From Sneathiellales bacterium (GTDB lineage: Bacteria; Pseudomonadota; Alphaproteobacteria; Sneathiellales; Sneathiellaceae), in the NCBI GenBank assembly GCA_022360775.1, contig JAKSCD010000396.1, positions 1 through 36,519 on the forward strand: 36,519 bases of DNA. The letters run 5' to 3'. A program made the position numbers and the translations under genes. Under the pieces are notes generated by a model that did not search any database, had not been told where the DNA came from, and worked only from the letters and a program-made list of their open reading frames with translations. This document shows positions 1 to 36,519 of this stretch, one piece after another (position 1 is the first letter of the stretch; every line of letters begins with the position of its first letter).

Positions 1-649
1 AATTTGCCTTCTCTTCAGTTTCAACCGGAACGGTATTGTTTGGCTTCCAGATAATCCCGGCTTCCTGAGGCGTACCGAATTTTTCTTCCAGTGCAGCCTG
101 GACATCATTGAAATCTTCCATGGCACAGGAGATCTCATGCGCATCATCATCGCTTTCAACATTGTCGGCACCGGCTTCAAGCGCAACCTCGAAAACCTCG
201 TCAGCATCGATCTCTGCTGCGGCATAGACAATCTGACCAATATGCTCGAACATAAATGCAACAGAACCGGTCTCACCCAGGGCACCGCCAGCTTTTGAAA
301 AGGCTGCGCGAACTTCCGCCGCGGTTCTGTTTTTATTATCCGTCAGGGTTTCAACAATGATAGCAATGCCCCCAGGACCATATCCTTCATAGCGAATTTC
401 ATCATAGCTTTCGCCTTCATTACCGCTCGCTGCCCGCTTAATGGCGCGATCAATATTATCTTTGGGCATATTGTCAGAACGGGCAGCAGCAATTGCCGTC
501 CGCAGACGTGGGTTCATGTCCGGATCCGGCAAGCCGGATTTCGCAGCAACTGTCAGCTCACGGATATGCTTGGCAAAAATCTTGGCGCGTTTTTTATCCT
601 GTGCGCCTTTGCGATGCATAATGTTTTTAAATTTGGAATGTCCCGCCAT
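1..649 (-). CDS. yebC: YebC/PmpR-family protein, C-terminus cut by window start
   Basis: The protein begins [20 protein letters not shown], the hallmark N-terminus of the YebC/PmpR (TACO1) family. Members are about 240-250 residues long; 216 are visible here, so roughly the last 30 lie outside the window. The family is described as DNA-binding transcriptional regulators and, more recently, as ribosome-associated factors that relieve stalling at proline stretches. Further family signatures are visible: the [19 protein letters not shown] helix and the acidic ESDDDAHEI stretch. The ATG at 649 is the family start. The gene lies downstream of the 562-aa gene on the same strand with a 190-base gap. 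In many proteobacteria yebC precedes ruvC, which would lie outside this window. The family assignment is firm; which of the two roles applies here is not shown by the sequence. Confidence 0.95.
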
Positions 650-839
650 ACTTCTTCTCTTGTCCCGTTGAGGGTTTCCCCCCTCGATCCTCTATAAGGC
701 CTGCCGCTTTAGCTTACGATAAGCCCAATCAAAAAATTTCCTGATCTCTATTTAACGCATGCCCTCTTCTCCCCCAAGACAAGAATGTAAAACAGGGCAA
801 AAAAGTTCCTTTTTTAAACAAAAAACTCACGTTCCGGAC

Positions 840-2528
840 TTAGCGGATACCTGTTTTTTCCAAAGCCGCATAAAAGGATTTGAAAAATTCCACCTGCGCA
901 GCACCCTGTTTCGCTTTTTCCTCAAGCGCTTCCATGAACTGGTTGGATGCTATCGTTTTCCTGGCATACTGACGTACCAGTTTTTCGCATGCCGGTTGCG
1001 TCAGTTTATCGGAAGCAATGAGTTGCAGAAGGTTAAGACCGAGCTGGGTGTTATCTTTGGCGTTTCGCGAAAAGCTTTGTAAAATCTCTTTATTATTAAT
1101 CAGGTCCACAGCCAGGTCATCCAGTGCTGTCGTTATTTTTTCCTCATAATAAATCTGAAAACCCGACTTGATTGCCTGAATTTGCAGATTTCTCAGTCTC
1201 GCAACTGTTGCAAGAGGAGAAACGGGCGCTTCCATTACCAGCTTTATGTTATGGGAGCTATCCAGGACAGGAAGAAGATAATTTGCAATTGTTCTTTTAT
1301 TAACACCACCAATCACACCTTCACTGACCTTTAAAAGCTTTTCAGCCCGATCAAGTGTATAGTTTTCGTTACCGAGGATCGTTGCAATTGTCGTCGGCCC
1401 TGTCATCCGCTCGCATCGATCTTTAAGCGCTTCTACTGCTTCCTCCCCGCCTACATGCTCTCCGTCAGCGATATGCATTCTTGCCAGCAAGCGACTGTGA
1501 TACTGAATACTCTTGAAAGGGTTGTTAGCGACAAAGGACTTGTTTCCGCAAAGGGTCTCCAAAAATCTGTGAGACAGTGCCGCGCGCGTTTCAGGGAGAA
1601 ACTGATCTCTCAGGAGCGCATTGATACGAATGGCTCCCTTATGCATATCAGGCGTAAATTTTCTGCTCCCGCGAATGAAATCAACAAGTCCCAGCATGGC
1701 ATCGCCAAGATTTTCTTCTTCCCCCAGAATAGTTTGCAAATACTGGGATTGAGATAGAAAATCCGCAAGATAGCGATCCAGTATCTCGAGGACCCGGGGA
1801 TCATCATACAGCCCAAGCCATTCAAGTACCTTTTTGAACTTGTCATCAACAGTTTTGTAGCTGTGAAAAAAACGCGCGAGCGCCATCATAAAAGTTCGGC
1901 GCCAATTCGGATCCTCTTTCAGTTTTTTCGAAAGCCTGATGAGGTTCCCGTCTTCGATATCTGGAATATTGTCCTCAATGGTCAGTTTTTTAAGCTCACC
2001 CAGCGCCTCGTTGGCAAAAGAATATAAATCCAGAACACGATCATTGACTTTCTGCCCTGTCTTTTGCACCTGGGAAATTGCTACCCGCTGCACCGCCCCC
2101 TGAAGTATTTGCCCTGTATCGTTCAGCCTTTGAAGATGTCCTTGATGATGGAGAAGTTCCAGGGGAGTGATCTGCCATCCTTGCATCGGCTTTTGCAACA
2201 GGCTCCAAATCGCACGACGGGCTTCAGGTCGATAGATGTCATCCAGCTTTTTACAGACGGGTTCGATCAGATCGACATCATTTTTCTTTCCAGCCTGCTC
2301 CCGGTCACCATCAAAATAGATTTCCTTGTCATGGAATACCGGATCTGAGGAATCAAAAGAGACTTGCAGAACCTTTACGGCATCTACATTGCGATTTGTT
2401 TTCAGTTGTTTGGCAGTTTCGACGGATGATGTCTTATCCTCGCCAACTTTCTGGACGGTCCATGATCCAGACTGCCTGACATGTACTTCAAAATGAACCT
2501 GCTGATCGCTCAAGAGCCTCTCCGGCAT
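840..2528 (-). CDS. Unrecognised 562-residue helical cytoplasmic protein
   Basis: I do not recognise a named family. The reading frame is complete, with an ATG at 2528 and a stop at 840. There is no signal peptide and no hydrophobic segment long enough for a membrane helix, so it is probably cytoplasmic. Two parts are visible. Residues about 10-75 look like a small alpha/beta unit (VHFEVHVRQSGSWTVQKVGE, then a helix and VDAVKVLQVSF). The rest, about 90-562, is predicted by eye to be almost all alpha-helical, rich in Leu/Lys/Glu, with no catalytic motif I can name. It lies between the ymdB-type gene and yebC, all on the minus strand, with 107 bases to the first and 190 to the second. Codon use looks like its neighbours, so it does not look recently acquired. 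A TPR- or HEAT-like scaffold is possible but unproven. Confidence 0.8.
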   Translation of the reverse strand: MPERLLSDQQVHFEVHVRQSGSWTVQKVGEDKTSSVETAKQLKTNRNVDAVKVLQVSFDSSDPVFHDKEIYFDGDREQAGKKNDVDLIEPVCKKLDDIYRPEARRAIWSLLQKPMQGWQITPLELLHHQGHLQRLNDTGQILQGAVQRVAISQVQKTGQKVNDRVLDLYSFANEALGELKKLTIEDNIPDIEDGNLIRLSKKLKEDPNWRRTFMMALARFFHSYKTVDDKFKKVLEWLGLYDDPRVLEILDRYLADFLSQSQYLQTILGEEENLGDAMLGLVDFIRGSRKFTPDMHKGAIRINALLRDQFLPETRAALSHRFLETLCGNKSFVANNPFKSIQYHSRLLARMHIADGEHVGGEEAVEALKDRCERMTGPTTIATILGNENYTLDRAEKLLKVSEGVIGGVNKRTIANYLLPVLDSSHNIKLVMEAPVSPLATVARLRNLQIQAIKSGFQIYYEEKITTALDDLAVDLINNKEILQSFSRNAKDNTQLGLNLLQLIASDKLTQPACEKLVRQYARKTIASNQFMEALEEKAKQGAAQVEFFKSFYAALEKTGIR

Positions 2529-2635
2529 GCACTTAATACTCTAATTGGCCAGAGATAAGACTAACAATGGGTTATTAACAAACTGCCAACAAAACACTTT
2601 TGCTAAAGTAAGCCTAACACCAGCAATCAGGTTCT

Positions 2636-3448
2636 TCAGGCCGGAATATATTCCTGCAGGCGACCACCCATGCGAACAGGCTCAATGCGGGTGGTTTTTC
2701 CTGTCTTGTCATCTGTTTCAATATAGATAGCGCATAATGTTCCAGGTCCGAGAGCCGGCGTAAAACGACCCGCCGAGATTTTACGGGTAAAGCGCTGGAT
2801 AGGCTCATCCTTCTGCATACCGATTACAGAATCGTAATCCCCGCACATACCCGCATCCGTCTGATATCCTGTACCACCTGGCAAAATCTGCGCATCAGCT
2901 GTTGGAATATGCTGATGGCTTCCGACGACCGCAGAAACCCGGCCGTCACAATACTGCCCGATTGCCATTTTTTCCGAAGTTGCTTCGGCATGAATATCGA
3001 CAAGGATACAATCATATTTTGATCCCAGCCGTGCGGTTGAAAGAATTTTATCAATGGCCGAGAACGGATCGTCCATAGGCTCCATAAAAACCCTGCCCAA
3101 GACCTGGATAACCAGAATTGATTTCCCGTTGCGGGCGCGAAACGCAACTGCCCCCCGCCCCGGCGTGCCTTCAGGATAATTAAGGGGGCGAACCAGTTTC
3201 TGATCCTCAGCCATGTAAGGCATGATCTCTTTCTGGTCAAAACTGTGATTACCAAGGGCAATACAGTCCGCACCAGACTCATAAAATCCGGCACAGATTT
3301 TTTCAGTTATACCAAAACCGGAGGCTGCATTTTCCCCATTTACGATCGTAAAATCGACAGACAGTTTTTTCTTCAGCACTGGTAAATACTCGGTGACAGC
3401 GTCCCGGCCCGACCGGCCAACCACATCACCACAATATAGAATTTTCAC
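2636..3448 (-). CDS. YmdB-family metallophosphoesterase (TIGR00282 type)
   Basis: This 270-residue protein belongs to the YmdB/DR1281 family of dimetal phosphodiesterases; Bacillus YmdB hydrolyses cyclic nucleotides and affects RNA turnover and biofilm fate. The metal ligands expected for the family are all present in order: D8 (GDVVGRSGR), E39-N40 (NGENAASG), N67-H68 (LGNHSFD), H153 (DIHAEATSEK), H178 and H180 (GSHQHIPTAD). The motif TGYQTDAGMCGDYDSVIGM is also typical. It has the usual family length and no signal peptide, so it is cytoplasmic. Its start overlaps the end of the upstream cyclo-ligase gene by 4 bases, so the two are surely cotranscribed and probably translationally coupled. 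The true substrate cannot be read from the sequence. Confidence 0.92.
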   Translation of the reverse strand: MKILYCGDVVGRSGRDAVTEYLPVLKKKLSVDFTIVNGENAASGFGITEKICAGFYESGADCIALGNHSFDQKEIMPYMAEDQKLVRPLNYPEGTPGRGAVAFRARNGKSILVIQVLGRVFMEPMDDPFSAIDKILSTARLGSKYDCILVDIHAEATSEKMAIGQYCDGRVSAVVGSHQHIPTADAQILPGGTGYQTDAGMCGDYDSVIGMQKDEPIQRFTRKISAGRFTPALGPGTLCAIYIETDDKTGKTTRIEPVRMGGRLQEYIPA

Positions 3449-4011
3449 TGTATGATCCTTGCTTCCTTATCTGTCACGATCCCGTTCAGCTTCTGGTCAT
3501 ATTGATCAATCGGAACAGCTTCAACTTCCTGTTCCGAAAATGCAAACCCGATAGCGAGGATTTCGCTCTTTTCACGTAATTGTGCGAGTGTCCGATCATA
3601 AAAACCGCCTCCATACCCCAGCCGGTAACCGGCTCTATCGAACGCCAGAAGAGGCACAACAACAATTGTTGGTATCACTTCAACACAGCTTTCAGGCGGG
3701 CTGAAAATGCTGAACGCAGCTTTTACAAGCTGTGTTTCTCTCTCGATCTTCCTGAAAATGAGCGGCATTTCCTTTCCAGGCACAACAGGTAGTGAAACCT
3801 CGATCCCTCTTCCCAGAAGTTCATGCTTCAAAGCATTCGTACCAAGCTCGCTTCCGGTTGCACAGTAAAGCGCTACTCTATCCTTGTCAGAACAGGAAAA
3901 TGCCGACAGGAAATGACGGGCGGCGCGCTGCATCGCTTCAGGTTTCTCTATCGCATTTCGCGTTTCCTTTGCGATTTGACGAAGAGCCTTTTTTTGCTCA
4001 GCAATGCTCAT
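3445..4011 (-). CDS. ygfA: 5-formyltetrahydrofolate cyclo-ligase
   Basis: The 188-residue protein is 5-formyl-THF cyclo-ligase (5,10-methenyltetrahydrofolate synthetase), which uses ATP to convert 5-formyl-THF to 5,10-methenyl-THF in one-carbon metabolism. The diagnostic nucleotide/folate loop RLGYGGGFYDRTL is at residues 130-142, preceded by the typical VVVPLLAFDRAGY strand. N-terminal basic residues (QKKALRQIAKETRN) match the family. The gene follows the 6S RNA gene on the same strand, the arrangement known from E. coli (ssrS-ygfA) and conserved widely in proteobacteria, where both can be made from one precursor. The ATG at 4011 has only a weak AGG directly upstream, which may mean low or coupled translation. 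It overlaps the ymdB-type gene by 4 bases. Confidence 0.93.
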   Translation of the reverse strand: MSIAEQKKALRQIAKETRNAIEKPEAMQRAARHFLSAFSCSDKDRVALYCATGSELGTNALKHELLGRGIEVSLPVVPGKEMPLIFRKIERETQLVKAAFSIFSPPESCVEVIPTIVVVPLLAFDRAGYRLGYGGGFYDRTLAQLREKSEILAIGFAFSEQEVEAVPIDQYDQKLNGIVTDKEARIIQ

Positions 4012-4048
4012 CCTGATCTTTCTGTTCCCTAAATTGAGGGAAATTTAA

Positions 4049-4210
4049 GGGTCGCACCACCATAGCCGTCGGACTTATGAAATCTCTGTGGCCTGACAAG
4101 TCAGGTGGGAGCCGATATGATAGAACCACGGTTCAGTCAGGGATTAGCCCCCGGGATTTCGGTATTGGCCCCAGGATATCTATGACCTAACGCACAAGGC
4201 AGTGCAACAG
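4049..4210 (-). ncRNA. ssrS: 6S RNA
   Basis: The 207-base gap between zapA and the cyclo-ligase gene holds a 6S RNA, the RNA that binds and sequesters housekeeping RNA polymerase. Seen directly: a closing stem of 11 consecutive pairs (two or three of them G-U) between positions 4208-4198 (GTTGCACTGCC on the minus strand) and 4061-4051 (GGTGGTGCGAC). Inside it is a strong apical hairpin CCTGAC-TT-GTCAGG and an adjoining GTGG/CCAC pairing. The words ACCGTGGTTCTATCAT and CGGCTCCCACCTG match what I remember of alphaproteobacterial 6S RNAs. About 160 nt fits the family, and the position between zapA and ygfA is its classic site. A small palindrome TTCCCT-N6-AGGGAA at 4025-4042 follows and may mark processing or termination. 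The exact ends are estimated. Confidence 0.85.
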
Positions 4211-4218
4211 AGGCCTAT

Positions 4219-4527
4219 TTAGGCAGTTTCCATCTGAAGTGCAATAGCTTCCAGCTTTTCGGCCCAGACTTCCATCTTCGCCGCATCAGTCCCGTCATCA
4301 CCGTCTTTTTGATTTTCGATGGTTTCATAAGCTTGTGACAAATCGTCGGCAATCAACAGGGAAGCCATTAAAAGCAGCTGGGATTCCGTGGCGTTGGCAA
4401 CACCATCGCTGAGTTCCCGCACCTTTTTATCCACAAACTCAGCAAGATATTTAAGATGCTCTTCTTCTCCGTCACCGCAGATAATCGGATAAGGTCGCCC
4501 GTTCACTTTCACTGTTACTGAAGCCAT
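4219..4527 (-). CDS. zapA: Cell division protein ZapA
   Basis: ZapA (102 residues) binds FtsZ and promotes bundling of protofilaments at the Z ring. The N-terminal globular part shows the family pattern SVTVKVNGRPYPIICGDGEE followed by HLKYLAEFVDKKVREL, and the C-terminal part (about 45-102) is a helix expected to form the dimer/tetramer coiled coil. The start at 4527 is chosen because MASVTVKVNG is the family N-terminus and GGAG/GGGA lies just upstream; a frame starting at 4611 exists but would run into the preceding gene. It sits 4 bases downstream of the DUF4164-like coiled-coil gene and directly upstream of 6S RNA, the conserved alphaproteobacterial arrangement. Confidence 0.93.
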   Translation of the reverse strand: MASVTVKVNGRPYPIICGDGEEEHLKYLAEFVDKKVRELSDGVANATESQLLLMASLLIADDLSQAYETIENQKDGDDGTDAAKMEVWAEKLEAIALQMETA

Positions 4528-4531
4528 TTCC

Positions 4532-4876
4532 CTACTCCAAAATGTTGCTGATATTGGAAATTGTCTGATCAAGCCGCCCTGAAACCAGTTCAGTTTTCTG
4601 CTTAAGCGCATTATAGGTTTCGGTCAGTTCCAGAAGTTCCTGACGCAAAAGCTGATTTTCCACCCGAAGGTTATCGAGTTCAGCGGTCGCAACAGACCCG
4701 TCCCCCATATCAAGCATGCCTTGTGTGGGTTTGCCGGACAATCCGTCAGCTACTTTTTCCAGACGCTGTATTGCTGCCTCAATTCGCGATTCGGTAATTG
4801 TCCTGTCCCCCACCTCAAAATCCAGAGCCGTTCTTGACCCCAATACGGTCAGACCGGTGCAAACAATACGATCCAA
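4532..4876 (-). CDS. DUF4164-like coiled-coil protein, putative ZapA partner
   Basis: This is a small protein of 114 residues if it starts at the TTG at 4876, which has a good GGAAG six bases upstream and an in-frame stop further up. A GTG at 4813 would give 93 residues beginning VGDRTITESRIEAAI, closer to the usual family N-terminus. The body is two heptad-rich helices (ESRIEAAIQRLEKVADGL; then about 62-114 with LDNLRVENQLLRQELLELTE and LKQKTELVSGRLDQTISNI), so it is expected to form a coiled coil. Short coiled-coil proteins of the DUF4164 type usually sit immediately upstream of zapA in alphaproteobacteria, and a ZapB-like division role has been suggested on that basis. Only the coiled coil and the linkage to zapA are seen here. 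Confidence 0.8.
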   Translation of the reverse strand: MDRIVCTGLTVLGSRTALDFEVGDRTITESRIEAAIQRLEKVADGLSGKPTQGMLDMGDGSVATAELDNLRVENQLLRQELLELTETYNALKQKTELVSGRLDQTISNISNILE

Positions 4877-5200
4877 GCTATTCTTCCGTCAACCTTTGTC
4901 AGAATTCTGAAGAGAATCCGGTTTTCTGCGATTTCATGTTCAAAAGATAAACTAAGCTGTTGACGTCAGCGCCTTTGGGCGGCATCTTCCCACCCGATTC
5001 CAGAACTGGCCAATTGCAGACTGAATCAGACTGCTGGTATCTTCCAAGCGGATGGTGCAGCCTATTGGCCGGAAATTGACATGTGACCCCTTGCGGGCGC
5101 TGGCGTCAGTAACCGGGTTTTTGTTGGACCAGTCTTTCTTAATCGATCGCGGTTCATTGATAAACGATCCATCCGCCAGCGGAAAAATAAAGAGTCGAAT
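4877..5200. other. 324-base divergent intergenic region between the zapA and tkt operons
   Basis: No credible gene is visible here. It must carry the promoters of two divergent operons (DUF4164-zapA leftwards, tkt rightwards). I see an 8-base palindrome TGACGTCA at 4961-4968 and an isolated TTGACA at 5077-5082 without a matching -10 at normal spacing. A weak Shine-Dalgarno AAAGAG lies six bases before the tkt ATG. I found no convincing sigma-70 promoter pair, so the promoter positions are unresolved. Confidence 0.5.
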
Positions 5201-7204
5201 ATGAACGATAGTGGCGCCAACAGCTCGTCAGCAGATCCGAAACATTTGGAAATGGCGAATGCAATCCGTGCTCTTTCCATGGATGCAATTCAAAAAGCGA
5301 ACTCCGGACATCCGGGCATGCCGATGGGCATGGCGGATGTTGCAACAGTCCTGTTTTCAAAATTCCTGAAATTTGATCCCGCAAAACCAAACTGGCCGGA
5401 TCGGGATCGTTTTGTCCTCTCTGCAGGCCATGGTTCCATGCTTCTTTATTCCTTGCTGCATCTCACCGGCTACAAGGATATGACCCTCGACGAGATCAAG
5501 AATTTCCGTCAACTGGGCTCAAAAACAGCTGGCCACCCCGAATTCGGCCATGCTGATGGTATCGAGACAACAACAGGGCCGCTCGGTCAGGGCCTGGCAA
5601 CAGCTGTCGGAATGGCGCTTGCAGAAAAAATGCAGGCTGCCCGCTTCAAGGATGTTGTGGATCATCATACTTATGTCATCGCCGGAGATGGCTGCCTGAT
5701 GGAAGGCATTAGCCATGAAGCCGCTTCTTTTGCAGGGCATCTGGGTCTTGGCAAACTGATTGTGCTTTGGGATGACAATGAAATCAGCATTGACGGTAAA
5801 ACCGATATGGCGGTTTCCGACAACCAGCTGAAACGCTTTGAGGCGATGGGCTGGGAAACCCAGGCGATCGATGGGCATGATCCGAAAGCGATTGAAGCTG
5901 CTCTAGCCAAAGCAAAAGCATCCAGCAAGCCGTCCCTGATTGCCTGTAAAACAACGATCGGTTTTGGCTCTCCTAACAAGCAGGGTACATCTGGTGTTCA
6001 TGGCGCTCCTCTCGGCGAAGAGGAGATTGCACTCACACGCGAAACACTGAACTGGTCTCATGGGCCTTTTGAAATTCCGGTAACGGTCATGGATCGCTGG
6101 CGCGCTGTCGGCACTAAAGGGGCGCGCTTGTCCAGCGAATGGGAAAAGTCGCTGGAAGCACTGGATGCGGATGCCAAAGCTGCCTTTGAATTTTCTCTGT
6201 CAGGCGAACTTCCTGCAAGTTTCGACGAGGCTATGCAGAGTTACAAGAAGCAGCTCACCGAGGAGGCGCCTGGCTGGGCTACCCGGAAATCAAGCCAGGA
6301 AGCCCTGAATGTTATCAATGAGCATGTTGTAAACACGATCGGTGGTTCCGCAGATCTGACCGGATCAAATCTCACCAAAACCTCTCATATGGAAGGGGTT
6401 ACACCGGAAGACTTCACAGGGCGTTACGTTTATTACGGTGTTCGCGAATTTGGTATGGCTGCCATCATGAACGGTATCGCATTGCATAAGGGCTTTATCC
6501 CTTATGGCGGCACCTTCATGGTCTTTACAGATTATGCCCGTCCAGCGATCCGCCTTTCCGCCCTTATGGAACAGCGTGTAGTTTATGTGATGACACATGA
6601 TTCCATTGGTCTTGGTGAAGATGGCCCAACTCATCAGCCTGTTGAACATCTGGCCTCCTTGCGGGCGATGCCGAATGTCAATATCTTCCGACCTGCCGAT
6701 GCCGTGGAGACTGCTGAATGCTGGGATGCTGCTCTCAAGGCCAAGAAGACACCCTCAATTCTCTCCTTGAGCCGACAGGGCCTTCCTCTTGTTCGTGGTG
6801 ACTACACCTCTGAAAATCTGTCTGCGAAAGGGGCGTATGAACTTTCCGCCGCATCAGATGAAGCCAGAGTTACGTTGCTGGCAACCGGATCTGAAGTGAC
6901 AATCGCACTGGATGCCCAAAAAGCCCTGGAGGCAGAAGGAATTGCCACTCGTGTGGTTTCCGTTCCCTGTACAGAGCTTTTCGACAAGCAATCCCAGGAT
7001 TACCGGCGTGAAACGCTGGGACCAGGAACAGTGAAGGTTGCCATTGAGGCGGCTAGTTCCTTTGGCTGGCAGAAGTATATCGGCTCTGAGGGAGCCTTTG
7101 TCGGCCTGGATGGATTTGGCGCATCCGCGCCTGCCGGAGATCTTTACCGGCATTTCAATATAACAAGTGATGCCGTCGTCGAAGCGGCAAAGAAACAGCT
7201 TTAA
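5201..7204 (+). CDS. tkt: Transketolase
   Basis: This 667-residue protein is transketolase (usual length about 660), which moves two-carbon ketol units between sugar phosphates in the pentose phosphate and Calvin pathways using thiamine diphosphate. Visible motifs: substrate-binding [10 protein letters not shown] (His37), [14 protein letters not shown] (about 126-139), the thiamine-diphosphate motif GDGCLMEG (162-169) paired with the DDNEISIDG loop (Asn193), and the pyrimidine-domain [14 protein letters not shown], which carries the catalytic glutamate. The start ATG at 5201 is preceded by AAAGAG. It opens a plus-strand block with gap, pgk and fba, but a strong hairpin lies between tkt and gap, so transcripts may be partly separated. 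Linkage of tkt to gap-pgk-fba also occurs in CO2-fixing bacteria, but no RuBisCO or phosphoribulokinase is present here. Confidence 0.97.
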
Positions 7205-7210
7205 ATTTTT

Positions 7211-7237
7211 CGGGCGGGTTTTTCCGCCCGTTCTTCG
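7211..7237 (+). terminator. Terminator or attenuator between tkt and gap
   Basis: A perfect 7-bp stem CGGGCGG (7211-7217) / CCGCCCG (7224-7230) encloses a 6-base loop and is followed by TTCTTCG. It lies 6 bases after the tkt stop and 20-odd bases before the gap start, so it can end or dampen tkt transcription before gap. The tail is only moderately T-rich, so partial read-through is likely. Confidence 0.7.
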
Positions 7238-7256
7238 TCATAGGAGTTTGAAAAAG

Positions 7257-8264
7257 ATGACAGTTCGTGTTGCAATTAACGGGTTTGGTCGTATCGGTCG
7301 GAATATCCTTCGTGCAATCTATGAATCTGGTCGCACTGACATTGACGTTGTCGGTATCAACGATCTGGGTTCCGTAAAAGCCAACGCTCACCTCCTCAAA
7401 TATGATAGCGTTCATGGTCCTTTTCCAGGCGATGTCAAAGCAACCGAGGACAGCATTGACCTGGGCCGCGGTCCCATCAAGGTAAGTGCAGAGCGCAATC
7501 CCGCTGATCTGCCATGGGGTGAGCTTGGCGTTGATATTGCTTTTGAATGTACAGGTATCTTCACGCATGCTGATAAAGCAAAAGCGCATCTGGAAGCAGG
7601 CGCAAAGAAAGTCCTTATTTCTGCACCAGGCACAGAAGTTGATCTCACCGTCGTTTTTGGTGTGAACCATGACAAACTTGAAGCCGGTCACAAAATCGTT
7701 TCAAACGCGTCCTGTACAACAAACTGCCTGGCACCGGTTGCACAGGTTCTGAATGACGCGGTCGGTCTTGATCATGGCTTTATGACAACAGTTCACGCCT
7801 ATACCGGTGACCAGCCGGTTCTCGACACATTGCACAGTGATCTGCGCCGCGCCCGCGCTGCAGCCACATCCATTATTCCAACATCAACAGGTGCTGCGAA
7901 AGCTGTCGGTCTTGTTCTTCCCGAACTTGCAGGCAAGCTGGATGGAACATCCGTTCGGGTTCCAACACCAAATGTGTCCATGATCGACCTGACTTTTGTT
8001 GCCGGCCGCTCAACAACTGTTGAAGAAGTGAACGAAGCTATTGTCGAGGCCGCAAATGGTCGCCTTAAAGGTGTTCTGGCGGCAACTGACGAGCCGCTGG
8101 TTTCCATCGACTTCAACCACAATCCGGCAAGTTCCTCCTTTGATCTGACCCAAACACAGGTTATCGAAGGCACATTCGTTCGGGTCTTGAGCTGGTATGA
8201 CAACGAGTGGGGCTTCTCCAACCGGATGAGCGACACTGCCCTTGTCATGGCAAATCTCGGCTAA
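7257..8264 (+). CDS. gap: Glyceraldehyde-3-phosphate dehydrogenase
   Basis: Type I GAPDH of 335 residues, the usual length, catalysing reversible oxidation of glyceraldehyde 3-phosphate to 1,3-bisphosphoglycerate. The Rossmann start is [14 protein letters not shown], the active-site motif is [13 protein letters not shown] with catalytic Cys153, and the general base is His180 in VHAYTGDQ. The NAD-binding loop reads [19 protein letters not shown]. The start at 7257 is chosen because it gives the family N-terminus and has AGGAG upstream (7242-7246); a longer frame from 7167 would run back through the terminator and tkt's end. It is followed at 29 bases by pgk, forming a classic glycolysis/gluconeogenesis operon with pgk and fba. 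Confidence 0.97.
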
Positions 8265-8293
8265 TTTAAAGACAGGAAACGGAGTATCCCAAG

Positions 8294-9487
8294 ATGTCAG
8301 ATTACCGGACGCTTGATCAGTTGGAAGCGAATGGAAAAACAGTACTGGTCCGCGTGGATCTGAATGTTCCCATGCTGGACGGGAAAGTCTCTGACTTTAC
8401 CCGCATCGAAAGGGTTGCTCCGACAATCCGTGAGCTTACCGAGAAGGGCGCAACCGTTGCCCTTCTCAGCCATTTTGGCAGACCAAAAGGAAAAGCGGTT
8501 CCTGAAATGTCACTGGAACCGGTAGCCAAAGCTGTCTCTGAATGCCTGAATATTCCGGTAAGGTTTGCCTCAACCTGCGTTGGTGACGAAGCGGCTGCGG
8601 CAATTCGGGAAACCGGTGCCGGCAAGGTAATCCTGCTTGAAAATGTCCGATATTTCGAAGGCGAAGAAAAGAACGATCCGGCTTTTGCCAAAGACCTTGC
8701 TGCCCTTGGTGACATATATGTAAACGACGCCTTTTCCTGTTCTCATCGCGCCCATGCATCAACCGAGGCACTGGCAAGGGAACTTCCTGCATATGCCGGG
8801 CGGAATATGGAAGCAGAGCTCAGTGCCCTGTCTTCTGCCCTTGAAGTTCCGAAGCGCCCGGTTATGGCCATTGTTGGCGGCGCAAAAATTTCCACCAAGC
8901 TTGACCTCTTGTTCAATCTCATTGAAAAGGTTGACAGTCTGGTTATCGGCGGCGGCATGGCCAACACCTTCCTGAATGCAAAAGGTGTCAGTGTCGGCGC
9001 CTCTCTTTGTGAACATGATCTGGCAGATACTGCGTCTGAAATTCTGGCCAAGGCTGAAAAGGTTGGATGCGAGATTATTTTGCCGCTTGACGGGGTCATG
9101 GCGAAAGAATTCAAGGCCAATGCAGAAAACCGGACTGCGGATATCAATGATGTTGCTTCAGATGAAATGATTTTGGATGCAGGTGCACAATCGTCCAGCT
9201 TCATCAAGAACCGGCTTGGCGATTGCAAAACCCTTATCTGGAATGGCCCCCTTGGTGCGTTTGAAATAGACCCTTTTGGCGCCGGTACATTCGATGTAGC
9301 AGGTGAAGCTGCAAAATTGACTAAAGAAGGATGTCTGATCTCCGTCGCAGGTGGAGGTGATACAGTATCAGCCCTTGCGAGTGCCGGCGTGACTGATAGT
9401 TTTACGTATATTTCGACCGCAGGCGGTGCCTTCCTTGAATGGATGGAAGGTAAGGAATTACCGGGCGTGAAGGCGCTGAACATCTAA
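8294..9487 (+). CDS. pgk: Phosphoglycerate kinase
   Basis: Phosphoglycerate kinase of 397 residues (family about 390-400) interconverts 1,3-bisphosphoglycerate + ADP and 3-phosphoglycerate + ATP. The N-terminal domain carries [21 protein letters not shown] and [10 protein letters not shown] (3-PGA-binding Asp, Arg and His). The hinge region has [13 protein letters not shown]. The C-terminal nucleotide domain has [20 protein letters not shown] and [12 protein letters not shown], ending [19 protein letters not shown]. The ATG at 8294 has CGGAG about 10 bases upstream. It lies 24 bases before fba, so gap-pgk-fba are almost certainly one operon. Confidence 0.98.
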
Positions 9488-9511
9488 CTGTTCAAATCGG
9501 GAGCAGAGCCA

Positions 9512-10531
9512 ATGACCGAAATGCTAATGGAAGACGTTGCAGAACAGCTTGTCGCACGCGGCAAAGGTATTCTTGCCGCCGATGAAAGTACCGGGACGAT
9601 CAAAAAGCGTTTCGATACAATCCATACCGAGTGTACAGAAGAAAACCGCAGGAACTATCGCGAGCTTCTTTTCACCGCTGAAGGCATTTCAGACTATATT
9701 AGCGGTGTCATCCTGTTTGATGAAACCCTGCGCCAGACGGCAACAGATGGTAGGCGTTTTGCAGATATCCTTCTCGAACAGGGAATTTTTCCCGGAATCA
9801 AGGTTGATAAAGGCGCCAAGCCTCTGGCTTTCTCAGAAGGGGAATTGATAACTGAAGGTCTCGATGGTCTTCGGGAACGCCTTGCAGAATATCGGGAGCT
9901 GGGCGCCCGTTTCGCCAAATGGAGGGCGGTGATCCCGATTTCCCCTGGTGCCCCCAGCCCTTATGGCATCGAAGCAAATGCTCATGCACTTGCCCGATAT
10001 GCTGCCCTTTGCCAGGAAGCCGGACTTGTCCCTATTGTCGAACCTGAAGTTCTGATGGATGGGGAACATAATATAGATGAGTGCTATGCGGTGACGGAAA
10101 CTGCCCTGAAAGCCGTCTTTGACGAGCTTTATAAACAGCGGGTCGTTCTGGAGCAGATGCTACTCAAACCGAATATGATTGTCTCCGGTATTGGTTGTCC
10201 CGAACAGGCAGATGCTGCAGAAGTCGCTTCAAAAACCATTTATTGCTTTGAACAAACTGTGCCAGCTTCTGTCCCGGGTATTGTCTTTCTATCAGGCGGG
10301 CAATCTGAAGAGCAGGCGACACTGAATCTCAATGAAATGAACCAAAACTCCCCGCATCCGTGGGAGTTGAGCTATTCCTTTGGTCGTGCCTTGCAAACCT
10401 CTGCCTTGCAAGCCTGGGGAGGCAAGACCGAAAATAAGGAAGCTGCGCAGCACGCCTTCATTCATCGCTGCCAAATGACAAGCGCCGCGCGAGACGGCCG
10501 GTATTCATCTGATCAGGAAAAGCAAGCCTGA
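9512..10531 (+). CDS. fba: Class I fructose-bisphosphate aldolase
   Basis: This 339-residue protein is a class I (Schiff-base) aldolase, cleaving fructose 1,6-bisphosphate to glyceraldehyde 3-phosphate and dihydroxyacetone phosphate without metal. Motifs: ARGKGILAADESTGTIKKRF near the N-terminus, GVILFDETLRQ, AKWRAV with Lys136, VPIVEPEVL with Glu177, and the Schiff-base lysine Lys219 in LEQMLLKPNMI. These three residues sit exactly ten positions before rabbit muscle aldolase K146/E187/K229, which supports the alignment. The class I type is notable because many bacteria use class II at this step; class I beside gap-pgk is common in alphaproteobacteria. The ATG at 9512 follows GGGAGC. Confidence 0.97.
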   Translation: MTEMLMEDVAEQLVARGKGILAADESTGTIKKRFDTIHTECTEENRRNYRELLFTAEGISDYISGVILFDETLRQTATDGRRFADILLEQGIFPGIKVDKGAKPLAFSEGELITEGLDGLRERLAEYRELGARFAKWRAVIPISPGAPSPYGIEANAHALARYAALCQEAGLVPIVEPEVLMDGEHNIDECYAVTETALKAVFDELYKQRVVLEQMLLKPNMIVSGIGCPEQADAAEVASKTIYCFEQTVPASVPGIVFLSGGQSEEQATLNLNEMNQNSPHPWELSYSFGRALQTSALQAWGGKTENKEAAQHAFIHRCQMTSAARDGRYSSDQEKQA

Positions 10532-10551
10532 TTGCCTTCCGACTATCAGGC
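10526..10551. repeat. 7-bp inverted repeat spanning the fba stop
   Basis: GCCTGAT (10526-10532) and ATCAGGC (10545-10551) form a perfect 7-bp stem with a 12-base loop, overlapping the fba stop codon. There is no T-tract after it, so it is more likely a 3'-stabilising or attenuating hairpin than a full terminator. It lies 33 bases before the thiE start. Confidence 0.5.
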
Positions 10552-10584
10552 AGGGTAAACTGACAGCGTTAAAGGAGAAAAACC

Positions 10585-11226
10585 ATCGACGAGCTTCGTC
10601 CACGCCTCTATCTGATATCACCGCCAGAGATCAGACTTGCGGATTTTATCAATGAGCTGCAACAGACTCTTTCGGGGGGAGATGTCGCCAGTTTTCAACT
10701 GCGCCTGAAAGACTGTTCCCGTGACGAATTTGTCGAATGTGCCAGAACCCTCAAACCAATTGTTCAACAGGCAGATGTTGCTTTTCTCATCAATGATGAT
10801 CCGCTGATTGCAAAAGAAGTGGATGCAGATGGTGTCCATGTAGGCCAGGAAGATACACCTTACGCAGAAGCCCGGCGTCTTCTGGGAGATGACAAGATTG
10901 TTGGAGTAACCTGCCACAATTCCCGTCATCTGGCGATGGAAGCCGCAGAAGCCGGCGCTGATTATGTTGCCTTCGGGGCGTTTTATCCAACCTCTACAAA
11001 AGAGGCAAAAACATCTGCTGAAGCTGATCTCCTGAGCTGGTGGACCTCCCTTGCGGAAACGCCTTGTGTTGCTATAGGCGGGATAACAGTTGACAATGCT
11101 GCCCCACTCGTTAAAAGCGGGGCTGATTTTCTTGCGATCTCTGGCGGTGTCTGGAAACATCCCCAGGGCCCCAAAGAAGCCGTTATCCAGCTGAACAGGA
11201 TTATTGATAACGCCAGCGCAACCTGA
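10585..11226 (+). CDS. thiE: Thiamine-phosphate synthase-like protein, apparent ATC start
   Basis: The ThiE-type TIM barrel joins HMP-PP and the thiazole phosphate to thiamine phosphate. Family features in order: RLYLIS at the first strand, FQLRLKD (usually QLREK), FLINDDPLIAKEVDADGVHVGQED, GVTCHNSRHL, DYVAFGAFYPTSTK and CVAIGGITVDNA, then FLAISGGVW. The frame that carries these motifs has no ATG, GTG or TTG before strand 1. An in-frame TAA lies at 10570-10572, and the first canonical start (GTG at 10819) would delete about 78 residues including two strands. An AGGAG at 10573-10577 sits seven bases before ATC GAC GAG CTT, so I place the start at the ATC at 10585, giving 213 residues. QLRLK for QLREK and CHN where many members have S-H are variations, so activity is not assured. 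Confidence 0.8.
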   Translation: MDELRPRLYLISPPEIRLADFINELQQTLSGGDVASFQLRLKDCSRDEFVECARTLKPIVQQADVAFLINDDPLIAKEVDADGVHVGQEDTPYAEARRLLGDDKIVGVTCHNSRHLAMEAAEAGADYVAFGAFYPTSTKEAKTSAEADLLSWWTSLAETPCVAIGGITVDNAAPLVKSGADFLAISGGVWKHPQGPKEAVIQLNRIIDNASAT

Positions 11227-11275
11227 TAGGTTCCGCGCCGATATATTTTATGAACGAAATGGACGATGATCAGTC

Positions 11276-11839
11276 ATGAAAATTAATGGCAATGCAATTC
11301 GCCCCGGAAACGTGATCGAACATAAAGGCGGTCTCTGGGTCGCTGTGAAGATCCAGCATACGCAGCCTGGAAAAGGCGGTGCATATCTTCAGGTTGAACT
11401 GAAGAACCTGCGCGACGGGACCAAACTGAACGAACGTTTCCGCTCTTCTGAAACGGTGGAACGGGCGCGGCTTGAGCAGAAAGATCATCAGTTCCTGTTT
11501 GAAGATGGTGATCTTTTGAATTTCATGGATACAGGCACCTATGAGCAGGTTGCCATTTCCAAGGAACTGGTTGGCGATAAAGCCCAGTTCCTTCAGGATG
11601 GTATGCAGGTGGAAATTGAATTTTATGAAGAAGAACCCTTAAATGTTCTTCTTCCTGAGCATATCACGCTAGAGATTTCCGAGACCGAGCCGACTGTGAA
11701 AGGCCAGACCGCTGCGTCTTCCTACAAACCGGCTATATTGGAAAATGGCATGCGGATCATGGTTCCGCCCTTTTGCAGCAGCGGCGAGAAAATTGTCGTT
11801 AATACAGAAACCTCCGAATATGCAAAGAGAGCAGACTAA
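11276..11839 (+). CDS. efp: Elongation factor P
   Basis: EF-P (187 residues, usual length 185-190) binds between the P and E sites and relieves ribosome stalling at polyproline. The N-terminal KOW-like domain shows [19 protein letters not shown] and the exposed loop [11 protein letters not shown], with Lys33 at the position of E. coli K34, which is beta-lysylated by EpmA/EpmB. No epm gene is visible in the window. The middle OB domain contains [14 protein letters not shown] and FMDTGTYEQ; the C-terminal OB domain ends [15 protein letters not shown]. The C-terminal MVPPFCSSG replaces the MVPPHI-type sequence I expect in alphaproteobacteria. The Shine-Dalgarno is weak (GGACGA about 10 bases upstream). 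The next gene, suhB-like, starts 35 bases downstream. Confidence 0.96.
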
Positions 11840-11849
11840 ACTGCTCTTT
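11826..11849 (+). terminator. Weak hairpin at the efp 3' end
   Basis: AGAGAGCAG (11826-11834) can pair with CTGCTCTTT (11841-11849) over nine pairs including one G-U, with a 6-base loop that overlaps the efp stop. It is followed by CCCTCTTTTG. It may attenuate transcription between efp and the suhB-like gene. Confidence 0.4.
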
Positions 11850-11874
11850 CCCTCTTTTGTAACCAGGTAACCCA

Positions 11875-12681
11875 ATGGCCCGTAAATCCGCCCTTATCAA
11901 TGTCATGGAAGCTGCTGCCCGTAAGGCCGCTCCAAAGCTTCTGCGCGACTTCAACGAAGTGGAAAATCTTCAGGTTTCCAAAAAAGGGCCTGCGGATTTT
12001 GTCAGCAATGCCGATATTGCTGCAGAGAAGACCATTCGGGCGGAACTGGAGCGCGCCCGTCCTGACTTTGGTTTCAAACTGGAAGAAGGCGGGGAGGTTC
12101 CTGCAAAAGACGGGAAATCCTACTGGATTGTTGACCCACTCGACGGAACCACAAATTTCCTGCATGGCATTCCTCATTTCGCCATTTCCATCGCACTGAT
12201 GGAAGGCAAGGAAATTGTCGCAGGTGTTATCCTTGATTTGACAAAGGATGAGCTTTTCTGGGCAGAAAAAGGGGATGGAGCATTCGTCAATAATCACCGG
12301 CTGCGTGTTTCCGGCCGTAATCGTATGTCGGACTGTGTCCTTTCTACAGGTATTCCATTTGTTGGCCGGCCAGGCCATGAAGCTTTTTTGCGTGAAGCCA
12401 ATGAAGTTATGGCTGTATCTGCCGGTATCCGCCGTTTTGGCTCTGCGGCACTGGATCTCGCTTATGTAGCAGCCGGTCGTTATGACGGCTTCTGGGAACG
12501 GAATCTTTCTCCCTGGGATATCGCTGCAGGCATCATTATCGTTCGAGAAGCGGGTGGGCTTGTCAGTCAGATTGATGGCGGTGAAAAGATGCTGGAAAAA
12601 GGGGATATCCTTGCCACAAATAGCGGTATTAATCAGCCCATGCTCGATTTGCTGCGGCAAGCGCGAAATAAACGCGCCTAA
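11875..12681 (+). CDS. suhB: Inositol monophosphatase family protein (SuhB-like)
   Basis: A Mg-dependent phosphatase of 268 residues in the IMPase/FBPase superfamily; E. coli SuhB hydrolyses inositol 1-phosphate and also acts in rRNA antitermination with NusA. Metal ligands are visible: the acidic KLEEGG (Glu70/71), WIVDPLDGTTNFLHG with Asp87 and Asp90 (motif A), and SPWDIAAG with Asp215 (motif B). The N-terminus SALINVMEAAARKAAPKLL matches the alphaproteobacterial SuhB type. The ATG at 11875 gives the full family length. It lies 35 bases after efp and is closed by a good hairpin. Whether the main role is sugar-phosphate hydrolysis or RNA-polymerase binding cannot be decided from the sequence. 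Confidence 0.93.
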   Translation: MARKSALINVMEAAARKAAPKLLRDFNEVENLQVSKKGPADFVSNADIAAEKTIRAELERARPDFGFKLEEGGEVPAKDGKSYWIVDPLDGTTNFLHGIPHFAISIALMEGKEIVAGVILDLTKDELFWAEKGDGAFVNNHRLRVSGRNRMSDCVLSTGIPFVGRPGHEAFLREANEVMAVSAGIRRFGSAALDLAYVAAGRYDGFWERNLSPWDIAAGIIIVREAGGLVSQIDGGEKMLEKGDILATNSGINQPMLDLLRQARNKRA

Positions 12682-12694
12682 AAGTCTCTGTGAT

Positions 12695-12725
12695 CGGGCT
12701 CACTAAAAAGTTGAGCCCGTCTCTC
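12695..12725 (+). terminator. Terminator after the suhB-like gene
   Basis: A perfect 8-bp stem CGGGCTCA (12695-12702) / TGAGCCCG (12712-12719) with a 9-base loop lies 13 bases after the stop. The following TCTCTC is only moderately T-rich. It separates the efp-suhB unit from the envelope trio that starts at 12872. Confidence 0.7.
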
Positions 12726-12871
12726 GCGTAAGTTATTGTTTTACCCCAAAAGTGAGTTTGCCCACAGATTGTCATACTTCTGTGACAGCTTTGGTCTTTC
12801 TTGCTTAAGAGTAATGAGTTCTGGTTGTATTGCGTTTGTGCCAACGACCAACAGGTAAAAGCGGGGGTAAT

Positions 12872-13963
12872 ATGTTAAAACCTTTCAGGCTGACATCATC
12901 ATCAGCGAGTACAACAGCATTAACATTTGCCGCTGTACTGACTGCGACAGGTCTTACAGCTTTTTCTTCACAAGCCCAAACCGTTGTAATTGGCGGAGCA
13001 GGCGGGCAAGCCGTTCAGGTTAATATGGGAGCCGGTCTTCCGGCGCAACAACCCTATTATCGCCCGAACGTGTCTCCTTCTCAATCATCTCAGCAGGACT
13101 TCTCAAAAGGCAGCAGGATTGTCTATGGCGATGAAGTCATTGTTCTTACACCTCCTGGCAGTAAACCTAAAAAGAAAATCGTTGCTGCCAAGAAAAAGAA
13201 AAAACCTGTACCAACTGTATCGCGCGCACCTAAAAAAGAACCCGCAAAAGCTGAAATTAAAAAACTGGCTTCGACACCTGTGGATCAGGAAATGAAAAAA
13301 GAACCGCCAAAAATGGCGGAAAAGAAACCGCAAGCCCCGGCGGCACCCAAACCAGCAGAAACAATTGCTGAAAAGAAAGAACTCGCGCCACAACCCGACG
13401 TTAAAAAACAGGTCGCTCAACCAGAGAAAACGGTTGCTGAAAAACCCTCTACACCACCGCCAGCAGTAACAGTGGAAAAGCAGCAATCTGCCGAAAAGGT
13501 GCCTGCCCCCAATACTGAAAAGGAAGTGGTAGCTGCTCCGGCTCCGGTAGCGGAAGAGAAAAAAACAATGGAGGTCGCGGCATTAGCACCGGAGAAGAAA
13601 GCTGCCCCAACCGAACAACCAAAGCCAGAGAAAGAAGTTTCCACGCCCGAAGTCAAATCTGAAGCGACAAATCAGATCCTTTTTGAAAAAGAGAAATCCT
13701 CTCTTCCAGGCGGGGCAGATACCCAGCTTGCAAAACTCGCAACCTTGCTGAAATCCGGTGAAGATCGGGTTCAGCTTATAGCCTATGCGGATGCTGGCAG
13801 TAACAGCGCCGCCAGAAGACTATCCCTTGGGCGCGCCCTTGAAGTTCGCTCGAAACTGATGGAGCTCGGTATTCCCAATAACCGGATTGAGGTTCGAGCT
13901 CTTGGCAGACCCAAAGACAGTTCCCCGGCGGATCGAGTAGACCTTAAAGTTATAGCGCGGTAA
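12872..13963 (+). CDS. Secreted OmpA-like protein with Pro/Lys/Glu-rich linker
   Basis: The first gene of a three-gene envelope operon, 363 residues. Residues 1-35 form a Sec signal peptide with a hydrophobic core (ALTFAAVLTATGLTAF) and a likely signal peptidase I cut after SSQA. About 95-262 is a low-complexity segment rich in Pro, Lys, Glu and Ala with repeated EKK, KPE and APxP units, resembling the TonB/TolA type of periplasm-spanning linker. The C-terminal 100 residues are OmpA-like: LIAYADAGSNSAARRLSLGRAL places Asp307 and Arg321 near the positions of the peptidoglycan-binding Asp and Arg of OmpA. The start at 12872 has GGGGG upstream and gives an intact signal peptide; a frame from 12830 would bury it. 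The stop is 2 bases before the channel gene, so coupling is likely. Confidence 0.87.
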   Translation: MLKPFRLTSSSASTTALTFAAVLTATGLTAFSSQAQTVVIGGAGGQAVQVNMGAGLPAQQPYYRPNVSPSQSSQQDFSKGSRIVYGDEVIVLTPPGSKPKKKIVAAKKKKKPVPTVSRAPKKEPAKAEIKKLASTPVDQEMKKEPPKMAEKKPQAPAAPKPAETIAEKKELAPQPDVKKQVAQPEKTVAEKPSTPPPAVTVEKQQSAEKVPAPNTEKEVVAAPAPVAEEKKTMEVAALAPEKKAAPTEQPKPEKEVSTPEVKSEATNQILFEKEKSSLPGGADTQLAKLATLLKSGEDRVQLIAYADAGSNSAARRLSLGRALEVRSKLMELGIPNNRIEVRALGRPKDSSPADRVDLKVIAR

Positions 13964-13965
13964 TC

Positions 13966-15162
13966 ATGACGACACTTCCAGGACTAAACGCTTCCGATAT
14001 TCTCACGGCTCCAAAGATAAACAAACCCCGTCGTCATCTTATCCGGATGCTGGTCTTCCTGGGCATTGTTATAGGCATATCCGTTTTCCTGTTTGGTCCG
14101 GGGCGAGAGGCCTTTGAAGCCAATCCTTATCTCAATGGCCTAATTTTAGCGGTCCTGCTTTTTGGCGTTGTTTTTATCTTCAGACAGGTTTTTATCCTGA
14201 ATAAGGAAATCAACTGGATTGATAATCTGAAACGGGTTGAAGGCGGGATTTCCCTGCAGTCTTCTCCCAATCTTCTTTCACCGCTTGCGACAATTTTACG
14301 AGATTCCAAAGGTCCGCTACGCCTTACTGCAATCACGATGAATACCCTGCTGGACAGTATCAGTGCGCGGCTTGATGAAGGGCGGGATATTTCCAGATAT
14401 CTGATTAATGTTCTCATTTTCCTGGGTCTTCTTGGTACTTTTTGGGGACTGCTGGAAACTGTTTCTTCTGTTGGTGCTGCAATTTCAACACTGAATGTGG
14501 GCGGCGGAGATTTCACAAAGATCTTTGACGAGTTAAAGGTCGGTCTCGAACGTCCCCTTTCCGGTATGGCTGTTGCCTTTTCTTCCTCCCTGTTTGGCCT
14601 CTCAGGATCCCTGGTCCTTGGTTTTCTGGATATGCAGGCTGGCCAGGCACAAAACAGATTTTATACGGATCTTGAAGAATGGCTGACCTCCATCACCCGC
14701 TTCTCTTCCGCAGGGCCAGCAAATCTTGCGGATGGAGACCAAAGTGTTCCTGCTTATGTCAGCGCCTTGCTGGAGCAAACAGCAGAAAGCCTGGACAGCC
14801 TTCAGCGCACCCTTGCCCGGAATGAAGAGCGGCGTCACGCAGGGGATAATGCCATGAATTCTGTCAGTGAAAAGCTTGCAGCCCTCACAGATCAAATGCG
14901 CGCAGAACAGGATCTCATGGTCAAACTTGTAGAAGGTCAGATGGAATTGAAACCTGTTCTTCAACGCATGGCGCAGCTTCAGGAGCAGGGTGGACTGGAC
15001 CAGGCCAGCCGCAATCATCTTCGTAATCTGGATGTTTATATGGCGCGCCTTCTTGAAGATATGGCCGACGGGCGTAACCAGATTACTCAGGAAATTCGAA
15101 GCGATATTAAACTTCTCACCCGAACCATTGCCGCCATTGCCGAAGAAGAGCGTCGCGGGTAA
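13966..15162 (+). CDS. MotA/TolQ/ExbB-type proton channel subunit
   Basis: A 398-residue inner-membrane protein. Four hydrophobic segments are visible at about 25-45, 56-78, 144-166 and 198-222. The third contains LIFLGLLGTFWGLLETV, the G-L-L-G-T-x-x-G signature of the ExbB/TolQ/MotA superfamily, and the fourth MAVAFSSSLFGLSGSLV matches the family's last helix. A cytoplasmic loop (about 80-140) and a 175-residue mostly helical C-terminal tail (about 225-398, with LLEQTAESLDSLQRTLARNEE) lie in the cytoplasm. Such proteins form proton-driven pentamers around a dimeric MotB/ExbD-type partner, here probably the next gene. It lies 2 bases after the OmpA-like gene and 19 before the MotB-like gene. 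Motility, Tol or other envelope energisation are all possible. Confidence 0.92.
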   Translation: MTTLPGLNASDILTAPKINKPRRHLIRMLVFLGIVIGISVFLFGPGREAFEANPYLNGLILAVLLFGVVFIFRQVFILNKEINWIDNLKRVEGGISLQSSPNLLSPLATILRDSKGPLRLTAITMNTLLDSISARLDEGRDISRYLINVLIFLGLLGTFWGLLETVSSVGAAISTLNVGGGDFTKIFDELKVGLERPLSGMAVAFSSSLFGLSGSLVLGFLDMQAGQAQNRFYTDLEEWLTSITRFSSAGPANLADGDQSVPAYVSALLEQTAESLDSLQRTLARNEERRHAGDNAMNSVSEKLAALTDQMRAEQDLMVKLVEGQMELKPVLQRMAQLQEQGGLDQASRNHLRNLDVYMARLLEDMADGRNQITQEIRSDIKLLTRTIAAIAEEERRG

Positions 15163-15181
15163 CTAAAACAAGGGATTACCA

Positions 15182-16564
15182 ATGGCACGCAGACGCAATG
15201 GACAACGCGCCAATTATGAAATCTGGCCAGGCTTTGTTGATGCCCTGACAACCCTTTTGCTTGTCATTATCTTTCTGCTCGTGGTCTTTGTTCTATCTCA
15301 GTTTTTCCTTTCACAAGCTCTCTCCGGCCGTGATGCGGCTCTTGAAAAACTGAACCAACAAGTGAATGAACTCGCAGATCTCCTGGCGCTGGAACGGCAA
15401 TCCAATGTGGAACTGCAGCAGGAGATCTCGTCCCTTACCATTGATCTTTCTAAATCCAATCAGGAACGTGACGCTGCGATTATCAGGCTGGATACGGTTA
15501 CTGCCCGTGCTCTGGAAGCCGAGGGAGAGAGAGACGAACTCACAGTTCTTTTACGCAAACAGGAAGAAAAAACCTCTGAAACGGAAGAAGAACTTAAAAA
15601 AGCGGAAGAGCGGATCAAGGCCGGAGAAGAAGCAATTGCCGTTAATCTGAAGGAAATTGAAAGCCTGAAAAGGGATATCGAGAGCCTGAAGAAAGTCCGA
15701 GAAGAGCTGGAAGCGAGCGTGAGTAAACTTGCCGGTAAAATCTCCGAGAAGGAAGTTGAAATCGGCGAGTTGCGGGACCGCAGCAAGGAGCTAGAAGCAC
15801 GCCTCGCCGAAACGTCGGAGAAAACTGTCCTTGCCCAGAAGGAAATTAAGGATCGGGATATTCGTCTGGCTGAGCTTCAGACGCTTTATTTGCAAACGCA
15901 GGATGCCCTGACAGAAGAAGAAAAAATCTCTATCGAGGCGAAAGCCCAGGTAGAACTCCTTAACGCCCAGCTTAAAACACTGCGCGAGCAACTGGCAAAA
16001 ATCGAAACCGCACTCGAAGCGTCAGAGGCAAAAGACAAAGAACAGAAAGCACAGATTGCCGACCTTGGAAAAAGGCTGAACCAGGCGCTTGCTCAAAAAG
16101 TGCAGGAGTTACAGCAATATCGGTCCAATTTCTTTGGTCAGCTTCGAAAAGTTCTTAAAAATCGCCCGGGTATCAGCGTCGTTGGGGATCGTTTTGTTTT
16201 CCAGTCAGAAGTTCTGTTTGGACTGGGAGAAGCTGAACTGGGCCAGCAGGGGCGTGAAAATATGGCCGCATTTGCCAAAACCCTTCTGGAAATTTCCAAC
16301 TCTATTCCGGATGAAATTGACTGGGTCCTGCGCGTTGATGGTCATACAGATCGCCAACCTATCAAAACGGCACGCTTTCCCTCCAACTGGGAGCTTTCAA
16401 TTGCACGGGCGTTGTCTGTTACAAAATATCTGATTGCACGCGGTGTGCCACCGGAGAGGCTTGCTCCGACCGGTTTTGGTGAGTTCCAGCCGCTTGATCC
16501 TCGCGAAGATGAAATCGCTTACCTTCGAAACCGACGGATCGAACTGAAACTCACTGAGCGGTAA
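15182..16564 (+). CDS. MotB-like stator subunit with long coiled coil and OmpA domain
   Basis: A 460-residue protein with one N-terminal transmembrane helix, WPGFVDALTTLLLVIIFLLV, in which Asp20 sits where MotB has its proton-accepting aspartate (D32 in E. coli). Residues about 50-315 form a nearly unbroken heptad-rich coiled coil of about 265 residues. Residues about 318-460 are an OmpA/MotB peptidoglycan-binding domain: VDGHTDRQPI, FPSNWELSIARALSV and RNRRIELKL. Flagellar MotB has only a short plug and linker there, so this is not the flagellar stator in standard form. The protein is the natural partner of the upstream ExbB/MotA-type subunit. The gene ends 8 bases from the convergent CoA-transferase stop, with no evident terminator hairpin between them. 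Confidence 0.93.
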   Translation: MARRRNGQRANYEIWPGFVDALTTLLLVIIFLLVVFVLSQFFLSQALSGRDAALEKLNQQVNELADLLALERQSNVELQQEISSLTIDLSKSNQERDAAIIRLDTVTARALEAEGERDELTVLLRKQEEKTSETEEELKKAEERIKAGEEAIAVNLKEIESLKRDIESLKKVREELEASVSKLAGKISEKEVEIGELRDRSKELEARLAETSEKTVLAQKEIKDRDIRLAELQTLYLQTQDALTEEEKISIEAKAQVELLNAQLKTLREQLAKIETALEASEAKDKEQKAQIADLGKRLNQALAQKVQELQQYRSNFFGQLRKVLKNRPGISVVGDRFVFQSEVLFGLGEAELGQQGRENMAAFAKTLLEISNSIPDEIDWVLRVDGHTDRQPIKTARFPSNWELSIARALSVTKYLIARGVPPERLAPTGFGEFQPLDPREDEIAYLRNRRIELKLTER

Positions 16565-16572
16565 TCTGTCAC

Positions 16573-17760
16573 CTAGCCTTTAAGTTTCACCAGGCCATTT
16601 TCAGCCATTGAGGCAATGGAATCGTCTTCATATCCAAGCTCGGCCATGAGCTCAGCAGTATGCTCACCAAGCTCTGGCGCTAGCTTGAAATCCTCTTGAT
16701 CGGAAGCTTCAAACTGAGCAGCAGGTCTGGCCTGACGGATTTCTCCGTAACCTGGAAACTCAAGCTGCTGAATAGATTGATTGACCTGGACCTGTTCATG
16801 ACCCAATAAGTCATCTCGCATCAGAATGGGCGCACATGGCACATCTTCCGCATCCAGACGGTCCAGCAAGGCTTCGCTTTCCCATTTGGCGATTTCATCC
16901 GTGATGATCTGCATCCGGAGATCTGCATGCTTATAACGATCAAGCGCGGTTTTAAATCTTGGATCCTCGCTTAATTCCGGTCTCCCAAAAGCACGGCACA
17001 TTCCCGCCCATTCTGAATCAGCAATCGCAAGCGTGGTGATATAGCCATCTTTGGTTTCAAAAACCGGTTCAAGCGCTCCCAGGCTTTTGGTCGTATCAAT
17101 ATCGAAATCTTCATATGTCAAACTGGCCATTCCTTCAGGCCAGAAGAAGGAAAGCATGCTGTCGAGCATGGAAAGCTTGATATGTTGCCCCTCCCCCTTC
17201 TTCTCACGTACATAAAGAGCGGTCGAAATCGCCTGCGCGGCGGTCAGAGAGGTAATCTTGTCGGCAACGATCAATTTGATCAGCCGTGGCCTTCTTGTGC
17301 CTTTATCCGCCTGAATATCTGCTGCACCAGACAGGGCCTGAATGACAGAGTCATATACCCGTTTTTGAGCATAAGGCCCTTTTTCACCAAACCCGCTAAT
17401 GGAAACATAAATCAGTTTCTTATTACGCTTTCGAACATCTTCAGCTGAAAAGCCCATTTTTTCAATGGCGCCCGGGCGAAAATTCTGGATCAGGATATCT
17501 GCCGTATCAATCAGTTTCCAGAGAACCTCTTTGCCCTCGTCTGACTTAAGGTCCAGTGAAATGGATCTTTTCCCACGATTACACGAGAAAAACATGGGAT
17601 TAACCCCGTAATGGGAGGATCGAACATGACGCATCTGCTCGCCGTGAATAGGTTCAACCTTTATGACATCCGCACCCTGATCCCCAAGAATTGTGGCTGC
17701 AACCGGGCCGGAAACCATCGTCGTTAAATCCAGCACCCTGATCCCTTCTAAAAGATCCAT
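16573..17760 (-). CDS. CaiB/BaiF family (family III) CoA transferase
   Basis: A 395-residue class III CoA transferase, which moves CoA between carboxylic acids through an aspartyl-CoA-type intermediate. N-terminal LEGIRVLDLTTMVSGPVAA and GADVIKVEPIHGEQMR are family hallmarks, as are SCNRGKRSISLDLK and LIQNFRPGAIEKMG. The nucleophile is expected at Asp167 in KLIVADKITSLTAAQAI, equivalent to Asp169 of formyl-CoA transferase. The substrate cannot be told from the sequence; carnitine, formate/oxalate, succinate and bile-acid acyl groups are all used within the family. The ATG at 17760 is the family start. It stands alone on the minus strand, 116 bases downstream of the ABC exporter gene, and converges on the envelope trio. 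Confidence 0.94.
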   Translation of the reverse strand: MDLLEGIRVLDLTTMVSGPVAATILGDQGADVIKVEPIHGEQMRHVRSSHYGVNPMFFSCNRGKRSISLDLKSDEGKEVLWKLIDTADILIQNFRPGAIEKMGFSAEDVRKRNKKLIYVSISGFGEKGPYAQKRVYDSVIQALSGAADIQADKGTRRPRLIKLIVADKITSLTAAQAISTALYVREKKGEGQHIKLSMLDSMLSFFWPEGMASLTYEDFDIDTTKSLGALEPVFETKDGYITTLAIADSEWAGMCRAFGRPELSEDPRFKTALDRYKHADLRMQIITDEIAKWESEALLDRLDAEDVPCAPILMRDDLLGHEQVQVNQSIQQLEFPGYGEIRQARPAAQFEASDQEDFKLAPELGEHTAELMAELGYEDDSIASMAENGLVKLKG

Positions 17761-17876
17761 AGTCTTTATCCTTCTTTTTATTTTTTGTTTAAGACGGAAA
17801 TGGGCGGATTGAATCTCTTCTTAAAGAGAGCCTTTCCCGTCAGAATTGGATGTCTAGGATTAGACAGAGGGGTACC

Positions 17877-19706
17877 CTATACGATCAGGGCTTCGCGGCC
17901 AATATCAAATTGTAGCCGGGCCAGTTTCGCATAGAGACCTCCCTGCTGCATCAACTCTTCATGAGTTCCCTGCGTCAACACCCGCCCGTTATCCATAACA
18001 ATAATCCTGTCGGCATTCAGGACTGTCGCCAGGCGATGCGCTATAACAAGGGTCGTCCGCCCTTTCATCAAATTCTCGAGCGCCTGCTGTACGAGCTGTT
18101 CGCTTTGCGCATCAAGAGCTGAAGTTGCTTCATCCAGAAGCAGGATCTCAGGATCTCGCAAAATGGCCCTGGCGATTGCAATTCGCTGACGCTGGCCACC
18201 GGAAAGCTTGATCCCTCGTTCGCCGAACTCTGTTTGAAAACCCTCAGGAAGGTCCTCGATAAAGTCGCAGGCAGCTGCTTTTGCCGCCGCCCTTACCTCA
18301 TCTTCATTCGCATCGGGGCGGCCATACAGAATGTTAGCAAAAGCAGTATCAGCAAATATGATCGGATCTTGCGGGACGAGCCCTGTAAGGGTGCGCACAG
18401 CTGAAGGATCTGCCTGGGCGATATCAGCACCGTTAATTCTTATTGTTCCGAGCTGCGGATCATAGAAACGAAGCAGCATCTGGAAAACTGTTGATTTCCC
18501 CGCGCCGCTCGGACCGACAATCGCAACTGTTTCCCCTGGCGTGATACTCAGCGAAAAATCATTGAGCGCAGGCATATCTTTTCGCGATGGATAATGGAAC
18601 TGAACATTCTCGAACATAATCGGTTCAGTCAGTTTTTCAGGGATCATGACTGGATTTTCCGGAGCCCGGATATCCGGCTCTTCCCGGAGGAGTTCCAGCA
18701 ATCTTTCGGAGGCGCCTGCGGCCCGCTGAATTTCTCCCCAGACTTCACTTAATGAACCCAAAGACCCTGCAACAACAATTGCATAAAAAACAAAAGACCC
18801 GAGTGTTCCCGGAGACATATTGTTATTGACCACATCCCGCGCGCCAATCCACAAAACCAGGTCAATGGCACCAAATACCAGTAAAATCACCAGACCGGTC
18901 AACCAGGCACGGGCACGAATTCGGGTGATTGCTATTCGAAAACTCTCTTCCACATCCTCGGCAAAATTCCTGCTGTCATGTGCTTCATGCGTATAAGCCT
19001 GCGTGGTTTGAATGGATCGAAGGGTTTCATCTGCCCTCGCACTTACTTTTGCAATACTGTCCTGGTTTTTCCGGCTCAGTTTTCTCACCTGACGGCCGAA
19101 GACAATGATCGGAACAACGATACAGGGGACAACCAGAAGCACCATGCCCGCCAGCTTGGGGCTTGTATAGATGAGCAGAGCCAGTCCACCAATAAAGGAA
19201 AGGAAATTCCGCAAAGCCACAGATACAGATGATCCAACGACCGTCTGGATAAGTGTTGTATCTGTTGTGAGCCGGGAAAGAACTTCTCCTGTACGCGTGA
19301 TCTCGAAAAAGGAGGGACTAAGCTTCAGAATATGATCAAAAACAGAGCGCCTTATATCCGCAACCACGCGCTCACCAATCCATGAGACCAGATAATATCG
19401 GGTGAAGGAGGCCACAGCCAGCAGCGCCACAACAGCCATAAGACCGATAAAGAACTGATCGAGATCTTCTGTCCCCGATGAAAATCCGTGATCCAGCAGC
19501 AAACGGACGGCCTGACCGATTAACAAAAGGGCTGCGGACGCAAAGACCAGGGCAATGAGCGCACCGATAACCTGCTTTTTATAGGGAAGAACGAATCGCA
19601 GCAGGTTTTTAAGTCGCTGTGCAACCTGCCGTGAGGAAGGTTTTTCGCCATTTTCTTCAACATTGACGGTTGAGATATCAGTCACAGTTTCCCTTTCCGA
19701 CCGCAC
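17877..19706 (-). CDS. MsbA-related ABC exporter, fused permease/ATPase
   Basis: A 609-residue half-transporter that would act as a homodimer in the inner membrane. After a short cytoplasmic N-terminus the transmembrane domain has hydrophobic segments at about 44-70, 86-108, 160-180, 186-205, 268-290 and 303-320. The nucleotide-binding domain follows: Walker A GPSGAGKS (398-405), Q-loop LVPQDP, signature LSGGQRQRIA (501-510), Walker B ILLLDEATSALD and the switch His in VIAHRLATV. It resembles the MsbA-related subfamily common in alphaproteobacteria, but the substrate (lipid, drug or other) is not known. The first start is a GTG at 19706 with GAGGG upstream; a second GTG, seven codons in and preceded by GGGAA, is equally possible. 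It is transcribed divergently from rpmE. Confidence 0.93.
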   Translation of the reverse strand: MRSERETVTDISTVNVEENGEKPSSRQVAQRLKNLLRFVLPYKKQVIGALIALVFASAALLLIGQAVRLLLDHGFSSGTEDLDQFFIGLMAVVALLAVASFTRYYLVSWIGERVVADIRRSVFDHILKLSPSFFEITRTGEVLSRLTTDTTLIQTVVGSSVSVALRNFLSFIGGLALLIYTSPKLAGMVLLVVPCIVVPIIVFGRQVRKLSRKNQDSIAKVSARADETLRSIQTTQAYTHEAHDSRNFAEDVEESFRIAITRIRARAWLTGLVILLVFGAIDLVLWIGARDVVNNNMSPGTLGSFVFYAIVVAGSLGSLSEVWGEIQRAAGASERLLELLREEPDIRAPENPVMIPEKLTEPIMFENVQFHYPSRKDMPALNDFSLSITPGETVAIVGPSGAGKSTVFQMLLRFYDPQLGTIRINGADIAQADPSAVRTLTGLVPQDPIIFADTAFANILYGRPDANEDEVRAAAKAAACDFIEDLPEGFQTEFGERGIKLSGGQRQRIAIARAILRDPEILLLDEATSALDAQSEQLVQQALENLMKGRTTLVIAHRLATVLNADRIIVMDNGRVLTQGTHEELMQQGGLYAKLARLQFDIGREALIV

Positions 19707-19774
19707 TTTTCTGCCCTCGATTTAAACCCGGACGCGTTTTTTGCAAGAAAATTCGTAAAATGACACATCTACAC

Positions 19775-19803
19775 TTGCCACACCGGCCAAGCTTTTATAT
19801 AAG
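19775..19803 (+). promoter_or_regulatory. Sigma-70-type promoter of rpmE
   Basis: TTGCCA (19775-19780) and TATAAG (19798-19803) are separated by exactly 17 bases, each one mismatch from the E. coli consensus. The predicted start near 19810 gives a leader of about 40 bases before the rpmE ATG, which has GAGG at 19841-19844. Confidence 0.75.
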
Positions 19804-19848
19804 GCGCGCTTAGCGAATTTACTGCATCCCCAATTGGGTAGAGGCGAT

Positions 19849-20070
19849 ATGAAAAAAGATACACATCCAGATTACCACACCATCACAGTCGAAATGACTG
19901 ATGGTTCAACTTTTGAAACCCGTTCCACATATGGTGCTGAAGGGGATGTTCTGAAGCTCGATATCGATGTGAAATCCCACCCGGCATGGACTGGTGGTCA
20001 GCAGCGTGTTCGTGAAGATGGCCGTGTTGCGAAATTCAACAAGCGTTTCTCTGGCTTCGGTCTTAAATAA
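19849..20070 (+). CDS. rpmE: 50S ribosomal protein bL31
   Basis: Ribosomal protein bL31 of 73 residues, which bridges the large and small subunits. It begins [20 protein letters not shown] and contains the alphaproteobacterial signature [25 protein letters not shown]. It contains no cysteine, so it is the zinc-independent form rather than the CxxC zinc-binding one. The start at 19849 is chosen for its GAGG ribosome binding site and family N-terminus; an in-frame TTG 15 bases upstream has no support. It is a single-gene unit with its own good promoter and a strong terminator just before the convergent rcdA-like gene. Confidence 0.97.
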
Positions 20071-20091
20071 GATCATTCAGATTGAAACGAA

Positions 20092-20119
20092 GAAGGCGCC
20101 TGATCGGGCGCCTTTTTTA
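20092..20119 (+). terminator. Intrinsic terminator of rpmE
   Basis: AAGGCGCC (20093-20100) pairs with GGCGCCTT (20107-20114) across a 6-base loop and runs into TTTTTTA. It lies about 25 bases after the rpmE stop. The mirror A-tract may let it also act on the convergent rcdA-like transcript. Confidence 0.88.
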
Positions 20120-20136
20120 TTGTCCTGATGACAAAG

Positions 20137-20586
20137 TTAATGTTCCTGCTGCGCTTCATAATTTTCGCGGGACTGGCGATCCAGCCGCTCGATGCGACGG
20201 TAAAGGGCCTCACTTCGATCAAGCAAAGAGACAAGCCCTTGCGGCAGTAAATGAATGTCTTCTGATTCTTCATCCGGCAGACAGGTTTCCTGATATTGCA
20301 GATGGCACTCGGCTGCCTGCCCTTCCTCTGCAGAAATCTCACCTTCCAGAACAGCTCGCTGATACATCAGCCAGGACATTGCTTCAGTAAGGCGCGTTGT
20401 CAGTCGCAGCGATTCAGTCGCATAACAAAAACTTCCCTCACCTGACAGCTCTCGCACTGCCATACGTCCCGGACCAAGGAGATATTCTCTGGCCTCCAGA
20501 ACAAGATGAAGTGCTTCATCATATGTGCGGGAGAAGAAAATAGTACCTGTTCCTGCTGAAAGCGTTTCCTGAGGTCCGCTGCTCAT
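20137..20586 (-). CDS. rcdA: DUF1465 family protein, RcdA-like
   Basis: A 149-residue cytoplasmic, mostly helical protein of the DUF1465 family. Typical features are TIFFSRTYDEALHLVLEAREYL, MAVRELSGEGSFCYATESLRLTTRLTEAMSWLMYQRAV and EGEISAEEGQAAE. The Caulobacter member RcdA is an adaptor that, with CpdR and PopA, helps ClpXP degrade the cell-cycle regulator CtrA. RcdA is restricted to alphaproteobacteria, which supports the placement of this genome. It is monocistronic here, convergent with rpmE and divergent from hsp20. That the Caulobacter role is kept is an inference, because some alphaproteobacteria lack parts of that pathway. Confidence 0.85.
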   Translation of the reverse strand: MSSGPQETLSAGTGTIFFSRTYDEALHLVLEAREYLLGPGRMAVRELSGEGSFCYATESLRLTTRLTEAMSWLMYQRAVLEGEISAEEGQAAECHLQYQETCLPDEESEDIHLLPQGLVSLLDRSEALYRRIERLDRQSRENYEAQQEH

Positions 20587-20655
20587 TACTTTCCTTCCAT
20601 CTCATTTCCCTCAGAAGTCTATAGGATTAAGTGTTAATTTTCTCTGTTTTTTCGT

Positions 20656-20683
20656 CTTGAATGACCATCTGTCACACCTATAT
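20656..20683 (+). promoter_or_regulatory. Sigma-32 (RpoH)-like promoter of hsp20
   Basis: CTTGAAT (20656-20662) and CCTATAT (20677-20683) match the alphaproteobacterial heat-shock pattern CTTG-N17/18-CYTATMT: 17 bases separate CTTG and CCTATAT. The expected start near 20690 places the transcript end right at the first leader hairpin. Because the alphaproteobacterial housekeeping consensus (CTTGAC-N17-CTATAT) is similar, recognition by sigma-70 cannot be excluded. Confidence 0.65.
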
Positions 20684-20690
20684 GCAAATT

Positions 20691-20780
20691 ACAGGAGCCG
20701 AAATCGGGCCTGTATATCATTCATTGTTCAGCCGCCCAGCGGGGGACATACGCACATATTGCTCTGAAGGAGGATAGCTT
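20691..20780 (+). promoter_or_regulatory. Candidate ROSE-type RNA thermometer in the hsp20 leader
   Basis: The 90-base leader folds by eye into three hairpins. The first is ACAGG-AG-CCG-AAAT-CGG-G-CCTGT (20691-20713). The second is CCGC-CCA-GCGG (20732-20742). The third places TTGCT (20759-20763) opposite the Shine-Dalgarno AGGAG (20768-20772) with a CTGA loop. TTGCT facing AGGA(G), including the G-G opposition, is the defining 3' element of ROSE thermometers, which control small heat-shock genes in alpha- and gammaproteobacteria. Heat would melt the pairing and expose the ribosome binding site. Confidence 0.7.
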
Positions 20781-21227
20781 ATGCGTCATCTTGATTTTAC
20801 ACCCTTAATGCGTTCTACAATTGGTTTTGATCGAATTGGACAGCTTTTTGAAGGCCTTGAACAGGCCTCTGCAGCGGATAAATTCCCCCCTTACAACATT
20901 GTCAAAAGAGATCAGGACAACTACCAGATTACAATGGCTGTTGCCGGTTTCTCTGAAGATGATATCGAAATTACAGCAACACAGAATTCCCTAAAGATTA
21001 CAGGTAAATCTGCGGCAGAAGAGGATACGGCTGAATATCTTCATAAAGGAATTGCGGGCCGCGCCTTCACCCAGAATTTTGAACTTGCCGATACCATCAA
21101 GGTTACCGGTGCCAGCATGACCAACGGACTATTGCATATTGAGTTGCAACGCGAGGTTCCTGAAGCCCTGAAACCAAGGACAATCGAGATCCAGAAGCAA
21201 AAGCTTCTCCAGGAAAAAGCCGCGTAA
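20781..21227 (+). CDS. Small heat-shock protein, Hsp20/IbpA family
   Basis: A 148-residue alpha-crystallin-type chaperone that holds unfolding proteins without ATP. The N-terminus MRHLDFTPLMRSTIGFDRI and PPYNIVKRDQDNYQITMAVAGF match the IbpA/HspH class of alphaproteobacteria. The alpha-crystallin domain spans about 38-130 with EDDIEITATQNSLKITGK and the conserved A-x-x-x-N-G-L-L pattern in ASMTNGLLHIELQREVPE. The C-terminal KPRTIEIQ carries the I-x-I motif used in oligomer contacts. It has a strong GAAGGAGG nine bases before the ATG, embedded in a ROSE-like leader. A single-gene unit, it ends in a terminator shared with the convergent thioesterase gene. Confidence 0.95.
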   Translation: MRHLDFTPLMRSTIGFDRIGQLFEGLEQASAADKFPPYNIVKRDQDNYQITMAVAGFSEDDIEITATQNSLKITGKSAAEEDTAEYLHKGIAGRAFTQNFELADTIKVTGASMTNGLLHIELQREVPEALKPRTIEIQKQKLLQEKAA

Positions 21228-21245
21228 AGATTTACTCAGCTCAAT

Positions 21246-21275
21246 AAAGGCGCGCGAGAAGGCGCGCCTTTTTAT
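21246..21275. terminator. Bidirectional terminator between hsp20 and the thioesterase gene
   Basis: AAAGGCGCGC (21246-21255) and GCGCGCCTTT (21262-21271) form a perfect 10-bp stem with a 6-base loop, followed by a T-run on the plus strand and an A-run mirrored on the other side. It lies 18 bases after the hsp20 stop and overlaps the end of the convergent thioesterase gene. Confidence 0.88.
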
Positions 21276-21703
21276 TGCCCGCTTTCGATTTTTTCGATCA
21301 GGTTTCTAATATTGTCAGGAACGCGTACCGTTTTGTGGGTCGTCTGATCTGTCAGAACCCAGATAATTTCGCCGTTGGCAAAACGATCCTCCTGCCCTTT
21401 CTTGAAAATCTCCAAGATGAAGGTAACGGAACTATTGCCGATTGCACCGGTCCTGCAACCCACCTCTATGTCTTCATCAAAAGGGATAGGCTTTTCATAA
21501 TTGACCAGCGATTTTACGAGATGAAAATCGCATCCGGTTTCCTTGACCAGAGCTGAATAGTCAAACTCATCCCGGCGGAGATACTCAGTTATTGCTGTAT
21601 CAAAGTAAGTCAGGTAATGGGCGTTAAAGACGATGCCTTGAGCATCTATTTCTGAATATCTCACTCTGAAATCGTGGAAAAATTTAAAATCTGATCTCGC
21701 CAT
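21272..21703 (-). CDS. Acyl-CoA thioesterase, hotdog fold (YbgC/4HBT-like)
   Basis: A 143-residue hotdog-fold thioesterase. VRYSEIDAQGIVFNAHYLTYFDTAITEYLR (positions 14-43) carries the 4-hydroxybenzoyl-CoA thioesterase/YbgC motif with the expected catalytic Asp20; DIEVGCRTGAIGNSSVTF is the second conserved strand pair. The start at 21703 (MARSDFKFF) is chosen because a longer frame to 21772 would overlap the preceding rfbD gene and has no family support. It begins 8 bases after rfbD on the same strand, so it is the last gene of the rhamnose cluster, though its chemistry has no clear link to dTDP-rhamnose. Its stop lies inside the shared terminator. Confidence 0.9.
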   Translation of the reverse strand: MARSDFKFFHDFRVRYSEIDAQGIVFNAHYLTYFDTAITEYLRRDEFDYSALVKETGCDFHLVKSLVNYEKPIPFDEDIEVGCRTGAIGNSSVTFILEIFKKGQEDRFANGEIIWVLTDQTTHKTVRVPDNIRNLIEKIESGQ

Positions 21704-21711
21704 AATCGTTC

Positions 21712-22542
21712 TTATAGTTCTTGTCGCCAGTCGGGTTGATCTATTCCAAACACAGATTTGATTTTGCTGCAATTCAAAACAGAATTTTGCGGTCTTGTTG
21801 CGGGAGTTGGATAATCCGTTGTCGGAATAGGAAGGACCTCTGTTGTTGGATCTCCTTCAAGAATAGCCGATGCAAACTCGTACCAGCTCACAGAAGGAGA
21901 ACCTGCAAAATGATAGATCCCCCAGTTACAGAATTCCGGATCGTCAACATGAAAGGCTATGGTGAGAAGCGCTTCAGCGATACTCTGCGCGGATGTTGGC
22001 CCGCCTCTTTGATCATTGACCACTGAAACTTGCGATCTTTCCTTTGCCAGGCGTCGCATGGTGGAAACAAAATTCTTCTCCCCGCCAAACACCCAGGCTG
22101 TGCGCAAAATTACATGCCTTGAAAGCACATCCGTTATCGCCTTTTCCCCTTCCCACTTACTTTTGCCGTAAACGCTTAAGGGATTGCAGGGATCGGTCTC
22201 CAGATAAGCGCCTGTTTTCTCGCCATCAAAGACAAAATCAGTTGAGATGTGCAAAAGCGGAATATTTTCTTTAGCCGCAACATCAGCCAGGGTTTTTGGG
22301 CCATCCCGATTTACCGTGTAGGCAGCATCTGCATCCTCTTCCGCCAGGTCTACAGCCGTATAGGCAGCAGCATTGATAATGAGGGTTGCCCCCGTCTCGG
22401 TTACTACTCTCTCAACATCAGCTCGTGAAGAAATATCCAGCTGCTGACGCGTCATCGCAGAGAAAGAAAGCCCCCGCTCTTCTGCTGCAGTCTGAAGAGC
22501 CTCGCCTACCTGTCCGGCAGCACCTGTAATCAGGAGTTTCAT
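21712..22542 (-). CDS. rfbD: dTDP-4-dehydrorhamnose reductase
   Basis: RmlD/RfbD (276 residues) makes the last step of dTDP-L-rhamnose synthesis, NAD(P)H reduction of dTDP-4-dehydrorhamnose. The Rossmann motif is [14 protein letters not shown]; the SDR active site shows [10 protein letters not shown] (Thr101/Asp102) and Tyr125-x3-Lys129 in [23 protein letters not shown] and [19 protein letters not shown] are family marks. It is slightly shorter than the usual 290, ending at QPDWRQEL. The start overlaps the rfbB stop by 4 bases, indicating coupling. The product probably feeds lipopolysaccharide or exopolysaccharide, but no glycosyltransferase is in the window. Confidence 0.95.
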
Positions 22543-23594
22543 TCAGACGCGCCCTCAAGACCCCGGCGATCCTTTTCTACGCCTTCACCAACGGCTTTGA
22601 CCCAATCCAGCTGATCCAGATACCAGGAGACTGTTTGCTCCAGCCCTTCATCCAGTGTCACCGATTGCTTCCAGCCCAGTTCTGCTTCAATTTTCGAACA
22701 ATCTACGGCATAGCGTGCATCATGGCCCGGACGATCTGTGACAAAACGGATCAGGTTCTCATGCGGCGCTTTTTCGGGGAATTTCCGGTCCAGGATCTGG
22801 CAGATTTTACGAACCATCACAATATTGGTCTGCTCGGCCCGCCCGCCAACCATATAGGTTTCGCCAACCTGCCCTTTTTCGACCACCATCTGCAAAGCTG
22901 CGGAATGATCATGAACAAAAAGCCAGTCCCGAATATTTTCACCCGTTCCATAAACCGGGATTTCCCGTCCTTCCAGCGCGCTTAGAATAACAACCGGCAA
23001 AAGCTTTTCCGGAAACTGATAAGGCCCGTAATTATTCGAACAATTGGTGACCATCACGGGCAGGCCGAAGGTACGTTGCCAGGCTCTTGCCAGATGGTCT
23101 GATCCGGCTTTACTTGCAGAATAGGGAGAACTTGGCTCATATGGACTACTTTCAGAAAACTGTCCCGTCGGGCCGAGTTCGCCATAGACTTCATCGGTTG
23201 AGACATGCAGGAAACGAAACGCCTCTTTTGCTGCCTCATCCAGAGTGCGCCAGTAATCCAGCGCCGACTGCAGCATAACAAACGTACCGACAACATTCGT
23301 CTGGATAAAATCGGCAGGTCCGTCAATTGACCGATCTACATGGCTTTCCGCAGCCAGATGATAAACGGCGCGCGGTTTGTATTTATCAAACAAGGTCGCG
23401 ATTGCAGCGGTATCGCAGATATCCACCTGTTCAAAGACATGGTTGTTGCGTCCTGTAATCTCCGTCAGGTTTTCCAGGCTCCCCGCATAGGTCAGTTTGT
23501 CAATATTGACGATTGTTTCAGAGGACCCTTTTACAAGATCCCGAACAAGAGCCGAGCCAATAAAACCTGCACCGCCTGTTACAAATACCGTCAT
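22539..23594 (-). CDS. rfbB: dTDP-glucose 4,6-dehydratase
   Basis: RmlB/RfbB of 351 residues converts dTDP-glucose to dTDP-4-keto-6-deoxyglucose with bound NAD. Visible: the Rossmann [15 protein letters not shown], the catalytic STDEVYGEL (Thr133, Asp134, Glu135), Tyr158-x3-Lys162 in [12 protein letters not shown], and [18 protein letters not shown]. The ATG at 23594 is used because it overlaps the rfbC stop by one base (TGATG), a usual coupling arrangement; a TTG just upstream is less likely. It lies between rfbC and rfbD in one transcript. Confidence 0.96.
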
Positions 23595-24163
23595 CAATTG
23601 TCTCCGTACGTGAAGAGCTTATCCTGATCCTTCAATTGCGGCAGGATCAGATCTTTATCGGAAAGTCTGGGAGAAGCCTCCCCCAACCTCCAGTCAATGG
23701 CAAGATCCGGATCATTATAGAGAATACCTGCTTCATGTTCAGGGCTATATTCCCCGGTCACTTTATAGAGAAATTCGACATCTTCGGTTAGTGTACAATA
23801 TCCGTGAGCAAATCCCGCAGGTACCCAGAGCTGACGCCAGTTATCAGCAGAAAGCTCAACTGCGACATGCTGACCGAAAGTTGGTGATCCTTTTCGAATA
23901 TCCACAGCAACATCCAGCGCTGCCCCCCTTGTTACCCGCACAAGTTTTCCCTGTGCAAATGGAGGAAGCTGATAATGCAAACCGCGAATGGTCCCCTTTT
24001 CTGCACTAAAAGCGTGATTATCCTGAACAAATTCCTCTTCTATACCTGCAGCAAGAAGGCTCTTTTTGCTCCAGACTTCAGAGAAAAAACCCCGACTGTC
24101 CCCAAATTTCCTGGGCGTGATGATTTTCACGTCCTTCAGGGCAGTTTCTTCAATTTCAACCAT
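23594..24163 (-). CDS. rfbC: dTDP-4-dehydrorhamnose 3,5-epimerase
   Basis: RmlC/RfbC of 189 residues, a cupin epimerase acting on dTDP-4-keto-6-deoxyglucose. The catalytic His63 is in [13 protein letters not shown] and Tyr133 in [11 protein letters not shown], at the positions known for Salmonella Rml[18 protein letters not shown] and [13 protein letters not shown] are further family motifs. It starts 8 bases after the amidase stop and is followed by rfbB with a 1-base overlap. The fourth pathway gene, rfbA (glucose-1-phosphate thymidylyltransferase), is absent from this cluster. Confidence 0.96.
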
Positions 24164-24171
24164 TTCCTTTA

Positions 24172-25662
24172 TTACCCCTCAGCCAGTATGGAGGGTTTTC
24201 TATCCCGCCATGGCCGTGCTTTTTCAAGCTGCGCTGCAATATTATATAACGTCCATTCGTTACCAAATTCTGCAGCAAATTGAATTCCTATTGGCAATCC
24301 CGCTGCATTTTCAAAAAGCGGTAGTGAAAGGGCAGGCTGCCCTGTCTGATTAAAAAGCTGGGTATTCGGCGTCGCAGATAACGCCTCTTCTGCCAGGCTA
24401 TCCAGCGCCTTGTTGAGCAACCCCTTAAAAGGGAGCGCTTTCAGGATTTTCATGGCAAACTCGTCTTTCCCTGATGGGTAGAGTTCACCTATTTCAGCAG
24501 GAGGGCGTGCTGTAGTCGATGTGAGCAGCAAATCATATTTCTGATGAAATTCCCCCATAAGCCGTGACGCCTGATGACAGGTATCCATAGCATCCGCCAG
24601 AAGGGCTGCACTATTTTTCCAGCCAACCAGTCCCATGACCCAGCTTGTCAGTTCGTAATCCCCGCTCCGAAGTGGGCGTTCGGCTTTGCGGGCGCTATAT
24701 TCGATCTCCCAGGCGACCCAGGCAGAGACAATCTGAAAGTAGGCTTTTGCGAGGGTATGCCGATCAAATTCAGGGCGTGCCTCAACAACCTCATGCCCAA
24801 GCTCCTGCAGTAAACTCACTGTTTGCTCAACAGCTTTTATGCAATCAGGATGATTGTCAGCGCCATAGAGGGCATCCTTGGTATAGGCAATGCGCAACTG
24901 CCTGGCAGGTTCTTCACAGGCGTCATAAAAGCCGTATCCGACACTAGGTGCAGTATATAGTGCCCCTATATCAGGGCCGGAAAGGCAATCCAGCATTTTA
25001 GCACTGTCCCTGACTGACCGGGTCAGAACATGTTCCCGGGCGAAACCGCCCCAGGCTTCCCCGATATCGGGACCAATTGGATTACGCCCGCGGCTTGGAA
25101 GTAAACCCACAAGTCCGCAATGAGAGGAAGGAATACGAATTGAACCACCGCCATCTCCGCCATGCGCCATCGGGACAATTCTGGCAGCAACCGCTGCACC
25201 GGCACCACCGCTTGAACCACCAGGCGTCAGGGAAAGGTCCCAGGGATTGCGGGCCGCTCCTCTGAACTGAGGCTCCGTAATGCCCATGATGCCAAATTCA
25301 GGAGTATTGGTTTTTCCAAAAATAACCAGGCCAGCCTTGCGCATACGGCGCACCAGCTCGCTGTCCGCAGGCTCGATGCAATGTTCAAGGATTTTACAGG
25401 AACCGGTTGTTGCTGTTCCTTCAACTGTTGAAATCAAATCCTTCACAAGAAAGGGAACACCTGCGAAAGGGCCTTTTTGAGCCTCCCCCTGTTGCAAACG
25501 ATTTTTGGCATCGTCGTAGAAGGTTTGAACAATCGCATTAAGTTGAGGGTTTAACTGTTCCGTACGGGTGATCGCCTGCTCTAACAATTCAAGTGCAGAG
25601 ACCTCCCCCTTTTTGACCAGATCAGAAAGGCCGGTAGCGTCCAGATTTTCATAGCCTTGCAT
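24172..25662 (-). CDS. Amidase signature family protein
   Basis: A 496-residue amidase-signature hydrolase. The Ser-cisSer-Lys triad is visible: Lys74 in FLVKDLIST, the cis-Ser in [15 protein letters not shown] (about 147-160), and the nucleophile Ser174 in [25 protein letters not shown] and [11 protein letters not shown] are typical. The substrate is unknown; the family includes indoleacetamide, aryl-acylamide and 6-aminohexanoate-dimer hydrolases as well as GatA. GatA is unlikely because no gatB or gatC is nearby. The start at 25662 has GGGGAGGGGCGG in front; an ATG seven codons upstream (25683) has no ribosome binding site. It heads the rfbCBD-thioesterase cluster, 8 bases before rfbC, which is an odd partner for an amidase. 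Confidence 0.92.
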
Positions 25663-25683
25663 TACCGCCCCTCCCCGGCACAT

Positions 25684-25712
25684 GAAAAATCAGCCGATTT
25701 TAACATCGGCTG
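25684..25712 (-). terminator. Terminator of ettA, in the amidase leader
   Basis: CAGCCGAT (25691-25698) and ATCGGCTG (25705-25712) form a perfect 8-bp stem with a 6-base loop; on the minus strand ATTTTTC follows, and TTTTTT stands on the other side. It begins 9 bases after the ettA stop. Only about 29 bases separate it from the amidase start, so the amidase must use read-through or a promoter inside ettA. Confidence 0.8.
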
Positions 25713-25720
25713 ATCCTTTT

Positions 25721-27400
25721 TTAACGACTGATTGGCTTGTATTTGATACGATGTGGTTCTGTTGCCTGTGCGCCAAGACGACGGCGTTTATCTTCTTCAT
25801 AGGCTTCGAAATTGCCTTCAAACCACTCCACGTGACTGTCCCCTTCATAAGCCAGAATATGGGTCGCAATTCGATCCAGGAACCAGCGATCATGGCTGAT
25901 AACCACTGCGCAGCCGGCGAAATCCAGAAGAGCTTCCTCAAGCGCCCGCAAGGTATCCACATCAAGATCGTTTGTCGGTTCGTCAAGCATCAGTAAATTT
26001 GCGCCCGATTTCAGCATTTTTGCCAGATTGACCCAATTTCTTTCACCTCCTGAAAGCTGACCGACTTTTTTCTGCTGGTCAGATCCCTTGAAGTTGAACC
26101 CGGAAACATAGGCACGGCTATTGATATCTTTCTTGCCAAGGGTAATGACCTCATTGCCTTCGGAGATTTCTTCCCAGACATTTTTATCCGGATCAAGCGT
26201 GTCGCGGTCCTGATCCACATAGCCAAGCTTAACGGTTGGACCAACCTTGAAGTCACCAGCGTCGGGCTGTTCATTTCCAGTGAGCAATTTAAACAGAGTG
26301 GTTTTACCGGCACCATTAGGTCCAATAACCCCAACAATTGCTCCGGGAGGCAGCTTGAAGTTCAGATCCTCAATCAGAAGACGATCTTCAAATCCTTTTG
26401 AAACACCATGAGCTTCCACAACCAGATCACCGAGGCGCGGTCCGGGCGGAATTGAGATCTGCATATCATCCCGGCGTTTTTCAGCTTCCTGACCCAGAAG
26501 ATCCTCATAGGCGGAAATACGTGCCTTGGATTTCGACTGACGACCTTTCGCGCCCTGGCGGATCCAATCCAGCTCATTTTGCAGTGTTTTCCGGCGGGAA
26601 TCCTCGGCTTTCTCTTCCTGCTGGAGACGTTTCTCTTTCTGTTCCAGCCAGCTGGAATAATTGCCTTCCCACGGAATACCATGACCGCGGTCCAGCTCAA
26701 GGATCCAGCCTGCAACATTATCCAGGAAGTAGCGATCATGGGTGACGGCGACAACAGTTCCCGTGTAATCGTGAAGGAAACGTTCCAGCCATGCGACACT
26801 TTCAGCGTCCAGATGGTTGGTCGGCTCGTCAAGCAGCAGCATATCCGGCTGGGATAGGAGCAAACGACACAATGCTACACGGCGGCGTTCACCACCGGAT
26901 AGCTTGGTAACATCAGCATCGCCTGCTGGACAGCGAAGCGCATCCATGGCGATTTCAACCTGCCGATCCAGATCCCATAGATCCTGTGCGTCAATAATTT
27001 CCTGAAGTTCTCCCTGTTCAGCGATCAGGTTATTCATTTCATCATCGGTTAGATCTTCGGCGAAACGGGCAGAGATTTCGTTAAACTTGTCAAGAAGCGC
27101 CTTTTTTTCACCAACACCATCCATGACATTGCCGAGCACATCCTTTTCAGCATCCAGTTCCGGTTCCTGAGCGAGATACCCCACTTTGACACCATCCGCC
27201 GCCCAGGCTTCTCCGGTAAATTCGGTTTCGATGCCAGCCATAATCTTAAGCAAGGTCGACTTACCGGCTCCGTTCAGGCCAAGCACACCAATTTTTGCAC
27301 CAGGAAAGAAACTGAGACGAATATCTTTAAGGACCTGCTTTCCACCGGGATAGGTTTTGGACAGGCCGTTCATTACGTAAATATACTGGTAGGAAGCCAT
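25721..27400 (-). CDS. ettA: Energy-dependent translational throttle protein EttA (ABC-F)
   Basis: An ABC-F ATPase of 559 residues with two nucleotide-binding domains and no membrane part. EttA binds the ribosomal E site and gates entry into elongation according to ADP/ATP ratio. Domain 1: Walker A GLNGAGKS (41-48), signature [16 protein letters not shown], Walker [12 protein letters not shown]. The charged linker (about 240-320, [23 protein letters not shown]) is the P-site tRNA interaction motif. Domain 2: [24 protein letters not shown] (Trp where most members have Arg), [12 protein letters not shown]. The N-terminus [21 protein letters not shown] and the C-terminus [10 protein letters not shown] are diagnostic of EttA. 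ATG at 27400. Confidence 0.97.
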
Positions 27401-27442
27401 TAGAAATTCCGCTCCAACATTCTGTTGAGATCTGTTGCAGTT

Positions 27443-27471
27443 GTTGTATCCAATCCCGACAGATTAGGCAA
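27443..27471 (-). promoter_or_regulatory. Possible promoter of ettA
   Basis: On the minus strand TTGCCT (27471-27466) and TACAAC (27448-27443) are 17 bases apart, each matching four of six consensus positions. The start would be near 27436, about 35 bases before the ettA ATG. The -35 lies inside a small inverted repeat ACAGATT-AGGC-AATCTGT (27459-27476) that could be an operator. Modest match only. Confidence 0.4.
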
Positions 27472-27590
27472 TCTGTAGCTGCCAGACTTGACCGGTTTTT
27501 CCGGGATCTGCGCCTGGATTTCTTGAAGGTTAAATCAGTTTATTGAATACCCGAATTTCTTTTTGGAGAAATGCGCAACCGTTCAGGACA

Positions 27591-29207
27591 TTATTTTGAG
27601 ATCAATACAGCGGAATTCGCTGATTTTTCTGACTTAAGGGCGGTATCGCTTACATAACGTTGCACCCTCTTCGGCGGAAAATGCAACACAACAGTCGTTC
27701 CCACGCCTTCTTTACTTTCAATCAGTATTCGCCCGCCATGTGCGTTTACAATCAGTTTCGAGAGTGTCAATCCAAGCCCGGCCCCTTCATGTCCTCTTGA
27801 ATAAGAAGTCGATATCTGGCCAAAACTTTCCTGTATCTTCGAGATATGCTCTTCTTTCATCCCAATACCGTTGTCACGGATTTCAAGACACAGGCCTTTT
27901 TCCTGATCATAACTGGATGACAGACAAACCTCATTTCCGGCATCTGAAAAGGTGATGCTGTTCTCGATGATATTTGCAACGGCCCTTCTGAAAAGGGCTT
28001 CATCCCCTTGAACAAGATATGTGGCATCAATCCCGGTGAGTTTAAGAAGGATATTCGCCTGCTCAGCTGTCTCCTTTTTCCCGCGAAGAATAGTCTGGAG
28101 CATTCTTTCGAAATCAAACTGCTGCTCTTTCAGCTCATAATCGCCGGATTCAAGTTGGGTGATATCCAGGATCATATTGATCAGATTAAGTAACCGATGA
28201 GAACTGCTGCTCATCTCCCGTGCGTAATCGATATAATCCGGATGCCCTAACGGTCCGAGGCTCTCCTGCTTTAAAAGATCCGAGAAACCGATAACAGAAT
28301 TGAGCGGCGTCCTGAGTTCATGGCTCATATTTGCCATAAACGCGGACTTCGCCTTACTCGCTGCCTCTGCTTTTTCCAGTGCATTTTGAAGCTTTTCCGT
28401 TCTCTCGGTTACCAGTTCCTCCAGCCGATCACGATGGGCAACAAGTTCCTGTTCCTGTTTTTTTATCTGCGTGAGATTGACATCAGATTGCTCAAATAAC
28501 CGATTAAGGGAAAGGATCACATCTCCCCATTCATCCTGATGAGAAGAATTCATTTGATATTTTTGCGGATTATTGGGATCTCTGGACGCCTGGTCCAGCT
28601 GTTCTCTCAACTGCCGAATTGGAGAGAGAATGGCTTTTTCCAGCACCAGCATGGTTACAATGGTGACAAAAACTGAAATCAGTAAAACAAGTCCGGTAAT
28701 TCGCCAGATAAACCCTGTAACCTGCTCCGGAAGTTCGCTCGCATCTATTCTTGCTGCAATCTTGAAAGTGTCAGAAAATCGCTTTTCAGGCCAAATCACA
28801 TCGAGTTTGTGCTCTTCCTCCAGATATCTTTTCGTGGCGATATCCTCCTGAGCCATATCTGTCAGTGTCAAACCAGGCAATTGACCGAATGAAGAGACCC
28901 TTTTTCCTTGCCGGTAGAGGACAGCCCCTAAAAGAACAGAGTTTTTCCTAAACATTTTTGCAAGTTCTGGAAAGGCTTCCAATCCCCCCGGATCATTTGC
29001 GGCAGCCCGCATTATGGTTCGCATCACAACCATGCCTTCACGTTCAATTTCCGCAAGGCGATCCTGCTTATATCCTTGTACAGAAAAGAAAAGAATGCCT
29101 GCCTCAATCGCCAGGATCGCGCAGAAGACACCAATCGTGATCTTCCAGCATAGCCGGCAATGCAGAATTGCCTGCGACAGTGATTTAAGAGGCAGTAGTC
29201 GTGTCAT
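27591..29207 (-). CDS. Membrane-bound sensor histidine kinase
   Basis: A 538-residue HisKA-type kinase. Transmembrane helices at about 23-43 and 168-189 bracket a periplasmic sensor domain of about 125 residues with no motif I can name. A HAMP-like region follows (LSPIRQLREQLDQASRD), then a coiled coil (about 240-285). The phosphoacceptor His296 lies in FMANMSHELRTPLNSVIGFSDLL. ATPase motifs are present: N-box ANIIENSITFS, G1 DNGIGM (445-450), F-box ESFGQ and G2 GAGLGL. There is no receiver domain, and no response regulator gene adjoins it, so it is an orphan. It lies 92 bases downstream of the AEC carrier gene with an inverted repeat between. The signal sensed is unknown. Confidence 0.93.
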   Translation of the reverse strand: MTRLLPLKSLSQAILHCRLCWKITIGVFCAILAIEAGILFFSVQGYKQDRLAEIEREGMVVMRTIMRAAANDPGGLEAFPELAKMFRKNSVLLGAVLYRQGKRVSSFGQLPGLTLTDMAQEDIATKRYLEEEHKLDVIWPEKRFSDTFKIAARIDASELPEQVTGFIWRITGLVLLISVFVTIVTMLVLEKAILSPIRQLREQLDQASRDPNNPQKYQMNSSHQDEWGDVILSLNRLFEQSDVNLTQIKKQEQELVAHRDRLEELVTERTEKLQNALEKAEAASKAKSAFMANMSHELRTPLNSVIGFSDLLKQESLGPLGHPDYIDYAREMSSSSHRLLNLINMILDITQLESGDYELKEQQFDFERMLQTILRGKKETAEQANILLKLTGIDATYLVQGDEALFRRAVANIIENSITFSDAGNEVCLSSSYDQEKGLCLEIRDNGIGMKEEHISKIQESFGQISTSYSRGHEGAGLGLTLSKLIVNAHGGRILIESKEGVGTTVVLHFPPKRVQRYVSDTALKSEKSANSAVLISK

Positions 29208-29264
29208 AGCGAGCCATATCTAACAGTCTCTTCTTTAGAACCTGTTAAATATGATTTCCAATAC

Positions 29265-29290
29265 ATCACGATAACTGACAATATCGTGAT
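29265..29290. repeat. 9-bp perfect inverted repeat in front of the histidine kinase
   Basis: ATCACGATA (29265-29273) and TATCGTGAT (29282-29290) are perfect mirror arms with an 8-base spacer, placing the half-site centres about 17 bases apart. It lies about 60 bases upstream of the kinase start. No T-tract follows on either strand, so an operator is at least as likely as a terminator. A second palindrome TAATCCGGATTA (29291-29302) adjoins it and overlaps the AEC gene stop. Confidence 0.55.
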
Positions 29291-29299
29291 TAATCCGGA

Positions 29300-30265
29300 T
29301 TATCCCGGGAAGAGATCCGGTGGCAGGAGCCCGCTTTTGATCAGATAGATCACCGCCGTGATCGTCACGACAGAAAGCGTCGTCGTCAGCAAAATTGTCG
29401 CTGACGCCCGTTCAACCCAGGCTCCATATTGCTGGGCAAGCACAAAGACATTTGTTGCTGTCGGGAGTGAGGCAAGAAGAACAGCAGTATAAACCCAGAC
29501 AGGTTCGAAATCACCGACCCAGCTTAAAAACACATACATGAACAGAGCATGCAAGATGAGGTTGGCCGGGATAATCGCGGTGAGTTCCATAGGAACTCGC
29601 TTAAGGGGACGAAGAGCAAGGCTAACCCCCATAGCAAAAAGGGCACATGGCGCAGCAGCCTGTGCCAGATAATCCACTAGTCCTGTGACAGCGCCAGGAA
29701 GTGAGATTTTGGAAATGGCGGCTAAAATGCCAAGAATTGTCGCAATGATAAACGGATGCAGGAAAACCTTTTTTAGGATGCCCAGTATGAAATCCGCAAA
29801 AGATTTCTTCTCTTTACCAGCGAGCGCCATCATGGTCGGCGCGATGATAAAATGCATCATATTCTCAAAACAGAAAATGAGAGCAACGGGAACTGCAGCA
29901 GCTTCACCGAAAGTAAGAATGGCCACCGCGGGTCCCATATAACCGATATTTCCATAGGCCGCGGCAAGTCCCTGAATGGTTGCTTCCGGCATGGTCGCGC
30001 GCCAGATCAATCGACCTATCCCGTAGATAATCAGAAAAACAAGAAAAGTGGCACTCAGGTTCGCTGCGATAAAATCAAAACTTGCCAGTTTCTCGACCGG
30101 TGTTTTCGACAGGAGTTTAAAAAACAGAGCAGGCAAGGCTGCATAAATAATGAACGTATTCAGCCAGCCAAGAGCAGCTTCGGGTTGTTTCGTAATTCGC
30201 GCAGCAATGAACCCCAGCAAAATCAAACCGAAAAGCGGTGATATAAGACTGGCTAATTCTGTCAT
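29300..30265 (-). CDS. AEC family (auxin efflux carrier-like) transporter
   Basis: A 321-residue integral membrane protein with about ten hydrophobic segments in two groups separated by a cytoplasmic loop (GKEKKSFADFILG). The N-terminus SLISPLFGLILLGFIAARI and the half-helix sequences YAALPALFFKLLSK and LLASLPTATNVFVLAQQYG are characteristic of the bacterial AEC/MdcF family. Members transport organic acids such as malonate or amino acids; the substrate here is not known. The ATG at 30265 is the family start. The gene lies 86 bases downstream of the small membrane protein gene and 92 bases upstream of the kinase. Confidence 0.9.
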   Translation of the reverse strand: MTELASLISPLFGLILLGFIAARITKQPEAALGWLNTFIIYAALPALFFKLLSKTPVEKLASFDFIAANLSATFLVFLIIYGIGRLIWRATMPEATIQGLAAAYGNIGYMGPAVAILTFGEAAAVPVALIFCFENMMHFIIAPTMMALAGKEKKSFADFILGILKKVFLHPFIIATILGILAAISKISLPGAVTGLVDYLAQAAAPCALFAMGVSLALRPLKRVPMELTAIIPANLILHALFMYVFLSWVGDFEPVWVYTAVLLASLPTATNVFVLAQQYGAWVERASATILLTTTLSVVTITAVIYLIKSGLLPPDLFPG

Positions 30266-30315
30266 TCGATTAAGATGCTCCCCGCCCTCATAACTAAGTT
30301 GAGGGAGACCCTAAT

Positions 30316-30331
30316 CGCCTCAAGCGAGGCG
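30316..30331 (-). terminator. Small hairpin after the small membrane protein gene
   Basis: CGCCTC (30316-30321) / GAGGCG (30326-30331) form a 6-bp stem with a 4-base loop, 20 bases after the stop of the small gene. No T-run follows on the minus strand, so termination is uncertain. Confidence 0.4.
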
Positions 30332-30351
30332 GTCAATTCTCAATACCGAAT

Positions 30352-30600
30352 TTAATTCTTGCGCAAACTCGGAAAGCCATCCTGTGCGGTGATCCCGATC
30401 AGAATAAGAAACATGCAGGGAACCGCGATCAGGGCCGGCAAGATTACGGCAGGATAGCCAAAGAAATAGATCGCCAGTACCCAGCCCATACCCAGATTAG
30501 CAAAGAAAGCTATTTTGCTTGATACTGTCCCCTCCTGAGCATCTTTAATAAACCATCCAATAATCGGAACAATCCGCAGGACCCGAATAAGTAAACCCAT
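30352..30600 (-). CDS. Small two-helix membrane protein, unrecognised
   Basis: An 82-residue protein beginning MGLLIRVLRIVPIIGWFIKDAQEG. The start at 30600 has GAGGAG seven bases upstream; a longer frame up to 30687 would run into the upstream gene's terminator and is rejected. Two hydrophobic stretches, IAFFANLGMGWVLAIYFFG and AVILPALIAVPCMFLILIGI, should cross the membrane, with a basic N-terminal amphipathic segment and the tail SLRKN probably in the cytoplasm. I do not recognise the family. It stands alone between an enoyl-CoA hydratase terminator and the AEC carrier gene, all on the minus strand. Confidence 0.75.
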   Translation of the reverse strand: MGLLIRVLRIVPIIGWFIKDAQEGTVSSKIAFFANLGMGWVLAIYFFGYPAVILPALIAVPCMFLILIGITAQDGFPSLRKN

Positions 30601-30651
30601 CACTTTACTCCTCTTAAGGAACTCCATAATTGATTTGACGCATTCTAGACA

Positions 30652-30681
30652 CAAAAAACCCCGGCTCAAGCAAAGCCGGGG
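30652..30681 (-). terminator. Intrinsic terminator of the enoyl-CoA hydratase gene
   Basis: On the minus strand CCCCGGCT (30681-30674) pairs with AGCCGGGG (30666-30659) around a 7-base loop and is followed by TTTTTTG. It is a textbook rho-independent terminator, 45 bases after the stop. Confidence 0.92.
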
Positions 30682-30725
30682 TGGCATATAGTCACATGTG
30701 GCAGGCTGACGCAGCCTGCAAAATG

Positions 30726-31526
30726 CTACTTTCCTTCGAAAACAGGAGCGCGTTTTTCGACGAATGCCTTTGCCGCCCCTTTATGATCCGCAGTATCAAA
30801 GGTACTGATCATATGAACAGATTCCCAGTCCAGTACGGTTTTCAGATCTGAATGCATCGCCTTGTTCAGGTTCTTTTTCATAAAACCAAGCGCAATAGTT
30901 GGCATGCTTGCAATCTCTCTGGCAAAAGCCTCAGCCTCCGCCTCGAGATTTTCAGCAGTGGCCACCCGATTGACCATCCCAAGCTCCAGCGCTTCAGCAC
31001 CAGTGACAACCTTACCTGTATAATACATTTCACGGGCCTTGGATGTCCCGATCAGGTTAGTCAGGAAGTAAGTTCCCCCGAAATCGCCAGCCAGGCCCAC
31101 TTTGGCAAAAGCTGTGGTCAGTTTTGCAGTATCAAGGGCGATACGCATATCGCAGGCCAGGGCCAGCGATAGACCGGCACCCGCAGCAGGCCCCGGAATA
31201 ACAGCAAGGGTCGGCTTGGGCATTTCATGAAGATGCTTGCTGACTTCCATACGGGCCCGCAATTCATCAACCTTGATGTTAAAATCATAACCTCCGGCAT
31301 CGGCGTCGGCATTACTGGCAAAGGCTTTTACATCACCCCCCGCACAAAACGCACCGCCTGCTCCCGTCAAGACAACCGCCCGAACCGAGCGGTCTGCACC
31401 AAGACGAGGCAACGCTTCCAGCAAGTCATTGACCATACCCCGATTAAAGGCATTTCGTGCTTCAGGACGGTTCATGGTTAGAGTTGCAACACCATCTTCA
31501 ATGGTTTCGATCAGATCCTGGGTCAT
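30726..31526 (-). CDS. Enoyl-CoA hydratase/isomerase family protein
   Basis: A 266-residue crotonase-fold protein. The two oxyanion-hole segments are present: LTGAGGAFCAGGDVKAFA and PGPAAGAGLSLALACDMRIA. The catalytic region reads VGLAGDFGGTYFLTNLIG; classical hydratases have P-E-G-G there, whereas PaaG-type enzymes have an Asp, as this one does, so isomerase or aryl-CoA chemistry is possible. Substrate specificity cannot be assigned. The start at 31526 (MTQDLIETIEDG) follows AAGGAA; an upstream in-frame start at 31589 is unlikely because it lies close to the preceding terminator. It is a single-gene unit between two terminators, downstream of the indolepyruvate oxidoreductase gene. Confidence 0.93.
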   Translation of the reverse strand: MTQDLIETIEDGVATLTMNRPEARNAFNRGMVNDLLEALPRLGADRSVRAVVLTGAGGAFCAGGDVKAFASNADADAGGYDFNIKVDELRARMEVSKHLHEMPKPTLAVIPGPAAGAGLSLALACDMRIALDTAKLTTAFAKVGLAGDFGGTYFLTNLIGTSKAREMYYTGKVVTGAEALELGMVNRVATAENLEAEAEAFAREIASMPTIALGFMKKNLNKAMHSDLKTVLDWESVHMISTFDTADHKGAAKAFVEKRAPVFEGK

Positions 31527-31599
31527 TTTCTTATTCCTTTTTATTCTGACATCCCGTGCAAGGGTATCGGTCAAACGAACTACTTCCAAATACTAATTC

Positions 31600-31625
31600 A
31601 AAAAAATAGGGGAGAGAACTCCCCT
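31600..31625 (-). terminator. Intrinsic terminator of the indolepyruvate oxidoreductase gene
   Basis: On the minus strand AGGGGAG (31625-31619) and CTCCCCT (31614-31608) form a perfect 7-bp stem with a TTCT loop, followed by ATTTTTTTG. It begins 5 bases after the stop codon. Confidence 0.92.
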
Positions 31626-31629
31626 CAAT

Positions 31630-34600
31630 TTACTCCGCAGCGAGAGAAGCTGTATCGCCATTTCTGAAACGTTCCAGCAGGTTTTGGCGTTCAGCTTTAG
31701 CCGATTGCACATGCTGCTCTTTTACATGTCCATAGCCGCGAATATGTTCTGGTACCTCTGCGATCTCGGTTGCCAGAGCAAGATTGTTGCGATCCAGTTT
31801 GCCAATAAGTTCACGCAATGTTTCTTCATATTCACGGATCAAGGCAACCTCCATCTGGCGCTCTTCTGTTTTACCAAAGGGATCCAGCGCTGTGCCTCTT
31901 AAGGATTTGAATCTCGCCAGAACAGAAAAAGCCTTCATCATCCAGGGACCAAATTCCTGCTTTATCAGATGGCCGCTTTCTGCATCTTTCTTTGCAAATT
32001 TGGGCGGAGCCAAATGGAATTTAAGCGTGTAGTCCCCTTCAAACTGTTCCTCGATTTTCTTTTTGAAGGCACCATCCGTATACAGGCGCGCCACTTCATA
32101 TTCATCCTTAAAGGCCATCAGTTTGAAAAGATATTTCGCGGCCGCTCGGGACAATATTTCAGAAGATGGATCCACTGAAGCTTCAGCTGCCCTCACTTTT
32201 TCAACAAGGGTTGAATACCGTTTTGCATAGCGCTTGTTCTGATAGCCGGTCAGAAACTCCACCCGGCGTTCAATCATCTCATCCAGTGTTTCCGGCCGTG
32301 CTTCAAATGAAAGCGGTGCTTCAGGAAGAGCTATTTTCTTTACCTCTTCCGTTGCAGCCGCCGCTTTTCGTCCCCAGGCAAAGCTGCGTTTATTGGATTC
32401 AACCGCAACGCCGTTCAATTCAATCGCCTTGATGATCGAATGTGAAGACAGGGGCAGGGTTCCTTTCTGAAAAGCGTAGCCCAAAAGGAACAGGTTTGCG
32501 GCAATGGAATCCCCCATGAGGGCAGTTGCGATAGTTGTGCTGTCAATAAAATCCGCTTTTTCACGGCCGATACTGTCTGCCACCAGTTTTGTCAGCGTTT
32601 CCTGGTCCATGGCAAGATCGGGGGCAAGCGTAAAGGCCGCGACCGGTACAACGTGATCATTGATAATCGCCCGCGTCCGGCCAAGCCCGTAGCTTTTAAG
32701 TGCATCCTGTCCGGCTGCAACCACCAGGTCACATCCAACCACCAGATCTGTTTGCTGGTTCGGAATACGTGTCCCGCCAAGATCTGCTGCGGTTGGTGTA
32801 ATGCGTACATGGCTCATCACAGCGCCATTTTTCTGAGCAAGGCCGGTCTGATCCAGTATTGAACAGCCCTTCCCTTCCAGATGCGCCGCCATGCCGAGCA
32901 ATGCCCCGACCGTTACAACACCTGTTCCGCCAATACCGGTTACCAGCACATTATAGGAACTGTCGATCGCCGGTTTCGGGGGTTCAGCGAGGTCTGCCGC
33001 CGGATCCGCGACATCCATTCCAGCAGGAGCGGCCTCTTTCTTCTCAGGTTTTTTAAGAGTACCCCCCTCCACCGTTACAAAGCTCGGGCAAAAACCTTTA
33101 ACGCAAGAGAAATCCTTATTACATGAAGACTGATCAATGACCCGTTTCCTGCCAAACTCGGTTTCAAGAGGCTTGACAGAAACACAGTTGGAAGCAACAC
33201 CGCAGTCTCCGCAGCCTTCACACACGAGATCATTGATAAAGACCCGTTTTGCAGGATCGGGGAAGGTTCCTCTTTTACGGCGGCGGCGTTTTTCTGCAGC
33301 ACATGTCTGATCATAAATCAGCACCGTCACGCCTTTTACGTCCCGCAATTCACGCTGTACTTTATCCAGATCATCCCGATGATAAACGGTGACACCCGGC
33401 GCCCAGTTTGTCTGGCTGTCATACTTTTCCGGCTCGTCCGTGACGACCGAGATTTTCTTTACCCCTTCCGCATGCACCTGATGACTGATCTGCCAGGGAT
33501 TGAGCGGTCCGTCAAAAGGCTGCCCGCCTGTCATCGCGACCGCATCATTGAACAGAATTTTATAGGTGATATTAACATCTGCAGAAGCGGCCGCGCGGAT
33601 CGCCATCAATCCTGAATGGAAATAGGTTCCATCTCCCAGATTCTGGAAGATATGCTCTTCATTGGTGAAAGGGGACTGACCAATCCAGTTAGCGCCTTCT
33701 GCCCCCATATGGGTGAAGGTGGCTGTTCTGCGGTTTGGCATATAGATCGCCATGGTATGGCAGCCGATACCCGCCATCGCCCGGCTTCCTTCCGGCACTT
33801 TCGTTGATGAGTTATGCGGGCAACCGGAGCAGAACCAGGGCGTTCTGGAAACTGGTGCCGCTGGCATGGCATTACCACTTTCATTGGCTTCAGCAACCGC
33901 AATCCCATCCTGTATTTCCTTGGACAGATCCCGTATTTTCAGGCGCGCGGCTATCGCTGAAGCGACATCAGCCGGTGTGAGCTCTCCATCAGATGATAGA
34001 AGCTGAATACCATTTTCATCGGCTTTACCAACGAGGCGCGGGCGTTCTTTCAAATCGTAAAGAATGCGTGCAGCCTGCTCTTCAATCAGGCTACGCTTTT
34101 CTTCCACCACAAGAATTTCATCAAGACCTTCAGCAAATTCGATCAAGCCTTCCGGCTCCAGCGGCCAGGTACAGGCGACTTTATAGACGGAAAGGCCGAT
34201 TTCTTCTGCAAATGCTTCGGTAATGCCAAGATCGGCCAATGCCTGCTGAACATCCAGCCAGGATTTACCCGTGGTCGCTATACCGAATTTCCTCTGCTTG
34301 GCATCCTGGGTGATCCGATCCAGTTTATTGGCTCTTACAAAAGCCTTCACCATGGGGATCTTGTGGCGAACCAGCCTTTCTTCCTGGGTAACGGCATTGT
34401 CGGGCCATCTTAAATGCACCCCGTCTTTTGGCGGCTCTACGCCTTCAGGTATACTGATTTTGACGCGGTCAGGACCGACATAAGCTGTCGCTGAACTTTC
34501 TACCGTATCTGTCAGGCATTTCATGGCTACCCAGCAGCCGCTATACCGGCTCATGGCGATGCCATATAAACCGTAATCCAGATATTCCTGAACGGTTGAA

Positions 34601-35133
34601 GGATTTAGAACCGGGATCATGGCCGCCGCCATGGCCTGCTCACTCTGATGTGCGACAGTAGAGGATTTCGCCGTATGGTCATCCCCCATCAGCACAAGAA
34701 CACCCCCATGCTTTGTCGTGCCTGCCATATTGCCATGTTTCAGAACATCGCCAGAACGATCAACCCCGGGTCCTTTTCCGTACCAGATCCCGAAAACACC
34801 ATCATAGTCTGATTTACCGGAAAGGTGCAGTTGCTGCGTACCCCAAAGACTGGTCGCAGCAAGATCCTCGTTCACCCCCGGCTGAAAGTGAATATCGTTA
34901 TTTTTAAGAAACGGTTTTGCTTTCCACAAGCTCTGATCATAAAGCCCAAGCGGGGATCCACGGTAACCGGATATAAAACCGCCGGTCTTCAATCCGGCAG
35001 CGGCGTCGCGCTGCCTTTGCATCATCGGGACACGAACCAGCGCCTGGGTTCCGGTTATAAAAACCTGCCCCTCTTCCAGCTCATATTTATCGTCCAACGT
35101 AACTTCTGGTTCACTCGCGGGAGTCTCGATCAT
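31630..35133 (-). CDS. Indolepyruvate ferredoxin oxidoreductase, fused alpha/gamma type
   Basis: A 1167-residue fused 2-oxoacid:ferredoxin oxidoreductase, which oxidatively decarboxylates aryl or branched 2-oxo acids to acyl-CoA. Domains: N-terminal pyrimidine-type domain (about 20-230, GGFISGYRGSPLGLYDQSL); C-terminal thiamine-diphosphate domain (about 430-620) with CSGCPHNSS (435-443) and GDG (500-502) paired with Asn529. A [4Fe-4S] cysteine cluster (638-682) follows: C638, C641, C644, C650, C671, C677, C682. The gamma domain (about 727-930) has VTGIGGTGVVTVGALLG. The C-terminal 200 residues are the helical extension typical of the long bacterial form. The length is normal for this type. 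The ATG at 35133 follows GAGGCG. It lies downstream of the LivGF-like genes, consistent with amino-acid catabolism. Confidence 0.94.
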   Translation of the reverse strand: MIETPASEPEVTLDDKYELEEGQVFITGTQALVRVPMMQRQRDAAAGLKTGGFISGYRGSPLGLYDQSLWKAKPFLKNNDIHFQPGVNEDLAATSLWGTQQLHLSGKSDYDGVFGIWYGKGPGVDRSGDVLKHGNMAGTTKHGGVLVLMGDDHTAKSSTVAHQSEQAMAAAMIPVLNPSTVQEYLDYGLYGIAMSRYSGCWVAMKCLTDTVESSATAYVGPDRVKISIPEGVEPPKDGVHLRWPDNAVTQEERLVRHKIPMVKAFVRANKLDRITQDAKQRKFGIATTGKSWLDVQQALADLGITEAFAEEIGLSVYKVACTWPLEPEGLIEFAEGLDEILVVEEKRSLIEEQAARILYDLKERPRLVGKADENGIQLLSSDGELTPADVASAIAARLKIRDLSKEIQDGIAVAEANESGNAMPAAPVSRTPWFCSGCPHNSSTKVPEGSRAMAGIGCHTMAIYMPNRRTATFTHMGAEGANWIGQSPFTNEEHIFQNLGDGTYFHSGLMAIRAAASADVNITYKILFNDAVAMTGGQPFDGPLNPWQISHQVHAEGVKKISVVTDEPEKYDSQTNWAPGVTVYHRDDLDKVQRELRDVKGVTVLIYDQTCAAEKRRRRKRGTFPDPAKRVFINDLVCEGCGDCGVASNCVSVKPLETEFGRKRVIDQSSCNKDFSCVKGFCPSFVTVEGGTLKKPEKKEAAPAGMDVADPAADLAEPPKPAIDSSYNVLVTGIGGTGVVTVGALLGMAAHLEGKGCSILDQTGLAQKNGAVMSHVRITPTAADLGGTRIPNQQTDLVVGCDLVVAAGQDALKSYGLGRTRAIINDHVVPVAAFTLAPDLAMDQETLTKLVADSIGREKADFIDSTTIATALMGDSIAANLFLLGYAFQKGTLPLSSHSIIKAIELNGVAVESNKRSFAWGRKAAAATEEVKKIALPEAPLSFEARPETLDEMIERRVEFLTGYQNKRYAKRYSTLVEKVRAAEASVDPSSEILSRAAAKYLFKLMAFKDEYEVARLYTDGAFKKKIEEQFEGDYTLKFHLAPPKFAKKDAESGHLIKQEFGPWMMKAFSVLARFKSLRGTALDPFGKTEERQMEVALIREYEETLRELIGKLDRNNLALATEIAEVPEHIRGYGHVKEQHVQSAKAERQNLLERFRNGDTASLAAE

Positions 35134-35223
35134 GGGGTCGCCTCTTGCTCAGACTGTTATACTTTTTCATACGCCGCAGAACGCAGCGTGGCGCGCCGAT
35201 AAAAAACCATACAATAAAGTCAC

Positions 35224-35278
35224 GCCAAAAAACAAGAAAGGCGGCGATCCACCGGACAGCCGGTCGGATCACCGCCTT
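35224..35278 (-). terminator. Long imperfect hairpin terminating the livF transcript
   Basis: AAGGCGG (35238-35244) and CCGCCTT (35272-35278) begin a roughly 20-bp imperfect stem that also pairs GATCC with GGATC and CCGG with CCGG. On the minus strand it is followed by TCTTGTTTTTTGG. It starts 22 bases after the livF stop, so livGF and the oxidoreductase gene are probably separate transcripts. Confidence 0.85.
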
Positions 35279-35300
35279 CTCATCAGGCTGTCAGACCGGG

Positions 35301-35996
35301 TTAGACCTCGAGCCACTCCTTGCGGATTTGCTCGTTGGCCTTGAGTTCATCAGGTGTTCCCTCATACACCATATGACCATGACCCATCACATACAGCCGA
35401 TGAGATATCTTGAGCGCAATCGCCAGTTTCTGCTCCACAAGCAATATGGAAACACCGCGATTGGCAATCTCGGAAAGCAGTTCACCGACCTGCTCAACGA
35501 TTTTCGGGGCAAGCCCTTCAGTAGGTTCGTCAATCATGACAAGATCCGGATCGCCCATCAAAGTCCGGCACATGGTCAGCATTTGCTGCTCACCCCCAGA
35601 CAGAACGCCTGCATCCACATCTGCACGATTTCTGAGATTGGGGAACATGTCAAACATGTCCTCCATCTGCCAGCGCCCCTGCTTTTTCATGTCCTTAATA
35701 CCCAAAAGCAGGTTTTGACGGACTGTCAGGCCGGAGAAAACATCCCGGTTTTCCGGAACATAACCCAGACCCAGATGGGCAATCTGGTGCTCCTTCAATC
35801 CAGCGATTTCTTTCCCCCTGAACTTAATAGAGCCATGAGGAGGGACTTCGCCCATGATCGATTTAATGGTCGTGGATCGCCCAACACCGTTACGGCCAAG
35901 AAGAGAAACAATCTCCCCTTCCTGAACATTAAAGGATACGCCCTGGAGAATATGGCTTTTACCATAAAAGGCATTCAGATCATTTACTTCAAGCAT
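35301..35996 (-). CDS. livF: LivF-type ABC transporter ATPase with Walker A Lys-to-Arg change
   Basis: A 231-residue ATPase of the branched-chain amino-acid/amide (HAAT) importer family. It starts MLEVNDLNAFYGKSHILQGV and contains LGLGYVPENRDVFSGLTVRQNLLLG, signature LSGGEQQMLTMCRTLMG, Walker B LVMIDEPTEGLAP and the switch region LLVEQKLAIALKIS, all LivF-like. The Walker A, however, reads GRNGVGRSTT: the invariant lysine is Arg40 (codon CGA on the minus strand, 35879-35877). Everything else looks intact, so this is not a decaying gene. It overlaps the LivG-type gene by 8 bases; permease and binding-protein genes would lie beyond the window. Substrate could be amino acids, amides, urea or aromatic acids. 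Confidence 0.93.
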   Translation of the reverse strand: MLEVNDLNAFYGKSHILQGVSFNVQEGEIVSLLGRNGVGRSTTIKSIMGEVPPHGSIKFRGKEIAGLKEHQIAHLGLGYVPENRDVFSGLTVRQNLLLGIKDMKKQGRWQMEDMFDMFPNLRNRADVDAGVLSGGEQQMLTMCRTLMGDPDLVMIDEPTEGLAPKIVEQVGELLSEIANRGVSILLVEQKLAIALKISHRLYVMGHGHMVYEGTPDELKANEQIRKEWLEV

Positions 35997-36519
35997 CTTC
36001 AGCCTCCGCTCCCAGATACGCTTCCTGAACGGCTTTGTTATTTCGGATTTTTTCCGGTGTGTCCGTCGCGATTATCTCGCCATAAACCAGAACGGAAATA
36101 CGGTCTGCAAGATCGAACACAACACCCATGTCATGTTCCACCATAACCAGGGTCTTGCCTACTGTGATCTTGCGGATCAGTTCAATCGCCTGATCCGTTT
36201 CCGAGTGGCTCATCCCCGCTGTTGGTTCATCGAGCATAATCACATCTGCACCGCCCGCGGAGGCAATACCGATTTCCAGTGCCCGCTGCTCTGCATAGGT
36301 CAAGACCCCTGCAGGTACATGCTGACGGGATGTCAGGCCGATTTCTTCCAGAACCTCTGCTGTACGGCGGTTCAGTTCCCTTTCGCGGTCAACCAGATGC
36401 CAAAAAGAATATTTATAATTCTTTGCCCACATCAGACCGCAACGAACATTTTCAAAAACGCTCATCATCGGAAAGATGTTGGTGACCTGAAAACTTCTGG
36501 AAAGCCCCTTACGGTAGAT
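35989..36519 (-). CDS. livG: LivG-type ABC transporter ATPase, N-terminus cut by window end
   Basis: The C-terminal 176 residues of a LivG-type ATPase run to the window edge; the open frame continues upstream of the internal Met at 36468 through IYRKGLSRSFQVTNIFP, so the true start and the Walker A are outside. TNIFPMMSVFENVRCGL is the typical Q-loop region of LivG, LTYAEQRALEIGIA is its signature variant of LSGGQ, VIMLDEPTAGMS is Walker B, and VMVEHDMGVVFDLADRISVL carries the switch His. It overlaps the livF start by 8 bases. Confidence 0.93.
   Translation of the reverse strand: MYRKGLSRSFQVTNIFPMMSVFENVRCGLMWAKNYKYSFWHLVDRERELNRRTAEVLEEIGLTSRQHVPAGVLTYAEQRALEIGIASAGGADVIMLDEPTAGMSHSETDQAIELIRKITVGKTLVMVEHDMGVVFDLADRISVLVYGEIIATDTPEKIRNNKAVQEAYLGAEAEDA

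What the first reader, a model, noticed from the sequence alone, without database searches (positions are those of the whole stretch)
12872..16564. Three-gene envelope operon: OmpA-like protein, ExbB/MotA-like channel and MotB-like subunit
The three genes are separated by 2 and 19 bases. Together they encode a proton-driven stator (Asp20 in the MotB-like helix, GLLGTFWG in the channel) plus two separate peptidoglycan-binding OmpA domains, one on a TonB/TolA-like linker. It is not the standard MotAB, TolQR or ExbBD set: there is no TolR/ExbD-size partner, no tolA/tolB/pal and no flagellar gene nearby. It looks like a dedicated energised envelope machine whose role I cannot name.
Basis: partly seen in the sequence, partly recalled or inferred. 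Interest (0 to 1): 0.6.

Follow-up and report, generated by a model that had tools for sequence, protein, structure and literature searches.

The report
Class-wide alphaproteobacterial cell-envelope proton motor
A three-gene operon in a Sneathiella-like marine bacterium encodes a proton-driven membrane motor, anchored to the cell wall by a very long helical stalk, that is conserved across most Alphaproteobacteria, is separate from the flagellar, Tol-Pal and TonB motors, and has no established function.

Summary
The three ORFs are at the stated coordinates (gaps 2 and 19 bp). The genome has separate tolQRAB-pal, two exbBD sets and two motA-type loci, so this is a sixth stator.

Corrections: (1) The partner belongs to the curated but uncharacterised NCBIfam family PRK09039 'peptidoglycan -binding protein'. 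Only it has an intact peptidoglycan site; the separate OmpA-like protein has lost the binding Asn, and in most relatives the Asp, and is absent from part of the class, including Sinorhizobium. (2) The channel groups with Zorya ZorA and type I secretion-linked stators, not TolQ/ExbB (AU p=0.017); MotA is not excluded (p=0.057). (3) The partner has a predicted ~300-residue helical stalk.

There is no association with flagella and no Zorya partner genes. In Sinorhizobium the pair lies near a Sel1-repeat gene, most likely rgsF, an essential polar-growth factor. A probable Komagataeibacter homologue is polar, and its overexpression elongates cells.

Best reading: a PMF-driven, wall-anchored envelope motor for polar or septal growth, alongside Tol-Pal. 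Architecture is well supported; the role is inferred.

The parts
12872..13963 (+). OmpA-like secreted protein, 363 aa: N-terminal signal sequence (MLKPF...SSQAQ), short conserved motif after it (TVVIGG.G...V.VN; then V.L.PPG), ~225-aa K/P/A/V/E-rich linker, degenerate C-terminal OmpA domain
   Evidence: ORF; Pfam OmpA 44 bits, residues 270-349; family alignment A3; Asn of the PG site absent in 12/12, Asp present in 2/12 incl. the window; linker composition
13966..15162 (+). MotA/ExbB-type proton-channel subunit ('ChanA'), 398 aa: four membrane helices, condensed loop between TM2 and TM3, ~175-aa helical C-terminal cytoplasmic tail
   Evidence: AlphaFold2 model mean pLDDT 75.9; structural matches to TolQ/ExbB/ZorA Z about 11 and MotA Z about 9.5
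14425..14448 (+). GLLGTFWG motif of TM3, residues 154-161 of the channel
   Evidence: invariant in 17/17; LGT[FV][WYVL]G in 139/140 loci
15182..16564 (+). MotB-like subunit, 460 aa: one membrane helix, ~300-residue helical stalk (kink near residue 160), canonical peptidoglycan-binding OmpA domain (residues ~346-460)
   Evidence: NCBIfam NF006543 (PRK09039.1-2) 473.5 bits, cut-off 305; Pfam OmpA 51.7 bits; AlphaFold2 helices 16-160 and 162-325 then alpha/beta domain; alignment A2
15239..15241 (+). Codon of Asp20, the proton-binding carboxylate at the start of the MotB-like membrane helix (WPGFVD)
   Evidence: invariant in 17/17; W[PSA]G[FYW]VD in 130 of 131 homologues, the exception being an N-truncated ORF
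11276..12681 (+). Conserved upstream neighbours efp (11276-11839) and inositol-monophosphatase-family gene (11875-12681); genomic context, not part of the machine
   Evidence: IMPase upstream in 65/77 and efp in 59/77 loci with >=3.5 kb upstream

Best explanation
A proton-motive-force-driven 5:2 motor, dedicated to the cell envelope and conserved across the Alphaproteobacteria. Five channel subunits surround the membrane helices of two MotB-like subunits; protons pass by way of Asp20 and drive relative rotation or conformational cycling. The MotB-like dimer is fixed to the peptidoglycan by its OmpA domain at the end of a very long helical stalk, so torque or force is exerted between the wall and the channel ring, whose five helical tails project into the cytoplasm. 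The OmpA-like secreted protein, present in many lineages but not all, is an accessory (coupling, plug control or outer-membrane/wall contact), not a second canonical wall anchor. The output is most likely wall and outer-membrane work at the poles and/or the septum, in parallel with Tol-Pal. Shown (by comparison or prediction): gene order, residue conservation, fold class, independence from flagella, separate Tol/Ton/Mot sets. Inferred: stoichiometry, proton use, direction of force, role of the OmpA-like protein, polar/septal output.
For: Channel fold; invariant Asp20, GLLGTFWG, SSLFGL; intact PG site D390/N402/R409 in 17/17 MotB-like proteins on a helical stalk whose length across 88 homologues is never under ~135 aa, about 20 nm as a straight helix. 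Class-wide block. Present in 71 genomes without FlhA, absent in 51 with it, Fisher p=0.20. In genomes of 0.7-1.4 Mb it is often the only stator left besides one TolQ/ExbB-type protein (L241, L242). In S. meliloti the pair lies in thiE-sel1-IMPase-channel-MotB-like-ABC; [quoted passage not shown] A Sel1 gene holds the same place in ten other loci. A probable Komagataeibacter homologue (348/321 aa, no flagella) localises to poles, and overexpression elongates cells (PMC6570709).
Against: No experiment on this pair itself. The K. hansenii proteins were matched by description (lengths, topology, top hits), not by sequence here; GFP fusions were overexpressed. RgsF adjacency may be incidental, since efp and IMPase usually lie between, and the window has no sel1 gene between thiE and efp. 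The published RgsA/TolQ interaction lists that could be read do not name this pair. Several families lack the system.
Confidence: 0.5

Rival explanations
1. Proton-gated sensor or regulator: the pair senses wall state or PMF through the stalk and signals by its cytoplasmic tails, rather than doing mechanical work.
For: Conserved ~175-aa cytoplasmic helical tail with a conserved end (RSEIKLL.RTIAA) that has no known rotor partner; stalk length varies fivefold across the class, which is odd for a force-transmitting strut.
Against: The whole proton pathway (Asp20, TM3/TM4 motifs) is invariant; in ZorAB both ion flow and the tail are needed for function (PMC11890865), so a tail does not argue against motor work.
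Confidence: 0.17
2. Energiser of an export or surface-polymer machine (SiiAB-like): it controls retention or release of an adhesin or polysaccharide.
For: Its nearest non-Zorya relatives are stators inside type I secretion clusters (L235: TolC-MotB-like-HlyD-channel-RTX; L243: ABC-MotB-like-channel); SiiAB of Salmonella is a proton channel controlling SiiE adhesin (PMC12607715); in Komagataeibacter overexpression changes the cellulose network (PMC6570709).
Against: No secretion genes in the block across the class; the flanking ABC protein is convergent, not co-transcribed, and conserved only by position.
Confidence: 0.13
3. Zorya-like anti-phage motor.
For: PADLOC ZorA1 E=4e-13 and ZorB3 E=1e-26; channel groups with ZorA, UFboot 100.
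Against: Far below the NCBIfam ZorA cut-offs (21 vs 100 bits); no ZorC/D/E-like neighbour in the genes tested; vertically conserved chromosomal block and retention in reduced genomes, unlike a defence island.
Confidence: 0.06
4. Alternative flagellar stator.
For: Four membrane helices and an OmpA-type B subunit, as in MotAB; the AU test does not exclude grouping with MotA (p=0.057).
Against: 71 genomes have it without FlhA and 51 have FlhA without it; own motA loci exist; no torque-interface-sized loop in the model.
Confidence: 0.04

Closest known systems
NCBIfam PRK09039 'peptidoglycan -binding protein' (NF006543 and siblings) with its neighbour 'MotA/TolQ/ExbB proton channel family protein'
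   Same: The MotB-like protein is a member (473.5 bits, cut-off 305); S. meliloti orthologues carry exactly these names
   Different: Nothing: this is the same family; it has a name but no described function
Zorya ZorAB
   Same: Channel with cytoplasmic helical tail, B subunit with PG-binding OmpA domain, same side of the tree
   Different: No ZorC/D/E; tail ~175 aa instead of hundreds; much longer helical stalk; chromosomal housekeeping context
SiiAB and other T1SS-linked stators
   Same: MotA-like plus PG-binding partner; nearest branch to the channel
   Different: No secretion genes in the block; SiiAB itself was not compared by sequence
Tol-Pal (TolQR)
   Same: Same channel fold (Z 11.7), envelope role, PG contact
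   Different: No TolR-size partner or TolA/TolB/Pal; a full Tol-Pal set exists elsewhere in the genome; grouping with TolQ/ExbB rejected, AU p=0.017
MotAB
   Same: Four membrane helices; OmpA-type PG domain on the B subunit
   Different: Condensed cytoplasmic loop, added C-terminal tail, helical stalk instead of plug+linker, no flagellar association

Membership tests
PRK09039 family (NF006543) | Score over the curated cut-off (305 bits) | tested here: met
   473.5 bits; 474.8 in the genome search
MotA/TolQ/ExbB proton-channel superfamily | Channel fold and TM3/TM4 motifs | tested here: met
   TolQ/ExbB/ZorA/MotA are the top structural matches; PF01618 borderline, 24.5 with neighbours, cut-off 22.9
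Flagellar MotAB | Expanded cytoplasmic torque interface between TM2 and TM3 | tested here: not met
   Model has one short helix (105-113) in that loop; the definition is from PMC12505986
Flagellar MotAB | Occurs with flagellar genes | tested here: not met
   71 genomes with channel but no FlhA; Fisher p=0.20
TolQR / Tol-Pal | TolR-size partner and tolA, tolB, pal nearby | tested here: not met
   460-aa partner; Tol-Pal set is on another contig
ExbBD | ExbD-size partner, TonB | tested here: not met
Zorya | ZorA/ZorB above curated cut-offs | tested here: not met
   ZorA_2 21 bits, cut-off 100
Zorya | ZorC/ZorD or ZorE adjacent | tested here: not met
   No Zorya model in eight neighbouring genes
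SiiAB-type T1SS stators | Located in a type I secretion operon | tested here: not met
   Block is efp-IMPase-[ompA]-channel-MotB-like
Any 5:2 motor | 5:2 stoichiometry and proton conduction | not testable with these tools
   Only single chains could be predicted

The most novel reading that the evidence does not exclude
The Alphaproteobacteria have a third universal housekeeping envelope motor besides Tol-Pal and TonB, working in polar/septal growth, and the Zorya and adhesin-secretion motors share a more recent ancestor with this housekeeping machine than with MotAB, TolQR or ExbBD.
Probability: 0.3. Interest if true: 0.8.

Novelty: new variant of a known kind. Interest (0 to 1): 0.55.

Why it matters
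A proton motor kept in about two thirds of sampled alphaproteobacterial genomes, including reduced ones that have lost most other stators, should do something basic, yet databases give only 'MotA/TolQ/ExbB family' and 'peptidoglycan -binding protein'. If it drives envelope growth at poles or septum, it would add an energised component to unipolar growth in rhizobia and relatives, where Tol-Pal already interacts with the Rgs growth factors, and give a non-defence relative in which to study how Zorya motors arose.

Tried and rejected
Flagellar role: no co-occurrence. Zorya membership: below cut-offs, no partners. Sole motAB/tolQR of the genome: five other loci found. PDB sequence search with the channel profile gave only coiled-coil chance matches to the tail (for the partner gave MotB/OmpA domains; for the channel). 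A first tree run failed to read its output and a larger robustness run timed out; a reduced set with another alignment was used instead. Literature search for the family name, for Tn-seq data and for rhizobial locus tags gave nothing on this pair. No promoter signal above chance. RgsF orthologue in the window's own genome: only generic Sel1-repeat matches.
Full report
OBSERVATION. The three ORFs exist as described: OmpA-like 12872-13963, channel 13966-15162, MotB-like 15182-16564, separated by 2 and 19 bp. The next gene downstream is a convergent CoA-transferase (16573-17760, -). Upstream on the same strand are fructose-bisphosphate aldolase, thiE, efp and an inositol-monophosphatase-family gene. 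The window lies in a 4.26-Mb draft genome (579 contigs); the closest named channel is that of Sneathiella glossodoripedis at 84%, so it is most likely a Sneathiella or near relative.

OTHER STATORS IN THE GENOME. PF01618 finds six loci. Reading them: ybgC-tolQ-tolR-tolA-tolB-pal (L061); exbB-exbD-exbD-tonB (L062); fliG...fliN-motA-flhA cluster (L063); TonB receptor-tonB-exbB-exbD (L064); motA-motB (L065); and this one.

DISTRIBUTION. The channel was found in 198 of 289 genomes sampled over the class (147 of 218 genera). In a phylum-wide sample, 78 of 104 positives belonged to the class; of the 26 others only a handful were strong, and most of the weak ones (E 1e-9 to 1e-4) had 700-1100-aa frames, i.e. 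ZorA-like proteins (read). Of 131 loci with enough downstream sequence, 128 have the MotB-like gene next, median gap 8 bp; of 77 with at least 3.5 kb upstream, 65 have the IMPase, 59 efp and 57 the OmpA-like gene. The OmpA-like gene is missing from many loci with a shorter channel and from S. meliloti. So the second refutation condition is not met for channel plus MotB-like; for the full trio it is met in part of the class.

INDEPENDENCE FROM FLAGELLA. With FlhA as marker in the same 289 genomes: 127 have both, 71 only the channel, 51 only FlhA, 40 neither; Fisher p=0.20. In several genomes of 0.7-1.4 Mb the only PF01618 proteins are one TolQ/ExbB-type protein and this channel (L241 and L242 confirmed by reading; in L241 no MotB-like gene was seen on the stretch fetched).

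ARCHITECTURE. Channel: AlphaFold2 (mean pLDDT 75.9) gives helices 22-41, 54-90, 122-175, 183-243 and a helical tail 263-397. VIA-align Z: TolQ 11.7, ExbB 11.5, ZorA 11.3, MotA 9.7; these are near ties, and helical bundles score high in general. The extra N-terminal helix is aligned only by MotA. Invariant blocks are GLLGTFWGL and SSLFGL. MotB-like: membrane helix with invariant WPG(F/Y/W)VD (130 of 131 homologues), helices 16-160 and 162-325, then the OmpA domain. The stalk is 284 aa in the window and ranges from 135 to 703 aa in 88 homologues. In the OmpA domain Asp390, Asn402 and Arg409 are invariant in 17 of 17. By contrast the OmpA-like protein family keeps the Arg (12/12) but not the Asn (0/12) or the Asp (2/12, the window among them). 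It also evolves fast: 44% identity to a congener whose channel is 88% identical.

KINSHIP. The unrooted ML tree separates channel + T1SS-linked stators + ZorA + two undescribed stators from MotA, TolQ and ExbB with SH-aLRT/UFboot 98.5/100. A reduced set with another alignment gives UFboot 100; AU: grouping with ZorA best (0.959), with MotA 0.057, with TolQ/ExbB 0.017. Caveats: the ZorA sequences were found because they weakly match this channel, the alignment is short (178 columns), and the tree is unrooted. The B subunit does not settle it: the MotB-like profile scores ZorB at 73-99 bits, but also two flagellar MotB-type proteins at 74-100 bits and others, the own MotB among them, at ~30.

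FUNCTION. The S. meliloti locus reads YdcH/DUF465, ArsR-type regulator, thiE, sel1, IMPase, channel, 'peptidoglycan -binding protein', ABC, rpmE. SMc03999 is a DUF465 protein (PMC8343143) and SMc03998 a transcription-regulator-like protein (PMC12542648), so the Sel1-repeat gene two places on is most likely SMc03995, i.e. RgsF, described with TPR and Sel1 repeats (PMC7327166; Sel1 confirmed). RgsF is essential (PMC5929573), periplasmic, needed for normal growth and located at growing pole and septum (PMC7327166). A Sel1 gene precedes efp or the IMPase in ten more loci, at 26-56% identity. This is guilt by position only. In Komagataeibacter hansenii, a species without flagella, 'MotA' (348 aa, four TM) and 'MotB' (321 aa) form a neighbouring pair; GFP fusions are polar and overexpression gives elongated cells (PMC6570709). 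That this pair is the same family is inferred from size, topology and its listed best hits.

VERDICT. A real, class-wide, uncharacterised proton motor of the envelope. Its genes carry names in databases, so it is not an unseen family, but its long-stalk architecture, tail and its place beside Zorya make it a distinct variant. The role in polar or septal envelope growth is the best-supported guess, not a demonstration.

Noticed in passing
L235:640-4058 and L243:328-5136: Relatives of the channel and partner sit inside type I secretion clusters (TolC, HlyD, ABC with C39-like part, RTX-type giant protein); in L243 the cluster lies directly upstream of a PilZ-like gene and efp.
   Followed up: partly
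L236:1623-3404 and L237:2720-4447: Two undescribed stator pairs (channel ~329 aa plus a 245-260-aa B subunit, in L236 without an evident OmpA domain) that fall near the same side of the tree.
   Followed up: no
L289:3433-4578: Sel1-repeat gene, most likely rgsF of S. meliloti, between thiE and the IMPase; a Sel1 gene holds a matching place in ten other loci.
   Followed up: partly
window 12695-12719: Perfect 8-bp inverted repeat (cgggctca / tgagcccg, 9-base loop) just after the IMPase gene, without a clear T run; it may mark the end of the upstream unit.
   Followed up: no
L254, L258 (genome G262): One genome has several long (727-773 aa) paralogues of the MotB-like protein.
   Followed up: no
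window 12980-13160: Conserved short motif right after the signal sequence of the OmpA-like proteins (TVVIGG.G...V.VN, later V.L.PPG), which may be a partner-binding site.
   Followed up: partly
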